Shown piece by piece: positions 1-64,000 of a stretch of 64,000 nt of DNA. The notes beneath the pieces are model-generated. The model was given only the letters and a program-made list of their open reading frames with translations, was not told the DNA's origin and ran no database searches. The stretch covers positions 124,001 through 188,000 of the forward strand of contig JBBFLF010000003.1 in NCBI GenBank assembly GCA_037481655.1, written 5' to 3'. Every line of letters begins with the position of its first letter. The stretch's first letter is position 1. The position numbers and the translations under genes were made by a program. Origin of the DNA: Desulfobaccales bacterium. Lineage in GTDB: Bacteria; Desulfobacterota; Desulfobaccia; Desulfobaccales; 0-14-0-80-60-11.

Positions 1-2469
1 GGGGTGAAAAGCAAGATGCCCATCCGGGACCGCTCGGTCTTAAGCCGCATCTACACCCCCGGGGTGGGCGCGGTGTGCCGGGAGATTGATAAAGACCCCC
101 TGACCTCCTACCAGCTCACCTGCCGGGGCAACTCCATCGCCCTCATCTCCGATGGCAGCGCCACTTACGAATTCGGCAACGTGGGCGCCTTGGCGGTCCT
201 CCCCAAGCTGGAGGCCAAAAGCGTTCTGTTCAAGACCTTCGCCAACGTGGACGCGGTGCCCATCGCCCTGAACACCCAGGACCCGTACGAGATCATCGAG
301 ATCCTGCGCTGCCTGGCCCCCACCTTCGGGGGCCTGTGCCTGGAGAGCATCGCCGCGCCCAAGTGCTTCACGGTGGAAAACCGCATCCGCCGGGCCGTCC
401 GGGTGTCGGTCCTGCACCATGAGTTCCACGCCGCCGGCATCATCGTGCTGGCCGCCCTGTGGAACGCCCTCAAGGTGGTGGGGAAAAGGGTGGAGGAGGT
501 GCGCATCGTCATCGCCGGCGCCGGCGCCTCCGGCATCGGCGTGGCCCAGGGACTCCTGGTCTCCGGGGTGGACAACATCGTGCTCTGCGACCGTTACGGC
601 GCCATCCACACCTACCGCACCGAGGGCATGAACTTCGCCAAAAGCGAGATCTCCCGCCTGGTGCGGCCCCGGCACCTGAAAGGCCCCTTGTCCGAAGTCA
701 TCAAGGGCGCGGACGTCTTCATCGGTCTGTCCACCAAAAACATCCTCACCCGGGAGATGGTGGCTTCCATGGCGCCGGACCCCATCGTCTTCGCCTTGGC
801 CCTGCCGGAGCCGGAGATCAGCGAGGCCGAGGCCAAGGCCGGCGGCGCCGCGGTGGTGGCCACCGGGCTGGCGGAAAGCGAAAACCAGATCCGCTCCTCC
901 CTGGTCACCCCCGGCATCTTCCGGGGCTGCCTGGACGTGGGCGCGGAGCGCTTCAACATTGAGATGTACCTGGCCGCGGCCCGGGCCTTGGCGGGCATGA
1001 TTCCGGAAGAAAAGCTCTCGGCCACCAACATCATCCCCCGGCAGATGGACTGGCACATCTCCCCGGTGGTAGCCGAAGCGGTGGCCCGGGCGGCTCAGGC
1101 CTCGGGAGTGGCCAAGATCGGCCCCGAGGTCATGCCCCCGGAGCGGGTATATGAGCGCACCGAGCGCTACATCTACGAAGGCGAGCTGGCTTGGCTCCCC
1201 CAGGAGGGCCAGGATTACGGCCAGCTCTCCATCGAGGAGGAGGCCCTGGAAGTGCACCGCCGCTACCAGGGGGTGATCCAGGTGTATGCCAAGGTGCCCA
1301 TCAAGGATGAGGTCATCTACGGGCGTTTATATGCTCCTCCGGCGGTGGCCGAGGTGGTCCAGAAGATCCTGGCCGACCCCATGGCGGCCTACGATTTCAC
1401 CGCCAAAAGCAACCTGGTGGCCATCGTCAGCGACGGCAGCGCGGTCCTGGGTCTGGGCAACCTGGGCCCCCGGGCGGCCCTGCCGGTGATGGAAGGCAAA
1501 GCGGTGCTCTTCAAGACCTTTGGCGGGGTGGAGGCCTTTCCCTTGTGCGTCGGCACCCAGGAACCGGATCTCCTGGTCCGGCTGGTGGAAGTCATCGCTC
1601 CGGCCTTCGGTGGCATCAACCTGGAGGACATCTCCAGCCCCCGCTGCTTCGACATCGAACGCCGCCTCCGGGAGAGCCTGGACATCCCCGTCTTTCACGA
1701 CGACCAGCACGGCACCGCCATCGTCACCCTGGCGGGGCTGATCAACGCCCTGAAGCTGGTGGACCGCCGGCTCGAGGAGGTGAAGATCGTCTTCAACGGC
1801 GCCGGGGCCAGCGCCATTGCCACCGCCCGCCTGCTCATGAAGGCCGGGGCGCAGAATATCATCGTCTGCGACACCAAGGGCGCCATCTACCGGGGCCGGG
1901 GAGTGGGCATGAACGCCATCAAAGAGGAGCTGGCCGCCCTCACCAACCCGGAGCGCCTGAAAGGCTCCCTGGCCGACGTCCTTGCGGGGGCCGAGGTCTT
2001 CATCGGCCTCTCCGGCCCCAAGGCCCTCACCCAGGAGATGGTGCGGGCCATGGCGCCCAACCCCATCGTCTTTGCCATGGCCAACCCGGAGCCGGAGATC
2101 TTCCCCGAGGAGGCCAAGGCCGCGGGCGCCGCGGTGGTGGCCACCGGCCGCTCCGATTTCCCCAACCAGGTGAACAACTGCCTGGCCTTTCCCGGCATCT
2201 TCCGGGGCGCTCTGGACGTGAGGGCCCGCACCATCAACGATGAGATGAACATGGCCGCGGCCCACGCCATCGCCGCCCTGGTGGGAAACGACCTGGAGCC
2301 GGGCTACATCCTTCCCAGCGCCATGGACTTCCGGGTGCCCCCCGTGGTGGCCGAAGCCACCGCCCGGGCCGCCATGGAGACCGGCGTGGCCCGCCTCACC
2401 CTTGACCCCGCCCGGGTGGCCCGCCACACCCGGGAATTCATTTACGACGAGCGGCTGTCCCTGTTGTGA
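1..2469 (+). CDS. Tandem two-unit malic enzyme, 5' partial
   Basis: Malic enzymes decarboxylate malate oxidatively to pyruvate with NAD(P)+ in the cytoplasm. The frame is open at the left edge. The first residues align inside the N-terminal domain of the second copy (KMPIRD against KVPIKD), so the gene starts upstream; GTG at 4 is only the first possible start and residues are counted from it. Two full units follow each other, about residues 1-400 and 410-821. Unit two keeps the metal site (Glu541-Asp542 and DDQHGTA from 566). Unit one has ESI (114-116) and HHEFHAAG (138-145) instead, so its acidic ligands are lost. Unit one keeps the YTPGVG loop (Tyr17), which in unit two has become YAPPAV (Tyr443). 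Both keep a GAGAS nucleotide loop. A single unit is normally about 400-450 residues. The tandem form is read directly; the division of labour is inferred. Confidence 0.9.
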   Translation, partial: GVKSKMPIRDRSVLSRIYTPGVGAVCREIDKDPLTSYQLTCRGNSIALISDGSATYEFGNVGALAVLPKLEAKSVLFKTFANVDAVPIALNTQDPYEIIEILRCLAPTFGGLCLESIAAPKCFTVENRIRRAVRVSVLHHEFHAAGIIVLAALWNALKVVGKRVEEVRIVIAGAGASGIGVAQGLLVSGVDNIVLCDRYGAIHTYRTEGMNFAKSEISRLVRPRHLKGPLSEVIKGADVFIGLSTKNILTREMVASMAPDPIVFALALPEPEISEAEAKAGGAAVVATGLAESENQIRSSLVTPGIFRGCLDVGAERFNIEMYLAAARALAGMIPEEKLSATNIIPRQMDWHISPVVAEAVARAAQASGVAKIGPEVMPPERVYERTERYIYEGELAWLPQEGQDYGQLSIEEEALEVHRRYQGVIQVYAKVPIKDEVIYGRLYAPPAVAEVVQKILADPMAAYDFTAKSNLVAIVSDGSAVLGLGNLGPRAALPVMEGKAVLFKTFGGVEAFPLCVGTQEPDLLVRLVEVIAPAFGGINLEDISSPRCFDIERRLRESLDIPVFHDDQHGTAIVTLAGLINALKLVDRRLEEVKIVFNGAGASAIATARLLMKAGAQNIIVCDTKGAIYRGRGVGMNAIKEELAALTNPERLKGSLADVLAGAEVFIGLSGPKALTQEMVRAMAPNPIVFAMANPEPEIFPEEAKAAGAAVVATGRSDFPNQVNNCLAFPGIFRGALDVRARTINDEMNMAAAHAIAALVGNDLEPGYILPSAMDFRVPPVVAEATARAAMETGVARLTLDPARVARHTREFIYDERLSLL

Positions 2470-2474
2470 GCCTT

Positions 2475-2604
2475 GCGGGGAGGGGGCTAAGGGCCATAGG
2501 CCCTTACCCCCTCCTTGCGCCCCTCCCCCAATCCCATGTAAGGGGTTGGGGAAGGGGGTGTGGGGGAAGGGGCAGGGGTTCTCAACCCCTGGCCCCTTCC
2601 CCCA
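2475..2604. repeat. G/C multi-hairpin element, copy A (full)
   Basis: Three stem-loops in a row. A hairpin at about 2478-2514 has the apex GGGCCATAGGCCC. A middle palindrome at about 2525-2556 has the core CCCCAATCCC..GGGGTTGGGG. A third hairpin at 2562-2603 pairs GGGGGAAGGGG with CCCCTTCCCCC. The element sits between the convergent malic enzyme and znuB genes. No T-run follows, so it is not a canonical terminator, although it could stop or stabilise both transcripts. Related copies occur at 39.5, 41.2, 44.7, 44.85, 49.1, 53.4, 59.9 and 60.3 kb. Confidence 0.75.
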
Positions 2605-2606
2605 CT

Positions 2607-3407
2607 TTACTCTGCCCGGCGACGGAGGGTGGAGAGGAAAAACAGGCAGGAGAGCAAGACCACGATGGTGGCCCCGGAGGGCCAGTCCAGCCAGGCCGAG
2701 GCCATCAGGCCCCCCAGGGTGGCCCCTACTGCGCTTCCCAGGGAGAGAATCATCATGGGCCTGAGGTGCCCCGCCAGATTGCGGGCCGTGGCCCCGGGGA
2801 TGACCAGAAGCGCACTCACCAAAATAATGCCCACCAGATAGATGGCCACAATGATGGCCAGGCTCAAAAGCACCAGAAACAGGGCCCGCAGGAAAGTCAC
2901 CGGCACCCCGCTCACCCAGGCCATCTCCTCATCAAAGCTGATGAAGACATACTCCTTATAGAAAAAGAAGAGCACCGCCAGCACCAGCGCCGCCACGGCC
3001 ACAATCTGCACCACCTGGCGCTCGCCGATGGCCAGGATGTTCCCGAAGAGAAAACCGAAGACATCCACGTTGTAGGTGCGGGAGAGGTGCAGGAACAGAA
3101 CCCCCAGGGCCATGGCGGCGGCAAAAAAGATGCCGATGGCCGCGTCCTCCTCGATATGCCCCCGCTTTTGGGCCCACTCAATGGCTAAAGCCACCCCGGC
3201 GGAAAAGATGATGCCGGTCCACAGGGGGTCAATCCCCAAAAGAAACCCCAGGGCCACCCCCCCGAAGGCGGAGTGGGAAATGCCCACGCCGATGAAGGCC
3301 AGGCGCCTTAAGATCACAAAGACGGAGAGGCAGCCGCAGAGCACTGCCAACACCAGCCCCGCCGCCAGGGCCCGCTGCCAGAAGCCCATTGCCAAAAGCT
3401 CAGTCAT
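2607..3407 (-). CDS. znuB: Zinc/manganese-type ABC transporter permease (ZnuB family)
   Basis: Integral inner-membrane channel of a metal uptake ABC transporter, 266 residues, with about eight hydrophobic segments and the family-typical region FIGVGISHSAFGGVALG near residues 40-56. The start is the ATG at 3407 (MTELLAMGFWQRAL). The longer open frame upstream only runs through the ATPase gene. It overlaps the ATPase stop by 8 bp, so translation is coupled. It is the last gene of zur-znuA-znuC-znuB. The family also carries Mn and Fe; zinc is preferred because of the Fur-type regulator and the His-rich loop of the binding protein. Confidence 0.9.
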   Translation of the reverse strand: MTELLAMGFWQRALAAGLVLAVLCGCLSVFVILRRLAFIGVGISHSAFGGVALGFLLGIDPLWTGIIFSAGVALAIEWAQKRGHIEEDAAIGIFFAAAMALGVLFLHLSRTYNVDVFGFLFGNILAIGERQVVQIVAVAALVLAVLFFFYKEYVFISFDEEMAWVSGVPVTFLRALFLVLLSLAIIVAIYLVGIILVSALLVIPGATARNLAGHLRPMMILSLGSAVGATLGGLMASAWLDWPSGATIVVLLSCLFFLSTLRRRAE

Positions 3408-4176
3408 CCCGGCGCACCACCCGATGGGGGATCTCCCCGTGGAAAAGATACTCCACGCTGCAGCCGAAGGTGCTCTCCAGGGCCAGGCGGCCGATGGGCG
3501 GGGGCTCGTGCACGTGCAGGCGGCGGTTGAGGCAGACCACCTCCTCCACATGTCGGGCCACCGCGCCGATGTCATGGGAGACCACCAGCACCGTGAGGTC
3601 CAGCTCCACCTTCAGCTGATGCAGCATCTCAAAAAGATCATCCTGGGCGCAGGCATCTAAAGAGATGGTGGGTTCGTCCATCACCAGCAGGCGGGGCTCC
3701 ACCACCAGGGCCCGGGCGATGAAGACCCGCTGCTGCTCGCCGCCGGACAGGGCGCCGATGGGCCGGTCCGCCAGGTGTTCGATATGGAGGCGCCTCAGTT
3801 GCGCCAGGGCCGCCTCCCGGTCCTGGGGGCCGGGGCGCCTCCCCAAGCCGATGCGGCCATAGCGGCCCATGAGCACCACATCCAGCACCGTCACCGGAAA
3901 ATGGGGCTGATGCAGGGGTTTTTGGGGCAGATAGCCAAGGAGCTGCCCCTGTTTGCGCAGCCGGGCCGGCGGCTCCCCGAAGACGGAGACCTCCCCCCGG
4001 GTCGGGGAAATAAGCCCCAGGATGACCTTGAGGAGGGTGCTCTTGCCGGCGCCGTTGGGGCCGATGATCCCCACGTAGCGGCCCGGCGGGATGGTGAGGG
4101 TGATGTCCTCCAGAACCGGCCGCTGGTGGTAGGTCACCCACACATGGGTAAGTTGGATCGCAGGCACGTCCGTCAT
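3400..4176 (-). CDS. znuC: Zinc-type ABC transporter ATPase (ZnuC family)
   Basis: Cytoplasmic ATPase that powers the ZnuB channel, 258 residues. Visible motifs are Walker A GPNGAGKST (about 39-47), the Q-loop LPQKP, signature LSGGEQQRV, Walker B LLVMDEP and the switch His in VVSHD. The start ATG at 4176 overlaps the end of znuA by 4 bp. The length is ordinary for the family. ATPases of this class do not reveal the metal; zinc is inferred from the neighbours. Confidence 0.92.
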   Translation of the reverse strand: MTDVPAIQLTHVWVTYHQRPVLEDITLTIPPGRYVGIIGPNGAGKSTLLKVILGLISPTRGEVSVFGEPPARLRKQGQLLGYLPQKPLHQPHFPVTVLDVVLMGRYGRIGLGRRPGPQDREAALAQLRRLHIEHLADRPIGALSGGEQQRVFIARALVVEPRLLVMDEPTISLDACAQDDLFEMLHQLKVELDLTVLVVSHDIGAVARHVEEVVCLNRRLHVHEPPPIGRLALESTFGCSVEYLFHGEIPHRVVRRDD

Positions 4177-5174
4177 TGCATGGCCTGCTGCATCACCGCC
4201 AGGTTGTGGCGCATGAGCTTGAGGTAGTCGCTGCCGTACGGGGGGCGCCCTCCCAGAGGGTCCAGGATGAGGACCTTCACTCCCGCTTCCCGGGCCAACA
4301 CCTCCGCCGCCCGGGGACTGAGCTGGGGTTCGGCAAACACGGCCTGGACCTGGAATTTGCGGATATTATTGATCAGCTTCCTTAGAAGTCCCGGGGTGGG
4401 CTCCCGGCCGGGCGCGGCCTCGATCACCCCCACCTCCTTCAAGCCGTAGCGCCGGGCGAAATAGCTGAAGGCCGGGTGAAAGGAGACGAATTCCCGAATC
4501 CGGAAAGTGGCGGTGGCCGCAATAATCTCTTGATGCAAAGCCTCCAACTCCGCCAGGTAGCGGGCCAGGTTGGCCTCATACAGCTCCCGGTGCTCCGGGT
4601 CCGCCGCCATGAGGGCTGCGGCCAGACGGCGGCAGATGTCCTGGGCAATGACCGGGTCCAGCCAGATGTGGGGGTTGCCCTGGTCATGGCGGTGGCCGCC
4701 CCTCTCCGCCTCCTGCCCTAGGTGTTGGTCATGGTCAGGGTGGGGCACCTCCGCCAGGAGGGGGATGCCGGCGGTGGCCTGCACCACCTGGGGCCCTCCT
4801 TCCCCGCGCCGGGCCAGCAGCCGCTCCACCCAGGGGTCCAAACCCGCGCCCACATAGGCCAGCACCCGGGCCCTGGCTGCCTGGGCCACCGCCGCCGGGG
4901 AGGGTTCATAGACATGGGGGCTGGCCCCCGGCGGGATGAGGACCGTTACCTCCACCCGCTCGCCCCCCAGCTTCTCCAGAAAATCCCCCAAAGGCAGGAT
5001 GCTGGCGGCGACGGGTATCCGGTCCGCAGCCTGGGCGGGGGGAAGGCACTCCGTGCCAGTGGCCAGGATCAGCCCCAGAAATGCCAGGATTATCCACCCC
5101 ATCCACTGGTGGCCCGCACTCAGTCGCACTTCTTTATGGGCCTGCCCCTGATTCTTTATGCAACTCATTCTCAT
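4173..5174 (-). CDS. znuA: Periplasmic zinc-binding protein (ZnuA family)
   Basis: Cluster A-I solute-binding protein that captures zinc in the periplasm and delivers it to ZnuB, about 333 residues. The N-terminus carries a basic stretch and a hydrophobic signal segment (WIILAFLGLILATG) with likely cleavage near PAQA. Metal-ligand positions typical of the family are visible: His in SPHVYEPSP, His in NPHIWLDP, His in SFHPAFSYF and Asp in ILDPLGG. A His/Asp/Glu-rich loop (HPDHDQHLGQEAERGGHRHD) precedes NPHIW, as in zinc-specific members. The start is ATG 5174, overlapping the zur stop (ATGA); ATG 5168 is an equally possible start with a better-spaced GGGGAG. The longer open frame lies inside zur and is not used. 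Confidence 0.9.
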   Translation of the reverse strand: MRMSCIKNQGQAHKEVRLSAGHQWMGWIILAFLGLILATGTECLPPAQAADRIPVAASILPLGDFLEKLGGERVEVTVLIPPGASPHVYEPSPAAVAQAARARVLAYVGAGLDPWVERLLARRGEGGPQVVQATAGIPLLAEVPHPDHDQHLGQEAERGGHRHDQGNPHIWLDPVIAQDICRRLAAALMAADPEHRELYEANLARYLAELEALHQEIIAATATFRIREFVSFHPAFSYFARRYGLKEVGVIEAAPGREPTPGLLRKLINNIRKFQVQAVFAEPQLSPRAAEVLAREAGVKVLILDPLGGRPPYGSDYLKLMRHNLAVMQQAMQ

Positions 5175-5602
5175 CTCCCCGCCCTGCGGCATTCCCGGCA
5201 CACACCCGCCACCCGGATCTCCAGGCGGTCGGCCCGGTGCCCCAGGGGTCCTCTCAATAATGACCAGACCTCCTCCAGGGATACGGGCTCCAGGCACTGA
5301 ACGACGCCACACCGGTCGCACTGAAAATGGGGGTGCGGCGGTTGATGCAGAGCCAATTCAAAGTGCGCCGCCTTTCCCTGAGCCGCCACCCGGCGCACCA
5401 GCCCCCGGCAGGTGAACTCCTCCAGGAGACGGTACACCGTCACCTTGTTGACCCGGCGGGTGAGACGGATCTGTTGAAGGAGTTCCCCGGCGGTCAGGGC
5501 CCGGCCGGCCGCAGCCAAGGCCTCCAGGAGCGCCAGCCGCAGGCCCGTGGGCCGGAGGCCCAGCTCCCTGAGCTTTCGGGGGAAATCCCAGCTCTCCACC
5601 AT
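5171..5602 (-). CDS. zur: Fur-family metal regulator, probably Zur
   Basis: DNA-binding metalloregulator of 143 residues. It has an N-terminal winged helix (about 1-85, with the recognition region NKVTVYRLLEEF), then the metal-binding dimerisation domain with HPHFQCDRCG and a C-terminal CRECR pair that forms the structural zinc site. It is the first gene of the zinc uptake operon, so zinc-dependent self-repression is likely. The Fur, PerR or Mur class cannot be excluded by sequence alone, but linkage to znuACB argues for Zur. The ATG at 5602 has no Shine-Dalgarno site and lies only 6 nt after a -10 box. Confidence 0.88.
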   Translation of the reverse strand: MVESWDFPRKLRELGLRPTGLRLALLEALAAAGRALTAGELLQQIRLTRRVNKVTVYRLLEEFTCRGLVRRVAAQGKAAHFELALHQPPHPHFQCDRCGVVQCLEPVSLEEVWSLLRGPLGHRADRLEIRVAGVCRECRRAGR

Positions 5603-5608
5603 GACATC

Positions 5609-5636
5609 ATCATACCATTTATAAACTCAGTTGCAA
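5609..5636 (-). promoter_or_regulatory. Promoter of the zur-znuACB operon
   Basis: On the minus strand TTGCAA (5636-5631), a 16-nt spacer and TATGAT (5614-5609) form a sigma70-like promoter. The -10 ends 6 nt before the zur ATG, which places the predicted transcript start at or next to the start codon (leaderless mRNA). The spacer is AT-rich and could also hold the Zur operator, but no clear inverted repeat was found. Confidence 0.5.
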
Positions 5637-5660
5637 TTTTTAGCTCCGAAAAGCCTCAAA

Positions 5661-5690
5661 TTGACAGCCTCCCCTGGCGGCACGTAAAAT
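5661..5690 (+). promoter_or_regulatory. Near-consensus promoter upstream of structured RNA and tRNA-Ser
   Basis: TTGACA at 5661-5666, an 18-nt spacer and TAAAAT at 5685-5690 on the plus strand. No protein-coding start follows. Downstream come a highly foldable stretch and then tRNA-Ser, so the promoter probably serves a stable RNA transcript. Confidence 0.6.
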
Positions 5691-5696
5691 GAAACT

Positions 5697-5911
5697 ATCA
5701 GCGGGCCCCGGGGCCAGAGGCAAGGCGCTGGTCCTTTCCCGGCCTCCTTCGGTCAGACTTGACCGAGGCCGGAAAGGGGATGGAGGCGGTACCGTAGTGC
5801 CGGTTACGCAAGGGGCGCCGCGTCCTCCATCTCACAACCGGGGCCGCCCTGGATTGGGCCGGATCAGGTTTCACGGCCAGCAGGACGGGGTCGCCCGGGG
5901 TGCCTGCCCGC
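5697..5911 (+). ncRNA. Candidate structured non-coding RNA of unknown family
   Basis: No credible protein frame. The predicted 5' end GCGGGC (5701-5706) pairs with GCCCGC (5906-5911), continued by CCCCGGG (5706-5712) with CCCGGGG (5894-5900). Inside are a long hairpin at about 5734-5780 (CTTTCCCGGCC and its partner GGCCGGAAAG) and a stem GATGGAGG/CCTCCATC closing 5779-5831. It lies behind a strong promoter and about 40 nt before tRNA-Ser. No signal recognition particle, tmRNA, RNase P or 6S consensus could be confirmed by eye. It could be a housekeeping RNA of a divergent type, or only a structured tRNA leader. Confidence 0.4.
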
Positions 5912-5950
5912 CTCAGGAAGCGCCGCGCCGATCCCGGACGCCAAATCCCC

Positions 5951-6036
5951 GGAGGGATGGCCGAGTGGTTTAAGGCGGCGGTCTTGAAAACCGCTGACCG
6001 CAAGGTCCGGGGGTTCGAATCCCTCTCCCTCCGCCA
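5951..6036 (+). tRNA. tRNA-Ser(UGA)
   Basis: Acceptor stem GGAGGGA pairs with TCCCTCC, followed by discriminator G and an encoded CCA. The anticodon loop CTTGAAA carries TGA. A long variable arm, as expected for serine tRNAs, precedes the T arm (GGGGGTTCGAATCCC). Confidence 0.96.
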
Positions 6037-6085
6037 CTTTGGGTCAATAAAAGGGCCGGCAATTTCCGGTCCCTATCCCCACAAG

Positions 6086-6103
6086 CCCCGGGCACGCCCG
6101 GGG
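6086..6103 (+). terminator. GC hairpin downstream of tRNA-Ser
   Basis: Perfect 8-bp stem CCCCGGGC/GCCCGGGG with a 2-nt loop, followed by a short T-rich run (CATTTTC). A second hairpin (about 6052-6073, GGGCCGG..CCGGTCCC) lies just before it. Either may end the tRNA transcript. The rest of 6104-6439 holds no gene that I can recognise. Confidence 0.35.
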
Positions 6104-6439
6104 ACAGTCATTTTCAGGTCTGCCTCGCTTCTTTCCCGCAGGGGAGCCTCCCCGTCAACGCCTCCGGGGCCACTCCCCTCATCAGGGGACCTTCAGGGCT
6201 GATAAACGATTAAGAGCAGGCTGATGGCCCGCGGGTGAGAGAGAATTTCCCTTTGATTTTGGCCAGATGGATGATGGGGGCAACTGGGTCCAGGCTCGGC
6301 AAGGTTCTTCGGCGCTATACCTAAGCGGCTGGGCGGGGGGAACAATTGAGGGGGAAAATAATCAAACCGCATGGGGACCGAAAGGGTTTCCCTGCGGTTT
6401 TCCTAAGACCTTGAGGGGAGGAAACGGAATGCTTTCAGT

Positions 6440-6516
6440 TGGCGGGCGATGGGCGACTCGAACGCCCGACCTTTGGTTCCGGAGACCAACGCTCTATCCA
6501 CCTGAGCTAATCGCCC
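6440..6516 (-). tRNA. tRNA-Arg(CCG)
   Basis: On the minus strand, acceptor GGGCGAT pairs with ATCGCCC, followed by discriminator G and an encoded CCA. The anticodon stem TTGGT/ACCAA encloses the loop CTCCGGA, anticodon CCG. The T arm GGGCG-TTCGAGT-CGCCC is complete. It points away from tRNA-Ser, so the two are not one transcript. Confidence 0.95.
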
Positions 6517-6657
6517 GCTACCTTATATATTAACGCACCCCGCCTAGGCTGTCAATTCTCAAACGCGCTGCCGGGGCCTGCGAGGGAGGGACCGGTCAGG
6601 GACGGACTCCCGCAATACGGCAGCCCCGCTTTCCGGCTCACGCCCCGCGGCTCTTCC

Positions 6658-7746
6658 TTACCAAACCCGCACTGGCAGCCAGCAGTGGCGGCTCACCGGC
6701 GCGCTCTCCCCTTGAGCCAGCCACAGGGTTCCCTCAGGCGGGGAAAACACCGCGGAGACCACCGTGCCGGGGTTGGCCACCTGGGGATCCGCCAAGATTT
6801 TCATGAGGTCCTGGGGCATGAGGAGCTTCCCCTCCGCCAGCTCCCGGAGGCGCCGGTCCCGGGCCAGGCTGTAAGCCTCACTGAAATGCTCGGGGGACAG
6901 AGGGGAGCCGGGCGGCCGCCGGGGAAAGCGGCCTTTCAGATTGGCCATCTCCGGGGCCTGGAAATGATTGGTGGCGGTGAGGAGCCCCGCCAGCGGCCGG
7001 CGGCAGGCCCAGGCCCCGGGGGCCAACTCCAGGACCAGGGCGCCCGAGGCATCGGCCACCAGCACGTTGTTGCCGATGGTGGCAGGGAGGGCCAGGAGCT
7101 CCCGGGCGGCGGCCGTGAGGCTTTCGCCCCGCTCCAGGGCCAGGCGGAAGCGCAGGGCCGCCGGCACCCCCCGGAAAGTGGCCCGGCGGCACACCGCAGT
7201 GAGCTGGCATAATACCACCCCCCGCCGGTTCATGCCCGTGCAGACCCCCACATAACCCGGCCAGGCCACCGACAGGAAGGGCACACCGCCTTCCGGGGTC
7301 ACCAGGAACACCCGCTGCTGCCGGACCAGCACGTCAATGAACAGGGGATAATCCAGGTTGCGGCCCACCAGCACTCCCCCGGTGGCGCTGCGGGGGGGAG
7401 TCACCGCCACCGCGGAGCAGCGGGGCAGGGCGTTGGCCACATCGTCCAGGACATTGATGAGGAGCACGCTGGCCAGATCCAGGTCGGCGGCGGCGGCCAG
7501 GGCCCGCATCTCCTCTTTCAGGGCGGGGGGCACCTGAGGCCAGAAGCGGCCGCCCAGGACATAGAACAGAAGCGCCAGGGGCCAAGCGGCCACCAGATAC
7601 CCGGCCCGGAGGAGAAAGCGGAAAAAGGCCCGGCGCAGCAGGCGGATCTCCCGGGGAAAGAGGAGGCCATGGCGGCGGCCAAGATCGGCGGGGCTGCCGG
7701 TGAGAGGGATGGGGGTGAAATCCGGCAGAGAAGACATATTCAGCAC
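6658..7746 (-). CDS. C45/AAT-family Ntn hydrolase or acyltransferase
   Basis: About 360 residues resembling the acyl-CoA:6-aminopenicillanic acid acyltransferase/choloylglycine-type Ntn hydrolases. These are made as precursors and cut themselves before a Cys that becomes the nucleophile. The likely nucleophile is the Cys in LPRCSAVAV (about residue 109), followed by the family-typical GGVLVGRNLDYP. A hydrophobic segment (YLVAAWPLALLFYVLGG, about 49-65) lies in the pro-part and may anchor the precursor. The start is GTG 7746 or ATG 7737; neither has a good ribosome site. It stands alone with no pathway context, so the substrate (an amide or peptide bond) is unknown. Confidence 0.75.
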   Translation of the reverse strand: MLNMSSLPDFTPIPLTGSPADLGRRHGLLFPREIRLLRRAFFRFLLRAGYLVAAWPLALLFYVLGGRFWPQVPPALKEEMRALAAAADLDLASVLLINVLDDVANALPRCSAVAVTPPRSATGGVLVGRNLDYPLFIDVLVRQQRVFLVTPEGGVPFLSVAWPGYVGVCTGMNRRGVVLCQLTAVCRRATFRGVPAALRFRLALERGESLTAAARELLALPATIGNNVLVADASGALVLELAPGAWACRRPLAGLLTATNHFQAPEMANLKGRFPRRPPGSPLSPEHFSEAYSLARDRRLRELAEGKLLMPQDLMKILADPQVANPGTVVSAVFSPPEGTLWLAQGESAPVSRHCWLPVRVW

Positions 7747-8331
7747 AATATTGCCGCCGCTCAGGCAGTGAAAGGCGTGACGGCTTGGCCAATTTCCCCT
7801 TTAAAAGAGAGATTCCCGCCCGCGGTGGACTTGATGGAAATCCCAGGATCAATCAAGCCGCCGAAAGCGGCGGGATTTTACCGTCGCTCCGAAAAAAATT
7901 ATAAAAATTGAGCAATAACCTATTGCAATATCTATTAATTATACCTAAAAAACTTTCTTAATTCTAAGGGCGACCTCCACGTCACGGAATTCGGGGACAG
8001 ATTCTGAACAACCTGAGACCCTTTTCGGAGAAAGCAGCCGGAATATAAGAAACTTTCTCAAAAATAATTTCTTACCATTTGAAATAACGAAGAAATTTTC
8101 TCAAAGGTGGCGGTTTGCCCGGGGCCTGCCCTGGGAGAAGGTCAAAAAGAGGGAACTTGCTCCCCTGGGGATACCGGGTGAGCCCCGCCCTTTGGCACTC
8201 CCTCAAAAGATGCGTGAGGGTTTTGTCCCCGTCGGTCTCTCCGGCCTCCCAAACCCTTCCGCCCTCGAGGGTCAGGACCTGCCTAGATAGTGGAAGGCTG
8301 CCTGACATGGCCCGGCCCGCTTTTCCTCATT
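7747..8331. other. Gene-free interval with an AT-rich island
   Basis: No coding frame is supported. About 7875-8105 is strikingly AT-rich against the GC-rich genome and contains a repeated motif, AACTTTCTCAAAAATAATTTC at 8051 and AAATTTTCTCAAAGG at 8091. A similar motif occurs inverted at 25841-25861. The right part (8110-8330) is GC-rich without recognisable features. Confidence 0.5.
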
Positions 8332-10266
8332 TCACCAGCCGCGGCCACCGCCGCCACCCCCGCCGCCGCCGGAAAAGCCCCCGCCGCCGCTCCCGGAACT
8401 GGAGCCCGGGGGAGAAGCCGCGGCGGCAATGGCGCCGGTGAGGGCACCTCCCAGGTTGCCGGTAAAGGTGGACAGGCGAGCGGGGCTCCAGTCGGGGCCC
8501 TGATACCATCGGGGTTCATACGGTCGGCCTTGCCGCTCCGCCGCGGCCAACACTTCGGTGAATTGGGCCGCCCAATCGTTCTCCACCTCCAGGGCCAAGG
8601 CATAGGGCAGGTATTTTTCAAAGAGTTCCGGAGTCTTGTCCGGCGGGTTAAGCACCTGCAGGCGCTCCGCTTCCGCCACCGTGAGGAACATCCGGAAGCC
8701 CTCGATCTGATCCAACAGCCGGCGGCCCTGCAAGGTGGGGGCCTTCAGGAGGTGGACAAACAGGGCGTTGGCGCCGGCCAGGCCCACAAAGAGGAGGGCG
8801 CCGATGGTGGACAGGGACTGGGCCAAGAGATAGAGGCCCAAAAAGAGAAAGGCGAAAAAGGGCAGGAAGAACAGGGTGCGGCCCAGGGCGGCGACTAGGT
8901 TGCTTAGACGGCGGGAACCTCGGAAGCGTCGCCAGCCCTGCCAGGCGTTGTACCCCAGAAAAAAGCAACCTGCACTCCAACCGGTGAGCCACAGGGCGGG
9001 GAAGGCCGCCTCCAGGCCCTCGGGGGAGGTGAGGACCATGGCCGCCACCACGAGGAGGGTAAGGAGGCCGCCGGGAAGGAGATAGGGGTAGTTGGTGTTG
9101 AAATAGACCCGATTGAGTTCGCCGTCCAGGGCCGCCTTCAGGGTCTCCCGGGCCTCCCGGAGCTCAGGCCGAGGGGCCTCCCCCAGGCGGACCTCACCGG
9201 CAGGCCCGAAAAGCCGGGAGAGAAACCGCGCCTCGGCCCGGGGGATTTGGGTGCTCCCTTGGCGGCGGGTCAAAAGATAGGTGCCGTTGTCCTGCCGGAT
9301 GAGGAGATGCCCCTTGACGGCCAGGTCCACCACCGCCGCGGCCAGGGCCCGGTCATCGAAGCCCATGCGGGTGAGCACCCGCACCGCCGCCGGGGAAAAG
9401 CCGGCAGGCGGCGCAAAGAGAGGGATGATGGGGCCTGGCTCCGGGTCCCGGCCCACCCGCCGCCAGACCAGCACATAATAGCCCAGCAGCAGCAGAAATC
9501 CGGCCAGTCCCACCAGGGTGCTCAGATGGTCCCGGAAAAAGAATCTGGTCCGGGCGGCAGGAGAGGGCGGGGTGACAAACCCCTTGGGCCAGGCCACCGC
9601 GATGGTGAAGCCCTCCTTGGGAGCCAGCGGCCGGGTGGTGGTGAAGACCGGCCGGCCGGCATCATCCAGGCGCAGGCGGTAGGCCTGCTCCTGGGAACCG
9701 TAGGGGCCGGTATAGGCGGCGCTTTGCAGGACCCTGGCCCCCGGCGGCAACTCCACCACCGCTTCAGCCGTGAGGATGGGAAAGACCCAGCCGTGGCCGG
9801 TGACGTTCCAATAGAGTTCGTCAAATTCCGGGAAGAATCCCAGCTGGCGGGTGGTGCGGTAACGGAGGGTATAGGTGTAAGTTCCCGGGGGGAGAAAGAC
9901 GTCTTTATGGCCAATATATACATGCACGCCGTTGGCCACGGATTTGAGGTGATAGGGCTCCGGGCGGCCGTCCCTCAGCACTTCCCGGACCTCGAAATCC
10001 ACCGTCACGGGGTTGCCGAAGCGGTCCCGGTAGCGGGTGGGAAACTCCCGGACGATCCCTCGGCGGATCTCCCGGCCGGCGGTCTTAACCCGGATGGTCT
10101 CGGTGACCTCCAGGGAGGCATCGGGCTTCACCGCCAGGTAACTGTGAAAGGAGAGGATGCTCTCCTCGGCGGCGGGGCAGACGGCGGCCGGCGCCACCAG
10201 AAGGGCCAGGAGGACAAGCAGGGCCGGCAAGGAGGACAGCCGCAGGCGCACCTGCCACCATCTCAC
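8332..10266 (-). CDS. DUF2207 membrane protein with Gly-rich tail
   Basis: 644 residues, predicted inner-membrane protein. A signal segment (LPALLVLLALLVAPAAV) is followed by an exported beta-rich DUF2207 domain (about 35-235, with YHLKSVANGVHVYIG). Then come a membrane helix (LVGLAGFLLLLGYYVLVW), a cytoplasmic linker and further helices (about 400-500). The C-terminus ends in a Gly/Ser tail (GGGGFSGGGGGGGGGRGW), common in this family. It follows lemA with a 4-bp overlap (GTG start). This pairing is frequent in bacteria, but the role is unknown; an envelope-stress or assembly function is only a guess. Confidence 0.85.
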   Translation of the reverse strand: MRWWQVRLRLSSLPALLVLLALLVAPAAVCPAAEESILSFHSYLAVKPDASLEVTETIRVKTAGREIRRGIVREFPTRYRDRFGNPVTVDFEVREVLRDGRPEPYHLKSVANGVHVYIGHKDVFLPPGTYTYTLRYRTTRQLGFFPEFDELYWNVTGHGWVFPILTAEAVVELPPGARVLQSAAYTGPYGSQEQAYRLRLDDAGRPVFTTTRPLAPKEGFTIAVAWPKGFVTPPSPAARTRFFFRDHLSTLVGLAGFLLLLGYYVLVWRRVGRDPEPGPIIPLFAPPAGFSPAAVRVLTRMGFDDRALAAAVVDLAVKGHLLIRQDNGTYLLTRRQGSTQIPRAEARFLSRLFGPAGEVRLGEAPRPELREARETLKAALDGELNRVYFNTNYPYLLPGGLLTLLVVAAMVLTSPEGLEAAFPALWLTGWSAGCFFLGYNAWQGWRRFRGSRRLSNLVAALGRTLFFLPFFAFLFLGLYLLAQSLSTIGALLFVGLAGANALFVHLLKAPTLQGRRLLDQIEGFRMFLTVAEAERLQVLNPPDKTPELFEKYLPYALALEVENDWAAQFTEVLAAAERQGRPYEPRWYQGPDWSPARLSTFTGNLGGALTGAIAAAASPPGSSSGSGGGGFSGGGGGGGGGRGW

Positions 10267-10820
10267 GGGAAACTCACCCGAGGCACGGCCCGCTCGGCGG
10301 CGTCCTCGATTTCAAAATATTCCGCCGTCTCAAACCCGAAGGCCCGGGCCACCAGATTGCTGGGGAAGGATTCGATGAGGATGTTGAGGTTGCGGGCGGC
10401 GCCGTTGTAATAGCGCCGGGCCAGCTGGAGCTGCTCCTCGATGTCCGCCAGGGTTTTTTGCAGGTCCTGGAAGTTGGCGGAGGCCTTGAGGTCCGGGTAG
10501 TTTTCCGCCACCGCAAAGAGAGTGCGCAGGGCGGAGGTGAGGAGCCCCTCGGCCTGGGCCTTGTCGGCCACCGTCCCGGCCTGGAGGGACCGGGTCCTAA
10601 GCTCCGTGACCTTCTCCAGCACCCCACGCTCGTGCTGCATGTAGCCCTTCACTGTCTCCACCAGGTTGGGGATGAGGTCGGCCCGGCGCTTGAGCTGCAC
10701 GTCAATGCCGCTCCAGGCCTCCCGCACCAGGTTGCGGTTTTTCACCAGGCGGTTGTAGATGGCCACCACGCTCAGGGCCGCCACCAAGGCCAGTCCCAGG
10801 ATGAAAAGGAGTGCGATCAT
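10263..10820 (-). CDS. lemA: LemA family protein
   Basis: 185 residues. One N-terminal membrane segment (LLFILGLALVAALSVVAIYNRLV) is followed by a coiled, helical cytoplasmic or periplasmic domain with the family signature AWSGIDVQLKRRADLIPNLV (about 36-55) and YYNGAARNLN near residue 140. LemA proteins accompany DUF2207/TPM-type membrane proteins; the biochemical function is not established. The ATG at 10820 opens a two-gene operon with the DUF2207 gene. Confidence 0.92.
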   Translation of the reverse strand: MIALLFILGLALVAALSVVAIYNRLVKNRNLVREAWSGIDVQLKRRADLIPNLVETVKGYMQHERGVLEKVTELRTRSLQAGTVADKAQAEGLLTSALRTLFAVAENYPDLKASANFQDLQKTLADIEEQLQLARRYYNGAARNLNILIESFPSNLVARAFGFETAEYFEIEDAAERAVPRVSFP

Positions 10821-11062
10821 AGCTCACCATGCAGGGCGATAAGGTGCTGACATATGTGCCACCCGGTTTCTGATTTATATCGGCAGGGGCATCTTTGGGG
10901 TGAAGCGGGATACCGCTGCTTTTTCCTGGGAAGCATCTTGGGAGGCATTATAGGAAAGAAATGCGGGCGGAACAAGGAGAGGACAAGGTGTTCGGGCCTG
11001 TGGGCGCCCAGACGGGTGTTTTGGGGAGGTAGCAGCCGTTGGCTGATCTTCCAAACCCCGAA

Positions 11063-11090
11063 GGGAGAGGGGCACAGCATGCCCCTCCCC
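11063..11090 (-). terminator. Hairpin downstream of hcp
   Basis: GGGAGAGGGGC pairs with GCCCCTCCCC around a short loop, 14 nt after the hcp stop in the direction of transcription. There is no T-run, so it could act as a stabiliser rather than an intrinsic terminator. The rest of 10821-11062 holds no gene. Confidence 0.4.
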
Positions 11091-11103
11091 TGTGGGGTAT
11101 TAC

Positions 11104-12729
11104 TTAGCCGAGGATGGCCTTGAGGTCTTCCTCGGGGGTGGTGATGGGTTTGAGATCGAAGTTTTTCACCAGGACGTCCAGGACGTTGGGGGTGACAAAG
11201 GCCGGCAGGCTGGGTCCCAGGCGGATGTTCTTGATGCCCAGATAGAGCAGGGTAAGGAGGATGGCCACCGCCTTCTGCTCATACCAGGAGAGCACCAAGG
11301 ACAGGGGCAGCTTGTTTACCTCGGTGCCGAAGGCCTGGGCCAGGGCCACGGCGATCTGGATGGCGGAGTAGGCGTCGTTGCACTGGCCCACATCCAGAAG
11401 CCGCGGGATGCCGCCGATCTCTCCCAGGGGCAGGTCGAAGAAGCGGAACTTGCCGCAGGCCAAGGTCAGGATGACGCAGTCCTGAGGCACCTTTTTGACA
11501 AACTCGGTGTAGTAACTGCGGCCGGGCTTGGCGCCGTCGCAGCCGCCCACCAGGAAGAAGTGGCGGATGGCGCCGGATTTCACCGCCTCGATGACCTTGT
11601 CCGCCACCCCCAGGACGGTGTTGCGGGCGAAGCCCACCATGACGTAGCGGTCGTTGGCGTCCTCGGGGAAGCCGGGAAGCTCCAGGGCTTTTTCAATCAC
11701 CGGCCCGAAGTTGAGGTCCGGGATGTGCTTGATGCCCGGCCAGCCCACCAGGCCCCGGGTGAAGATGCGGTCGGCGTAGGAGGCCTGGGGCCGCTGGATG
11801 CAGTTGGTGGTCATGACGATGGGCCCGGGGAACTGGGGAAACTCCTTGATCTGGTTCTGCCAGGCAGTGCCGAAGTGGCCGTAAAAATGGGGGTATTTCT
11901 TCAGGCCGGGATAACCGTGGCAGGGGAGCATCTCGCCGTGAGTATAAACGTAAATCCCCTTGCCCTCGCTCTGCTTGAGGATCTCCTCCATATCCAGCAG
12001 GTCATGCCCGGAGACCAAAATGGCCTTGCCCGCCTTGTGGCCCAGAGGCACCTTGGTGGGCACCGGGTGGCCGTAGCGGCCGGTGTTGCCGGCGTCCAGC
12101 AGCTCCATGGCCCGGAGGTTGATCTCGCCGCATTTGAGCACCAGGTTCAGGAGCTCCTGCAGGCCCAAGTTGGGGTCCGGCAGAGCGGCAAAGGCCTCAT
12201 GGACAAAGGCGTAGACCTTGTCATCCTCCTGACCCAGGATCTGGGCATGGTCGGCGTAGGCGCACACCCCCTTGACCCCGAAGAGAAGCACATGCTTCAG
12301 GGAGAGGAGGTCCGGGCTGGCGGCCGGATAGGATTTGAGGCCCACCGCCTCGGCTTGGGCGAGCATCCCCTCCTTGGTCTTCTCCGGCTGGAAGACCGCG
12401 GGGCCGCTCCAGTCGCTCTTCCCGCCGGCATCCTTCACCTTCTCCTTGAGACGCTCCCGTAGTTCCACCGCCCGGTTGATCCAGGTGACGAAGCGCTCCG
12501 GGTCAAAATCCACGTTGGTGAGGGTGGCAAAGCTGGCCTCGCAGGTGAAGACGTTCACTTCCCGGTCGCTGACCCCCACCTGACGGCCGGCCACCGCCAC
12601 CTGGGCCAGGCCCTGAAGGGCGTAGACCAAGAGATCTTGCAGGGCGGCCACTTCCGGGTCCTTGCCGCAGACTCCCAACACGGTGCAGGCCTCGCCTTTG
12701 GCGGCCTGTTCACATTGGTAACAAAACAT
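11104..12729 (-). CDS. hcp: Hydroxylamine reductase / hybrid-cluster protein
   Basis: 541 residues, cytoplasmic iron-sulfur protein implicated in NO and hydroxylamine detoxification (and protein S-nitrosylation) in anaerobes. The N-terminal Cys motif is C3-x2-C6-x8-C15-x5-C21, the spacing of the class found in anaerobes. Hybrid-cluster ligands are all present: His in SGHDLLD, Glu in THGEMLP, then Cys in TTNCIQRP, VGGCDGA, TLACGKF and VGQCNDAYS, and Glu/Lys in SWYEQKAV. An AAGGAGG ribosome site precedes the ATG. It is monocistronic; a redox regulator site (HcpR, FNR or NsrR) was looked for upstream but none is convincing. Confidence 0.97.
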   Translation of the reverse strand: MFCYQCEQAAKGEACTVLGVCGKDPEVAALQDLLVYALQGLAQVAVAGRQVGVSDREVNVFTCEASFATLTNVDFDPERFVTWINRAVELRERLKEKVKDAGGKSDWSGPAVFQPEKTKEGMLAQAEAVGLKSYPAASPDLLSLKHVLLFGVKGVCAYADHAQILGQEDDKVYAFVHEAFAALPDPNLGLQELLNLVLKCGEINLRAMELLDAGNTGRYGHPVPTKVPLGHKAGKAILVSGHDLLDMEEILKQSEGKGIYVYTHGEMLPCHGYPGLKKYPHFYGHFGTAWQNQIKEFPQFPGPIVMTTNCIQRPQASYADRIFTRGLVGWPGIKHIPDLNFGPVIEKALELPGFPEDANDRYVMVGFARNTVLGVADKVIEAVKSGAIRHFFLVGGCDGAKPGRSYYTEFVKKVPQDCVILTLACGKFRFFDLPLGEIGGIPRLLDVGQCNDAYSAIQIAVALAQAFGTEVNKLPLSLVLSWYEQKAVAILLTLLYLGIKNIRLGPSLPAFVTPNVLDVLVKNFDLKPITTPEEDLKAILG

Positions 12730-12958
12730 GGCGATCCTCCTTGAGGTATGGGATTTCCCGGCTTAAGGCAGGCGGGATGGTCCCCGGGGGTTCAGCGTGG
12801 GAGAGAGCTCCTGTGGGCTGCCCCCAATGTAAGTCTTGTTTATGAAGTTATCCAGGCTGAGGGAGGGAATCCTTGACTTAAGGCAAAGGCGGAAATTTTC
12901 CGGACACTTTTCCCCTTGGGTGGAGAAAAAGGACCTGGCAGCCGATGAAAAAAGAGAG

Positions 12959-13654
12959 ATGAGCACCGGGAAACGAAGAGGCACAGGCACGGCCAGGCTG
13001 ATGGCCCTGCTCCTGCTCTGCTTACTGGGAAGCGGCGCCCTCGTTGGCGCCCGCGCCTCGGAGAGCACCCCTGCCGCGATGACGGAAGCGCAGCTCTTCA
13101 GCCGGGAGTTTCGCGAGAAGGGCGCCCTGCGCTTTTACGATGCCACCGAGGAGGAGCTCCGGCTGGGCCGCTTTGAGGCGGCGTTTTTGCGTTACCGCTT
13201 TCTCAAGGCCAGGGTGGGGGGTGATCCGGCCTACCTGCCGCTGACCGCCATGGTGGATCACCGCCTGCGCTTCCTGGCCGGGCAGATGGGTCTTACAGGC
13301 CAGGAAGTGCCGCCCCTGCGGGTCACCCGCCCCCGCCTCTCCCCCGCCGCCCCGCAGGCCGTCAAGGACTCAGGCCCTGCCAAAGACGCCAAGCCGCAAA
13401 AGGCCCAGGCAGCTCCGGCCGCGGCGCCGGAGTCTGCCGCTTCCCCGCCGCCGGCTCCGGCCGCGGGCCCGCGTACCGCCGCACCCCCGGCCTCCGGGCC
13501 TCCGGCGTTGGACGCCGCTCCCGCGGCGGCCCCGGAGCAGCAGAAACCCTCCGGCCCCGAGCTGGCCGACCAGAAACCCGGGCCGGAGCCTCCCGCTCCC
13601 TCGACCAGCCGGTGGCAGCGCCTGAAAGCGCGCCTGTTCTTCTGGCGCAAGTAG
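12959..13654 (+). CDS. Secreted Ala/Pro-rich protein of unknown function
   Basis: 231 residues from ATG 12959; the open frame extends upstream but that part looks non-coding. The signal peptide runs from a basic N-terminus through LMALLLLCLLGSGALVGA with cleavage near GARA. A short conserved-looking helical part follows (about 35-110, with FSREFREKGALRFYDATEEE), perhaps TPR-like. The second half is a low-complexity Pro/Ala/Glu linker (about 115-215), and the end is basic (RLKARLFFWRK). No family recognised. The linker suggests a periplasmic spacer or wall contact. Confidence 0.6.
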   Translation: MSTGKRRGTGTARLMALLLLCLLGSGALVGARASESTPAAMTEAQLFSREFREKGALRFYDATEEELRLGRFEAAFLRYRFLKARVGGDPAYLPLTAMVDHRLRFLAGQMGLTGQEVPPLRVTRPRLSPAAPQAVKDSGPAKDAKPQKAQAAPAAAPESAASPPPAPAAGPRTAAPPASGPPALDAAPAAAPEQQKPSGPELADQKPGPEPPAPSTSRWQRLKARLFFWRK

Positions 13655-13949
13655 CCCCTAAGGTGATGACCAGGGGGCAGGGAGAGGGGATGAAAGGGGA
13701 TGACTTCGCGGTGAGGGCTTTGGAGCAAGGAAGCAGCTCCAGCGGATTTCCACCCTCGGCGAGGTCACGGTTCTGTTCCTTGTGGAGAGATTTGCCCCTG
13801 CCAAACTCAGGTCCCCCACAGTTATCCTGTTCCACCTCAAGGTCCGAGGGGGCGATTGCACCCTTTTCCGAGCCGGTGGTGGGACCCTGGCAGCCTTCCC
13901 CTTTTGCCTTTATGTTAAAGGAAAACTTAGAGAGCCGGAGGCTTCCCCC

Positions 13950-14129
13950 ATGGAACCCAAAGAGCGGGGCAAACGGTTTGTGAAGGTGAAGGATGCCGGC
14001 GGGCATGTTTGGCTCTGTCCCGTGGACGCCCTGAAGAAGGCCACCGAGGCCACCCCCGAAGAACTGGAGAACTGCGTGGAATGGGAGGTGGTGACGCACA
14101 CCGCCGGGGATATTGAAACCGAGCGCTGA
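13950..14129 (+). CDS. Small 59-residue hypothetical protein
   Basis: ATG 13950 preceded by CCGGAGG at good distance. The product is 59 residues, charged and soluble, with the motif FVKVKDAGGHVWLCPVDALK followed by a Glu/Thr-rich stretch (EATPEELENCVEW). The two Cys and the compact beta-then-helix pattern look like a real small domain. It stands alone between longer non-coding stretches. No known family could be assigned. Confidence 0.6.
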   Translation: MEPKERGKRFVKVKDAGGHVWLCPVDALKKATEATPEELENCVEWEVVTHTAGDIETER

Positions 14130-14745
14130 GATCGCCTGGCCGGTCATCCGGTCTGCCTGAGGTCTGACAGGGTCGCCGGGGCGGGGAAAAAGGGGGTCTC
14201 CAGCCCCGGCCGCGGAATCTCCCCCGGTGAGCCGGCACCCCGCCGGCCGGGCCTCTTTTCCCCCTCACACCTCTCCCCTGCACAGGGTGGTGTCTAAGCA
14301 AGCGCTTAGGATACGGCGCAAGGCCGCGGCTCCCCAGGCGTCCCGGTCCCCTTAATCCCCTTTTCCCTTCCTCCCAGCCGCGGGGACTTTGCCGCCCCGG
14401 TTGTGCAGGAGATTCACCTGTCCCGGCTCTCTCTTGCTGACCCGTAGAAGCTTTCTTTCCCCTACAGTCGGCGATCCCCGTCTTCCCCTAGAAGCCACAT
14501 GAGCGGCTAGCCCTCATTAACGCTCTGAGACGCGCCACTGTTTCCTTTTTCCCTGCCCAGGAGGCGGGGGCGAGGATCGGTTCATCAATGCCCTTGACCA
14601 GGGTGGCATCCAAAATTTTTCGGCAGGTTTACAGATAAAAAGCTTGAAAAAGGAAGAAGGGTCTGGCATACGGGGGATACGGGGGAGAATAGCCCTACTC
14701 TCTTTTATCCTTAAAAAGACTTCCGGAAGGGTGGCACTTCGCCAT
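14130..14745. other. Gene-free interval
   Basis: About 600 bp, GC-rich, with no frame of coding character on either strand. No clear terminator or promoter was found, apart from an AT-rich patch near 14610-14650 that could carry the promoter of the lytic transglycosylase gene. Confidence 0.4.
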
Positions 14746-16125
14746 ATGTGCCCGCTGGCGCTCCGCCTGATACTGCTTCTGGCGGCGGTCCTGCTGGCCT
14801 CGGCGGGACCGGCTGAGGCCGGGGTGGAGCGCTTTGTGGATGAGCAGGGCACAGTGCACATCACCAATCTGGGGGGGCCGCCGGCACCGGCTCCTGAACC
14901 TGTCGCCCCGCCGGCCGCAGTTCCGGGAAGGCGGCCGCCGGCCCCGAAAACGCTGACGCCCGGGCCGCCGGTCCCGCCCCCGCCCGAGGTGCCGGAAGCC
15001 GAGCCCCCGCCGGAGCCCCAATCCGCCGGCCCCGAGAAAGGGGCTGGGGCGCCGGAGAGGCCGGAGGATGTCTCTCCCCCGGCGCCTGGCAAGGTTGTCC
15101 CGGCAGCCCGACCCCTGGCGGCCCAGGCTGACCTGACGATGGCCCCACCCCTTCCCCCTGCCCCTTCCGGGAGCAACCCCCAAGGCCTGCCGGTGGCCAC
15201 CTTCCGGGATGCCCAGGGCACCCTGCACATCACCACGGCCCCGGCCAAGCTCAAGGATGACCTCATCCGGCTGGCGGGCTATGAATGGCCGGCCCACCTG
15301 CCCCGGTCACCGGCCACCCCTGGCGATGAGGCCGGCACCCCTCAGGTGGCGGAAAGCCGGCCCGTGCCCACACCCTTGGCCAAGCGGGCGGCAGCCATCG
15401 CGGCCGCCGCGCCCCCGACCACTCCCGGCGCCCGGACCCTGCGCCGGTTCAAGGACAGCAAAGGGGTGCTGCACATTGTCAGCCGCCCGACCCCGCCGGC
15501 CCTGCCGGTCGCTGAGGCCCCGGCGCCAGCCCGGCCTCCGGCACTCCCGGCCGCTAATTTCCGCGGAACACCTCGGTCCTTGCCTGCCCCGGCCCTCAAG
15601 GACGCCCGGGGCGCCCCGGTGGCGGTGCGCCGGGACCGGGACGGCAAGGTGAAGATCATCAGTCAACCACAGCCTCTGCCGCTGGCCCGAGGGCCCTCGC
15701 CCCCGCCGGAGGCCCTGCGCCCCCTCACGGTGGAGGCCGCCCGGGCCAATGACCTGCCGGTCTCTCTGGTGGAGGCGGTGATCCGGGTGGAATCCAACTT
15801 CACCCCTCACGCCATCTCCCCCAAAGGCGCCATGGGCCTGATGCAGCTCATGCCCGGCACCGCCCGGGACCTGGGGGTGGAGAACCCCTTCTGTCCCCGC
15901 CAGAACATCCATGCCGGCAGCCGTTACCTCAGGCTGCTCCTCAACCTCTTCGGCCAGGACCTGCCCCTGGCCCTGGCGGCGTATAATGCTGGCTTTCGGC
16001 GGGTGCTGGAGCACGGCTGGCGCGTCCCCCCCATCCCGGAGACCCAGGACTTTGTCAGCCGGGTGCTCCAGGAGTACACCCAACGGGAACACCATCTGGC
16101 CCGTTTCCGGGACGGCCCCGGATAG
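14746..16125 (+). CDS. Lytic transglycosylase with N-terminal DUF4124-like repeats
   Basis: 459 residues from ATG 14746 (the open frame could start at TTG 14644). The signal peptide (CPLALRLILLLAAVLLASAGPAEA) targets the periplasm. Four short repeats of the DUF4124 type follow, each with a D-x2-G-x2-H/K-I core: FVDEQGTVHIT, FRDAQGTLHIT, FKDSKGVLHIV and RRDRDGKVKII, separated by Pro-rich linkers. The C-terminal SLT domain (about residues 330-455) has the catalytic Glu in RVESNF, then GAMGLMQLMPGTA and AAYNAG. It cleaves peptidoglycan to anhydromuropeptides; the repeats probably anchor or position it at the wall. Confidence 0.9.
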   Translation: MCPLALRLILLLAAVLLASAGPAEAGVERFVDEQGTVHITNLGGPPAPAPEPVAPPAAVPGRRPPAPKTLTPGPPVPPPPEVPEAEPPPEPQSAGPEKGAGAPERPEDVSPPAPGKVVPAARPLAAQADLTMAPPLPPAPSGSNPQGLPVATFRDAQGTLHITTAPAKLKDDLIRLAGYEWPAHLPRSPATPGDEAGTPQVAESRPVPTPLAKRAAAIAAAAPPTTPGARTLRRFKDSKGVLHIVSRPTPPALPVAEAPAPARPPALPAANFRGTPRSLPAPALKDARGAPVAVRRDRDGKVKIISQPQPLPLARGPSPPPEALRPLTVEAARANDLPVSLVEAVIRVESNFTPHAISPKGAMGLMQLMPGTARDLGVENPFCPRQNIHAGSRYLRLLLNLFGQDLPLALAAYNAGFRRVLEHGWRVPPIPETQDFVSRVLQEYTQREHHLARFRDGPG

Positions 16126-16387
16126 GGAGGAGAGCGTCCTGCCAGGGGAGCCCCGGCAGCGGGGCGGAAGGGAGCGGCTGGGGTAAGACCCTGGGGAAAA
16201 TTCCCTGCCTGGTCTGTCTCTGTCCGGGGCGGGGCTGGCTGGAAATCACCGCCTCCCTGTACTGCCCTGGCCACCTGCTGCTCCAGGGACGCACCCCCCC
16301 GGCTCGGATGCTCGAGGGTCGGCGTGGGAAGATGCGCCGGGGCTCGCCCTCTCCTTCATTGCTGAAGCCTGCCTTTAACGGTCTTTA

Positions 16388-16421
16388 GCCGGGCCGTCCC
16401 GGTTTCTGCCCGGCCCTTTTT
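16388..16421 (+). terminator. Rho-independent terminator after the transglycosylase
   Basis: GCCGGGC (16388-16394) pairs with GCCCGGC (16408-16414), followed by CCTTTTT. It separates the transglycosylase transcript from the cobalamin operon promoter, whose -35 starts four bases later. The interval 16126-16387 holds no gene. Confidence 0.8.
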
Positions 16422-16424
16422 CCT

Positions 16425-16453
16425 TTGACAAGCCCGGTGTCCAGGGGTACATT
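16425..16453 (+). promoter_or_regulatory. Promoter of the riboswitch-btu-cbi operon
   Basis: TTGACA (16425-16430), an exact 17-nt spacer and TACATT (16448-16453). The predicted transcript start is near 16460, right where the riboswitch P1 stem begins. Confidence 0.8.
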
Positions 16454-16460
16454 AGCCCCA

Positions 16461-16710
16461 GTCGGGTATCCTTCGGGATGTAAAAGGGAAGACGGACGAG
16501 CCGTCGCGGTCCCGCCGCTGTGACCGGGGACGAACCCTGCACGAGGCCACTGTCCCTCTCGAGGGGGATGGGAAGGCGCAGGTAGTAGGAGGATCCGGAA
16601 GCCAGAAGACCTGCCCGACGGTCTGGAGCCCCTCGCGGGTGACGAGGGCCCAGGCAGGGGAGCCGCCGTGGACAAGCGGCTCCGACCTTAAGGACAAGCA
16701 AGCTGGGTGC
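16461..16710 (+). promoter_or_regulatory. Cobalamin riboswitch (aptamer plus antiterminator)
   Basis: P1 is GTCGGG (16461-16466) with CCCGAC (16614-16619). Typical B12-aptamer blocks appear in order: GGGATGTAAAAGGGAA, CCCGCCGCTGTGA, the B12 box GCCACTGT with GGGAAGGCGC, and GCCAGAAGACCTGCC. Downstream CTTAAGGA (16687-16694) is complementary to TCCTTAAG (16712-16719), forming an antiterminator that competes with the terminator at 16711. Bound B12 should therefore favour termination before btuC. Confidence 0.93.
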
Positions 16711-16746
16711 ATCCTTAAGTCCTTCAGAGACTTAAGGATTTTTTTA
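16711..16746 (+). terminator. Riboswitch-controlled intrinsic terminator
   Basis: Perfect 11-bp stem ATCCTTAAGTC/GACTTAAGGAT around a 7-nt loop, followed by seven T. Its left arm is shared with the antiterminator, and it lies 11 nt before the btuC start. Confidence 0.92.
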
Positions 16747-16756
16747 TGGAGAGGGG

Positions 16757-17857
16757 ATGCCGGAGGCGGTGACGCCCATCACGGGGGGCGGCGAGGTCCT
16801 GGCCCAGACGCTGGCCCGGCATCGGCGGCGACGCCGTCGCTTCGCGTTTGCCCTGCTGCTCCTGAGCGGGGCCCTCCTCATGTCGGTGGGCCTGGCGGTG
16901 CGGTTGGGCCGCCTGGAGGTGACCTGGGAGGCCATGGGCACGGTTTTCCTGGCCAAACTGGGTTTGGCGCCGGCCACCGTGGATCGCACCACCGAAGTGG
17001 TGGTCTGGGGCATCCGTTTTTCCCGGGTCATCCTGGCCGGTCTGGTGGGCGCCTGCCTGGGCGTGGCCGGGGTGGTCTTCCAGGGCCTCCTCCTCAATCC
17101 CCTGGCGGACCCCTTCACCCTGGGGGTCTCCACCGGCGGGGCCTTTGGGGTGGCGCTCCTGGTGCTCCTGGGGGTGGGGGGCAGCTTCTGGGGCCTAAGT
17201 CCCTTGCCTTTAGGGGCTCTGGCCGGGGCTTTGGGGGCTTTGGGGGTGGTGCTCCTCCTTTCCCGGGAGGCGGGCCGGGTGCACAAGGAGACCCTGATCC
17301 TGGCGGGCATTGTGGTGAGTACCTTTCTCTCTGCCCTCATCAGCCTCATCAAGAGCCTGGATGAGGAGTCCCTCTCCGCCATCGTCTTTTGGATCATGGG
17401 GAGTTTCTCCGGCCGGGGCTGGGTGCACGTGGGGCTATTGGTGCCGTATGCCGTGGCGGGCCTGGTGCTCATCGGCCGCTATGCCCGGGAACTGGACATC
17501 CTGGCCTTGGGCGAGGAGCACTCCCACTTCCTGGGGGTGGCGGTGACCCGGGTGCGCCTGGCGCTGCTCGTGGGTGCTTCCCTTCTCACCGCCGGCGCGG
17601 TGGCGGTGAGCGGCGTCATCGGTTTTGTAGGGCTGGTGGTGCCCCATGTCATGCGCATGTGGCTGGGGCCGGCCCACGGCCGCTTGCTGCTCCTCAGCGC
17701 CCTCGGAGGGGCGCTCACCCTCATCTGGGCGGATGTGGTGGCCCGCAACCTGCTGGCCAGCGGCCAGGAGCTCCCCGTGGGGGTGGTCACGGCCCTTCTG
17801 GGGGGGCCCTTTTTCTTCTACCTGCTGAAAACCCGGCGGGCCAGGGGGATCTGGTGA
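16757..17857 (+). CDS. btuC: Cobalamin ABC transporter permease (FecCD/BtuC family)
   Basis: 366 residues, about ten membrane helices; inner-membrane channel for B12 or related corrinoids. Family motifs include RFSRVILAGLVGACLGVAG, NPLADPFTLGVSTGGAFG and GFVGLVVPHVMRMWLGP. GGAGAGGGG precedes ATG 16757. FecCD permeases also carry siderophores and haem; B12 is inferred from the riboswitch and the adjacent cbi genes. The basic N-terminal stretch (HRRRRRR) is unusual but compatible with a cytoplasmic start. Confidence 0.92.
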   Translation: MPEAVTPITGGGEVLAQTLARHRRRRRRFAFALLLLSGALLMSVGLAVRLGRLEVTWEAMGTVFLAKLGLAPATVDRTTEVVVWGIRFSRVILAGLVGACLGVAGVVFQGLLLNPLADPFTLGVSTGGAFGVALLVLLGVGGSFWGLSPLPLGALAGALGALGVVLLLSREAGRVHKETLILAGIVVSTFLSALISLIKSLDEESLSAIVFWIMGSFSGRGWVHVGLLVPYAVAGLVLIGRYARELDILALGEEHSHFLGVAVTRVRLALLVGASLLTAGAVAVSGVIGFVGLVVPHVMRMWLGPAHGRLLLLSALGGALTLIWADVVARNLLASGQELPVGVVTALLGGPFFFYLLKTRRARGIW

Positions 17858-18666
17858 TTCGGGTCGAGAATCTCACCTTGGGCTATGAGGGGCGGCCGGT
17901 GCTCCACCGGCTCAATTTTGACGTGCAGCCTGGAGAGTTCGTGGGGCTGTTGGGCCCCAACGGCAGCGGCAAGACCACCCTCATCCACGCCCTGGCGGGG
18001 CTGCTCAAGCCCCAGGAGGGGCGGATTCTCCTCCATGGCGAGCCATTGGCGGCAATGCGCAGCCGGCGACGGGCCCGCACCGTGGCGGTGGTGCCGCAAT
18101 CCACCGACATCCGCTTCCCCTTCACCTGCCTGGAGATCGTCTTGATGGGCCGCTATCCCCACCAGCGCCGGGCCTTCAGTCTGGCGGAGGCGGATCTGGC
18201 CACGGCCCTGTGGGCCATGCGGGAGACCACCACCGATGCCTTTGCGGACCGGCCGGTGACCGACATCTCCGGGGGGGAGCGCCAACGGGTGATCATTGCC
18301 CGGGCCCTGGCCCAACAGCCGGCGGTGCTGCTCCTGGATGAGGCCACCTCCTCTTTGGACGTGCGCAAGAAAGTGGAGATCTTTGACCTGGTGAGCCGCC
18401 TCAACCAGGAGGGCCTCACCGTTGTCTGCGCCATGCACGACCTCAACCTGGCAGCCCTCTATTGCCGGCGGCTCATGTTTCTGAAAGACGGGCGCCTGCT
18501 GGAAGATGGCCCCACCGAGGCCGTGTTCACCGCCGCCACCCTGGAGCGGGTCTACGACACCCCCATGGAGGTGATCCTGCATCCGGGCTACGGCCGCCCC
18601 TATGCCCTGACCCTGCCCCTCCATCCGGTGACGCCGGCCAAGGCGGCTTCAGGTGGCGCCTCATGA
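17854..18666 (+). CDS. btuD: Cobalamin ABC transporter ATPase
   Basis: 270 residues. Walker A GPNGSGKTT, Q-loop PQSTD, signature ISGGERQRV, Walker B VLLLDEAT and switch His in AMHDLN. The GTG start at 17854 overlaps the btuC stop (GTGA) with CAGGGGG before it; the longer frame upstream lies inside btuC. It energises BtuC for uptake of corrinoid from the periplasmic protein BtuF. Confidence 0.93.
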   Translation: MIRVENLTLGYEGRPVLHRLNFDVQPGEFVGLLGPNGSGKTTLIHALAGLLKPQEGRILLHGEPLAAMRSRRRARTVAVVPQSTDIRFPFTCLEIVLMGRYPHQRRAFSLAEADLATALWAMRETTTDAFADRPVTDISGGERQRVIIARALAQQPAVLLLDEATSSLDVRKKVEIFDLVSRLNQEGLTVVCAMHDLNLAALYCRRLMFLKDGRLLEDGPTEAVFTAATLERVYDTPMEVILHPGYGRPYALTLPLHPVTPAKAASGGAS

Positions 18667-19562
18667 AGGGCGGGGCACTTTTGCCGGGGCTCCTGGCGGC
18701 GCTCCTCGGCCTGATGCCGGTGGCGCCTCTGGCTGCCGAGCTCAGCATCACCGACGACCGGGGCGAAGTGGTGCGGCTGCCGGCGCCGCCCCAGCGCCTC
18801 ATCTCTCTGGCGGGCGGGCTGACGGAGATGCTGGCGGCCCTGGGGGTGGCGGACCGGCTGGTGGGCCGCATCCAGGGTGACGCCACGGTAAGCGGGGTGC
18901 CCACCGTGGGCACGCACCTGCAGCCCAATGTGGAGATGATCCTGGCGCTCAAGCCGGACCTGGTGGTGCAGGGCGGGGTGGCCAAGGGCCTGCCGGCCCT
19001 GGCGCGGCTCACGGCCGAAGGGGTGCCGGTGGCCCTCTTTGATCCCCGGGACTTTGCCGGGGTATTTGCCACCCTGCGGCGCCTGGGGACTCTGACCGGC
19101 CGGGAGGCGGCGGCCGAGGCACTGGTGGCGGAGCTGGAGGCCCGGCTGGCGAAAGTGGCCCAGGAGGTCGCGGGCAAGCCGAAGCCCAGGGTGTTCTTTG
19201 AGGTGCGCTATCCCAATCTTCTGGGCGCCGGCCGAGGTTCCCTGGTGCACGACATCATCATCCGGGCCGGGGGGGAAAATGTCCTCACCCATCCCCAGAA
19301 GCTGGTGCCCTTCAGCCTGGAGGCCCTGCTCAAGCTCAATCCCGAGGTCTATCTCATCCAGCGGGGGCCCATGAACAAGAGCCCCCAGGACATCTACACC
19401 CGGCCCAACTTTCAGGAGCTCAAGGCAGTGAAAGAGCGCCGGGTGCTGGTGGTGGAGGAGGAGATGTTCTCCCGGCCCGGGCCCCGGGCGGTGGCCGCGG
19501 TGGAGCTCCTGGCCCGCTATCTGCACGGCGCCGCCTCTACCCCTGGGGAGGAGACGCCGTGA
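18663..19562 (+). CDS. btuF: Periplasmic cobalamin-binding protein
   Basis: 299 residues. The signal peptide (LLPGLLAALLGLMPVAPLAA) is followed by a cluster A-II binding fold starting at ITDDRGEVVRLPAPPQRLIS. The central GTHLQPNVEMILALKPDLVV pattern is typical for BtuF/FhuD-type proteins. ATG 18663 overlaps the btuD stop (ATGA). The ligand class (B12 against other chelates) rests on the riboswitch and neighbours. Confidence 0.88.
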   Translation: MKGGALLPGLLAALLGLMPVAPLAAELSITDDRGEVVRLPAPPQRLISLAGGLTEMLAALGVADRLVGRIQGDATVSGVPTVGTHLQPNVEMILALKPDLVVQGGVAKGLPALARLTAEGVPVALFDPRDFAGVFATLRRLGTLTGREAAAEALVAELEARLAKVAQEVAGKPKPRVFFEVRYPNLLGAGRGSLVHDIIIRAGGENVLTHPQKLVPFSLEALLKLNPEVYLIQRGPMNKSPQDIYTRPNFQELKAVKERRVLVVEEEMFSRPGPRAVAAVELLARYLHGAASTPGEETP

Positions 19563-20941
19563 GTCGGTCCACGGTCAAGGGCCTGGTGGTGGCCGGCGCC
19601 ATGAGCGGGGTGGGCAAGACCACCCTCACTCTGGGGCTCATCGCCGCCCTGCGTCGCCGGGGACTGGTGGTGCAGCCCTTCAAGGTGGGCCCGGATTTCA
19701 TTGACCCCGGCCATCATGCCCAGGCGGCGGGCCGGCCGTCGGCCACCCTGGACGGCTGGATGCTCCCCCGGGAGGAGAATCTGGCCGTGTTCGCCCGCTG
19801 GGCCGCGGGGGCCCAGGTGGCGGTGGTGGAGGGGGTAATGGGCCTCTTTGACGGGCTGGACGGCAAATCCGAGGCCGGCTCCACCGCCCAGATGGCCAAG
19901 TGGCTCAGGCTGCCGGTGCTTTTGGTGGTGGACGCCCGCTCCCTGGCCCGGAGCGCTGCCGCCCTGGTGCATGGCTTCACTTCCTTTGATCCGGAGCTCA
20001 CCTTCGCCGGGGTGGTCTTCAACCGGGTGGGCAGCCCGGCCCACCTGGCGTATCTGAAGGAGGCCATGGAGGCGCTGCCCCAGGTGCCCTGCCTGGGGGG
20101 GCTCCCTCGGGAGGAGAGCCTGGGAATTCCGGAGCGCCATCTGGGGCTGACCACGGCGGAGGATCACCCCCTGTCTCCGGCATATCTGGACCGGCTGGCG
20201 AATCTGGTGGAGACGCATCTGGATCTGGATCGGCTTCTCTCCACTTTGCCGGAGGTGACCTTAGCATCTGTTCCGTCCTCGGATCTTCCCGAGCCCCAGG
20301 TGCGCCTGGGGGTGGCCCGGGACCGGGCTTTTTGCTTTTACTATCCGGATAATCTTAAGTGGCTGCGCTTATGTGGCGCCGAGCTGGTGGAGTTCTCGCC
20401 CCTGCGGGACCGGGCCCTGCCTCCGGAGGTTCACGGCCTCTATGTCGGGGGCGGCTACCCGGAACTGGCCGCGGCGGAGCTGGCCGCCAACCGCGCCTTT
20501 CTGGACGACCTCCGGGCCAGGGCGGCGGCGGGGCTCCCCATCTACGCCGAGTGCGGCGGGCTGATGTATCTGGGCCGGGAGATCCAGGACCTGGAGGGCG
20601 CCCGCCATGCCATGGCCGGGATTTTGCCGCTTCGGTTCCGCATGCGGCCCCGTCTGGCAGCCCTGGGCTACCGGGAGGTCACCCTTACGGCGGACACGCT
20701 CCTTGGGCCGGCGGGCACCGTTTTGCGGGGGCATGAGTTTCATTACTCGGACCTGGTGGCGGAGGAGGCGCCTCTGGAGCGGGTCTACCGCCTCACCCCT
20801 CGCCGGGGGGGCGAGGCGGTGGAAGAAGGCTTTTCCCAGGGGAATATCCTGGCGAGCTATGTGCACCTGCATTTCGGCAGCCGCCCGGAGGCGGCGGCGG
20901 CTTTGGTGGCGGCGTGCCAAAGATTTAAAAGCAACAACTGA
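19559..20941 (+). CDS. cbiA: Cobyrinate a,c-diamide synthase
   Basis: 460 residues. It amidates side chains a and c of cob(II)yrinate using ATP and glutamine. The N-terminal dethiobiotin-synthetase-like ATPase has the P-loop SGVGKTTLT (about 16-24), PFKVGPDFIDP and EGVMGLFDG. The C-terminal class-I amidotransferase domain has the nucleophile in AECGGLMYL and GHEFHYS. The GTG at 19559 overlaps the btuF stop, so uptake and synthesis genes are translationally coupled. Confidence 0.96.
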   Translation: MSRSTVKGLVVAGAMSGVGKTTLTLGLIAALRRRGLVVQPFKVGPDFIDPGHHAQAAGRPSATLDGWMLPREENLAVFARWAAGAQVAVVEGVMGLFDGLDGKSEAGSTAQMAKWLRLPVLLVVDARSLARSAAALVHGFTSFDPELTFAGVVFNRVGSPAHLAYLKEAMEALPQVPCLGGLPREESLGIPERHLGLTTAEDHPLSPAYLDRLANLVETHLDLDRLLSTLPEVTLASVPSSDLPEPQVRLGVARDRAFCFYYPDNLKWLRLCGAELVEFSPLRDRALPPEVHGLYVGGGYPELAAAELAANRAFLDDLRARAAAGLPIYAECGGLMYLGREIQDLEGARHAMAGILPLRFRMRPRLAALGYREVTLTADTLLGPAGTVLRGHEFHYSDLVAEEAPLERVYRLTPRRGGEAVEEGFSQGNILASYVHLHFGSRPEAAAALVAACQRFKSNN

Positions 20942-21032
20942 TTGGCAAAAAATACTGACAGGGTCGATGTGCGGGGGAATCCGGCGGTGTCCCCCACCTG
21001 TTCAGGTGCCGGTGGCAATCTGAGGAGAGGCC

Positions 21033-21674
21033 ATGTCTGCCTGGCGTATCCCCCCGGGGGAGATAGAAGCGGAGAGTTTCCGGCGCATCGAGGCCGAAGC
21101 CGGCAAGCACGGCCTCGACCCGGAGACCTGGCTGGTGGTGCGGCGCATGATTCACACCACCGCCGATTTTGACTATTTGACCCACACCCGCATCCATCCC
21201 CGGGCCATAGGGGCGGGGGTGGCGGCCTTGCGCCAGGGCCGGCCGGTGGCCACCGACACCCGCATGCTGGCTGCGGGTATTTCCACCGGTCGCCTGCAGC
21301 GTTTGGGAGTGGAGGTGCGCTGTCTCATGGATGCGCCGGAGGTGACGGCGGAGGCCTCACGCCGTGGCCTCACCCGGGCGGCGGTGGCCATGGAACGGCT
21401 GCTCCCGGAAGTGGCCGGAGGCATTGTGGCCATCGGCAATGCGCCCACGGCCCTCTTCCGCCTGCTGGAGCTGCTGGAGGAGGGTGCGCCGCCGCCGGCT
21501 CTTATCGTGGGCCTGCCGGTGGGCTTCGTCAACGCCGCAGAGGCCAAGGAGGCCTTGAGCCGCAGCGATTACCCCCACATCACTGCTCTGGGGCGGAAAG
21601 GGGGCTCGGCGGTGGCCGCCAGCGTGGTGAATGCCTTGGCCATCCTGGCCCTGGAGGAGGGGCGCCATGACTGA
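21033..21674 (+). CDS. cbiC: Precorrin-8X / cobalt-precorrin-8 methylmutase
   Basis: 213 residues. It moves a methyl group from C11 to C12 to give (cobalt-)hydrogenobyrinate. The catalytic His lies in MIHTTADFDY (about residues 39-48); VATDTRMLAAGI and VGLPVGFVNA are conserved family blocks. GAGGAGAGG precedes ATG 21033. The 91-bp spacer after cbiA is the first gap in the operon and contains a small G/C hairpin (GGGGGAATCC..GTCCCCC) but no B12 box. Confidence 0.95.
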   Translation: MSAWRIPPGEIEAESFRRIEAEAGKHGLDPETWLVVRRMIHTTADFDYLTHTRIHPRAIGAGVAALRQGRPVATDTRMLAAGISTGRLQRLGVEVRCLMDAPEVTAEASRRGLTRAAVAMERLLPEVAGGIVAIGNAPTALFRLLELLEEGAPPPALIVGLPVGFVNAAEAKEALSRSDYPHITALGRKGGSAVAASVVNALAILALEEGRHD

Positions 21675-22386
21675 GAAAAGGGGCACGCTCTATGGCATCG
21701 GCGTGGGGCCGGGGGATCCGGAGCTCATCACCCTGAAGGCCCTGAAAATTCTCCGGCAAGTTCCTCACATCTTTGCCGCCGCCTCCTCCAAAAATTCCTA
21801 CAGCATCGCCCTGAACATCGTGCGCTGCCACTTGAATGGCGCCGGTATCGAAAATCTCCCCTTTCCCATGACCAAGGATCCGGAACTCCTGGCCGCGGCC
21901 TGGGAGAAAAACGCCCGCCGGGTGCTGGCGGTCCTGGAAGAGGGGCGGGATGCCGCTTTTGTCACTCTGGGGGACCCCCTCACCTATTCCACCTTCGGCT
22001 ATTTGTTGAAAACTTTGCAGCAATTGCAACCGGACCTGAAAGTGGTCACCATTCCGGGAGTGACCTCCTACTGCGCCGCCGCGGCCTTAAGCCAGACGCC
22101 GCTTTCGGAAGGGGAGGAGTCGTTTTACGTGGTTTCAGGGGCCTTGGGCGCGGCTCGGCTCAAGGAGGCCCTGGCCCGCACCGACACCGTGGTGATTCTT
22201 AAGACCTACCGCCATTTTCCTGAAATCTACCAGGCCTTGGCGGAGCTCAATCTCCTGGACTGCGCCACCTTCATCAGCCGGGTGGGGCTGGAAGGGGAGA
22301 CGGTGGTCCGGGACCTGCGGGAGCTGGAAGGACGTCCCTTGCCGTATCTTTCCATGATCATTGTGAAAAAGCCGAAGCAAAAGTGA
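21667..22386 (+). CDS. cbiL: Cobalt-precorrin-2 C20-methyltransferase
   Basis: 239 residues, SAM-dependent methyltransferase of the corrin/porphyrin (CobI/CbiL) fold. N-terminal GIGVGPGDPELITLKA, then LGDPLTYSTFGYL and IPGVTSYCAAAA, the C20-enzyme pattern. The start is ATG 21667, overlapping cbiC by 8 bp; the open frame extends back into cbiC without support. It adds the second methyl group of the pathway. Confidence 0.94.
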   Translation: MTEKRGTLYGIGVGPGDPELITLKALKILRQVPHIFAAASSKNSYSIALNIVRCHLNGAGIENLPFPMTKDPELLAAAWEKNARRVLAVLEEGRDAAFVTLGDPLTYSTFGYLLKTLQQLQPDLKVVTIPGVTSYCAAAALSQTPLSEGEESFYVVSGALGAARLKEALARTDTVVILKTYRHFPEIYQALAELNLLDCATFISRVGLEGETVVRDLRELEGRPLPYLSMIIVKKPKQK

Positions 22387-22436
22387 AAGAGGCGATAACC
22401 CCGGAGTCCTTGCTGTAAGCGGCAGGGATTTCCCGG

Positions 22437-23600
22437 TTGAGCTCCCAGGCCAGGATGCAGTTTTCCACCTTGATGCCCAATATTGAAGCCCCACGACCCA
22501 AAGCGACCGGGCGGGCCCTGAGAAGCGGTTTTTCCACCGGCACCGCAGCCGCGGCGGCGGCGCAAGGGGCCTTGTATGAACTTCTGGGCCTCCCTTGCCC
22601 GGCGCAGGTGGAGGTGGCCCTCCCCGGGGGCGGCAGCCTGCGCATTCCTTTAGCTCGCCACGGCCGGGCGGGCTCCTGGGGGGAGGCGGTGGTGGTCAAG
22701 GATGCCGGCGATGACCCGGACGTCACCCACGGGGCCGAGATCGGGGTGCGGCTGGGCTGGGCCCCGGGGCCCGGGTCGGGCGAGCTCCTGGAGATGGTGG
22801 GCGGCTACGGGGTGGGGCGGGTCACCAAGCCGGGTCTGCCGGTGGCTGTGGGGGAGCCCGCCATCAATCCGGTGCCCCGGCGCATGCTGCGCCAGGCCGT
22901 GGCCGGGGTGTGGGAGGCGCATGGCAACGGCCGGCCTCTTAGGCTCAGGCTGGAGGTCTTCGTTCCCCACGGCGAGGAACTGGCCCGGCATACCCTGAAC
23001 CCCCGCCTGGGCATTGTGGGGGGGGTTTCCATCCTGGGGACCACCGGGCTGGTCCGGCCTTATTCCCATGCGGCCTGGCGGGCCACCATCGTCACCGCCC
23101 TCAAGGTGGCCCGGGCCCAGGGGTGGCGGCAGGTGGTCTTCACCACCGGGGGCAGAAGCGAGGCGGCCCTGAGGGCTCTGATGCCGGAGCTGCCGCCGGA
23201 GTGCTTTGTCCTCATGGGCGATTATGTGCGGTTTTCCTTGCGGGCTGCGGCTCACCTGGGCTTCCGGCAGGTGATGGTGGCGGCCTTCGTGGGCAAGGCG
23301 GTGAAGATGGCCCAGGGGTTCGGCCAGACCCACGCCTCCCGGGGGCTGATTGATTTCGCCGCCCTGGGGCGCTGGGTGGGGAAAGCCACAGGCGATCCTT
23401 TCCTGGCCCGGGAAGCGGCCCGGGCCAATACTGCCCGCCAGGTCCTGGAGATGCTGCCGCCGGCGGCCCGGGAGGCGCTGGCCGCGGAGGTGGGCCGCCG
23501 GTTGCTCGAGGCGCTTCGGATGTATGTCGGCCCAGCGGTGCATCTGACGGCCATGATTCTGGATTCTGACGGCCGGCCGCAGTGGCGGGGGGAAGGGTAG
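22437..23600 (+). CDS. cbiD: Cobalt-precorrin-5B C1-methyltransferase
   Basis: About 387 residues. It methylates C1 after CbiG opens the ring, the step that marks the anaerobic pathway. Motifs are RSGFSTGTAAAAAAQ near the N-terminus, KDAGDDPDVTHG, and GGVSILGTTGLVRPYS. The start is uncertain: TTG 22437 has GCAGGGA at 8 nt, while ATG 22455 and ATG 22473 lack a good ribosome site. A 50-bp spacer with a small hairpin separates it from cbiL. Confidence 0.94.
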   Translation: MSSQARMQFSTLMPNIEAPRPKATGRALRSGFSTGTAAAAAAQGALYELLGLPCPAQVEVALPGGGSLRIPLARHGRAGSWGEAVVVKDAGDDPDVTHGAEIGVRLGWAPGPGSGELLEMVGGYGVGRVTKPGLPVAVGEPAINPVPRRMLRQAVAGVWEAHGNGRPLRLRLEVFVPHGEELARHTLNPRLGIVGGVSILGTTGLVRPYSHAAWRATIVTALKVARAQGWRQVVFTTGGRSEAALRALMPELPPECFVLMGDYVRFSLRAAAHLGFRQVMVAAFVGKAVKMAQGFGQTHASRGLIDFAALGRWVGKATGDPFLAREAARANTARQVLEMLPPAAREALAAEVGRRLLEALRMYVGPAVHLTAMILDSDGRPQWRGEG

Positions 23601-23604
23601 GGGG

Positions 23605-24816
23605 GTGACGGCACCGGTCACCGTCCTGGGGCTGGGGATGTCTCCGGCCGATCTCACCCCCGCGGCCCGGGAGCGTCTGGCGGCCGCGGACCTTCTGGCC
23701 GGGGGCCGCCGTCTCCTGGACTACTTTCCGGAGCATCCGGCGGAGAAAGTAGTGCTGGGCCGGCAGGTGGCCGCCACGCTCAGGGAGCTGGCCGCCCGTC
23801 TGGGCACCCGGCGCCTGGTGATCCTGGCTTCGGGGGATCCCAATTTTTATGGGGTGGGTCCCCTGGCGGTGGAGATCTTCGGCCCTGAGCGGGTGGAGAT
23901 CCTCCCCAACCTCACCGCGGTGCAGGTGGCCGCAGCCCGCCTGAAGGTGGCCTGGCAGGAGGCCCGGGTGGTGAGCCTGCATGGGAGGGGCGCCCAAGAT
24001 CTGGGCCGGGCTTTGAGCCTGGCCAGGAAGCTTTTCATTTATACTGATCCGGAAAATACCCCGGCGGTCATCGCCCGGGAGCTCCTGGCCCGGGGATTGG
24101 GGGAGGCCCGGATGGCGGTCTTGGAAAACCTGGGGCAGCCGGAGGAACGCCTGGGGTGGTACACCCCAGCCGAAGCCGCCGGGCGAGCTTTTGCGGATTT
24201 GAATGTGGTGTATGTGGAGCGGCCCCAGGCCCCGGCGGCCCTGCACTTGGGCCTGCCGGAGGAGGAGCTGGCCCATGAGGCGGGGCTAGTGACCAAGCGG
24301 GAGGTGCGGGCCGTGGCCCTGGCTCTCCTGAGGCTGCTGCCCGGGCAAACTCTCTGGGATGTGGGGGCCGGCTCGGGGTCCGTGGGCCTGGAGGCGGGCC
24401 TGGCGGCGCCGGGGCTCACGGTCTATGCGGTGGAACGCCGGCCGGAGCGCCTGGCCCAGATCGCTGCCAACCGGGACCGGTTTGGGGCGGTGTGGCTCCT
24501 GCCGATATTGGGGGAGGCCCCCGAGGCTTTGGCGACGCTGCCGGACCCGGACCGGGTCTTTGTGGGAGGCGGCGGCCGGGACCTGGCCGGCATCCTCACG
24601 GCGGCGGCCCGGCGCCTGAAGCCCGGCGGGCGCCTGGTGGTGGCCGCCACCCTGCTGAGCAGCCTGGAGACGGCCCGGCACGTCCTGGAGCAGGAGGGCC
24701 TTGGGCCGGAGGTGGTGCAGATGCAGGTGAGCCGCAGCCGTCCCCTGGCCGGGGATACTTATCTTCAGGCTGCCAACCCGGTGTGGCTCCTTGCCGGCGG
24801 CCGGGAGGAGGGATGA
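23605..24816 (+). CDS. cbiET: Fused CbiE-CbiT: precorrin-6Y C5,15-methyltransferase/decarboxylase
   Basis: 403 residues. The N-terminal tetrapyrrole methylase domain (about 1-205, GLGMSPADLTPAARE, LASGDPNFYGVG) methylates C5. The C-terminal Rossmann methyltransferase (about 215-400, LWDVGAGSGSVGLEA) methylates C15 and decarboxylates C12. The fusion is the CobL-like arrangement, also found in many anaerobes. The start is GTG 23605 right after the cbiD stop. Confidence 0.95.
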   Translation: MTAPVTVLGLGMSPADLTPAARERLAAADLLAGGRRLLDYFPEHPAEKVVLGRQVAATLRELAARLGTRRLVILASGDPNFYGVGPLAVEIFGPERVEILPNLTAVQVAAARLKVAWQEARVVSLHGRGAQDLGRALSLARKLFIYTDPENTPAVIARELLARGLGEARMAVLENLGQPEERLGWYTPAEAAGRAFADLNVVYVERPQAPAALHLGLPEEELAHEAGLVTKREVRAVALALLRLLPGQTLWDVGAGSGSVGLEAGLAAPGLTVYAVERRPERLAQIAANRDRFGAVWLLPILGEAPEALATLPDPDRVFVGGGGRDLAGILTAAARRLKPGGRLVVAATLLSSLETARHVLEQEGLGPEVVQMQVSRSRPLAGDTYLQAANPVWLLAGGREEG

Positions 24817-25589
24817 TGCACCCGGTACTCTTTGTGGGCGCCGGCCCCGGCGATCCGGAGCTCATCACGGTGAAGGGCCAGCGGGCCCTGGCTGCGGCAA
24901 ACCTGGTGGTGTATGCCGGGTCCTTGGTCTCCCCGGCAGTGCTGGCCTGGGCGGCGCCAGGGGCGGAGCTCATCGACAGCGCCCCCCTGAATCTGGGGGA
25001 GATCGTCGGCCACCTGCTGCGGGGTTACCGGGCCGGGTTGCGGGTGGTGCGCCTGCACTCCGGCGACCCGGCCTTTTTCGGCGCCCTGCAGGAGCAGTTG
25101 GCCGTTCTGGACCGGGAAGGGGTGCCCTACGAAATTATCCCCGGGGTGACGGCCGCCTTTGCCGCCGCCGCCGCCCTGAAGCGGGAGCTTACCCTGCCGG
25201 AGGTGACCCAGACGGTGATCCTCACCCGGGCGGCGGGCCGCACGCCGGTGCCGGCGCGGGAGGCCCTTGGCCGGCTGGCGCATCACGGCGCCACCCTGGC
25301 CATCTACCTGAGCGCTCACCTGGCGGAGGAGGTGGCCCGGGAGCTCGCCCAGGGTTATCCCCCTGAGACCCCGGTGGCCATCGCCTACCGGGTGAGCTGG
25401 CCGGAGGAGCGCCTCCTCACCTGCACCCTGGCGGAGCTGCCGGCCACCCTGACGGCCGCGGGGATCAAACAACAGGCTCTGATCCTGGTGGGGCCCACCT
25501 TGGGGCCAGGGGCCCCGGCGGCCGCTTCCCGGCTGTATGATCCCGGCTTCAGCCACGGCCGGCGCCCGGGGGGCACACCGGGGAGGTGA
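24813..25589 (+). CDS. cbiF: Cobalt-precorrin-4 C11-methyltransferase
   Basis: 258 residues, SAM methyltransferase. FVGAGPGDPELITVKGQRAL, VVYAGSLVSP, LHSGDPAFFGALQEQ and IPGVTAAFAAAAAL match the C11 enzymes (CobM/CbiF). GGAGGAGGG leads into two adjacent ATGs, 24813 and 24816; the first overlaps the cbiET stop (ATGA). It is the last gene of the riboswitch-led unit. Confidence 0.95.
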   Translation: MMHPVLFVGAGPGDPELITVKGQRALAAANLVVYAGSLVSPAVLAWAAPGAELIDSAPLNLGEIVGHLLRGYRAGLRVVRLHSGDPAFFGALQEQLAVLDREGVPYEIIPGVTAAFAAAAALKRELTLPEVTQTVILTRAAGRTPVPAREALGRLAHHGATLAIYLSAHLAEEVARELAQGYPPETPVAIAYRVSWPEERLLTCTLAELPATLTAAGIKQQALILVGPTLGPGAPAAASRLYDPGFSHGRRPGGTPGR

Positions 25590-26459
25590 GATTCTCCCCA
25601 CCGGCGGGAGAGAGCGCTTCCCGCCATGCTTTTGGGTGCGAAAGGCAGCGACAGCAGCCGAGGCCGGGAAAGAGGTCCCTGAAAGTCCCAGGCGACATCT
25701 CCCAGCGGTCCTCATCACGTGGTCTTGGGGGCGGGTGGTTCCGGAAGACGTTTCTCCTTGCCGAGAAAGGCATCGCTCTGCCGCACTGGGCATAACGTCC
25801 ACGCGAATGGCATAAATTATTAAAGAAATTAATTAGTTATGAAATATTTTTGAGAAAAGTTATTAAATTACAAACCGGTGGCCCCCTCGGCTAATCCTTT
25901 CGTGGCAGGGGTAAGCATCGGTCTGAGGGAAAGAGGGCGTCATTCGGGAGCTGAATCTCAGGGCGGGGGCGCGGGAGGGCAATATTTCCCTTTCTTGAAG
26001 AGGGCAGACTGGCACCTCTCCCGTGAGTTTTGGGACCCTTGGCAGGAATCTTGGTCCGGAAAGCACCATCAGCTTTTCCGGAAAGGCAGAAGGAAAAATT
26101 CCGCGGCGCCACGGCTGGTCCCCGCTCACGGAGGGTGAACAGGGGGCCGAAAACGGTTGCCCAACCAGCCCTGTGCCCGAAGCTCTGTCTTTCCCCCTAG
26201 GTCCATCGCTTGCGGGGCTTTGAAGAATTTCCTTGCCCAGCCGTGAAGACACTTTTCAAGCCGACTTCCCTCGCCTTTGAGGGGGCGGCTATTTTCTGAC
26301 GAACTCTTTACTCCCTGAGCCTGGGCACACTCCGGGACAAAAGGGAGGAGGGCGTAGACCTCCTTTGCTTTGCAAGTTATGCCAAAGGGGAGGATGGTTT
26401 AAAAAATAGTATAAACGGCATGTTATCGACAATAATTAAACAGTTTTATTAATTTTGCC
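25590..26459. other. Gene-free gap splitting the cobalamin cluster
   Basis: No frame with coding character on either strand. Two AT-rich islands (about 25798-25872 and 26390-26459) border a GC-rich middle. The left island carries GAAATATTTTTGAGAAAAGTT (25841-25861), an inverted relative of the motif at 8051. No B12 box, tRNA or insertion element was found. The size would fit the cbiJ-type reductase gene that is missing from the cluster, but no remnant of it is recognisable. Confidence 0.55.
26426..26452 (+). promoter_or_regulatory. Possible cbiG promoter (leaderless type)
   Basis: TCGACA (26426-26431) and TATTAA (26447-26452) with a short 15-nt spacer in a strongly AT-rich stretch. The -10 ends 7 nt before the cbiG ATG, and no Shine-Dalgarno sequence is present. 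The upstream TTTAAAAAATAGTATAAA may act as an alternative or UP-type element. Confidence 0.35.
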
Positions 26460-27530
26460 ATGCCCCAAAGAGCCCTTCACCCCCGGCAAAACCGTCGTCC
26501 CGTGCGGGTGGTGGCCCTGACGCCTGGGGGCGCGGCTGTGGCCCGGCGCCTGGCCGCCGACCTGCCGGAGGCGGTTGTGTGGCTGCCGGAACATCTGGCG
26601 GTGGGGGAGGCGGGCTGCCGGAGCTTTGGGCGCTTTGCCGAGGTGGCCCAGGAGGCCTTCGCCCGCCGGGAGGACCTGGTCTGTATCATGGCGGCGGGCA
26701 TCGTGGTGCGCGCCATCGCGCCCTGCCTCTCCCACAAGGCCGATGATCCGGCGGTGGTGGTGGTGGACGAAGCGGGCCGCTTTGCCATCAGCCTGCTCTC
26801 CGGGCATCTCGGCGGGGCCAATGATCTGGCCCGGCAGGTGGCCGCCATTTTGGGGGGCACCCCGGTCATCACCACCGCCACGGATGTGGCGGGCCTGCCG
26901 GCCCTGGACGTTCTGGCCCCCCGCCTGGGCCTGGAGCTGGAAAACCTGGCGGCGGTGCGGGCTGTGTCCATGGCGCTTCTTAACGGCACCCCTGTCACCC
27001 TGGTGGATCCCGAGGGGCGCTTGGCGGAAGTGACGGCGGCCCACCCGGAGTGCTTTGTGCCGGAAACCGACCTGGAACAGGCCCTCACCCGTCCCGGCCC
27101 CGGGGTTTATGTGGGCTGCAGGGAATATGAGTGGCCGCCGGACTGGCTGCGCCTGCGCCCCCGGGTCCTGGCGGTGGGCGTGGGATGCCACCAGGGCGTC
27201 AAGGCGGAGGCGGTCCTGGCGCTCATGAACGAGGTTTTTGCCCGGGAGCGCCTGTCTCTCCGGTGTCTTAAGGCCCTGGCCACGGTGGCGGCCCGCAAGG
27301 ATGAACCCGGGCTCAAAGAAGCCGCCCGGCGCCTGGGAGTGGAGTTTTTATGGTTCACAGCGACGGAACTGGCGGCAGTGAGCGCCCCCAACCCCTCGGT
27401 GGTGGCGGCCCGGCACCTAGGGACCCCCAGCGTGGCCGAGGCCGCGGCCCTCAAGGCGGCGGGGGGGAGCCTCCTCGTCCCCAAGGTGAAGACCCCGCAC
27501 CTCACCCTGGCGGTGGCCCGGGAACCTTGA
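26460..27530 (+). CDS. cbiG: Cobalt-precorrin-5A hydrolase
   Basis: 356 residues. It opens the delta-lactone ring and releases acetaldehyde in the anaerobic pathway. It has an N-terminal domain with VCIMAAGIVVRAIAP and a central block with SGHLGGANDLARQVA. The C-terminal CbiG_C domain has VGVGCHQGVKAE and ATVAARKDEPGL. ATG 26460 lacks a ribosome site; GTG 26502 is an alternative start, also without one. First gene of the second cobalamin unit. Confidence 0.93.
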   Translation: MPQRALHPRQNRRPVRVVALTPGGAAVARRLAADLPEAVVWLPEHLAVGEAGCRSFGRFAEVAQEAFARREDLVCIMAAGIVVRAIAPCLSHKADDPAVVVVDEAGRFAISLLSGHLGGANDLARQVAAILGGTPVITTATDVAGLPALDVLAPRLGLELENLAAVRAVSMALLNGTPVTLVDPEGRLAEVTAAHPECFVPETDLEQALTRPGPGVYVGCREYEWPPDWLRLRPRVLAVGVGCHQGVKAEAVLALMNEVFARERLSLRCLKALATVAARKDEPGLKEAARRLGVEFLWFTATELAAVSAPNPSVVAARHLGTPSVAEAAALKAAGGSLLVPKVKTPHLTLAVAREP

Positions 27531-28315
27531 GCGTCGTCAGCCTGGGGCCCGGCAGCCTGGCACACCTGACCCCCCGGGCCCGGGAAGCCCTGGAGGCGGC
27601 CCAGGTGGTGGTGGGCTATCAGACTTACCTGGAGCTCATCGCCCCCCTCCTGGCCGGCCGGGAAGTGGTGGCCGGGGCCATGAAGCAGGAGCTGGCCCGG
27701 GGCCGCCTGGCGCTGGCGCGGGCCGTGGCCGGGGCCCGGGTGGCCCTGGTCTCCGGCGGGGATGCGGGTGTCTATGGCATGGCGGGGGTGATCCTGGAGC
27801 TGGCCGCCGCACAGCAGCTCCAGGTGGCGCCCCCCGGGGACCCAGGCCCCGTGGACCTGTATCTGGAGCTCATCCCCGGTGTGCCGGCGGTGACTGCCGC
27901 CGCCGCACTTTTGGGTGCGCCCCTGATGCACGATTTCTGCGCCATTTCTCTAAGCGACCTTCTGACCCCCTGGGAGGTCATTGAAAAACGGGTCCGGGCT
28001 GCGGCGGCCGCCGATTTTGTCATCGCCCTGTATAACCCATTAAGCAAAAAGCGGCATTGGCAACTGGAAGCGGTTCAGGAGCTCCTGCTGGCGGAAAAAT
28101 CCCCTGAGACCCCGGTGGGCATTGTCCGCCGGGCCATGCGGGCGGGCGAGGAAGTCATCCTCACCACCTTAGGGGAGATGCTCAGCCATGCGGTGGACAT
28201 GCAGACCATCCTCATCGTCGGGAATTCCCGCAGTTTTATCTATGGCCGTTACCTGATCACGCCCCGGGGGTACCTGGACAAGTATGCTTTGGCCGAGGGG
28301 GAGGAGGCGCCGTGA
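27527..28315 (+). CDS. cbiH: Precorrin-3B / cobalt-factor III C17-methyltransferase
   Basis: 262 residues, SAM-dependent ring-contracting methyltransferase. VVSLGPGSLAHLTPRA, VGYQTYLEL, LVSGGDAGVYGMAGV and ALYNPLSKKRHWQL are typical of CobJ/CbiH. The only start compatible with the N-terminus is TTG 27527, which overlaps the cbiG stop as TTGA; no ATG or GTG is available nearby. The upstream open frame lies inside cbiG. Confidence 0.93.
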   Translation: MSVVSLGPGSLAHLTPRAREALEAAQVVVGYQTYLELIAPLLAGREVVAGAMKQELARGRLALARAVAGARVALVSGGDAGVYGMAGVILELAAAQQLQVAPPGDPGPVDLYLELIPGVPAVTAAAALLGAPLMHDFCAISLSDLLTPWEVIEKRVRAAAAADFVIALYNPLSKKRHWQLEAVQELLLAEKSPETPVGIVRRAMRAGEEVILTTLGEMLSHAVDMQTILIVGNSRSFIYGRYLITPRGYLDKYALAEGEEAP

Positions 28316-29829
28316 AGTTCCGCCCCCTGATGATCTTGGGGTCCGGCTCGGATGTGGGCAAAAGCGTGCTGGTGGCGGGCCTGTGCCGGGTCTTTGCCCA
28401 GGAGGGGGTGAAAGTCGCCCCCTTCAAGGCCCAGAACATGGCCTTGAACAGCTTCATCACCCCGGAAGGCGGGGAGATGGGCCGGGCCCAGGTGGTGCAG
28501 GCCCGGGCGGCGGGTCTGGAACCCCACGTGGACATGAACCCCATTCTCCTCAAGCCCAGCTCGGAGGTGGGCTCCCAGGTCATCGTGCAGGGGCGGGTAA
28601 TAGGGAACTTCAGCGCCCGGGACTACTATCGGCTCAAACCCCGGCTGGTGAGGCGGGTGATGGAGAGCTTCCGCCGCCTGGCCCGGGAATACGACCTCAT
28701 CATCCTGGAGGGGGCTGGCAGCGCCGTGGAGCTCAACCTCAAGGCCCATGACCTGGTGAACTTCGCCATGGCCAGGCGGGCCGATGCCCAGGTCCTCCTG
28801 GTGGCGGACATCGAACGGGGCGGGGTCTTTGCCGCCACCATCGGGGCCTTTCAGCTCCTCACCCCGGCGGAGCGGCGGCGGCTCAAGGGCTTCATCATCA
28901 ACAAATTCCGGGGCGATCCGGCCCTGTTTGCCGAGGGGGTGGAGATCATCGCCCGGCGCACCGGTCGGCCGGTCCTGGGAGTGCTCCCTTATCTCCCGGA
29001 CCTGGCCCTGCCGGAGGAGGACAGCGTCGCCCTGGCCCGCAAAGCCGCAGGGGGCGGCTGGCAGGGGGACGGCCGCCTGCGTATTGGGGTGGTGCGCCTG
29101 CCCCATATCTCCAATTACACCGATTTTGACCCCCTGGAGCGGGAGCCGGGGGTGGAACTGCGCTATCTCACTCAACCGGAGGAGCTTTCCGGAGCCGATC
29201 TGGTCATTTTGCCGGGGAGCAAAAATACCATTGCCGACCTCACCTACTTGAAAGAGAGGGGGTTTGCTGCTCGGCTGGCGGAATTTGCCCGCTCCGGCGG
29301 TCATGTCCTGGGGGTGTGCGGCGGCTACCAGATGCTGGGGCTGGAGGTCCGGGACCCTCTGGGGGTGGAAGGCCCGGCGGGCCAGAGCGCCCGGGGGTTA
29401 GGGCTTTTGCCGGTCATCACCACCATGGCCGGGGAGAAAACCATGACCCAGGTGGAGGCCCGGGCCCTTACCGGGGAGGCCCGGGGGGAGACTCTGACGG
29501 CTTATGAGATTCACATGGGGGTGACGGAGCCGGTGGGGGAGGGGAGGCCCCTTTTCGCCCTGGTGGCGGTGAACGGCCGGGCCGCCGCGGGGCTGGAGGG
29601 CTGGCAGAGCCCCGATGGCCGCATTGCCGGCACCTATCTCCACGGCCTGTTTGATGCCGACGGCTTCCGGCGGGCCTATCTTGCCGGCCTGGCCCGGGAG
29701 CGCGGGCGCCGGTTGACCCTCGGTCCCGACTCCTTTGCGGCCTTCCAGGAAGAGCAGTTCAACCGCCTGGCTGACGTGCTGCGGCAGCACCTGGATCTGA
29801 ACGCCATCCGGGAGATGATCAGGAAATGA
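28312..29829 (+). CDS. cbiP: Cobyric acid synthase
   Basis: 505 residues. It amidates side chains b, d, e and g of adenosylcobyrinate diamide. The N-terminal ATPase has GSGSDVGKSVLVAGL, FKAQNMALNS and ILEGAGSAVELNL. The C-terminal glutamine amidotransferase has the nucleophile Cys in GVCGGYQML and His in YLHGLF. The GTG start overlaps the cbiH stop (GTGA). Confidence 0.96.
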   Translation: MKFRPLMILGSGSDVGKSVLVAGLCRVFAQEGVKVAPFKAQNMALNSFITPEGGEMGRAQVVQARAAGLEPHVDMNPILLKPSSEVGSQVIVQGRVIGNFSARDYYRLKPRLVRRVMESFRRLAREYDLIILEGAGSAVELNLKAHDLVNFAMARRADAQVLLVADIERGGVFAATIGAFQLLTPAERRRLKGFIINKFRGDPALFAEGVEIIARRTGRPVLGVLPYLPDLALPEEDSVALARKAAGGGWQGDGRLRIGVVRLPHISNYTDFDPLEREPGVELRYLTQPEELSGADLVILPGSKNTIADLTYLKERGFAARLAEFARSGGHVLGVCGGYQMLGLEVRDPLGVEGPAGQSARGLGLLPVITTMAGEKTMTQVEARALTGEARGETLTAYEIHMGVTEPVGEGRPLFALVAVNGRAAAGLEGWQSPDGRIAGTYLHGLFDADGFRRAYLAGLARERGRRLTLGPDSFAAFQEEQFNRLADVLRQHLDLNAIREMIRK

Positions 29830-30923
29830 GGACCAGGGGAGATGCCGGCGCCGTGCCGGAGCACGGCGGGGATATCTATGGGATTGCCCGGGAGCTGGGC
29901 AAGACCCCGGAGGAGCTCCTGGATTTTTCCGCCAACATCAATCCCTTGGGCTTTCCGCCGGGGTTACCGGCGGCCCTGACGGCGGCCCTGGCCGAGGTGG
30001 TGCACTATCCGGACCGGCGCTGCACCGCTTTGCGGGAGGAGCTGGCCGCGTCTCACGGTCTCAGCCCTGAACAGATCCTGGTGGGGAACGGCTCCACCGA
30101 GCTCATCTATCTCCTTCCCCGGGCGCTGCGGCCCCGGCGGGGGCTGGTGGTGGCGCCGGCTTTCGGTGAATATGAGAAAGCCCTCCGGGCCGCCGGCGCC
30201 GAGGTCCGGTGGCATCATACCGCCGAGGCCGATGGTTTCACCTTAAGTGAGCCCCTGGACCCCGGGGAGGCGGAGCTGGTGTTTCTGGCCAACCCTGCCA
30301 GCCCCAGTGGCGCCCTGGTGCCTTCGGAGCGGCTGGCGGAGGTGGTGCAATCCCTGGGTTCCCGGGGGGCGATGGTGGTGCTGGACGAGGCCTTCATCGA
30401 TTTTGTGGAGGAGGCCTCCCTGAAAAGCAAGCTGGCCCGGGTGCCGCATCTCCTGATTTTACGCTCTTTCACCAAGTTTTTCGGCATCCCCGGCATCCGT
30501 CTGGGTTATCTCCTGGGGGCGCCAGATCTCATTGCCCAGGTGGGCGCGGTCCAGGAGCCCTGGTCGGTGAGCACCCTGGCCCAGGCGGCAGGACGGGCCT
30601 GCCTGGCGGATCGCGACTTCATGGCCCGCAGCCGTAAGCTGGTGCAGGCGGCCCGGGAGCGCCTTTTTCAGCAACTGGCCGACCTGCCGGGGCTCACGGT
30701 ATTCCCCTCCGCGGCCAACTACCTGTTGCTCAAGCTCAATGCGCCGGCTCTCACTGCCGCCAACCTGCGCCGGAAGCTGCTGGCCCGGGGGCTGATCATC
30801 CGGGATGCCAGCAATTTTCCGGGGCTGGACGCACGCTTCGTTCGGGTGGCGGTGCGGCGGCCGGAGGAGAATGACCGGCTGGTGGCGGCGCTGGCGGAGA
30901 TCCTTGAGGAGGCGGGGCAGTGA
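29826..30923 (+). CDS. cobD: Threonine-phosphate decarboxylase
   Basis: 365 residues, PLP enzyme of the histidinol-phosphate aminotransferase-like fold. It makes (R)-1-aminopropan-2-ol phosphate, the linker of B12. HGGDIYGIARELG and DFSANINPLGFPPG at the N-terminus are diagnostic, and the PLP-binding Lys is in RSFTKFFGIPGIRLGY. The ATG start overlaps the cbiP stop (ATGA). A HisC paralogue is the alternative, but position and N-terminus favour CobD. Confidence 0.93.
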   Translation: MRTRGDAGAVPEHGGDIYGIARELGKTPEELLDFSANINPLGFPPGLPAALTAALAEVVHYPDRRCTALREELAASHGLSPEQILVGNGSTELIYLLPRALRPRRGLVVAPAFGEYEKALRAAGAEVRWHHTAEADGFTLSEPLDPGEAELVFLANPASPSGALVPSERLAEVVQSLGSRGAMVVLDEAFIDFVEEASLKSKLARVPHLLILRSFTKFFGIPGIRLGYLLGAPDLIAQVGAVQEPWSVSTLAQAAGRACLADRDFMARSRKLVQAARERLFQQLADLPGLTVFPSAANYLLLKLNAPALTAANLRRKLLARGLIIRDASNFPGLDARFVRVAVRRPEENDRLVAALAEILEEAGQ

Positions 30924-31894
30924 ACCTGGCCTGGCCTTTTCTGGCGGGCTACGCCCTGGATCTGCTTCTGGGCGATCCCCCCTCCTGGCCGCACCCGGTG
31001 CGCCTCATCGGCCGGGTGATTGAAGCTGCCGAGGGCCGTTTTTATGAGCCCACGGTGGCCGCCGGCCTGCGCTTCTGGCTCATCGTGCAGGCCGGGGTGC
31101 TGGGGCCGGTGGTGCTGCTCTGCCTGCTCCTCCCCCACCTGCCCGGTGTAATTCAGTTTCTGGTGCCGGCCTATCTGTGCTATGCGGGTTTGGCCACCCG
31201 CAGCCTGCATCAGGAGAGCCGCCGGGTGGAAGCGGCCCTGGCCGCCGGGGATCTCGAGTCTGCCCGCTTCTGGCTCAGCCGCATCGTGGGCCGGGAGACG
31301 GCGGCGCTCTCGCCGGCGGAGATCCGCCGGGCGGTATTGGAGACGGTGGCGGAGAATCTCTCCGACGGCATCGTGGCGCCCATGTTTTATCTGCTGCTTT
31401 TGGGCCTACCGGGCCTGGCCCTTTACAAGACGGCCAACACCCTGGACAGCATGGTGGGCTACAAAAACGCGCGGTACTTGCACTTCGGCCGGGTGGCGGC
31501 CCGGGTGGATGATGGGCTGAATTTTCTGCCGGCCCGGCTGACGGCGTGGCTTCTGGCGCTTTCGGCCAAAGTCCTGGGTCTGGATAGTGCCGGCGCCCGC
31601 CGCATCCTGATGCGGGACGGCCACAAGGCCAGCAGCCCCAACGCCGGGCGGCCGGAATCGGCCCTGGCCGGGGCGCTGGGGGTGCAGTTGGGGGGGCCGG
31701 CGGTCTACTTCGGCCAGCGGGTGGACAAGCCCACCATCGGCGATCCGGGCCCCCGCCCGCTGGACAGGGAGCACTACCGCCAGGCGGTGCGCCTGCTGTA
31801 TGCCGTGTCTCTCATTATGGCGGGGCTCACGGCGTTGGGGCTGGGGTTGGCCGGGGCCGGCGTCTTCGGGCTGCTGGGGCGCTGGTGGGGCTGA
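30920..31894 (+). CDS. cbiB: Adenosylcobinamide-phosphate synthase
   Basis: 324 residues, polytopic inner-membrane protein that attaches the aminopropanol linker to adenosylcobyric acid. The N-terminal GYALDLLLGDPPSWPHPVR is the family mark, followed by ETVAENLSDGIVAPMFY, ANTLDSMVGYKN and HKASSPNAGRPESALAG. The GTG start overlaps cobD. It is the last gene of the unit, 8 bp from the convergent cobO stop. Confidence 0.96.
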   Translation: MNLAWPFLAGYALDLLLGDPPSWPHPVRLIGRVIEAAEGRFYEPTVAAGLRFWLIVQAGVLGPVVLLCLLLPHLPGVIQFLVPAYLCYAGLATRSLHQESRRVEAALAAGDLESARFWLSRIVGRETAALSPAEIRRAVLETVAENLSDGIVAPMFYLLLLGLPGLALYKTANTLDSMVGYKNARYLHFGRVAARVDDGLNFLPARLTAWLLALSAKVLGLDSAGARRILMRDGHKASSPNAGRPESALAGALGVQLGGPAVYFGQRVDKPTIGDPGPRPLDREHYRQAVRLLYAVSLIMAGLTALGLGLAGAGVFGLLGRWWG

Positions 31895-31902
31895 GAGGGC
31901 GG

Positions 31903-32460
31903 CTACCACTCAATCCCGCGGCGGGCCCGCAGACCGCTTTTGAAGTAGTGCTTCACGGGGTGCATCTCAGTGACCACCTGGGCCACGGCGGTCAGATCAG
32001 CCGGGGCCCGGCGGCCGGTGAGGATGAGGGTCACCCCAGGCGGGCGGGCCTGGAAAACCTCCAGGGCTTCCGCCAGAGGGATGAGGCCGGCGCCCAGCAC
32101 CGGGTTGATCTCATCCAGCACCACCAGGTCATAGTCGCCGGAGGCGATGGCGCGGCGGGCAAGCTCCCAGCCCCGCTGGACCCGGGCCAGATCCGCCGGG
32201 GCCGGGGCCTTGAGGTCCATGCGGCCGGGGCGGCCCAGGTTGACCAGTGTCAGCTCCGGGGCCAGCCGGGGCGCGGCCAGGACCTCGCCGGTCTCCCGGC
32301 CTTTGAGGAATTGCAGCACGCAGACCCTGAAGCCCTGGCCCACGGCCCGCAGGGCCTCCCCCAGGGCGGCGGTGGTCTTCCCCTTGCCGTCGCCGGTGTA
32401 AATGAGCAGGGCGCCGCGGCCTGGCCCGGGGGCTAAAAGCTTGTCATGCTCCTCTTTCAC
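31903..32460 (-). CDS. cobO: Cob(I)yrinic acid a,c-diamide adenosyltransferase
   Basis: 185 residues. It transfers the adenosyl group of ATP to Co(I) corrinoids. P-loop IYTGDGKGKTTAALGEALRA near the N-terminus, LQFLKG, and VVLDEINPVLGAGL (Walker B) are the CobO/BtuR pattern. The start is GTG 32460, 38 bp from the divergent rlmD start. The lack of an own riboswitch means that regulation with the btu-cbi unit is not evident. Confidence 0.94.
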   Translation of the reverse strand: MKEEHDKLLAPGPGRGALLIYTGDGKGKTTAALGEALRAVGQGFRVCVLQFLKGRETGEVLAAPRLAPELTLVNLGRPGRMDLKAPAPADLARVQRGWELARRAIASGDYDLVVLDEINPVLGAGLIPLAEALEVFQARPPGVTLILTGRRAPADLTAVAQVVTEMHPVKHYFKSGLRARRGIEW

Positions 32461-32498
32461 GTCCGTTTCCCCGGCCTCCTGGCAAGGGAGGCCTTGCC

Positions 32499-33932
32499 GT
32501 GGGCTTCCTGCGGATGCCCGACCTGAACCTGCCCATGACCTCCCAGCTTGATGCCCCGCCTCTGGCCCCAGGAAGCGAACTGGAGCTCACCCCGGAGCGG
32601 CTGGCCTATGGCGGCCCGGCCCTGGCCCGGGTGGGCGGCCTGGTCGTCTTCGTGGACCGGGCCCTTCCCGGCCAGCGCCTGAGAGTGGTGATCACCCGGC
32701 GGCACCGGCGTTACCTGGAGGCCCGGATCCTTCAGGTGCTGGAGCAATCGCCCCACTTTACGCCTCCCTTTTGCCGCCACTTCGGGGTCTGCGGCGGCTG
32801 CCACTGGCAGCACCTGGCCTATGCGGAGCAGGTGCGCTGGAAGGGCCGCCATCTGGAGGAATGCTTCACGCATCTGGGCCAGGTGGCCCCTCGGGAATTT
32901 CTGCCGCCGGTGCCCTCCCCCCGGGAGCGCCACTACCGCAACAAGATGACCTTTGCCTTCGGCCCCGGCGGGCCGGCGGAGAAAGGTTTCATTCTGGGCC
33001 TGCACCGCTGGGACCACCCCGGCGAGATCTTCCCCTTAGAGGAGTGTCACCTGCTCTCGCCTGCGGCCCTGGAGCTGGTGCTTCAGCTGCGGGAGGTCTG
33101 TCGCCGCCTGGGTTTTGGGGCCTATGAGCCCCGCACCGGCCAGGGGCTGCTGCACTCCCTGGTGGTGCGGGAGGGCCGGCGCACCGGGCAGAGGCTTCTC
33201 CATCTCGTCACCGCCGGCAAGGCCCAGGATAAGGGCATGGCTCGCCTGGCAGAGGAATTGCGCCGCCTGGCTCCCGGCCTCACCACCCTGGCCCATTCGC
33301 ATCACCCCGGCCGGCCCCGGGGACCGCAGCCGCCTCCGGCCCGCATCCTCTTGGGCCCGGGGTATCTGGAGGAGGAGCTGGCGGGCCTGCGCCTCCGGGT
33401 TTCCCCCGAATCTTTCCTGCAACCCAACACCGAGGCGGCGGAACGGTTGTATGAAGCCATCCGGGAGCGAGGCGAGTTTACCGGCCAGGACACGGTCTGG
33501 GACCTGTATTGCGGCGCCGGCGGCATCGCCCTGGCCCTGGCCCCCCACGTACGCCAGGTGGTGGGCTTTGAACTCTCTTCCCGGGCGGTGGCGGATGCCC
33601 GCGTCAATGCCAGGCTGAATCATCAGGACAAGTGCCGCTTTGTGGCCGGGGACCTGGCCAGGACCCTGGGCGCCGCCCTGAAAGACCCCACCTTACTGCG
33701 GCCGGAGGTCGTGGTAGCCGATCCGCCCCGGGCCGGCCTGCACCCGGCGGTGGCGGCTCTTCTCCAGGAGCTGGCCCCGCGGCGCCTGATCCTGGTCTCC
33801 TGCCATCCCGCCACCCTGGCCCGGGACCTGTCCCGGCTCAGCGATGCTTATGAGGTGGAGACGGCCCAGGCCTTTGACTTCTTTCCCCATACCCCTCATC
33901 TGGAAGCCCTGGTGACGCTCAGGCGGCTTTAA
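32499..33932 (+). CDS. rlmD: 23S rRNA (uracil-5-)-methyltransferase RumA/RlmD family
   Basis: 477 residues. An N-terminal TRAM domain (about 28-85) is followed by a [4Fe-4S] site made by Cys in CRHFGVCGGC plus a later Cys (EECHLL). The C-terminal SAM methyltransferase has LQPNTEAAE, WDLYCGAGGIALALA, VVADPPRAGLHP and the catalytic Cys in VSCHPATLARD. GTG 32499 follows GGGAGG, which lies inside the small palindrome GGCAAGG-gagg-CCTTGCC (32481-32498), so the ribosome site could be masked. ATG 32514 is an alternative start. The exact target uridine cannot be read from sequence. Confidence 0.88.
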   Translation: MGFLRMPDLNLPMTSQLDAPPLAPGSELELTPERLAYGGPALARVGGLVVFVDRALPGQRLRVVITRRHRRYLEARILQVLEQSPHFTPPFCRHFGVCGGCHWQHLAYAEQVRWKGRHLEECFTHLGQVAPREFLPPVPSPRERHYRNKMTFAFGPGGPAEKGFILGLHRWDHPGEIFPLEECHLLSPAALELVLQLREVCRRLGFGAYEPRTGQGLLHSLVVREGRRTGQRLLHLVTAGKAQDKGMARLAEELRRLAPGLTTLAHSHHPGRPRGPQPPPARILLGPGYLEEELAGLRLRVSPESFLQPNTEAAERLYEAIRERGEFTGQDTVWDLYCGAGGIALALAPHVRQVVGFELSSRAVADARVNARLNHQDKCRFVAGDLARTLGAALKDPTLLRPEVVVADPPRAGLHPAVAALLQELAPRRLILVSCHPATLARDLSRLSDAYEVETAQAFDFFPHTPHLEALVTLRRL

Positions 33933-34010
33933 CCGACGGCTGGCTGAAGGGAGAGTAAACTTTGCCGGCCGTATGGGATCAGGGCAGGGGCGCTGATGAG
34001 CGTCAATGCC

Positions 34011-34988
34011 TTATTCCGAACAGGCGGCCGCCAGCCGGGACACCACCGCTTCGCTGGCGCTATAAGGATCGGTGCGCCGGGCCAGGAGGTCGTCCAGGAT
34101 CGCCTCCAAGCGGCCGTCCTTGAGAAGGCGGCGGAGGAGGAGCTCGGCCACTCCTTCTTTCACCAGCTCCAGGAATTCCTGGCGCAGGCGCTGCCGCCGG
34201 GCCGCCAGGAGCGCCGCGCCCCCGGCCTGGGTAAGGTAGTGCCGGTGTTCCTCGATGGCGGCGAGGAGCTCCTCGATGCCCAGGTCATCCTTGGCCTGGG
34301 TGCGGATGACCTGGGGCACCCAGCCCTGGGACTCCTTTCCCCCCCGGCGCATATCCACCATGAGGAGCAGGTCCTGGACAGTGCGGTCCGCGCCCTCCCG
34401 GTCGGCCTTGTTCACCACCAGGATGTCCGCCACCTCCAGGAGCCCCGCCTTCAGGGCCTGGATATCGTCCCCCAAGCCCGGCACGGTGACCACCACGGTG
34501 GTGTCGGCGGTGCCGGCGATCTCCACCTCGTCCTGGCCCACCCCCACGGTCTCCACCAGCACATAGTCCTTGCCCATGGCGTCCAGCACGGTGATCACCG
34601 CCCGGGCCGAGGCGGTGAGGCCGCCGAAATGCCCCCGGGTGGCCAGGGAGCGGATGAACACCCCTTCATCGGTGGCGTGGCGCTGCATGCGGATGCGGTC
34701 CCCCAAGATGGCCCCGCCGGAGAAAGGGCTGGTGGGGTCCACCGCCACCACCCCCACGGTCTTGCCTTGGGCCCGCAGATGCTGAATGAGGCGGTCGGTC
34801 AGGGTGCTTTTCCCCACCCCCGGAGAGCCGGTGAGCCCGACAATGTGGGCCCGGCCGCTGTGGGGGTAAAGTTGTTTCAGGACCTCCCGGGCCTCAGGGA
34901 GGCCGTCGTCCAGATCCCGCATCAGCCGGGCCGCGGCCCGGACCTCCCCGGAGAGGATGCGCTGGACCAGGTCAGCAGTGTTTTCCAT
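34011..34988 (-). CDS. meaB: MeaB-type GTPase, chaperone of methylmalonyl-CoA mutase
   Basis: 325 residues, G3E-family P-loop GTPase. GLTGSPGVGKSTLTDRLIQ (Walker A), VDPTSPFSGGAILGDRIRM (switch region), ETVGVGQDEVEIAG (Walker B) and the guanine-recognition motif NKAD are present. MeaB guards B12-dependent methylmalonyl-CoA mutase and helps to exchange damaged cofactor. The mutase itself is not in the window. The gene lies close to the B12 locus but in its own leftward unit, 160 bp after chrA. Confidence 0.93.
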   Translation of the reverse strand: MENTADLVQRILSGEVRAAARLMRDLDDGLPEAREVLKQLYPHSGRAHIVGLTGSPGVGKSTLTDRLIQHLRAQGKTVGVVAVDPTSPFSGGAILGDRIRMQRHATDEGVFIRSLATRGHFGGLTASARAVITVLDAMGKDYVLVETVGVGQDEVEIAGTADTTVVVTVPGLGDDIQALKAGLLEVADILVVNKADREGADRTVQDLLLMVDMRRGGKESQGWVPQVIRTQAKDDLGIEELLAAIEEHRHYLTQAGGAALLAARRQRLRQEFLELVKEGVAELLLRRLLKDGRLEAILDDLLARRTDPYSASEAVVSRLAAACSE

Positions 34989-35148
34989 GGGTTACCTCAA
35001 TATGGGAAAAGAAACTCCCTCGATTTCACCGCGCCCGAGATTTCTGCAAAATTTTTTGGAGAAGGGCAAAAAAAGCAATTGATCACTGCCACTTTCCAAG
35101 CCCTATCCCTAACCCGGATTTAATGCCGCCCTCCCCGATTCCACCGCC

Positions 35149-36321
35149 TCAAAAAATCAGCAACGACATGGCGGCCACTGCGGCAATGACCCACAGGAGG
35201 TTCACCTCCCAGGCAATGAGGGCCCAGGCGGCCCCCAGCATGAGGGCCCAGGTCCTGAGATCCGTCAGGGTGGGCAGGGCCAAGGTGAGCGTGGTCCAGG
35301 TCAGCATGCCCGCCAGGGCCGCCAGCACTCCCCGGATGAAGGGCCGCACCCGGGGGCTGGATTTCACCTGCTCATATAAGGGGCTCAAGCCCACCACCAT
35401 GAGGATGGGGGGGAGAAAAATGGCCACGGTGGCCACCGCCGCGCCCGCCGGGCCTTGAACGAGAAAGCCCGTGAAGGCCGCCAGAATGAGGAGGGGGCCG
35501 GGCGTCACATAGCTTAGGAGCAGGCCGTCCAGGAACTGGGGCAGGGTGAGCCACTGAAGGTGCTCCACCACCTCCCGCTGAAGCACCGGGATCATCACAT
35601 AACCCCCGCCGAAACTGATGAGGCCCACCTTGGCCATGAGGGCCGCCAGCTGGGCCAGGAGGGGAGAGAGCTGCCTCAGTCCCAGCCAGAGCCCGCCGGC
35701 CCCGGCCACCAGGGCCATAACCACCCCCAGCTCCCGGAGAGAGCCCTTAGGGGCAGGCCTGCCGCTAGCCGCTTCTGGCCTTGGTTCCCTCGCCGAGGCC
35801 AGCGCCAGGCGCACCAGCCCGGCCCCCAAAAACACCGCCAGGTAATTCAGCCGGGCGGCAAAGGCTCCCAGGGCCGCCGCCGCCAGAACCAGGTCCGGCC
35901 AGGAGCGGCAGAAGTCTCGCCCCAGCCGCCAGAGGACCTGGAGGAGGAGGGCAATGACCGCGGCATTCAGACCCCGGGAAAGGACCTGGACCCAGGGGAG
36001 GTGGCCGAAGCGCACATAGAGCCCGGTGAGGCCGGTCATGAGGACAAAGGCCGGCAGGATGAAGCCGGCGGCCGCGGCCAGGGCTCCGGCGGGCCCCCGC
36101 AGGCGCTGCCCCACATAGGTGGCGAGCTGCACCACCGTGGCCCCGGGGAGCACCTGGCAGAAGGCCACCCCGTCCAGAAAATCCCGCTGGCCCAGCCACC
36201 CTTTGTCCTCCACCACCCGGCGGCGCAAAGGCTCGATCATGGCCAGCCCGCCGAAGGCGGTGAGGCCCAGGGAGAGGAAAGTGCCGAAGAGGCGGGCCAG
36301 ACCGGGGGTGCGGGGATTCAC
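35149..36321 (-). CDS. chrA: Chromate transporter (CHR family), two-domain
   Basis: 390 residues, inner-membrane protein with two homologous CHR halves (about 1-185 and 195-390). Each half has the family pattern: LTAFGGLAMIEPLRRRVVEDKGWLG in the first is echoed by LISFGGGYVMIPVLQREVV in the second, and FCQVLPGATVVQLATYVG by LSYVTPGPLLILAAFTGF. CHR proteins export chromate or take up sulfate-like anions. In an anaerobic sulfur-metabolising host the natural substrate may be another oxyanion. The GTG start overlaps the end of the phenylacetate-CoA ligase gene by 4 bp. Confidence 0.88.
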   Translation of the reverse strand: MNPRTPGLARLFGTFLSLGLTAFGGLAMIEPLRRRVVEDKGWLGQRDFLDGVAFCQVLPGATVVQLATYVGQRLRGPAGALAAAAGFILPAFVLMTGLTGLYVRFGHLPWVQVLSRGLNAAVIALLLQVLWRLGRDFCRSWPDLVLAAAALGAFAARLNYLAVFLGAGLVRLALASAREPRPEAASGRPAPKGSLRELGVVMALVAGAGGLWLGLRQLSPLLAQLAALMAKVGLISFGGGYVMIPVLQREVVEHLQWLTLPQFLDGLLLSYVTPGPLLILAAFTGFLVQGPAGAAVATVAIFLPPILMVVGLSPLYEQVKSSPRVRPFIRGVLAALAGMLTWTTLTLALPTLTDLRTWALMLGAAWALIAWEVNLLWVIAAVAAMSLLIF

Positions 36322-37613
36322 GCCTCCTGCCGCCGGTCCACGATCCTCAAGGCCTTGCCTTCGCTCACCGGCAAGGTGTTGGGCTCCACCAGCTCCACCA
36401 CCGGAGTGACCAGAAGCTCGCTCTTCAAGGCCTCGGTGATGCGCTTTCTCAGGCCGGTGAGATACTTCAGGTCCTCCTTAAAGAAGCTCTCCTTCACCTC
36501 CACCTTGACGGTCATGATGTCGTTGTAATCCCGGCGGCTGAGCTCCACCAGGTAATTGGTGTGCACCTCGGGCAGGGCCATGAGCACCTTCTCGATCTGC
36601 ATGGGGAAGATGTTGACCCCCTTGATGATGATCATGTCGTCGGTGCGGCCCTGGATGCGGGAGAGGCGCCGCATGGCCCGGCCGCAGGGGCAGGGGGTCT
36701 CCTCGTAGGAGGCCAGGTCCCGGGTGCGGTAACGGATGAGCGGCATGCCCTCCCGGGTGAGGTTGGTGAACACCAGCTCCCCCACCACCCCGGGGGGCAG
36801 AGGCTCCAGCGTCTTCGGCTCCACCACCTCCAGGAGGAAGGCATCCTCCCAGACGTGCATGCCGTTTTGCTCCGGGCACTCAAAGGCCACGCCCGGGCCG
36901 TTCATCTCCGAGAGGCCGTAGGAGTTGTAGGCCTTGAGGCCATAGGCCGCCTCAATGCGCCGGCGCATGTCCTCGGTGTGAGGCTCGGCGCCGATGAAGG
37001 CGATGCGTAGGGGGAGCTCTTTGGGGTCCACCCCCATCTCGGCAAAGACGTTGAGGAGATACAGGGCGTAGCTGGGGATGATGTGCAGCACCGTGGTCTG
37101 AAACTGCTGCATGAGCTGCACCTGGCGGCGGCTGTTGCCGGCGCCGGCGGGGATGGTGAGGCAGCCCAGGCGCTCGCCGCCGTAATGGAACCCCAGGCCC
37201 CCGGTAAAGAGGCCGTAGCCCATCATGTTCTGGAAGACGTCCCCGGGCCGGACCCCGGTCATGTACATGGAGCGGGCCACCAGATCGGCCCAGGCCTCGA
37301 TGTCGGCTCGGGTGTAATAGATGACCGTGGCCTGGCCGGTGGTGCCCGAGGAGGCATGCAGGCGCACCAGGCGCTCTTTGGGCACGGTGAGAAAATCCGG
37401 CCCCCGGGCCCGCAGGTCGTCTTTGACGGTGAAAGGCAGACGCCGGACATCCTCCAGGCTCTGGATATCCTCCGGCCGGAGGCCGGCCTCACTGAGCCGC
37501 TCCCGGTAAAAGGGGGACTGGTACGCCCGGGCCACGGTGGCCTTCAGGCGCTCCAGCTGCAGCTCCCGGAGCTTCTCCGGGGCCAGGGTTTCCACCTCAG
37601 GGTTCCAATACAC
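36318..37613 (-). CDS. paaK: Phenylacetate-CoA ligase family enzyme
   Basis: 431 residues, AMP-forming acyl-CoA ligase. The adenylate-binding signature is LHASSGTTGQATVIYYT. NSYGLSEMNGPGVAFEC, RTRDLASY, and the hinge GRTDDMIIIKGVNIFP match PaaK. It activates phenylacetate or a related aryl acid to the CoA thioester in the cytoplasm. The start is GTG 37613. In anaerobes paaK-like genes often sit with indolepyruvate oxidoreductase; here the only partner is the overlapping chrA, so the substrate is uncertain. Confidence 0.9.
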   Translation of the reverse strand: MYWNPEVETLAPEKLRELQLERLKATVARAYQSPFYRERLSEAGLRPEDIQSLEDVRRLPFTVKDDLRARGPDFLTVPKERLVRLHASSGTTGQATVIYYTRADIEAWADLVARSMYMTGVRPGDVFQNMMGYGLFTGGLGFHYGGERLGCLTIPAGAGNSRRQVQLMQQFQTTVLHIIPSYALYLLNVFAEMGVDPKELPLRIAFIGAEPHTEDMRRRIEAAYGLKAYNSYGLSEMNGPGVAFECPEQNGMHVWEDAFLLEVVEPKTLEPLPPGVVGELVFTNLTREGMPLIRYRTRDLASYEETPCPCGRAMRRLSRIQGRTDDMIIIKGVNIFPMQIEKVLMALPEVHTNYLVELSRRDYNDIMTVKVEVKESFFKEDLKYLTGLRKRITEALKSELLVTPVVELVEPNTLPVSEGKALRIVDRRQEA

Positions 37614-37757
37614 GGGCCTCTCCCGATTGTTGGCGTCATCACCGGGGGGCGATCAGGGCTTCCGGCGCTTGAGGGAGCCCTCCATCAGGCCGCCCCCGGG
37701 AGAATGTGAAAAATCATTCATTTTTATCCCCTTCCCAGGGGGCTGTCAAGGAAGGCT

Positions 37758-37801
37758 CCGGGGCCCCGGGCTTTTGTTTGCCCCGGCGGGATTATTTTTT
37801 T
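37758..37801 (+). terminator. Terminator-like hairpin before nadE
   Basis: CCGGGGC (37758-37764) pairs with GCCCCGG (37780-37786) and is followed, after a few bases, by ATTATTTTTTT. No plus-strand gene ends just upstream, so it may be an attenuator in the nadE leader or a chance hairpin. The rest of 37614-37859 shows no gene. Confidence 0.35.
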
Positions 37802-37859
37802 AAGATGACAGTGAAGACCGCCAAGGTCTCCAAGGTTCACGAGCTCACAAGGAGGGGGC

Positions 37860-39506
37860 ATGCGCCTCACTGTGGCCCAGGTGAATCCCACCGTGGGCGA
37901 TATCGCCGGCAACCTGGCCAAACTCCAGGACGTGCTCGCCCAGGTGCCCGCCGACTGCGATCTCATCGTCTTCCCGGAACTGTATATAGTAGGTTATCCT
38001 CCCCGGGACCTTTTAGAGCGCCCGGCCTTGCTGGAGGGAGTGGAGCGGGCGCTGGCGGAGCTGAAGGGGCTGTCGGGGCGATACCCGGATCTGGGCCTCT
38101 TGGTGGGCGCCCCCCGCTCCACCGGCCAGCCCCGGGGCAAGGGAATGTATAATTCCGCCCTGCTCTTTTACCAGGGCCAGGTGGTGGGCTGCCGGGACAA
38201 GACGCTGCTCCCCTCCTACGACGTCTTTGACGAGACCCGCTATTTTGACCCCTCGCCGGTCATCAAGCCCGTGCCCTTCAAAGGGGTACGGCTGGGGATC
38301 ACCATCTGCGAGGATGCCTGGGCCCAGGAGGAGAGCTGGTGCTCCCGGCTGTATTCCCACGACCCGGTGCGCCTGCTGGCGGAGCAGGGAAGCGAAATCT
38401 TCATCAACCTGTCTGCTTCCCCTTTTCAGGTGGGCAAGGAAGAGGTGCGTTACCGCCTCATGGGCCGCCACGCCCGCAAGTACGGCCGCCCCTTTGTGTA
38501 TGTGAATCAGGTGGGGGGCAACGACGAGCTCATCTTCGACGGCCGCAGCCTGGCCTTCGACAGCCGGGGGGACCTATTGGCGGTGCTGCCGGCCTTTGAA
38601 GAGGCGGTGGTGACGGTGGACCTGACCCGGGCCGGCACTCCGGGCCTGTACGAGCCCCAGGAACCCATCGCCTCGGTGTGCGACGCTTTGATCCTGGGCT
38701 TGAGGGATTACCTGCGCAAATGCGGCTTTCGGCAGGTGGTGGTGGGCCTCTCCGGCGGGGTGGATTCCGCAGTGGTGGCCACGGTGGCGGTCAAGGCCCT
38801 GGGACCGGAGAACGTCCTGGGGGTGGCCATGCCCTCCCCTTATTCCTCCCCCGCCTCCCTGGCAGACGCCCGCACCCTGGCCGCCAACCTGGGGATTGAG
38901 CTCAAGGTGGTGCCCATCACCCCCATTTATGAGGCCTATAAAAGGAGCCTGGGGGAGCACTTCCCGGTGGAGCCCATCGACGTCACCTTGGAGAACATCC
39001 AGGCCCGCATCCGGGGCAACATTCTCATGGCCTTCTCCAACCGCTTCGGGCACCTGGTGCTCTCCACCGGCAACAAAAGCGAGCTGGCGGTGGGCTACTG
39101 CACCCTGTACGGCGACATGAGCGGCGGGCTGGCACTCCTGGCGGACGTGCCCAAGACCATGGTCTATGAGCTGGCCCGCTACCTCAACCGGGAGCGGCCC
39201 CTCATCCCTGAGTCCATCCTCACCAAAGTGCCCTCCGCGGAACTGCGCCCCGATCAGAAGGACCAGGACACCCTGCCGCCCTATGAGATCCTGGACCAGA
39301 TCATCCAGCTTTACCTGGTGGAGTCCCGCTCGGCCCAGGAGATCATCGCCCAGGGGTTTGCGCCGGAGACGGTGCGCTGGGTGATCAAGGCCATCGACCA
39401 CAACGAATACAAGCGCCGCCAGGCGGCCCCGGGTCTCAGGGTCACCTCCAAGGCCTTCGGCATGGGCCGCCGCTATCCCATCGCCGCCAAATATTATGAT
39501 TATTGA
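37860..39506 (+). CDS. nadE: Glutamine-dependent NAD+ synthetase
   Basis: 548 residues. The N-terminal nitrilase-type glutaminase (about 1-260) has the triad Glu in [16 protein letters not shown], Lys in [15 protein letters not shown] and Cys in ITICEDAWA. The C-terminal synthetase (about 285-548) has the PP-loop [12 protein letters not shown] and [20 protein letters not shown]. It converts deamido-NAD to NAD using ATP and glutamine ammonia. AAGGAGGGGG precedes ATG 37860. Full length for the two-domain type. Confidence 0.97.
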
Positions 39507-39511
39507 GGAGA

Positions 39512-39640
39512 AAGCCGGGGGAGGGCCAGGGATGACACATCCCTGCCCTCCCCCGGCACCCCCTCCCAACCCTTTATGGGATTGGGGGAGGGGGCGTGGG
39601 GGAGGGGGCAAGGGGCAACAGCTCCTTGGCCCCCTCCCCC
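39512..39640. repeat. G/C multi-hairpin element, copy B (full)
   Basis: The first hairpin, 39515-39556, pairs CCGGGGGAGGG with CCCTCCCCCGG. The middle palindrome has CCCTCCCAACCC..GGGATTGGGGGAGGG. The third hairpin, 39598-39640, pairs GGGGGAGGGGGC with GCCCCCTCCCCC. It starts nine bases after the nadE stop and lies between convergent genes, in the same architecture as copy A. Confidence 0.75.
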
Positions 39641-39646
39641 ACAAAC

Positions 39647-40279
39647 TCACATGGCCTTGGGAACCCGGGGGTCGGAGGTGGGGCCGGGCTCCGGGACAGA
39701 AGGCGGCAAGGGGGAGGATCCCTCCTCGCCCGGCAGGGGGTAAAACGGCGCCGGGGTGGCCTCCAGGCCGGAGGAGCCCCCCGGAGGCTGGGAAGGGGAG
39801 GGCATACCGCCCTGGGGGCCCCGGAAAGTGGAGGGCGGCTTGAAGCGCTGGTCCAGATCCGGGGGCGGCAGGGTGAAGCCCTTGGCCGAGGGGCCTTCAT
39901 AGCCCTCCGGTAGGCCCGGACCGGGCAAGCCCCGGCCGCCCCGGGCCGCCGGCGGCCCGCCGGGAACCTGGGCCATCTTGAAGGCAGAGGGGTCCAGGCG
40001 TTGCAGGGCCAAAGGCGCCTGGGTGCGTCTCCACGGCCCCTTGACGCTTTTGCTCACATACCAGATCCCCTCCCAGAGGAAGTAATATTGCCCCCGGTAG
40101 CGGAAGACATCCGTGGGGATGTTGGGGGCATAATAAACCTGGGGAGAGCCGGGAGCCGGCAGCCACCGGGGGGTCACTTCCGGGGGCACCGGGATGATGC
40201 GAGGGCTCTGGGCCCACCCCGGGGCGGCCCAGATCAACGCCGCCGCCATGAACGCCAGGAGCCAGGGACCGCCTGGCAT
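39647..40279 (-). CDS. Secreted Pro/Gly-rich hypothetical protein
   Basis: 210 residues from ATG 40279, which has GAGGTGGGG before it (the open frame starts further up without support). The signal peptide (WLLAFMAAALIWAAPGWA) is followed by a short folded part with VYYAPNIPTDVFRYRGQYYF and LWEGIWYVSKSVKGPWR, an aromatic Y-x-W-x-G-x-W-Y pattern. About 100 residues of Pro/Gly/Ser-rich tail follow. The aromatic block resembles short exported domains of unknown role. No function assigned. Confidence 0.6.
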   Translation of the reverse strand: MPGGPWLLAFMAAALIWAAPGWAQSPRIIPVPPEVTPRWLPAPGSPQVYYAPNIPTDVFRYRGQYYFLWEGIWYVSKSVKGPWRRTQAPLALQRLDPSAFKMAQVPGGPPAARGGRGLPGPGLPEGYEGPSAKGFTLPPPDLDQRFKPPSTFRGPQGGMPSPSQPPGGSSGLEATPAPFYPLPGEEGSSPLPPSVPEPGPTSDPRVPKAM

Positions 40280-40429
40280 GCCCCACCTCTCATTTCGGGA
40301 CAAGAGGGCCGTTTTCCCCGGCGCCTCCCTCAGCCGCCGCCTCAGCGCCATGCTTTCCCTCCTCCGGGTAACGGGGGCTCCTCTTCATCATCGGCTCCCC
40401 CGGGCGAAAAGTTCAGCCGAGCCGACACC

Positions 40430-41149
40430 TCAGTCCTCGGGGATGGTGCGCCGCCGGCCCACGCTCAGGTCGTGGATGGGGATGAGGATGTCCCCCAACT
40501 CCCGGACCCGCTGGGCGCTCTCGTAGGCCTCCAGGAGATTGAGGTGCACGCCTGGCGGCACCACCGGCCCGGAGCTCGGGAAATTCTGGTCATTGCAGCA
40601 AAAGCCGGTGATCACCGCCCGGCCCTTGGGGGTGTCCACCACCACGGATTGGCCCCCCACGGTGTGGCCGGGAGTGAGGACCACCCGGATGCCGGGGACG
40701 ATCTCCGCGTCCCCGTCCACCGTCACCACCTCATTCTCATCCAGCAGATCCGGGAAATAGCGGTGGTCCACCGGGTGGGGGTTTTTGAAAAACTCATACT
40801 CTCGCTTTTGCACATAGACCCGGGCGTTGGTGCATTTGTAATCGTTTTCGCAGTGATCGTTGTGGAGATGGGTGTGGATGATGATGTCGATGTCCTCAGG
40901 TTTGAGCCCGAATTTGGCCAGGGCGTCCTCGAATTCCAGGATTTCCAGGCCCAGCTCCTCTTCTGCGCCCGGGGGCACCATGAACTGCTCCATGCCGGTG
41001 TCCACCAGGATGCGCTCGGGCCCGCCTTCCAGATAAAAGACATAGATGGGCAGGTAAATCCGTTTGCCGTAGCCCTTGAGGTAGGTCATGATGCCCTGGT
41101 CGGTCTCGTTGATGCCCACCACCAGGGGGTGGAGATGGTAAACCGCCAT
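40430..41149 (-). CDS. Metallo-beta-lactamase-fold hydrolase (lactonase-like)
   Basis: 239 residues. The dinuclear metal motif HTHLHNDHC (about 92-100) fits HxHxDH. Further ligands are His in LTPGHTVGGQS, then Asp/Cys around VITGFCCND and His in PIHD near the end. The overall pattern (VDTGMEQF, NPHPVDHRYFPDL) resembles N-acyl homoserine lactone lactonases and related MBL hydrolases. The ligand after TPGH appears as GFCCND, so the second-metal Asp is shifted or replaced. The substrate is unknown. A transcript of its own; a G/C repeat lies just upstream. Confidence 0.8.
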   Translation of the reverse strand: MAVYHLHPLVVGINETDQGIMTYLKGYGKRIYLPIYVFYLEGGPERILVDTGMEQFMVPPGAEEELGLEILEFEDALAKFGLKPEDIDIIIHTHLHNDHCENDYKCTNARVYVQKREYEFFKNPHPVDHRYFPDLLDENEVVTVDGDAEIVPGIRVVLTPGHTVGGQSVVVDTPKGRAVITGFCCNDQNFPSSGPVVPPGVHLNLLEAYESAQRVRELGDILIPIHDLSVGRRRTIPED

Positions 41150-41181
41150 ATGCCGCTCCTTTTTAGTGTGATAAAGGCTCC

Positions 41182-41223
41182 GGGAGAGGGGGCCAGGGGT
41201 CGCGGACCCCTGCCCCTTCTCCC
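41182..41223. repeat. G/C multi-hairpin element, copy C (single hairpin)
   Basis: GGGAGAGGGGGCCAGGGG pairs with CCCCTGCCCCTTCTCCC around TCGCGGA. Unlike the other copies it lies at a 5' side, between the divergent metallo-hydrolase and Spy-like genes. From here to 41517 the interval is AT-rich in part (41240-41265, 41350-41400) and holds no gene. Confidence 0.6.
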
Positions 41224-41517
41224 AGGCCCTCTCCCCCCACTCTTTAATTTATTAATTTAATCGAGACCTTGGCCTCGATTGCCCAAAACTTCAGGGCGTT
41301 AGGGAAGGGACTTGGGGGGCGGGGGTCCGCTGACCTCCCCGCTCTCCGTTCAAAATTTGCCCTAGCCTCAATTTAAGACTAAAGGTCATAATACACCCTA
41401 TGAAAAATTCCGGGCAGAGGTTGCCGGAAAAATTTTTCGCCGGATGCCTGGCGCCCCCGGGTTTATGAGAGTAACTGGAGATGATGTCCAGAATCCCGCC
41501 AAAAAGGAGTGGCATCC

Positions 41518-42066
41518 ATGGCAAGACTTTTGCGGCAGCATGGCTCTCTTGTGGCCCTGGCGGCCCTGCTGGTGGTGGCGCTGGCCTGGCCGGCGGCAGC
41601 CCAACCCGGCCGCGGCCGGGGCATGATGGCCCAGCTCACCCCGGAGCAGGCGGCCCAGGTCTTTGACCTGCGCCAGAAGTTCATGAACGACACCGCCGCC
41701 CTGCGCAAGGAGATGTTCGTCAAGCGGGCCGAGCTCATGGCCCTGTGGCAGGCGGAGAACCCGGACGAGAAGGCCATTACCGCCAAGCTGAAGGAGCTCA
41801 ACGCCCTGAAGGGCCAACTGATTGAAAAGGGCGTGGCCCATCGCCTGGCCCTGAAGAAGATCGCCCCCCAGGCGGCCATGTGGGGCATGGGCGGCGGCTG
41901 GGGTTGCGGTATGGGCATGGGCATGGGTAAAGGCTGGGGCATGGGCCCGGGAATGGGCCGCGGCATGGGTCCGGGACCGATGTCTCCTCCCGGACCAGGT
42001 CCCAGAAGTGACGTGGATTTAGGGTTTGGAGAAGAGGTTCTGGCCTTCGAACCCGGCCTGGAATAA
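41518..42066 (+). CDS. Periplasmic Spy/CnrX/ZraP-like protein with Met-Gly tail
   Basis: 182 residues from ATG 41518 (AAGGAG at 8 nt). The signal peptide (LVALAALLVVALAWPAAA) is followed by a helical hairpin with the LTPEQAAQVFDLRQKFMNDT pattern of heavy-metal-resistance/Spy-like chaperones (LTxxQ motif). It ends in a Met/Gly-rich segment (MGMGMGKGWGMGPGMG and neighbours) that could bind soft metals. Such proteins sense or buffer metals or act as envelope chaperones. There is no linked two-component system, so the role is inferred only from the family. Confidence 0.75.
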   Translation: MARLLRQHGSLVALAALLVVALAWPAAAQPGRGRGMMAQLTPEQAAQVFDLRQKFMNDTAALRKEMFVKRAELMALWQAENPDEKAITAKLKELNALKGQLIEKGVAHRLALKKIAPQAAMWGMGGGWGCGMGMGMGKGWGMGPGMGRGMGPGPMSPPGPGPRSDVDLGFGEEVLAFEPGLE

Positions 42067-42103
42067 CCCTTGAGCCCGGCCCCGGCAGGGGCCTCTGGAT
42101 GCG

Positions 42104-42140
42104 GGGGAAGGGTCCTGAAGGGGATCCTTCCCCTTTCTTT
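42104..42140 (+). terminator. Terminator of the Spy-like gene
   Basis: GGGGAAGGGTCC pairs with GGATCCTTCCCC (one G-T pair) around a short loop, then TTTCTTT. The following 42141-42417 contains no gene; it holds the leader of def. Confidence 0.8.
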
Positions 42141-42417
42141 GTCCGTGCTGCCAGTTACGTCACCTTCCCGATTTCTTCCTTGCACTTCAGCCCCTTACAC
42201 CTTAAATTAAAGTTGTTGAGAAAAACTTTTCGAGAATGAGGCCAAGGGATTGCCGCCTCTGCCATCTCCTCTCCCTTCACCCCTTATGGGAAGGAGTGGG
42301 AGGCGAGGGGTTATTTCTGCCACACTTTCAGCCTCATTTCCATGCGAGGGAAAAACCGGGACAGGGTCTGGGAGCTCCCTGATTATATCCCTGCCCTTGA
42401 GAGAGAAAAGCAAGCCG

Positions 42418-42930
42418 ATGACCGTGTTGCCCATCCGCCTCTATCCTGATCCGGTGCTGTTGACCCCGGCCCGGGAGATCACCGATATCAACGGGGAGCT
42501 GCAGGCCCTCATTGACGCCATGGCGGCCACCATGTATCACGCCCCGGGCCTGGGGCTGGCCGCCAACCAGGTGGGGGAGCTCAAGCGCCTCATCGTCTTT
42601 GACGTGGACCAGAAGGAGGGCTCGCCCCGCCTGCAGGTGCTCATCAACCCGGTCCTCACGGCCCAGGAGGGGGAGATCGTCTATAATGAAGGCTGCCTGT
42701 CGGTGAAGGACTTTTCCGCCGAGGTGCGCCGGGCCGCCCGGGTGTGCGTGGAGGGCTTCGACCGGGAGGGCCGCCCCGTTTGTCTGGAGGCGGAGGGGCT
42801 CCTGGCCATTGTGCTGCAGCATGAGCTGGATCACCTGGAGGGCAAGCTCTTCCTCGACCGCATCAGCCGCCTGAAAAAGAATCTGTACATAAGGCGGCTG
42901 AAAAAACAGCAGCGGGAAGCCGCGGCGTGA
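42418..42930 (+). CDS. def: Peptide deformylase
   Basis: 170 residues from ATG 42418; the upstream open frame is low-complexity and unsupported. It removes the N-formyl group from nascent proteins. All three motifs are present: GLGLAANQVG, EGCLSV (metal Cys) and QHELDHL (metal His pair and catalytic Glu). First gene of def-fmt-DUF116; the stop overlaps the fmt start (GTGA). Confidence 0.96.
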   Translation: MTVLPIRLYPDPVLLTPAREITDINGELQALIDAMAATMYHAPGLGLAANQVGELKRLIVFDVDQKEGSPRLQVLINPVLTAQEGEIVYNEGCLSVKDFSAEVRRAARVCVEGFDREGRPVCLEAEGLLAIVLQHELDHLEGKLFLDRISRLKKNLYIRRLKKQQREAAA

Positions 42931-43874
42931 AGCGCCCTTTGCGGCTGATCTTCTTCGGCACCCCGGACTTTGCGGTGCCCACCCTGGAGGCCCTGGCCGC
43001 AGCCGGGGAGGAGGTAGCCGCGGTGGTCACTCAGCCGGACAGGCCCAAGGGGCGCGGACAAAGACCTACGCCGCCGCCGGTGAAGGTGCGGGCCCAAGCC
43101 CTGGGCCTGCCGGTCCTGCAGCCCACCCGGCTCAAGGATCCGGAGTTTTTGGGGGAGCTTCAGAATCTGGCCCCGGAGCTCCTGGTGGTGGCCGCCTACG
43201 GCCGCCTGCTGCCCCCGGAGCTGCTGGCGCTTCCCGAGGTGGGCTGCCTCAATGTCCATGCGTCGCTTTTGCCCCGCTACCGGGGGGCGGCGCCGGTGGC
43301 GTGGGCCCTCATCCACGGCGAGACCGAGACCGGCGTCACCATCATGTGGATGGTGGAGGAGCTGGACGCCGGGCCCATCTTTCTCCAGGAGCGGGTGCCC
43401 ATCCGCCCCGAGGACAACGCCGGTACCTTGAGCGCCCGGCTGGCGGAAGTGGGGGCGCACCTATTGGTAAGGGCCCTGGAGCATCTCAGGCGGGGGGAGG
43501 CCATCAAAATCCCGCAGCCCGACAGCGGGGTGACCTACGCTCCCCCCCTCACGCCCGAGATGCAGCGCCTGGACTTCACCTGGGAGGCCAAGGCAGTGGC
43601 CGGCCGCATCCGGGGGCTGGACCCGGAGCCCGGGGCTTACACGCTCTTCCAGGGGCAGCGCCTGAAGCTCTTCGGCGCCCGGGTGGCCAAAGAGACGGGC
43701 TCCGAGGCGCCGCCAGGCACCGTGCTGGGCCTTACCCCCGACGGCCTGGAGATCGCCTGCGGGCACGGCACGGTCACGGTGCGGGAGCTGCAGATGCCCG
43801 GCCGCAGACGCCTGCCGGCGGCGGATTTCCTGAGGGGGCGCCCCTTGGTGGGCGACATTCTGGGACACGACTAA
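42927..43874 (+). CDS. fmt: Methionyl-tRNA formyltransferase
   Basis: 315 residues. It formylates initiator Met-tRNA. N-terminal Rossmann domain with FFGTPDFAVPTLEAL and the formyl-folate site LNVHASLLPRYRGAAPV (Asn/His catalytic). The C-terminal OB-like domain starts near 205 (GVTYAPPLTPEMQRLDF precedes it). The start is GTG, coupled to def. Length is normal. Confidence 0.96.
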   Translation: MKRPLRLIFFGTPDFAVPTLEALAAAGEEVAAVVTQPDRPKGRGQRPTPPPVKVRAQALGLPVLQPTRLKDPEFLGELQNLAPELLVVAAYGRLLPPELLALPEVGCLNVHASLLPRYRGAAPVAWALIHGETETGVTIMWMVEELDAGPIFLQERVPIRPEDNAGTLSARLAEVGAHLLVRALEHLRRGEAIKIPQPDSGVTYAPPLTPEMQRLDFTWEAKAVAGRIRGLDPEPGAYTLFQGQRLKLFGARVAKETGSEAPPGTVLGLTPDGLEIACGHGTVTVRELQMPGRRRLPAADFLRGRPLVGDILGHD

Positions 43875-44690
43875 ATGCCGGACACCCCGACCTTAAACGG
43901 CGGCAACTCCTTCAAGCCTCAGAAACGCACCTTTCTCGGGCTGCTCGTCCTCACCGCTTTCCTCTTCATCCTGCTTTTGGGTCTCCTGTGGTATGTCCCG
44001 TATGTGGGGCTGCAGACCCTGCATCCCCGTCTGCCCCTGATTTTGGGCCTGCTCTTTGCCGGCTTGGCCCTGGCGGTCCTTTTTGCCGTGGGCATTCTCG
44101 GCCTCACTGTGGCTTTGGGCCGGGATCTGCCCTTTTCCCGCTCCCTTCGGGGCCTGCTCATCAAGCTGCTTTTGCCCCTCATGAGCGGCGTGGGGCAGGT
44201 CCTGGGCATCAGCAAGGACCGGGTGCGCCGCTCCTTCATCGAAATCAACAACCAACTGGTGCTGGCGCAGCGGCCCCGGGCCACTGCGGAGCAGATGCTG
44301 CTCCTCATGCCCCACTGTCTGCAGTTTCATGAATGCCAGTTCCGCATCACCGGCAACGTCCTGCACTGCAAGCGCTGCGGCAAGTGCCCCATCAAGGGCC
44401 TGGCGGAGCTCTCGGAGAAATACGGCGTCGGCCTGGCGGTGGCCACCGGCGGCACCCTGGCCCGGCGCATCGTGGTGGAGCGCCGCCCCCGCCTCATCAT
44501 CGCGGTGGCCTGCGAACGGGACCTGGCCAGCGGCATCCAGGACAGCTATCCCCTCCCCGTGTTCGGCATCACCAATCAGCGCCCCTTCGGCCCCTGCTAC
44601 GACACCCAGGTGGACCTGGCCCGGGTGGAGGAGGCCCTGACCACCTTTCTCCTGCCGTCCCCGGGCACCCCGGAGAAACCGACGCCCTGA
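43875..44690 (+). CDS. DUF116 membrane-anchored protein
   Basis: 271 residues, starting directly after the fmt stop. Two N-terminal membrane segments (about 22-44 and 55-80), then a cytoplasmic DUF116 domain. Nine residues after the Cys in MPHCLQFHECQF a second cluster follows (HCKRCGKC), together able to bind zinc or an Fe-S cluster. DUF116 proteins are common in anaerobes and often follow def-fmt. The function is not established; a link to N-terminal protein processing is only suggested by gene order. Confidence 0.85.
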   Translation: MPDTPTLNGGNSFKPQKRTFLGLLVLTAFLFILLLGLLWYVPYVGLQTLHPRLPLILGLLFAGLALAVLFAVGILGLTVALGRDLPFSRSLRGLLIKLLLPLMSGVGQVLGISKDRVRRSFIEINNQLVLAQRPRATAEQMLLLMPHCLQFHECQFRITGNVLHCKRCGKCPIKGLAELSEKYGVGLAVATGGTLARRIVVERRPRLIIAVACERDLASGIQDSYPLPVFGITNQRPFGPCYDTQVDLARVEEALTTFLLPSPGTPEKPTP

Positions 44691-44710
44691 GGGCCTGATT
44701 GGCCTTCGTG

Positions 44711-44750
44711 GCGAAAGGGCCAGGGATCAAGGATTCCTGCCCCTTCACCC
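44711..44750. repeat. G/C hairpin element, copy D1
   Basis: GCGAAAGGGCCAGGGATC pairs imperfectly with ATTCCTGCCCCTTCACCC. It lies just after DUF116 and is followed by CCCAAACCCAATCCCCACCCC, the remains of the middle palindrome. Confidence 0.5.
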
Positions 44751-44846
44751 AAACCCAATCCCCACCCCATCTCTCTGGCCGGGATTTGGTGCACATTGAC
44801 TCGGGTTCCGCCACCCTTTAAGATGGAACCATAAAAAGAGGCCTGA

Positions 44847-44890
44847 TGGGAGAGGGGGCCAGGGACCAATGGCTCTCGCCCCCTCTCCCA
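44847..44890. repeat. G/C hairpin element, copy D2
   Basis: TGGGAGAGGGGGCCAGGG pairs with GCCCCCTCTCCCA. It is the second copy in the DUF116-cfa spacer. The 44691-44968 interval otherwise contains only a short AT-rich stretch before it. Confidence 0.6.
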
Positions 44891-44968
44891 GACCCTCTCC
44901 CGCAACTCCACCATAGGCCTGTTTGGGAGGGCAGCCAGGCTTCCCCTCACAACAAGGATACGCCAGTC

Positions 44969-46096
44969 ATGGGACTCATCAAAACCCCCCGGGCTTTGGT
45001 AGAGGAGGTCCTTGAGCGGGCCGACATCCGGGTCAACGGCAGCCGGCCCTGGGACCTCCAGGTGTACGATGAGCGTCTCTTCAGCCGGGTGCTCCGGGAA
45101 GGCTCCTTGGGGCTGGGGGAGTCCTACATGGACGGCTGGTGGGAGGCGGAACGCCTGGATGAGTTCTTCACCAAAGTCCTGGCTGCGGACCTGGAGAGGG
45201 AGAACTTCGGCCGGGTCAAAAAGCTCCTCCTCAGCGCCGGGCAGGTGCTCCTCAATCCCCAGCGGCGCTCCCGGGCTTACCACATCGGCGAGCACCACTA
45301 CGACATCGGCAACGACCTCTATCAGGCCATGCTGGACAAGAGGCTGGTCTATTCCTGTGCCTACTGGCGGGACGGCGCCCGCAACCTGGACGAAGCCCAG
45401 GAGGCCAAGCTGGACCTGGTCTGCCGCAAGCTCTATCTCAAGCCCGGCCAGCACGTGCTGGACATCGGCTGCGGTTGGGGGAGCTTCGCCCGATTCGCCG
45501 CCGAGCGCTATCAGGTGAGGGTCACCGGGGTGACCGTGTCCCGAGAGCAATTGACTTTGGGCCAGGAACTCTGCGCCGGCCTGCCGGTGGAGCTGCAATA
45601 CCGGGATTACCGGGAGATCACCGGCACTTACGACCACCTGGTCTCCATCGGCATGTTTGAGCACGTGGGCTACAAGAATTACCGCACCTTCTTTCAGGTG
45701 GCCGCCCGGCACCTGAAGGAGGACGGCCTCTTTCTGCTGCACACCATCGGCAGCAACATCTCCAGCCGCACTCTCGACCCCTGGTTTGAGAAATACATCT
45801 TCCCCAATTCCATGATCCCCTCCGCGGCCCAGATCGCCCAGGCGGTGGAGGGCCTCTTTGTCATTGAGGACTGGCACAACTTCGGCCCCGATTACGACCC
45901 CACCTTGATGGCCTGGTATGACAATTTCCAGTGCCACTGGGAGACCTTAAAGCCCAGCTACGGCGAGCGTTTCTTCCGCATGTGGAAGTATTACCTGCTG
46001 TCGGCGGCCGCCACCTTCCGGGTGCGCAAGAACCAGGTGTGGCAGATTGTGCTGTCCAAGCGGGGCGTGCCCGGCGGCTACCGCTCCCTGCGCTGA
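44969..46096 (+). CDS. cfa: Cyclopropane-fatty-acyl-phospholipid synthase
   Basis: 375 residues from ATG 44969; the open frame further upstream only runs through a repeat. It adds a SAM-derived methylene to unsaturated membrane lipids. Motifs are LGESYMDGWWE, HYDIGNDLYQAML, LDIGCGWGSFARFA (SAM site), SIGMFEHVGYKNY and HTIGSNISSR. Length and motifs match the E. coli-type enzyme. It runs 12 bp ahead of rsmB in the same direction. Confidence 0.95.
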   Translation: MGLIKTPRALVEEVLERADIRVNGSRPWDLQVYDERLFSRVLREGSLGLGESYMDGWWEAERLDEFFTKVLAADLERENFGRVKKLLLSAGQVLLNPQRRSRAYHIGEHHYDIGNDLYQAMLDKRLVYSCAYWRDGARNLDEAQEAKLDLVCRKLYLKPGQHVLDIGCGWGSFARFAAERYQVRVTGVTVSREQLTLGQELCAGLPVELQYRDYREITGTYDHLVSIGMFEHVGYKNYRTFFQVAARHLKEDGLFLLHTIGSNISSRTLDPWFEKYIFPNSMIPSAAQIAQAVEGLFVIEDWHNFGPDYDPTLMAWYDNFQCHWETLKPSYGERFFRMWKYYLLSAAATFRVRKNQVWQIVLSKRGVPGGYRSLR

Positions 46097-46108
46097 CCTG
46101 AGCCGCTG

Positions 46109-47470
46109 ATGGCATCGCCGCCTGCCGCCCGGGACCTGGCCCTGTGGGTGCTCAGCGAGGCCAATCGGCGGGGCGTGTGGGTGGAGGAGGCCCTGGCCAC
46201 GGTCCTGCGGCGCCATCCGGGGCTGCCTGCCGCCGAGCGGGCCCTCCTTCTGGAGCTGGTGCAAGGGGTCAAACGCTGGGAGATCCGGCTGGATTGGGTG
46301 CTGCGCCATTTCCTCCCCCAGCCCCTGAAGAAGCTCCACCCCCGGGTGCTGCTCATCCTGAGGCTGGGTGCCTACCAACTTCTGTTCCTGGATCGCATTC
46401 CGGCCCGGGCCGCCATCCATGAGGCGGTGTCCCAGGCCAAGGCGGCCAGGCTCCCCGCAGTCCATGGCGGCCTCGTCAACGCGGTGCTGCGCCGCCTGGC
46501 AAAAGAGGGGCCGCCGCCCCTGCCCCCGAAAGAGCCCGACCCGGTGGCCCACCTGAGCCTGGCCCACGCCCACCCGGAGTGGCTGGTGCGGCGCTGGCTT
46601 GAGCGGCATGGCCTTACCGAGACCGAGGCCCGGCTGGCGGCCAATAATCACCACCCGCCCCTCACCGTGCGGGTGAACACTCTGAAGACCACGCCGGCGG
46701 CCCTGAAGGCGCGGTTGACAGCGGAAGGGATCACAGCCGAGCCCACAAAATATTATCCCCATGGGCTAGTGCTCACCCACTGGCGCACGCCGCCCCCGGA
46801 AGCTCCATCGCACCGGGAGGGCCTGTGGCGCTTCCAGGATGAGGCGGCCATGCTGGCGGGGCTGCTTCTGCCGCTCTCCCCGGGGGACCGGGTCCTGGAA
46901 CTGGGAGCCGGCCGGGGCGGCAAGAGCACCCATTTGGCGGAGCGCCTGGGAAATCAGGGGTTGGTGGCGGCGGTGGAACTGAATCCGGCGCGCCTCAAAG
47001 ACCTGCGCCGGGCGCTGAGGGCCTGGGGCGCCACCGTAGTGGCCCCGCTCCGGGCCGATGCCGGGAAGGCCTTACCTTTCCGGGAGGCCGCCGGTGACGC
47101 CGCCCTGTTGGATGTGCCCTGCTCCGGGCTGGGGACCATCAGGCGCCATCCGGAGATCAAAACCCGCCTCATTGAGGCCGATCTGGCCACCTTTCCGCCC
47201 CGGCAGCTCCGGATGCTTACGGCTGCGGCCCCCGTGGTGCGGCCGGGAGGGTGGCTGCTGTATCTCACCTGCACCACCGAGCCGGAGGAAAACGAGGCGG
47301 TGGTGGCGGCTTTCCTGGCGGAGCACCCGGAATTCCGCCATATGGCCGACCTGGACCTCTTTCCCGCTCCGGTGCGCCCCTTCATTGAGGCCGAGGGCTG
47401 GTTCCGCACCTCCCCCGCAACCCACGGGCTGGACGGCTTCTTCGGGGCTCTGCTGCGCAAAGCCGGCTAA
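46109..47470 (+). CDS. rsmB: 16S rRNA m5C967 methyltransferase
   Basis: 453 residues. An N-terminal NusB-like domain (about 1-140) is followed by the RsmB methyltransferase fold: LELGAGRGGKSTHLAERLG (SAM), LLDVPCSGLGTIRRHPEIK and YLTCTTEPEENE, with two catalytic Cys. It methylates C967 of 16S rRNA. Its stop overlaps the convergent MFS stop (47467-47470). Confidence 0.95.
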   Translation: MASPPAARDLALWVLSEANRRGVWVEEALATVLRRHPGLPAAERALLLELVQGVKRWEIRLDWVLRHFLPQPLKKLHPRVLLILRLGAYQLLFLDRIPARAAIHEAVSQAKAARLPAVHGGLVNAVLRRLAKEGPPPLPPKEPDPVAHLSLAHAHPEWLVRRWLERHGLTETEARLAANNHHPPLTVRVNTLKTTPAALKARLTAEGITAEPTKYYPHGLVLTHWRTPPPEAPSHREGLWRFQDEAAMLAGLLLPLSPGDRVLELGAGRGGKSTHLAERLGNQGLVAAVELNPARLKDLRRALRAWGATVVAPLRADAGKALPFREAAGDAALLDVPCSGLGTIRRHPEIKTRLIEADLATFPPRQLRMLTAAAPVVRPGGWLLYLTCTTEPEENEAVVAAFLAEHPEFRHMADLDLFPAPVRPFIEAEGWFRTSPATHGLDGFFGALLRKAG

Positions 47471-48600
47471 GCGGGGGCGCTCCCTGCGGGTCTTCTCAGG
47501 CCCAGATACACCAAAGGAATAAGGGCCAGACTGATGGCCCCGGAAATGATAAGCGGCCAGCCGTAGCCCCAGGCGGCGCCCAAGGGCCCGAAGATGAGGG
47601 AGCCGGTCAGCACCCCCAGGGTGGTGGTGAGGGAGATGAGGCCGGAGTTGCCGCCGATGCGGTCCACATGAAAGAGCCGGGCGATGGTGGTGTAGGTGAG
47701 CATGGCGATGAAGCCGTCCCCCACACCGTGCACCAACCGCCAGGCAAAGGACCAGGCCAAGGGGGGCTGGGTCATGCAGAGGTGCCCCAGCCCGGAAGTG
47801 GCCAGGCCCAGGATGAGAAACACCAGCGGCGGCAGGCGCCCCTCCAGAAAGCGGCCGTAGACGTAGGAGGTGAGGGCCACGGTGCCGAACTCCCCGGCCA
47901 GGTACAGGCCCATGCCCCACGGCGTCAGTCCCAGGCCCTCCTGCAGGAAAAGGCCCAGGCTGGTGCCCTCGGCGCCCCAATGCAGGGTGAAGAGAAAGAG
48001 CCAGAGGGCGAAGAAGAGCACCGGGCCGCGGTGGAAATCCCGGGCGTACTGGCCAAGCTCAATACGCTGACCCCGGGTGCGGGGCAAAAAGAAGGTGAGG
48101 CAGAAGAGGCAGATGAGTCCCAGGGCGAAGAGGCGGAAGAGCGTAGGGAAGGGGAGGGTCTGGAGGATGAGCCCGCCCAAAAGAATCCCCACCAGCATGC
48201 CGCTCATGCGCCAGGCGTTGTAGCCGCCGAAGCGCCGGGCCTCGCCACCGGGATTGTCCTTGAAGAGGAGGATGTCCAGGGATTGCCGGAAGAGCTGCAG
48301 GCTCAGGCCGAACAACCAGAAGACCGCCAGGAAGGGCCAGAAATCGGTGACTGCGGCCAGCCCGAAGAGGCTCACGGCGGTGGCCCCCAGCCCCACCTGG
48401 GTGAGGAGCCGGGCCGGATAGCGGTCCCCGGTGACCCCCACCGGGAAGGAGACCACCAACGAGGTGATGCTGAGGACGGCGTAAAGGAGGCCGATGCGGG
48501 CGCCGCTGAACCCCAGCGTGCCCTTGAGATACAGGGGCAGGAAGAAATAGAGGGCGGCGATGACCAGCGCGTAAGCGCCGATGAAGACATTCAGCAGCAA
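47467..48600 (-). CDS. MFS transporter
   Basis: 377 residues, about eleven to twelve predicted helices. A Major Facilitator loop appears as SFPVGVTGDRYPARLL between helices 2 and 3 (G-x3-D-R). The open frame extends upstream, but that part overlaps the ferredoxin gene. The likely start is TTG 48600, 5 bp after the ferredoxin stop. Export is plausible because of the GDRY loop type; the substrate is unknown. It forms an operon with the NIL ferredoxin. Confidence 0.8.
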   Translation of the reverse strand: MLLNVFIGAYALVIAALYFFLPLYLKGTLGFSGARIGLLYAVLSITSLVVSFPVGVTGDRYPARLLTQVGLGATAVSLFGLAAVTDFWPFLAVFWLFGLSLQLFRQSLDILLFKDNPGGEARRFGGYNAWRMSGMLVGILLGGLILQTLPFPTLFRLFALGLICLFCLTFFLPRTRGQRIELGQYARDFHRGPVLFFALWLFLFTLHWGAEGTSLGLFLQEGLGLTPWGMGLYLAGEFGTVALTSYVYGRFLEGRLPPLVFLILGLATSGLGHLCMTQPPLAWSFAWRLVHGVGDGFIAMLTYTTIARLFHVDRIGGNSGLISLTTTLGVLTGSLIFGPLGAAWGYGWPLIISGAISLALIPLVYLGLRRPAGSAPA

Positions 48601-48605
48601 CCGCG

Positions 48606-49034
48606 TCAGCGCTCCAGGGCCTTCTGATTCAGGCGCACTTCCATGGCCCGCGCCGGGCAGACCACGCAGCACATCTCACAGGCGCTGCACTTGGCGGCGT
48701 CGAAGGCCACCGACATCTCCGGCCGCTCCACATACAGGGCCCCGGAGGGGCAGATGGCGGTGCAGGTGCCGCATTGGTAGCAGCGCTCCTCATTGCGCCG
48801 CACCTCATGGGCCACCCGCTGCACCTTGACGCCGGCCTCCTTGAGATACTTGATGCCGCGGCGGAAGTTCTTGGGGTGGCCTTTGAGCTCCATGACAATC
48901 AGCCCCTCCTTGCGAGGGGTGATGGTGGCCTTGAGGAGGTTGAATTCCAGGTCAAAGTCCTTGACCAGGCGGTAGATGATGGGTTTGTCCACCACCTCCT
49001 TGGAAAACCGCAAAATGAGCATTTCGGCGTGCAT
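48606..49034 (-). CDS. NIL-domain ferredoxin, 2x[4Fe-4S]
   Basis: 142 residues from ATG 49034, preceded by AAGGAA. The N-terminal NIL domain (about 1-75, LILRFSKEVVDKPIIYRLVK) is followed by two ferredoxin motifs: CYQCGTCTAICP and CSACEMCCVVCP. Such proteins in anaerobes and methanogens partner with DUF39-family proteins in assimilating sulfur into homocysteine. No DUF39 gene lies in this window, so this role is only an inference from the family. An alternative is a general electron carrier. Confidence 0.88.
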   Translation of the reverse strand: MHAEMLILRFSKEVVDKPIIYRLVKDFDLEFNLLKATITPRKEGLIVMELKGHPKNFRRGIKYLKEAGVKVQRVAHEVRRNEERCYQCGTCTAICPSGALYVERPEMSVAFDAAKCSACEMCCVVCPARAMEVRLNQKALER

Positions 49035-49118
49035 GATAGTTTCCTTGCCAGGGACGCCCGGGATGACTTCCAGCCCTGTATAAAGGGGCAACCTCAGCTG
49101 GCAGTTATTCATCTCTTC

Positions 49119-49162
49119 TGGGAGAGGGGGACAGGGATCACCGACCCCTGCCCCCTCTCCCA
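49119..49162. repeat. G/C hairpin element, copy E
   Basis: TGGGAGAGGGGGACAGGG pairs with CCCTGCCCCCTCTCCCA. A tail GACCCACTCCCCCAACCCCC follows, resembling the middle palindrome of full copies. It lies between purSL and the NIL ferredoxin gene. Confidence 0.65.
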
Positions 49163-49241
49163 GACCCACTCCCCCAACCCCCTAATGATGGCGGCAGGGG
49201 AGTGTAAGCCTTGACGGCAATTACGAAACCTCCAACGAGCC

Positions 49242-52226
49242 TTACACCAGCCCGCCGAAACGGCGCTGCCAGGCGTGGGCCAGCTCCGGCAGGCTGATGT
49301 CTATGATTTTACTAGAATTATGAGCAAGGCGGAAGGTCTGGTCGGGGCGCACCCGGCCCAGGTAGGTGAGGGGGCTCCCCTGAAAGAGGGCCTCCACCTC
49401 CCGGCGGTGCTCCGGGGCCACACTGATGAGAAACCGCCCGGCGGACTCGGAGTAAAGCGCCGCATGCACCGGCCCCTGAGGGAGGACTGGACTCACCTCC
49501 GCCTCCACCCCCAGGCCGGCGGCCAGGCTCACCAAGGCCAGATGCACCCCCAGGCCGCCCCGGGTGAGGGCACGGCAGGAGGCAATGAGCCCTTGGCCGA
49601 GAGCCTCCTCCAGCTTGCGATAATACGGCAGGAACTCGTCGCTCCGGACTTGGGGCACACTCAGGCCGGTATAGCCTAAAAGTTCGTAAAGCTCCGAGCC
49701 CCCCAGCTCGTGGCGGGTCCGGCCCAGGACATAGAGGTGATCGCCCGGGGCCTTGAGCTCGGGGCTCACCACCCGGGTCAGATCGCTGATGGGGGCCACG
49801 CCGGTGAAAAACAGGGTGGGGAGGCCGGAGACCCGGTGGGTTTCGCCGAAGGCCCCGGGGTGCACCCCATCCACATACATGCTGTCCTTGCCGGAGAGCA
49901 AAGGCACGCCATAGGCGAGGCACAGTTCCTTCACCGCCCGGCAGGCCCGAATCAGCTGGGCCGCCTTGAACTTGCCGTCGGGGTTGCGCTCCGGATGGTA
50001 TTCAATGCTGGGCCAGCAGAAGTTGTCCACCCCGCCCAGGTGCTCCAGGGAGGCGCCCACCGCGAGCAGCCGGCGCACCGCTTCGTCAATGGTCACCGCG
50101 GCCATATGATAGGCGTCGATGCGGCTGTAGGCGGGGTTCAGGGCCACCGCCACCGCCAGGCCGCGATGGGAGTCCAGCCGGGGCCTGAGCACCGCAGCGT
50201 CCACCGGGATGGGCCACACCCGGCCTGCCAAGGGCTTGAGGACGCTTCCCCCTTGCACCTCGTGGTCGTATTGCCGGGGGATCCACTCCCGGGAGCAGAG
50301 ATTGGGACGGTCCAGCAGGGTGAGGAGGAGGCTTGGGTGATCCTGCACCTCTCCCACGACCGGCTCCGTCAACCGCATCTCCGGCGGAATCCACTCCGCC
50401 TCGAATTCCCAGGGCGGGAAGTCCTGCTCCAGGAAAGAAAGTTCCACCGCGGCGCAGGGTTTCTCGCCGTAGCGCACCGTCAGCAAGCCGGTGTCAGTGA
50501 AGCGACCGATGGCGGCCACCTCCACCTCGTGTCGCCGGGCCAGCTCCTCAAAGGCGGCCACCTCCTCCGGGGCCACCCCCACCACCATGCGCTCCTGGGA
50601 TTCGGAGACCCAAATCTCCCAAGGGTCCAGGCCGGTGTATTTCAGCGGCACCTGGTCCAGCCAGACCTCGGCGCCCCCGGCCAGCCGGGCGGATTCGCCC
50701 ACGGCGCTGGAGAGCCCGCCGCCGCCGCAGTCGGTGATGAAGCGGATATAGCCCCGGTCCCGGGCCTCCAGCAAAAAGTCGTGCAGCTTCTTTTGGGTGT
50801 AGGGGTCGCCGATCTGCACGTGGCCCGCGGGGGTGCCGGGGGTGGCCACCTCCGAGGAGGCGGTGACCCCGTGGATGCCGTCGGCGCCCACCCGGCCGCC
50901 GCACATGAGGATGACGTCTCCGGGCCGGGCCGCCTTGGAGAACCCCGCCCGGCCGGCCACCTCCCGGGGTAGAAGCCCCACCGCGGCCACAAAGACCAGG
51001 CATTTGCCCAGGTAACTTTCGTCAAAATAAAGCGCCCCGGCCACCGTGGGGATGCCGCTTTTGTTGCCGCCGTCCCTCACACCTTCGATGACTCCGTCCA
51101 GAAGCCGCCGGGGATGGAGCCGCGGGGTCAGCGGCCCGGGGTAGTCCCGGGGGCCGACGCAGAAGCCATAAAGGCCGGCGATGAGTTTGGCGCCCTGGCC
51201 GGTGCCCAGGGGATCCCGGTACACCCCCACAATGCCGGTGAGCGAGCCGCCGTAGGCCTCCAGATTGGAGGGGGAGTTGTGGGTTTCCCCCTTGATGACG
51301 TAAGCAAACTCCTCATCAAAGGCGCCCACCCCGGCGTTGTCCCACAGGACCGAGAGCACCCAAGGCTTTTCCTTGGCCAGGGCCAGGGTGGGGGCCTTGA
51401 TGCACTGCTCAAAGGGGTTGTCCAGGAGGAAGCGCTCGCCGGTGGCCAGATCGGTGTAATGGAACCGCCCCCGGAAGGTGTTGTGGTTGCAGTGGTCGCT
51501 CCGGGCCTGGGCAATGTACTCCAACTCCACGTCGGTCAAAGGCCCCAGCCCCAGCTCCCGCCGCCGGGCCAGCACCGCCGGCCGGGAGAAATACTCCAGG
51601 ATGACGGGCAGGTCCTGCTCCCGCAAGGCCAGGTGGCGGGCGGCGCTTAAGGCCGCCAGCTCCTCCGGGAAAGCGAGGGGGAATTCCTGCACCTGGGGGG
51701 TGTGGGCCAGCTCCACCCTGGGAAGGATGAGACCCACCCCCAGCGCGGGGTCCCAGTCGGCCCGGGAATAGACGCGGTATTCCTGGATGAGGTCGTTGGC
51801 CAGAAGCTCCCGGGCCAGGCGCTCCACCTGCGACCGGGAAAGCTCCGCGCCCTTGAGGACATAGAGCCGGGAGGTATAGACCTGGGCTTCAGGAGGCAGG
51901 GGCCGGTTCAAAAAGGCGGCGATGGCCTCTTTCGCCACCGCGCCGGCGGTATCCCGGACTCCTGGCCGGAAGCCCACCCACACCGCCCAGTCCAGGTCCC
52001 GGGCCAGGGGGGTGTAGCTGCTCACCTGGGTCACCGGGTTGGTGAAGATTTCCGTGCGCACCGCTTCCCACTCCGCCGGCGTGAGGTCCAGATCCAGGGT
52101 GAGGAGGCGGATGACGCGCACCTCTGACAAAGAAAAGCCGAAATATTCCGAGGCCTTGCGGGCCACGGCGGCGCCTTCCGCGTCCGGGAGTTCCGGCCGC
52201 CAGGCGATCTCCAGGCGCTGGGTCAT
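49242..52226 (-). CDS. purSL: Phosphoribosylformylglycinamidine synthase PurSL (fused)
   Basis: 994 residues. It makes FGAM from FGAR in purine synthesis. The N-terminus carries two PurS-like repeats (about 20-90 and 95-165, VIRLLTLDLDLTPAEWEAVR and SRLYVLKGAELSRSQVERL). PurL follows with the family block AQARSDHCNHNTFRG, VIKGETHNSPSNLEAYGG (catalytic region), GDPYTQKKLHDFL, DCGGGGLSSAVGESA and LSGKDSM. The glutaminase domain (PurQ) is absent, so a separate PurQ must supply ammonia. GGAAGG precedes ATG 52226. Confidence 0.93.
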   Translation of the reverse strand: MTQRLEIAWRPELPDAEGAAVARKASEYFGFSLSEVRVIRLLTLDLDLTPAEWEAVRTEIFTNPVTQVSSYTPLARDLDWAVWVGFRPGVRDTAGAVAKEAIAAFLNRPLPPEAQVYTSRLYVLKGAELSRSQVERLARELLANDLIQEYRVYSRADWDPALGVGLILPRVELAHTPQVQEFPLAFPEELAALSAARHLALREQDLPVILEYFSRPAVLARRRELGLGPLTDVELEYIAQARSDHCNHNTFRGRFHYTDLATGERFLLDNPFEQCIKAPTLALAKEKPWVLSVLWDNAGVGAFDEEFAYVIKGETHNSPSNLEAYGGSLTGIVGVYRDPLGTGQGAKLIAGLYGFCVGPRDYPGPLTPRLHPRRLLDGVIEGVRDGGNKSGIPTVAGALYFDESYLGKCLVFVAAVGLLPREVAGRAGFSKAARPGDVILMCGGRVGADGIHGVTASSEVATPGTPAGHVQIGDPYTQKKLHDFLLEARDRGYIRFITDCGGGGLSSAVGESARLAGGAEVWLDQVPLKYTGLDPWEIWVSESQERMVVGVAPEEVAAFEELARRHEVEVAAIGRFTDTGLLTVRYGEKPCAAVELSFLEQDFPPWEFEAEWIPPEMRLTEPVVGEVQDHPSLLLTLLDRPNLCSREWIPRQYDHEVQGGSVLKPLAGRVWPIPVDAAVLRPRLDSHRGLAVAVALNPAYSRIDAYHMAAVTIDEAVRRLLAVGASLEHLGGVDNFCWPSIEYHPERNPDGKFKAAQLIRACRAVKELCLAYGVPLLSGKDSMYVDGVHPGAFGETHRVSGLPTLFFTGVAPISDLTRVVSPELKAPGDHLYVLGRTRHELGGSELYELLGYTGLSVPQVRSDEFLPYYRKLEEALGQGLIASCRALTRGGLGVHLALVSLAAGLGVEAEVSPVLPQGPVHAALYSESAGRFLISVAPEHRREVEALFQGSPLTYLGRVRPDQTFRLAHNSSKIIDISLPELAHAWQRRFGGLV

Positions 52227-52253
52227 CGGGGTTTACGCCTTCCAGCCCCGTTG

Positions 52254-52293
52254 CCTTGGCCCCCGCTCCCAAACAGGGACGGGGGAACCAAGG
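52254..52293 (-). promoter_or_regulatory. Hairpin in the purSL leader
   Basis: CCTTGGTTCCCCCG pairs with CGGGGGCCAAGG, about 28 nt upstream of the purSL ATG. There is no T-run, so it is not an intrinsic terminator. It could affect mRNA stability or translation. The interval 52294-52571 is otherwise without features. Confidence 0.4.
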
Positions 52294-52571
52294 CTGTCAG
52301 GGCTTAAGATGGAGAATGAAGAGATGTTGTCCGAATATATCTTAAAGGCAGGGGACAGGAAAGAGAAAGGAGGTGCCTGGAAGGGATTGCCCCGGCCAGA
52401 ATAAGGGAGAAGTCTTATCCGGAGGCCGCCATCCCCTCCAAAATGGACCGACGTCGGGAGGGTGGATCAGGAAACTTGCCGCGCCCAGCCGGAGGAGCCG
52501 CCCCTCACAGGCTAAAAAACTATCTCGTGAGCCATCCCGAACCGTTGCTGGAGGCACCGCTGCCGGGGCCG

Positions 52572-52745
52572 TCAGGAAAACAGGAGCTGGGCCGGGCCGT
52601 AAAAGCGGTTCATGATCACCTGGCCCAGATAGATCACCGAGGCGAAGATGGCCAGGGCAATGCCGGCGATGAGGAGGCCGTACTCCACGCTGCTGGCGCC
52701 ATCGTCCGCCTGCCATAAGCCGAGGAGGGGAATCCGGGGGATCAT
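52572..52745 (-). CDS. flp: Flp/TadE-type small pilin (57 residues)
   Basis: Short gene with AAGGGAG before the ATG at 52745, stop TGA at 52572. The product is 57 residues: a short basic/hydrophobic leader ending in ADDG, then ASSVEYGLLIAGIALAIF and a second hydrophobic half. The G|A-S-S-V-E-Y junction is the prepilin peptidase site of Flp-family type IVb pilins (Glu at +5, Tyr at +6). Such pilins form adhesive tad fibres. No tad secretion genes are in the window, so it is an orphan here. Confidence 0.75.
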   Translation of the reverse strand: MIPRIPLLGLWQADDGASSVEYGLLIAGIALAIFASVIYLGQVIMNRFYGPAQLLFS

Positions 52746-52800
52746 GGGGGGCTCCCTTCACAGAACTTTTACTCCCTCATCGGCATTTGGGACTGTTAAC

Positions 52801-53331
52801 TTAAAACTTTTCCGCCGGCCGGCTCCGCAGGCGCTGAAGCAGCCCCGAGGTGGAATACCCCGGGACAAAGGGGATGATCACCACGCGGCCGCCCCGGGCC
52901 AGCACCTCCTCCCGCCCTGCCACCTCCTCGGGGCGGTAATCGCCGCCTTTCACCAGCACGTCGGGCCCCAGCTCCCGGATGAGCTCCCGGGGGGTGTCCT
53001 CGGGGAAAAGCACCACCCGGTCCACACAGGCCAGGGCGGCCAGCACCCGGGCCCGGTCGGCTTCGGAATTGAGAGGTCTGTCTGCTCCCTTGCCTAGTCG
53101 CCGCACCGAATCGTCGGTGTTTACCGCCACGATGAGAGCGTCCCCCAGAGCCCGGGCCGCCTCCAGATACTCCACGTGGCCCCGGTGCAGGAGATCAAAG
53201 CAGCCATTGGTGAAGACCACCCGCCGGCCCTGGGCCTGCTCGGCCTTCACCCAGCGGGCCGCCTCCTCCCGGTTAATGATTTTCCCTGCCGTCATGACGT
53301 GTCCATCTGCCCCCATTTTATCGGGGCCCAT
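52801..53331 (-). CDS. rfaE2: D-glycero-beta-D-manno-heptose 1-phosphate adenylyltransferase
   Basis: 176 residues, nucleotidyltransferase of the HldE C-terminal type. It activates heptose-1-phosphate for LPS core synthesis. [20 protein letters not shown] is the nucleotide-binding HxGH-type motif (H-R-G-H); [12 protein letters not shown] and [11 protein letters not shown] are conserved. The kinase half (RfaE1) is a separate gene not seen here. The start is either ATG 53331 or ATG 53295, which better matches the family N-terminus. Confidence 0.93.
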
Positions 53332-53362
53332 GATGGTGGAAATGGCGATTACCCAAGGTTAA

Positions 53363-53434
53363 GGGGTTGGGGGAGAGGGGAGGGGAGAGGGGGGAGGGGC
53401 CACCGCCCCCTGATTCCATCTCCCCAAGCTCCCT
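53363..53434. repeat. G/C hairpin element, copy F (degenerate)
   Basis: A purine-rich run (GGTTGGGGGAGAGGGGAGG and onwards) is followed by CCGCCCCCTGATTCCATCTCCCC. It is an imperfect member of the repeat family, between comF and rfaE2. Confidence 0.45.
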
Positions 53435-53448
53435 GCCCCAGCCTCAGC

Positions 53449-54219
53449 TTATTCGGCCCGGAAGCCCGGCGGCGCCACCCGGGCCACGGTGAGAACCCGC
53501 ACCTCCCGGGCTCCGGCGGCCAGAAGCGCCCGGCTGCACTCCCTAACGGTGGCCCCGGTGGTGTAGACGTCATCCACCAACAGCACGTTTTTCCCTTTTA
53601 CCACTTCCGGCCGCCGGACGGCAAAAGCCCGGCGCACATTCTCCCGGCGGGCTTTGGGGCTGAGGCCGGTCTGCGGCTGGGTGTGGCGGGTGCGCACCAG
53701 GGTGTCCCTGAGCAGCCGGGCGGGGAGGGCCTGAGCCAGCAGCAGGGCCTGGTTGAAGCCCCGCTCCTTAAGCCGGCGCGCATGGAGCGGCACCGGCACA
53801 ATGAGGTCAGCAGCAGCGGCGAACTCCCGGCAGGCGGGGGCCGTCAGCCAATGGCGCAGGAGCGGCAGGTATTCCAGGCGGCGGTGATACTTGAACTGCT
53901 TGATGGCCTGGCCCGTGAGACCGTCTTCCTCATAGACCACCGCGGCCCGGGCGGCGGCGAAGGGCGGGGGTTCCTTCAGGCACCAGCCGCAGGGGCGGTC
54001 TGGCCCCTGACGGTGAAGAAAGAGGCGGCCGCAGCGGGGGCACAGGGGGCTTTGCACCCGGATGACCCAGGCCTCGCAAGCGGGACAGAGAGCAGCCGGA
54101 GCCTGGGGCTCCACTGCCTCCCCGCAGAAGAGGCACAGCCGGGGGAGGAAAAAATCCAGGGCGTAAGTGGCGAGATTCCTAAGGGAGTCCTTCAGCGAGG
54201 CGAGGAGCATGCCCCTCAC
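53449..54219 (-). CDS. comF: ComF family phosphoribosyltransferase-like protein
   Basis: 256 residues. The N-terminal zinc-finger part has Cys pairs (LCLFCGEA, LCPACEAW, LCPRCGRL, PCGWCL). The C-terminal PRTase fold has the PRPP motif LLVDDVYTTGATVREC and the block RTRHTQPQTGLSPKARRENV. ComF proteins are needed for uptake of DNA in competent bacteria and assist DNA transfer across the inner membrane. The start is GTG 54219 (overlap GTGA with the PHP gene) or ATG 54210. Confidence 0.92.
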   Translation of the reverse strand: MRGMLLASLKDSLRNLATYALDFFLPRLCLFCGEAVEPQAPAALCPACEAWVIRVQSPLCPRCGRLFLHRQGPDRPCGWCLKEPPPFAAARAAVVYEEDGLTGQAIKQFKYHRRLEYLPLLRHWLTAPACREFAAAADLIVPVPLHARRLKERGFNQALLLAQALPARLLRDTLVRTRHTQPQTGLSPKARRENVRRAFAVRRPEVVKGKNVLLVDDVYTTGATVRECSRALLAAGAREVRVLTVARVAPPGFRAE

Positions 54220-54875
54220 CGGAGGCGGGCCGCCAGGCGGCGGGCCAGGGTCTCGGCGTGTTCACAGAGCTCCTCCACCTCGGCCTCGCTCAGGCCCGCA
54301 CCCAGGGCCACGCGGCGGGCTTCCTCCCGAGTAATGAGATCACCCGGCGCGTGGGCGTCGGTGTTGACGGTGAGGGCGGCCCCGGCGGCCAGGGCCAGCT
54401 TGGCCACCCGGCCGTTGGCCAAAGAGTGGCCTTTGCGGGCGGAGAGCTCCAGAGTGATGCCCCGGGCCGCAGCCAGGCCCGCTTCCTCCGGGGTCAGAAG
54501 CCCGGGGTGGGCCAGGATGTCGATGTCGGCCTCCAGGGCGGCCCGGTTGGTGCCCGGCGCCACCGGCTCCACCAGGGTCTCGCCGTGAATGACGATGAGG
54601 GGCACCCCCAGCTCCCGGGCCTGGGCCACCAGATCCCCAATCTGCTCCGGCGGCACGTGGGTGAACTCCAGCCCCGGAATGAGCACCGGCGCCAGCCCCC
54701 GGTTGAGGCTGGCCGCGGCCACCTCCAGGCGGGCAAAGACCTCCCGGAAATTGCTGGCGTCCACGTGGTCGGTGATGCCCAGGTAGCGGTAGCCCTTCAC
54801 CTGGGCCCGGCGCCACAGCTCTGCGGGGATGAGCTCCCCGTCGCTGTTTAAGGTGTGGGTGTGCAGGTCAATCAT
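54216..54875 (-). CDS. PHP-domain phosphoesterase (histidinol-phosphatase-like)
   Basis: 219 residues. Metal-binding motifs are IDLHTHTLNSDGE at the N-terminus, GITDHVD, GLEFTHV, VIHGE, LAHPG and NTDAHAP. These match small PHP phosphoesterases, annotated as histidinol phosphate phosphatase-like. The true substrate is unknown. It is translationally coupled to comF and may be the first gene of a PHP-comF pair. Confidence 0.85.
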   Translation of the reverse strand: MIDLHTHTLNSDGELIPAELWRRAQVKGYRYLGITDHVDASNFREVFARLEVAAASLNRGLAPVLIPGLEFTHVPPEQIGDLVAQARELGVPLIVIHGETLVEPVAPGTNRAALEADIDILAHPGLLTPEEAGLAAARGITLELSARKGHSLANGRVAKLALAAGAALTVNTDAHAPGDLITREEARRVALGAGLSEAEVEELCEHAETLARRLAARLR

Positions 54876-55021
54876 GGAAATGGAAAAAGGGCCGCCGGTC
54901 TTCGGCCCTCAACTGCCTCCCCGGCTGTGGCCCTGGTCGAAGCCGCCCCGGGCAGGGGCGAAATCAACCCTGGACCCCGCAAGACATTCTGGCTTCGGTG
55001 CCCCCAGGCCACGTCCGGACC

Positions 55022-55519
55022 CTACATCTTGTATTTCCCGAAGTCCTCCGGATCCAGGGACTCCAGGATTTCGGTCCACTTCTTGGCCTCGTCGTTGGTG
55101 ATGGCCTCCTGGGCGGCCAGATCCACCCGCCGGGCCTTGCGGATGACCTCCTCGGCCACATAGATGGGGCATTTGGCCCGCAGAGCCAAGGCGATGGCAT
55201 CGCTGGGCCGGGCGTCAATGGTCAGCTCCCGGCCGTCCCGGAACAGGTGGATGAGGGCAAAGTAAGTGTTGTCCCGCAGATCGCAGACCTCCACCTTGAC
55301 CACGCTGATTTCCGTGGTGTCCAGGATATTTTTCAGGAGGTCATGGGTCATGGGGCGGGAAAATTTGATGTTCTCCAGCTCGCTGGCAATGGCGGTGGCC
55401 TCCAGCAAACCGATCCAGATGGGGACCGCCTTATCGGAGTCCACATCCTTGAGGATCATGATGGGACTGTTGGTAAAGGGGTCAATGGTCAGGCCCGACA
55501 CCACCATCTGCCGATACAT
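55022..55519 (-). CDS. Bifunctional nuclease family protein (DUF151)
   Basis: 165 residues from ATG 55519 with CGGAGGAGG before it; the longer open frame is not used. The BFN domain includes MVVSGLTIDPFTNSPIMILK, IWIGLLEATAIASELE, MTHDLLKNIL and DARPSDAIALALR. Members are reported to have DNase and RNase activity, or act as stress proteins. It lies 44 bp downstream of miaB in the same direction and probably shares its transcript. Confidence 0.9.
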   Translation of the reverse strand: MYRQMVVSGLTIDPFTNSPIMILKDVDSDKAVPIWIGLLEATAIASELENIKFSRPMTHDLLKNILDTTEISVVKVEVCDLRDNTYFALIHLFRDGRELTIDARPSDAIALALRAKCPIYVAEEVIRKARRVDLAAQEAITNDEAKKWTEILESLDPEDFGKYKM

Positions 55520-55563
55520 AACTACCTCCTCGGAGCGCCGGACCCCTGAAACCACCAGCGGCC

Positions 55564-56880
55564 CTACGCCTCCCGCACCCACCTCCCTTTGAGGGAATGG
55601 GGGTGCGCCTCGGTGATTTCCACCTGCGCCAGCCTCCCGACCAGGTGCCGGGGGCCGGCAAAATTGACCACCTGATTGGTGCGCAGTCGTCCGGTGAGCT
55701 CCCCGCCCCGTTTGCTTTCGCCTTCCACCAGCACCTCCCGGACTTGGCCCACCAGCCGGCGGTGGGCCGCCAGGGTGAGCTCCGAGAGCAGGGCCTGCAG
55801 CTTGGCCAGGCGCTCGGCTTTGACCTCCTCGGGGACCTGGTCCGGGAACTCTGCCGCCCGGGTCCGGGGCCGGGGGGAGTACTTGAAGGAAAAGGCGGCT
55901 TCAAAGCCGGCCTCCCGGACCAGCTCCAGGGTGTCCTGAAAGTCCGCCTCGGTTTCACCGGGAAAGCCCACAATGAGATCGGTGCTGAGGGCAATCCCAG
56001 GGCAGGTGCGCCGCAGTCTGGCCACCTTCTCCAGATACGCCGCCCGGGTGTAGCCCCGGTTCATGGCCTGAAGCACCCGGTCCGACCCGGATTGGGCCGG
56101 CAAGTGCAGGTGCTCGCACAGCGGCGGGAGCTCCGCAAAGGCGGCGATGAGGTCAGCGGAGAGGTCCTTGGGGTGAGAGGTGGCAAACCGGAGCCGGGCC
56201 AAACCCGGCAGGGCCGCCAGCCGGTCCAGAAGCTGCCGGAAGGTGAGGGGCTCCGGCAGGCCCCGGCCGTAGGAGTTGACGTTCTGCCCCAAAAGAGTGA
56301 TTTCCTTGCCGCCGGCGGCCAAGAAATCCCGCACCTCGGCCTCGATCTCCGCCGGGGGCCGGCTCACCTCCCGGCCCCGCACGTAGGGGACGACGCAGAA
56401 GGTGCAGAAGTTGTCGCAACCCTGCATGATGGTGACGTAGCCCTGGATGACCCCGGCGGGCCACTGGCGGCGCAACCCGGGAAGCGCCTCTCCCAGCTCC
56501 ACGTCCACGGTGCGGCTCACCTGGGCCTGGCGCACCAGCTCCGGCAGGCGCCAGATGCCGTGGGTGCCGAAGACCAGGTCCAGGTGGGGGACCTGGGCCA
56601 GGAGGCGCTCGCCTTCCTGTTGGGCCACGCACCCCCCCACCCCGAGGAGCAGATGGGGCCGACGGCGCTTCAGACCCCTCAGGTTCCCCAGGAGGCTCAA
56701 GACCTTATGCTCCGATTTCTTGCGGATGGCGCAGGTGTTGATAAGGTAGAGGTCGGCCTCCTCCGGGTCAGAGGTCAGGTCATACTCCGGCGCCAGCACC
56801 TGGGCCATGAGCTGGGAGTCGGCGACGTTCATCTGACAGCCGAACGTGCGCAGATACAGCTTTTTCTTCGGAGCCGCCAT
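55564..56880 (-). CDS. miaB: tRNA-2-methylthio-N6-isopentenyladenosine synthase
   Basis: 438 residues from ATG 56880; the upstream extension is not supported. Radical SAM methylthiotransferase. The N-terminal UPF0004 Cys lie in TFGCQMN, NTCAIR and GVGGCVAQ. The radical SAM motif is GCDNFCTFCVVPY, followed by EHLHLPAQSGSDRVLQAMNR. A C-terminal TRAM domain spans about residues 375-435. It thiomethylates position 37 of tRNAs reading UNN codons. Confidence 0.96.
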   Translation of the reverse strand: MAAPKKKLYLRTFGCQMNVADSQLMAQVLAPEYDLTSDPEEADLYLINTCAIRKKSEHKVLSLLGNLRGLKRRRPHLLLGVGGCVAQQEGERLLAQVPHLDLVFGTHGIWRLPELVRQAQVSRTVDVELGEALPGLRRQWPAGVIQGYVTIMQGCDNFCTFCVVPYVRGREVSRPPAEIEAEVRDFLAAGGKEITLLGQNVNSYGRGLPEPLTFRQLLDRLAALPGLARLRFATSHPKDLSADLIAAFAELPPLCEHLHLPAQSGSDRVLQAMNRGYTRAAYLEKVARLRRTCPGIALSTDLIVGFPGETEADFQDTLELVREAGFEAAFSFKYSPRPRTRAAEFPDQVPEEVKAERLAKLQALLSELTLAAHRRLVGQVREVLVEGESKRGGELTGRLRTNQVVNFAGPRHLVGRLAQVEITEAHPHSLKGRWVREA

Positions 56881-57030
56881 GGTTTTTATTAAATCCGAAT
56901 CCCCAGGCCTTGTCAACCGGGCCCTTCCGGAGGTTAGCCGCTGGACAAGGCCGCCGGGGCGGAGTAAAATTCCCACCAGGAGGGGGAAAAGGCGGCGCCC
57001 GGCCGCCTCGGGTCCCACAGCAGTCCGGCC

Positions 57031-57762
57031 ATGATTCCTCTGCGCGGCGCCGCAGCCAAAGGACGCTTTCCCTGGATCACGGTGGGCCTCATCGGGGCCA
57101 ATGTGCTGGTATTCCTTTACACCCTGTACATCGGTCCCCAGGCCACCTTGAACCTGTATTTCAAAGGTGGGGCGGTGCCGGCCAAACTGAGCCAGCTCAA
57201 GCTCCTCTCCCAGGGGTCCTTATCGCTTCTGGCCACCATGTTCATCTCCCTGTTTCTGCACGCCGGCTGGGTGCACCTGTTGGGAAACTTATGGTTTCTC
57301 TGGGTCTTTGGGGAGGCGTTGGAGGACGATCTGGGGCACAGTCGGTTCCTCCTTTTTTATTTCTTTGCCGGCTTTTTCGCCTGCCTCTTTCATGTGCTGG
57401 CCTCCAGCCGGCTGGACGCCCCCCTCATCGGCGCCAGCGGCGCCATTGCCGGGGTAATGGGGGCTTATCTGCTGCGCCTGCCCCAGACCCCCATCCTCAC
57501 CTTGGTCTTCTGGCGGCTGCGGCTGGAGACCATCCAGGTGCCGGCCTTTGTCTGGCTGCTCCTGTGGCTGGGGTTGCAGTTTTACGGTCTGCGTCAGGGG
57601 GGTACCGTGGCCTGGGTGGCCCATTTGGGGGGCTTCGCCACCGGGCTTTTGGCCGTCAATCTCTTCACCCCCCTGGAGCCCCGGCTGCAGCGCCAGACAG
57701 TGGCGGAGGTGCTGCGGCCTGCGGCCCGGCGCCGGCCCAGCCGCAACCGCCGCAAGTCCTGA
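57031..57762 (+). CDS. Rhomboid family intramembrane serine protease
   Basis: 243 residues, six to seven membrane helices. Catalytic Ser in GASGAIAG (helix 4), catalytic His in VAHLGGFATG (helix 6), and the conserved HAGWVHLLGNLWFLWVFG with the oxyanion-site His/Asn. It cleaves membrane-anchored substrates within the bilayer. The C-terminal Arg-rich end (RPAARRRPSRNRRKS) is cytoplasmic. Divergent from miaB. The substrate is unknown. Confidence 0.93.
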   Translation: MIPLRGAAAKGRFPWITVGLIGANVLVFLYTLYIGPQATLNLYFKGGAVPAKLSQLKLLSQGSLSLLATMFISLFLHAGWVHLLGNLWFLWVFGEALEDDLGHSRFLLFYFFAGFFACLFHVLASSRLDAPLIGASGAIAGVMGAYLLRLPQTPILTLVFWRLRLETIQVPAFVWLLLWLGLQFYGLRQGGTVAWVAHLGGFATGLLAVNLFTPLEPRLQRQTVAEVLRPAARRRPSRNRRKS

Positions 57763-57893
57763 GCGGCGCTGGGCAGAAGAGGCGAAGGTGGAAATGAATT
57801 GAAGGGAGGAGCCGGGGCACCGGAGGCCCGGCGCCCATCTCAGACTGATCTCCCGTCCCGGTTACAATAATAAACGATATAACTCTTTTGAAA

Positions 57894-57952
57894 GAGGGAA
57901 CGGCATTAAGTAATGCCGGTGGCTACGGCGGTGAATGTTTCCCTCTATTTTT
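57894..57952 (+). promoter_or_regulatory. Structured leader or terminator between rhomboid and IMPase
   Basis: GAGGGAA (57894-57900) pairs with TTCCCTC (57939-57945), followed by TATTTTT. Nested inside is a perfect hairpin CGGCATTA-AG-TAATGCCG (57901-57918), then a G-rich arm GGTGGCTACGGCGGTG. The order (closing stem, inner hairpin, T-run) could be a terminator for the rhomboid gene, or a riboswitch-like attenuator of the IMPase gene that starts 24 nt later. Confidence 0.45.
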
Positions 57953-57976
57953 CCATAAGTCATTAGGCATCTTGAT

Positions 57977-58807
57977 ATGAATGACTCCTTCCTCAAAGTG
58001 GCGCGCCAGGCGGCTGTGGCCGCCGGGGCCCTGTTGCGCCTCAATTTCGACCGGCCCCACGACATCACCCTCAAGGGCGTCATCGACCCGGTCACCGAAA
58101 GCGACCTCCAGTCCCAGGAGATCATCATCTCCCTCATCCGGCAGGCCTTTCCGGACCACGCCATCCTGGCGGAGGAGGACCTTCCCGGCTCTGGGGACGA
58201 CGATAATGCGGCAGATCCAGAGGGCAAAGGGGCCGCGTCCCACCGCTGGATCATCGACCCCCTGGACGGCACGGTGAATTATGCCCACGGCTTTCCCATG
58301 TTCTGCGTCTCGGTGGCCTGCGAGGTGGCAGGACGGCTGGAGGTGGGAGTGATTTACGACCCCCTGCGGGAGGAGCTCTTTGAGGCCCGGCGGGGGGGTG
58401 GCGCCTGGCTGAACGGCCGGCGGCTTAGGGTGTCCGCCACCGACCTGCTGGAGGCGGCGCTTCTGGTCACCGGTTTCCCCTACAACATCCGGGAGCGCCT
58501 GCCCGCCACCGTGGCCCGGCTAAGGAATATGATTGCCCGGGCCCAGGGGGTGAGGCGGGCCGGTTCCGCCGCCCTGGATCTGGCTTACGTGGCCGCGGGC
58601 CGCTTCGACGGCTTTTGGGAGGAGGGCCTCAAGCCCTGGGACACCGCCGCCGGGGTGCTCCTGGTGACCGAGGCGGGGGGGCGCCTCAGCACCTTCGAGG
58701 GTGGGGCCTATGACATCTTTGCCCCCAGCATCGTGGCCACCAACGGCCGGGTGCACGAAGCCATGCTGGCGGCCCTGAAGATTGAACCGGAGGCCGCCGG
58801 CCTCTGA
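57977..58807 (+). CDS. Inositol-monophosphatase family phosphatase
   Basis: 276 residues. Metal and active-site motifs: PVTESDLQSQEII, ILAEED, WIIDPLDGTVNYAHG (signature 1) and PWDTAAGVLLVTEAGG (signature 2). It cleaves sugar or inositol phosphates, or 3'-phosphoadenosine phosphate; the family does not distinguish. In a sulfate-metabolising bacterium a PAP phosphatase role is possible but unproven. An insert rich in Asp/Gly (GSGDDDNAADPEGK) follows the AEED motif. ATG 57977. Confidence 0.92.
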   Translation: MNDSFLKVARQAAVAAGALLRLNFDRPHDITLKGVIDPVTESDLQSQEIIISLIRQAFPDHAILAEEDLPGSGDDDNAADPEGKGAASHRWIIDPLDGTVNYAHGFPMFCVSVACEVAGRLEVGVIYDPLREELFEARRGGGAWLNGRRLRVSATDLLEAALLVTGFPYNIRERLPATVARLRNMIARAQGVRRAGSAALDLAYVAAGRFDGFWEEGLKPWDTAAGVLLVTEAGGRLSTFEGGAYDIFAPSIVATNGRVHEAMLAALKIEPEAAGL

Positions 58808-58830
58808 GGCGGGAGGGCAGAGGAGGGGAG

Positions 58831-59865
58831 ATGGCCGAGGTCATGCCGGTCACCCGGCGGGTGCGCACCCGGCAGGGGATCATGATCACCGCCCTGGCGG
58901 TGAGTGTGCTCCTCACCGGGGGAAAGTTTTACGCCTATTACCTCACCGGTTCCGCCGCCATCCTCTCCGATGCTTTGGAGTCCATCATCAATGTGGTGGC
59001 CGCCGGGTTCGCCCTCTTCAGCGTCATCTTGGCGGCCAAAAGCCCGGACCCCAGCCACCCCTACGGCCACGGTAAGATTGAGTACCTGGCCGCCGGCTTT
59101 GAAGGCGCCCTCATCATCCTGGCGGCACTGGGCATCATCGCCACCGCCCTGCCGCAGGTCCTCTCCCCCAGGGAGCTCCCCCGCCTGGAGCTGGGGCTGC
59201 TCTTCGTGGCCGGGGTGACCCTGGTGAACCTGGTCATGGGCCTCATCCTCATCCATTACGGCCGCCGCACCCACTCCCTGGTCCTGGTGGCCGACGGCCA
59301 GCATCTCCTCACCGACGTTTATACCAGCGTCGGGGTGCTGGCGGGGCTGGGCCTGCTGCACCTCACCGGCCTCCTGTGGCTGGACGGGCTGGTGGCCTTG
59401 CTGGTGGCCGCCAACATCCTCTACACCGGGGGGAAACTCCTGCGCCAGGCGGTGGGGGGGCTGCTGGACGAATCCGACCCGGCGCTCTTGGAGCGCCTGG
59501 TGCAGGTGCTGAGCGAACACCGCAAGGACCTGTGGATTGACGTGCACCGCCTCCGGGCCCGCCGGGCCGGAGATCGGGTGCTCCTGGATTTCCATCTCAC
59601 TCTGCCCCGGGACCTCTCCCTGGAGGAGGCCCACCACGAGGTCAAGGAGTTGGAGCGCATCTTCGGCGAGGCCTTCGACGGCCAGGCTGATCTGCTCATT
59701 CACCTGGACCCCTGCACCCAGCCGGTCTGCCCGGTATGCGGCCATGACCCCTGCAGTATCCGCACGCACGAAGCCCGGGCCCGGAGCCTGTGGCAGCGCC
59801 AAACCGTGACCCAGGAGGATGCCTGCCTGCCTCCGGAACTTAAGGAGTCGGAAAAAGAAGGGTGA
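58831..59865 (+). CDS. Cation diffusion facilitator (CDF) exporter with Cys-rich tail
   Basis: 344 residues, six predicted helices and a cytoplasmic C-terminal domain. In helix 5 the metal site is HLLTD (H-x3-D). In helix 2 the corresponding site reads SDALESIIN, i.e. E-x3-N rather than the usual H/D-x3-D. HPYGHGKIEYLAA is the conserved loop. The C-terminal end holds CTQPVCPVCGHDPC, a Cys/His cluster able to bind zinc or other metal. It probably exports a divalent metal. Metal specificity is unclear because of the changed helix-2 site. Confidence 0.88.
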   Translation: MAEVMPVTRRVRTRQGIMITALAVSVLLTGGKFYAYYLTGSAAILSDALESIINVVAAGFALFSVILAAKSPDPSHPYGHGKIEYLAAGFEGALIILAALGIIATALPQVLSPRELPRLELGLLFVAGVTLVNLVMGLILIHYGRRTHSLVLVADGQHLLTDVYTSVGVLAGLGLLHLTGLLWLDGLVALLVAANILYTGGKLLRQAVGGLLDESDPALLERLVQVLSEHRKDLWIDVHRLRARRAGDRVLLDFHLTLPRDLSLEEAHHEVKELERIFGEAFDGQADLLIHLDPCTQPVCPVCGHDPCSIRTHEARARSLWQRQTVTQEDACLPPELKESEKEG

Positions 59866-59905
59866 GTCGCCCCGGCGGGAGGCGTGTCGTTTTATCGCTC
59901 TGCTC

Positions 59906-60005
59906 AGTTGGGGGAGGGCCGGGGGAACACAATCCCCCCGCCTTCCCCCAAGCCCCCCTCCCCCGCCCCCCATATGGGGTTGGGGGAGGGGGTGACCCTT
60001 AGTCA
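59906..60005. repeat. G/C multi-hairpin element, copy G
   Basis: The first hairpin, about 59908-59951, pairs TTGGGGGAGGGCCGGGGG with CCCCCCGCCTTCCCCCAA. The second part pairs CCCCCTCCCCCGCCCCC with GGGGTTGGGGGAGGGGG across CATAT. It lies after the CDF gene and just before the trp promoter. Confidence 0.7.
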
Positions 60006-60019
60006 CCTCTCCCACAACT

Positions 60020-60032
60020 AGTGTGACACACT
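60020..60032. promoter_or_regulatory. Possible operator upstream of trp promoter
   Basis: AGTGTG-A-CACACT is a perfect 13-bp inverted repeat located 13 nt before the -35 box of the trp leader promoter. It could be a repressor site. No regulator is assigned. Confidence 0.35.
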
Positions 60033-60045
60033 CTCAAATAAAGGA

Positions 60046-60075
60046 TTGACAAGGGGCAGGCAGGTAAAATATAAA
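60046..60075 (+). promoter_or_regulatory. Promoter of trpL-trpE-trpG
   Basis: TTGACA (60046-60051), an 18-nt spacer, then TATAAA (60070-60075). The -10 ends 7 nt before the leader peptide ATG at 60083. This suggests transcription starts at or near that ATG (leaderless leader peptide). Confidence 0.6.
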
Positions 60076-60082
60076 CTAAAAC

Positions 60083-60151
60083 ATGAACAAACAACGGACA
60101 TGCTTCCCGGAGACCGGGAACTGGTGCTGGTGGCGCCTGACGAGCCCGTGA
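60083..60151 (+). CDS. trpL: Tryptophan leader peptide
   Basis: 22-residue reading frame that begins MNKQRTCFPETGNW and continues C-W-W-R. Trp codons are at 60122, 60128 and 60131, and the stop TGA is at 60149-60151. Three Trp codons in four codons followed by competing hairpins is the mark of ribosome-mediated attenuation. Trp starvation should stall the ribosome and let trpE be transcribed. There is no Shine-Dalgarno sequence, and the promoter -10 lies 7 nt upstream. Confidence 0.9.
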   Translation: MNKQRTCFPETGNWCWWRLTSP

Positions 60152-60221
60152 GGTGCACCCAGCCCTTCTGAGCGAGAACAGCCGGGGCCCCTCACGGGAG
60201 GGGGCCCCGGTTTTGCTTTTT
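60145..60221 (+). terminator. Trp attenuator: antiterminator and terminator hairpins
   Basis: The terminator stem is CCGGGGCCCC (60182-60191) with GGGGCCCCGG (60201-60210), followed by TTTTGCTTTTT. The competing antiterminator is CCCGTGAGG (60145-60153) with CCTCACGGG (60190-60198), a perfect 9-bp match that overlaps the terminator left arm and loop. The 60145-60153 segment includes the trpL stop codon, so a ribosome that finishes the peptide masks it and allows termination. A 1:2 pairing (GGTGC/GCACC, 60123/60155) is also possible. Confidence 0.9.
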
Positions 60222-60227
60222 CCGCAC

Positions 60228-60260
60228 AAGCCGTGGCTCCAACAGGGTCACGGCTTTTTT
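60228..60260 (+). terminator. Second terminator hairpin before trpE
   Basis: AAGCCGTG (60229-60236) pairs with CACGGCTT (60249-60256) and is followed by TTTT. It acts in series with the attenuator. Why two terminators precede trpE is not clear; it may back up read-through. Confidence 0.75.
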
Positions 60261-60264
60261 GGTT

Positions 60265-60346
60265 GCATGGGCCCCTACATGGGGTTGGGGATGGGGGTTT
60301 GGGGGAAGGGGCAGGGGGCCCCGACCCCTGGCCCCTTCCCCCAAAA
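60265..60346. repeat. G/C hairpin element, copy H
   Basis: The final hairpin, about 60298-60346, pairs TTTGGGGGAAGGGGCAGGG with CCCCTGGCCCCTTCCCCCAAA. CATGGGGTTGGGGATGGGGG precedes it, the middle-palindrome half. It lies in the transcribed leader between the terminators and the trpE start. Confidence 0.65.
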
Positions 60347-60364
60347 CTACCGAGGCAACGCGAA

Positions 60365-61840
60365 ATGGTGGTTCCGGATATTCGCACTTTCCGGCAAATG
60401 GCGGCCGGCGGCAATGTCATCCCGGTGTACCGGGAGATTTTGGGGGATTTGGAGACCCCGGTCTCGGCTTATAAAAAGCTCCGCACCGCTGCGCCTTCCT
60501 TTCTCCTGGAGAGCGTGGAGGGCGGAGAGAAGTGGGGCCGCTTCAGTTTCCTGGGCTTTCATCCCCGGCTGACGTTTCGGGTGCAGAAGCATCAGTGCTT
60601 CCTCAACCGGGACGGGGTGGAGGAGCTTCTGGATCCGGGTGTCAGCCCCTTTGAGCACCTGGCCCGGCTCCTTAAAGGCTTCCGGCCGGCGGCGGTGCCG
60701 GGACTGCCCCGCTTCTGGGGCGGCCTGGTGGGTTTTTTGGGCTATGACATGGTGCGCTACATTGAGCGTCTGCCGGAGCTCACCCCCGAAAGCCCGCTGC
60801 CGGAGGCCTGCCTGCTGTTGCCGGAGCATCTTCTCATCTTTGACAACCTGCGCCAGACCATCAAGGTGGTGGCTCTGGTGACCTTAAGCGACCGGGAGCG
60901 GCCCGAGGCCCGCTATGAGGCGGCGGTGGCTGCCATCCATGAAATCATCGCCCGGCTGCGCCAGCCGGTGCCGGCCTCTGAGCCCCCGCCGCCGGGAAAG
61001 GGCCCGAAGCTCGAAAGCAACGTTACCAAAAAGCAGTTCGAGGCCATGGTGCGGCGGGCCAAGGATTACATCGCCGCCGGGGATGCCATCCAGGTGGTGC
61101 TCTCCCAGTGTTTTCAGGCGCCCTTTGAGCATGACGCTTTGGACCTTTACCGGGCGCTCCGCTGCATCAACCCTTCGCCCTACATGTTTTTCCTGGAGTT
61201 CGGCGACCTGAAGCTGGTGGGGGCCTCCCCGGAGATCCTGGTGCGCCTGGAGGACCGCCGCATCACCTACCGCCCCATCGCCGGCACCCGCCCCCGGGGC
61301 AAGACCCCGGAAGAGGACCTGGCGCTGGAGCAGGACCTCTTGGCCGACCCCAAGGAGCGGGCGGAACACATCATGCTGGTGGACCTGGGCCGAAACGACG
61401 TGGGCCGGGTGGCCGCCATCGGCAGTGTGCGGGTGCCGGAGCTCTTCACGGTGGAGCGCTACTCCCATGTCATGCACCTGGTCTCCCAGGTGGAGGGGGA
61501 GCTGGCCGAGGGCGAGGACGGCATCAGTCTCTTGAAGGCCACCTTTCCGGCGGGCACGGTCACCGGCGCCCCCAAGGTCCGGGCCATGGAGATCATCGAG
61601 GAGCTGGAGCCCAGCCGCCGGGGCCCTTATGCCGGGGCCGTGGGCTATCTGGCCTTCGGCGGCAATCTGGATTTCTGCATCACCATCCGGAGCTTCACCG
61701 TGCATCAGGGCCGGGTATATCTGCAGGTGGGGGCAGGCATTGTGGCGGATTCCGACCCGGCCCGGGAGTTCCAGGAGACAGTGAACAAAGCCATGGCCCT
61801 GATGCGGGCCCTGGAGCTGGCGGAGGCGGGGCTGTGGTGA
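60365..61840 (+). CDS. trpE: Anthranilate synthase component I
   Basis: 491 residues from ATG 60365, preceded by GAGGCAACGCGA. With TrpG it makes anthranilate from chorismate. The Trp feedback site [10 protein letters not shown] is present near the N-terminus (LLES). The chorismate-binding domain has [64 protein letters not shown] and [16 protein letters not shown]. The upstream open frame runs through the repeat and is not used. Confidence 0.95.
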
Positions 61841-61892
61841 GGCAGGAGGGGAGGGGGCTTGCAGTCGCCCTCCGGCGCCGGGAGAAGGTAAT

Positions 61893-62465
61893 ATGCTGGT
61901 GATGATCGACAATTACGACTCCTTCACCTACAATCTGGTGCAGTATTTCGGCCAGTTGGGGGCCGAAGTGCAGGTGTTCCGCAATGACGCCATTGATTTG
62001 GAGGGCCTGGAGGCCTTACCCATGACCCACCTGGTGATCTCCCCGGGCCCTTGCTCGCCCGATGAGGCGGGCATTTCGGTGGCCGCCATCCGGCATTTTG
62101 CCGGCCGGGTGCCCATTTTGGGGGTGTGCCTGGGCCACCAGGCCATCGGCCAGGCCTTTGGCGGCCGGGTGGTGCGGGCCCCCCGACTGATGCACGGCAA
62201 GACCTCCCTCATCTACCATGACGGCCGGGACCTCTTCCAGGGCTTGGCCAACCCCTTTGAGGCCACCCGCTACCACTCCCTCATCGTGGAGCGGGAGACC
62301 CTGCCCGCCTGCCTCATGGTGTCGGCCCAGACCGCGGTGGGGGAGATCATGGGGCTCAGGCACCGCAGCCACGCCATCTATGGGGTGCAGTTCCACCCGG
62401 AGTCCATCCTGACGGGTGAGGGCCTGAATTTGCTGCGCAATTTCCTCAAGCGCCAGAAAGGCTGA
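61893..62465 (+). CDS. trpG: Anthranilate synthase component II (glutamine amidotransferase)
   Basis: 190 residues. [16 protein letters not shown], the nucleophile Cys in [10 protein letters not shown], and FHPESIL for the His/Glu pair. It supplies ammonia to TrpE. GGAGAAGGT precedes ATG 61893. It could double as PabA if folate synthesis uses the same subunit. No trpD follows, which is uncommon for trp operons. Confidence 0.94.
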
Positions 62466-62482
62466 CTGCGAAAGTTACCGCC

Positions 62483-62803
62483 ATGAGCCCTGAGAAAAAA
62501 CCCCGCCGGGCCAAGGCAAAGCCTGCAGCACAAGCCCCGGCAGCCCCGGAAACCCAGGAAACCACCCCGGCGGCGCCGGCGAAGCCCAGATTTGCCATCG
62601 ACATCTACCGGGCCTGGTGCAAGGAGTGCGGCCTGTGCGCTGAGTTCTGCCCCACGGGCTGCCTCAAGCTGGACGAAGCCGGGCGCCCGGTGGTGGCCGA
62701 CGCCGCAGCCTGCGTGGGCTGCCGCTTCTGCGAGTTGCACTGCCCGGATTTCGCCATCAGCGTGCGGGAATGCGACCAGAAACCCCCGACGGAGGAGGAA
62801 TGA
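62483..62803 (+). CDS. korD: 2-oxoacid:ferredoxin oxidoreductase delta subunit (ferredoxin-like)
   Basis: 106 residues. The N-terminus is Lys/Ala/Pro-rich (about 1-36, low complexity), then two [4Fe-4S] motifs: WCKECGLCAEFCPTGCL and CVGCRFCELHCPDF. This subunit carries electrons from the thiamine-containing core to ferredoxin. It lies 18 bp after trpG; korA follows after a 540-bp repeat array. A 2-oxoglutarate or branched-chain keto acid substrate is equally possible. Confidence 0.9.
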   Translation: MSPEKKPRRAKAKPAAQAPAAPETQETTPAAPAKPRFAIDIYRAWCKECGLCAEFCPTGCLKLDEAGRPVVADAAACVGCRFCELHCPDFAISVRECDQKPPTEEE

Positions 62804-63342
62804 GTCCAAGCTTTAAAGTCCAAAGTCCAAAGTCAAAATAATAGTCCAAAGTCCAAAGTCAAAAGTCAAAAGTCAAAATAATAGTCCAAAGTACAAAGCC
62901 CCAAGATCCAATGTCAAAAAATAGTCTAAAGTTCAAGGTCCAAAGTCGAGTTTAAGGCTCAAAGTTCAAAGTTGAGTTGGGAGTTCGAGATTTTTTTATT
63001 ATTAATTTTAATTAAAAGTTTTAACAAGACCGATTTTTAGAGTCCATGACCCGATGCCCCAAAAGTCTAAAATTCTATCTTTAGAGAGAACTGTTCGTGA
63101 AGAATTTGGTTTTGAATATTTTATTTCGAATTGACTATTAACTTTAAACTTTGAACTATTAAATTTGAACTTTTTAAATCACAATTATAGACTTTGGCTT
63201 TCAACTTTCAAATTTCAACTTTGAACCTTGAACCTTGAACTTTGAAACCACGACTTTGGGCTTTGGACTTTGGGCTTTAGACTCAACACATGACTTTGGA
63301 CTTTGGACCTTGGGCTTTGGACTCAATCTTTGACTTTTGACT
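62804..63342. repeat. Inverted array of degenerate AAAGTCC-type heptads
   Basis: The left arm (about 62810-62985) is a head-to-tail run of heptads close to AAAGTCC, AAAGTTC and AAAGTCA on the plus strand. The right arm (about 63130-63340) has the reverse complement type, GGACTTT, GAACTTT and GGGCTTT. Between them is an AT-rich core (about 62985-63130). A 23-nt unit beginning AAGTCAAAATAATAGTCC is exactly duplicated at 62830 and 62870. No coding frame crosses it. It fills the whole space from the korD stop to the korA start. Confidence 0.9.
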
Positions 63343-64000
63343 ATGACAATGACTGGCAATCCCGGCCGGCCGTTACTCTTGCAGGGCAATGAAGCGGTGG
63401 TGGAGGGTGCTTTGGCCGCGGGGTGCCGTTTCTTTGCCGGCTACCCCATCACCCCGGCCACCGAGATCAGCGAGGCCCTGAGTGTGAAGCTCCCGGCCGC
63501 CGGGGGCGTGTTCATCCAGATGGAGGATGAGATCGCCGCCCTGGGCGCGGTCATCGGCGCCTCCCTGGCCGGCGCCAAGGCCATGACCGCCACCAGCGGC
63601 CCGGGCTTCTCCCTCATGCAGGAAAACTTGGGCTTCGGGGTCGTGGCCGAAGTGCCCTGCGTGATTGTCAACGTCATGCGGGGCGGGCCCTCCACGGGCT
63701 TGCCCACCCACGTCTCCCAGGGGGATGTGCAGCAGGCCCGCTGGGGCACCCACGGCGACCACCCCATCATCGTGCTTTCCCCCGCCACCACCCGGGACTG
63801 CTTCGAGCTCACCGTGCTGGCCTTCAACCTGGCGGAAAAGTTCCGCATCCCGGTCATCCTGCTCTCCGATGAGGTGGTGGCCCACACCCGGGAGAAGGTC
63901 TTCCTGCCGCATCCCAGCGAAATCGAGGTGGTGGAGCGCCTCAAGCCCACCATGCCGCCGGAGTGGTACATCCCCTACGAGGACACCCCCCGGGGGGTGC
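63343..64000 (+). CDS. korA: 2-oxoacid:ferredoxin oxidoreductase alpha subunit, 3' partial
   Basis: Open to the end of the window; 219 residues seen. LLQGNEAVVEGALAAGCRFF and AGYPITPATEISEAL are the N-terminal KorA/PorA pattern, followed by MEDEIAALGAVIGASLAGAK, TATSGPGFSLMQENLG and RGGPSTGLPTHVSQGD. With KorB it oxidises a 2-oxoacid, CoA-dependent, reducing ferredoxin. The start is ATG 63343 or 63349; the heptad array runs up to it and no Shine-Dalgarno site is visible. Confidence 0.93.
   Translation, partial: MTMTGNPGRPLLLQGNEAVVEGALAAGCRFFAGYPITPATEISEALSVKLPAAGGVFIQMEDEIAALGAVIGASLAGAKAMTATSGPGFSLMQENLGFGVVAEVPCVIVNVMRGGPSTGLPTHVSQGDVQQARWGTHGDHPIIVLSPATTRDCFELTVLAFNLAEKFRIPVILLSDEVVAHTREKVFLPHPSEIEVVERLKPTMPPEWYIPYEDTPRGV

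Follow-up and report, generated by a model that had tools for sequence, protein, structure and literature searches.

Intervening sequences (IVS) of 23S rRNA, which may contain an S23p/IVP open reading frame (ORF), are present in Coxiella, Leptospira and other bacteria, and many IVS have no ORF. The excision of 23S rRNA IVS by RNase III, with no religation afterwards, is established, including that of Coxiella (PMC4990558). The Coxiella IVS is 428 nt long (-143 kcal/mol) and contains tandem GACAGAT heptamers located before the S23p ORF (PMC4990558). The family PF05635 has also been recorded from insertions in the rRNA of CPR bacteria (PMC11270868). Tandem heptamers were also described in Xanthomonas (GGGAATC) and Nostoc (GGGGA(C/T)T), where they are treated as G-quadruplex repeats with no link to IVP (PMC4692102), and in marine Beggiatoaceae (TAACTGA), where they are ascribed to the control of translation (PMC4679880). 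These precedents, namely the heptamers of the Coxiella IVS and the GGGAATC repeats of Xanthomonas, are fragments of the picture presented below. A literature search found no paper on the heptad strings themselves, and none in the searchable literature joining heptads, IVP and intervening elements; subscription papers and preprints lie outside this search, which makes priority uncertain.

The window analysed here, a stretch of 64,000 nucleotides, represents positions 124001-188000 of contig C3 (189,943 bp) of a Desulfobaccales genome, G000. It contains an array of degenerate heptads between two genes of a 2-oxoacid:acceptor oxidoreductase (Table 1). The korD stop codon TGA occupies positions 62801-62803 and either of the two possible korA start codons follows the other end of the array, so that the array and both genes abut and the array lies stop-to-start between co-directional genes.

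Table 1. Features of the korD-korA region (positions in the window)
Feature	Position	Strand	Description	Basis and remarks
korD	62483..62803	+	2-oxoacid:acceptor oxidoreductase delta subunit, ferredoxin-like	ORF; NCBIfam OorD/PorD_KorD, below curated cut-offs
Left arm	62804..62985	+	degenerate AAAGTCC heptads outer (to ~62905), AAAGTTC-type inner (~62923-62975)	
AT-rich centre	62986..63133		GC ~0.28, no periodicity, no significant IVP-gene remnant	
Right arm	63134..63342	-	reverse complement: GAACTTT-type heptads inner, GGACTTT-type outer	
korA	63343..64000	+	2-oxoacid:acceptor oxidoreductase alpha subunit	ATG 63343 or 63349; runs past window

Tandem Repeats Finder identified a period of 7 at 62815-62919 (AAAGTCC), 63140-63246 (AACTTTG) and 63252-63323, and the heptad blocks of the left arm are separated by AAAATAAT-type linkers. 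The sequence AAAGTCCAAAGTCC, with at most 3 mismatches, has 23 matches in the window versus 3.5 +/- 1.9 in shuffles; 22 of them fall inside 62815-63344, on the + strand in the left part and on the - strand in the right part. The lag-7 match reaches 0.61 in one arm and 0.63 in the other, versus 0.34 in the centre. The arms have 32 nonamers in common as reverse complements and 0 on the same strand, and are joined by 17 inverted pairs of 22-55 nt each. The GC content falls from ~0.66-0.70 to 0.28-0.40 at the array. The opposite heptad arms and AT-rich centre reported in the earlier note are therefore real, being supported by Tandem Repeats Finder, the shuffles and the shared reverse-complement nonamers, and its observation that the array ends within a few bases of the flanking stop and start codons was likewise correct. 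The array is not a contig-end artefact, because the window lies inside the contig and the same kind of array was found at three other sites in the independently assembled genome of a sister species, G002. A search of window positions 62000-64000 against Rfam gave 0 matches up to E = 1. Before the korA ATG (window positions 63130-63349) a heptad arm stands in place of a Shine-Dalgarno-like sequence, while the other sister species, G001, has GGAGG.

The G000 genome encodes a single four-helix-bundle IVP/S23p protein (PF05635; C3:16158-16544). Its gene sits exactly between AAAGTCC and GGACTTT arms, so the heptad type around the only IVP gene of the genome is that of the korD-korA array; the IVP ORF is present in this sibling copy and absent from the korD-korA copy. 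Comparison of the korD-korA centre with the IVP element gave a best score of 34, against a shuffle maximum of 35, which is unconvincing for the best of ~20 comparisons and leaves descent of the array from an IVP copy at that very site conjectural. Its membership in a family of heptad-armed IVP elements is strongly supported. Solved relatives of the G000 protein are XCC0516 (2GSC) and 2RLD; the former comes from X. campestris, one of the species with GGGAATC arrays. The isoelectric point of IVP (~6-8) is uninformative on nucleic-acid binding.

Searching the genome for further two-armed arrays, as the earlier note had proposed, revealed at least 16 arrays, the korD-korA array among them. A three-heptad pattern has 64 + 60 matches in the 2.87-Mb genome versus 0 + 2 for a reversed control. 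Simple two-armed arrays always read AAAGTCC...GGACTTT (+ then -) and never the opposite, and in 16 of 18 informative arms the AAAGTCC-type units are outermost and the AAAGTTC-type units innermost (p 0.001). These regularities bear on the possibility that the arms are neutral heptameric simple-sequence repeats grown by polymerase slippage, with no link to any element. Bacteria have an excess of heptameric repeats, for which slippage was proposed as the cause (PMC4692102), the units are degenerate, and the number of heptamers differs among Coxiella strains (PMC4990558). However, slippage makes neither an inverted second arm nor a fixed + then - order, and it does not account for IVP genes enclosed by arms across phyla. 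The shared radial order of heptads, which slippage does not give, means that independent slippage fails as an explanation. Overall, this origin is quite unlikely, while slippage probably still alters the copy number within an arm.

Several other loci of G000 have unusual arrangements. On contig C37 (L042:9700-10800) there are tandem units of ~215 bp in which inverted heptad arms surround a conserved centre (GTGAAGACATGGCC...GATAACC); they represent a head-to-tail amplification of a mini-element. On the same contig (L042:5415-5545) a one-armed heptad array lies inside a gene read as a XerC/D-like recombinase; the heptads are stop-free in that frame (KVQ..PKS-type peptide), and G001 and G002 carry other sequence of similar length at this site. 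Next to an array on contig C23 (L040:2300-2640) lies a diverged, incomplete copy of the 3' end of a gene that resembles rtcB.

The korD-korA spacer differs between relatives. The spacers of the sister species, 117 nt in G001 and 189 nt in G002, contain neither heptads nor a dyad. In G003 the spacer is occupied by an IVP gene and its AGCTGAA/AGCTGAT heptads, which end immediately before korA. In G016 an IVP-like gene is truncated to its first 13 codons, with TTTTAGC heptads on one side and GAATAGC heptads on the other. In G004, G008, G010, G012, G013, G014 and G018, which represent other genera, the spacers contain unrelated dyad repeats, among them CACCAAGACACAAAG-type arms and CCCCCTTTCTTAAAGGGGG, with z down to -16. 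The refutation proposed in the earlier note, an ordinary spacer in relatives, had a mixed outcome: the two sisters do have such a spacer, while elsewhere different dyad elements or IVP genes were found. These differing occupants indicate that the spacer was entered more than once; it is a repeated landing place. In the G016 relative the ORF was lost at this very site while the arms were kept, and the G000 copy, with another heptad type, fits the same state, although its centre has no significant ORF trace.

The same comparison allows evaluation of a regulatory device selected in the kor operon, such as an attenuator, a terminator or an mRNA stability hairpin. A strong dyad in a transcribed spacer would suit this role, and 9 of 14 family genomes have some dyad there (z <= -2.6). 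But the sisters lack it, the spacer sequences of the relatives are unrelated to one another, and the same array type adjoins unrelated genes genome-wide in G000, making such a function unlikely. A terminator was rejected since the array contains 0 terminator-like sites. A promoter was also rejected: promoter-like matches (5 versus 1.0 in shuffles) lie in AT-rich heptads, mostly on the wrong strand. Just past the window, between korA and korB (L033:4490-5043; C3:188489-189042), the sequence reads as a minimal-nucleotidyltransferase (MNT) gene plus the beginning of a HEPN-like partner, whereas the korA-korB spacer of G001 is ~30 nt; the kor operon therefore has another insertion besides the array.

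To return to the family of IVP elements, 30 IVP loci from the same bacterial family were compared at lags 4-12. Lag 7 was the best in 28 of 30 5' flanks and 29 of 30 3' flanks, and in most loci the left and right consensus heptads are reverse complements. The heptad varies by IVP lineage (AAAGTCC, GTTTTCG, AGCTTTC, GTCAGTA and others). At L088 and L089 (G014 and G008) both flanks of the IVP gene have GAACTTT heptads in the same orientation, not inverted. Family genomes whose IVP shares at least 65% identity with that of G000 have more AAAGTYS matches than the others (medians 124 and 42, p 0.007, uncorrected for kinship). Against a strict link between heptads and IVP, G005 contains heptad-like arrays of a different type but no IVP gene.

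Scanning 84,980 species genomes yielded 80 IVP loci, which represent more than 20 phyla and include isolates. Strong arrays at these loci were found in 98 flanks at lag 7, 21 at lag 8 and 4 at lag 9, compared with 9 of 142 control stretches located 1.2-1.5 kb away. In 39 of the 80 loci the left heptad is the reverse complement of the right one with at most 1 mismatch. When the 110 IVP loci are pooled, strong lag-7 arrays, usually inverted, are present at 138 of 216 flanks versus 1 of 1080 shuffles; about a quarter of the IVP flanks lack a strong array, and some have 8- or 9-mers. Octamer arrays with an unchanged flanking layout were seen in some IVP lineages (L147, L151, L152, L154, L159, L190 and others). 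Other intergenic stretches near IVP genes contain 7-mer arrays in 14 of 100 cases, which is consistent with common ORF-less copies, yet weakens the exclusivity of heptads to IVP flanks. The distance between heptads tracks the distance between IVP proteins (Mantel r 0.28, 0/5000 permutations), also for the cross-phylum loci alone (r 0.22, 0/5000). In a tree built from a short alignment and with many open forks, the G000 IVP groups with those of family members and of an Armatimonadetes record, and Acidobacteria records are close to this group; the heptads of this group and its neighbours are AAAGTCC, AAGGTTC, AAAGTCG and AAAGTTC.

At 82 of 90 loci the upstream neighbour is co-directional with the IVP gene; at 69 of 90 this holds for the genes on both sides. 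Examples, with genes named by reading the sequence, are a Pseudoxanthomonas locus flanked by carA- and carB-like genes and a Pseudomonas locus flanked by cysD- and cysN-like genes. If IVP elements seed ORF-less copies, a genome with another IVP should contain ORF-less two-armed arrays of its own heptad, and this was observed in the isolate genome of Pseudoxanthomonas wuyuanensis, which has 3 IVP genes and the IVP heptad GGGACCG. The pattern has 93 + 83 matches in this genome, with 2 + 2 in the control. Among the matches listed, 13 two-armed pairs were read, all + then -; one represents the IVP element itself, the others have a separation of 50-130 bp, and L270 and L272, read as examples, clearly lie stop-to-start. 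Another arrangement was seen in G024, a complete genome of the same order as G000, where IVP genes and their GGACTGA/TCAGTCC heptads lie inside three CRISPR-like arrays (L243:2140-2650, L244:860-3620 and L245) with the repeat GTCGCAATCCCTTCGTAATCAGGTCAATGAAGCAGAG or a variant. Here the IVP element entered inside a CRISPR-like repeat, after ...TAATCAGG, and was amplified in tandem, the units being 215 and 480 bp long.

The full element has the structure (heptad)n - IVP gene (PF05635) - (reverse-complement heptad)n. It is spread over many phyla and prefers operon spacers in the direction of the host genes, with a heptad matching the IVP subfamily. ORF-less copies have matching heptads, and copies were gained or lost at orthologous sites. 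G001 has no IVP gene and no arrays, including at the compared array sites, while G002 shares the IVP element with G000 and has arrays at three more sites, one of them decayed. For the 139-bp array at C3:11283-11421 the presence/absence is precise, its flanks meeting with 0-2 nt and no recognisable target duplication in G001 and G002. Presence and absence at orthologous sites bear out the earlier idea of a mobile or expanding repeat and suggest that the element is mobile; no new insertion between strains was observed.

Mobility could be provided by a Y1 (RAYT) or another conventional transposase, with the IVP gene as a passenger of a REP/BIME- or MITE-like element. As those elements do, the arrays combine small size, intergenic position, absence of coding capacity, palindromic structure and many copies with presence or absence at orthologous sites, and other genera of the family frequently encode Y1 transposases. 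Unlike REP/BIME and MITEs, however, the arms consist of tandem heptads. Y1 transposases (PF01797) have 0 matches in G000 and were equally missing from G001 and G002, the heptad follows the IVP subfamily, and a4, the cleanest empty site and the only one that could be judged, showed no recognisable target-site duplication. Such an origin has a low probability. A retroelement derivative, in which an Avd-related IVP and a reverse transcriptase would make heptads by templated slippage, has in its favour the resemblance of PF05635 to Avd of diversity-generating retroelements, both being in the same four-helix-bundle superfamily (PMC10053308), and the telomere-like tandem ends, which might suit a slipping reverse transcriptase. 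Unlike diversity-generating retroelements, however, G000 contains no reverse transcriptase (PF00078, 0 matches), and 0 were found in G001-G003, G009 and several other element-rich genomes, which makes this derivation highly improbable. Without a reverse transcriptase or Y1 transposase in G000, the IVP protein is the only candidate trans factor found, and the product of C3:16158-16544 may act in trans, recognising the heptads and moving or maintaining the copies.

As RNA, the korD-korA array folds end to end (-166.1 kcal/mol, z -8.5), and the other strand also folds into one long hairpin (-167.6 kcal/mol, z -7.9). These folds and the inverted pairs back the very long imperfect hairpin envisaged in the earlier note, and, as in an IVS, the complementary ends form one long stem-loop. 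Upon transcription of the operon the two arms would pair into one ~540-nt imperfect hairpin. By analogy with 23S rRNA IVS, RNase III may cut this duplex, and the korD and korA RNAs could be separated without harm because the cut would fall between a stop codon and a start codon. The korD-korA array is probably an ORF-less, non-autonomous or decayed, intercistronic intervening element that would be transcribed with the operon and fold into an RNase III-cleavable hairpin.

It is possible, although tentative, that PF05635 marks a distinct and very widespread class of minimal mobile elements, whose inverted 7-nt (sometimes 8-nt) array ends would be recognised by the cognate IVP. These elements would occupy stop/start spacers in operons, spread ORF-less copies in trans, and survive by being cut out of the transcript as a hairpin. 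Such a class would explain a large share of the heptameric repeats that bacterial genomes contain in unexplained excess. Heptad-armed IVP elements link three separately treated subjects: the large PF05635/TIGR02436 family of unknown function, the 23S IVS and heptameric over-representation (PMC4692102). If the heptads are ends of elements served by IVP, the many proteins annotated as 'four helix bundle proteins' could be tested as element proteins, and removable intervening RNA would be present in many operons, down to pairs of the carA-carB and cysD-cysN type.

The earlier statement that the array fits no named family was only half right, since its arms are those of elements with the PF05635/TIGR02436 IVP protein, and tandem heptamers had already been reported from the Coxiella IVS (PMC4990558). 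Heptad-armed IVP elements are a widespread and apparently unrecognised kind of small DNA element. The TAACTGA repeats of Beggiatoaceae are likewise intergenic tandem heptamers near start codons; unlike the korD-korA array, they consist of 2-6 direct copies, are almost never inverted and have no reported link to IVP (PMC4679880). The Xanthomonas repeats are also tandem heptamers located mostly between co-directional genes, with 70-75 convergent inverted pairs per genome (PMC4692102). The korD-korA arms, in contrast to these G-quadruplex repeats, are A/T-rich AAAGTCC units, and in Pseudoxanthomonas, a relative of Xanthomonas, the heptads do have an IVP link. With the 23S rRNA IVS the korD-korA array shares the protein family and the inverted ends that form a long stem, whereas it lies between protein genes rather than in an rRNA gene, has many-heptad arrays on both sides and is an ORF-less copy.
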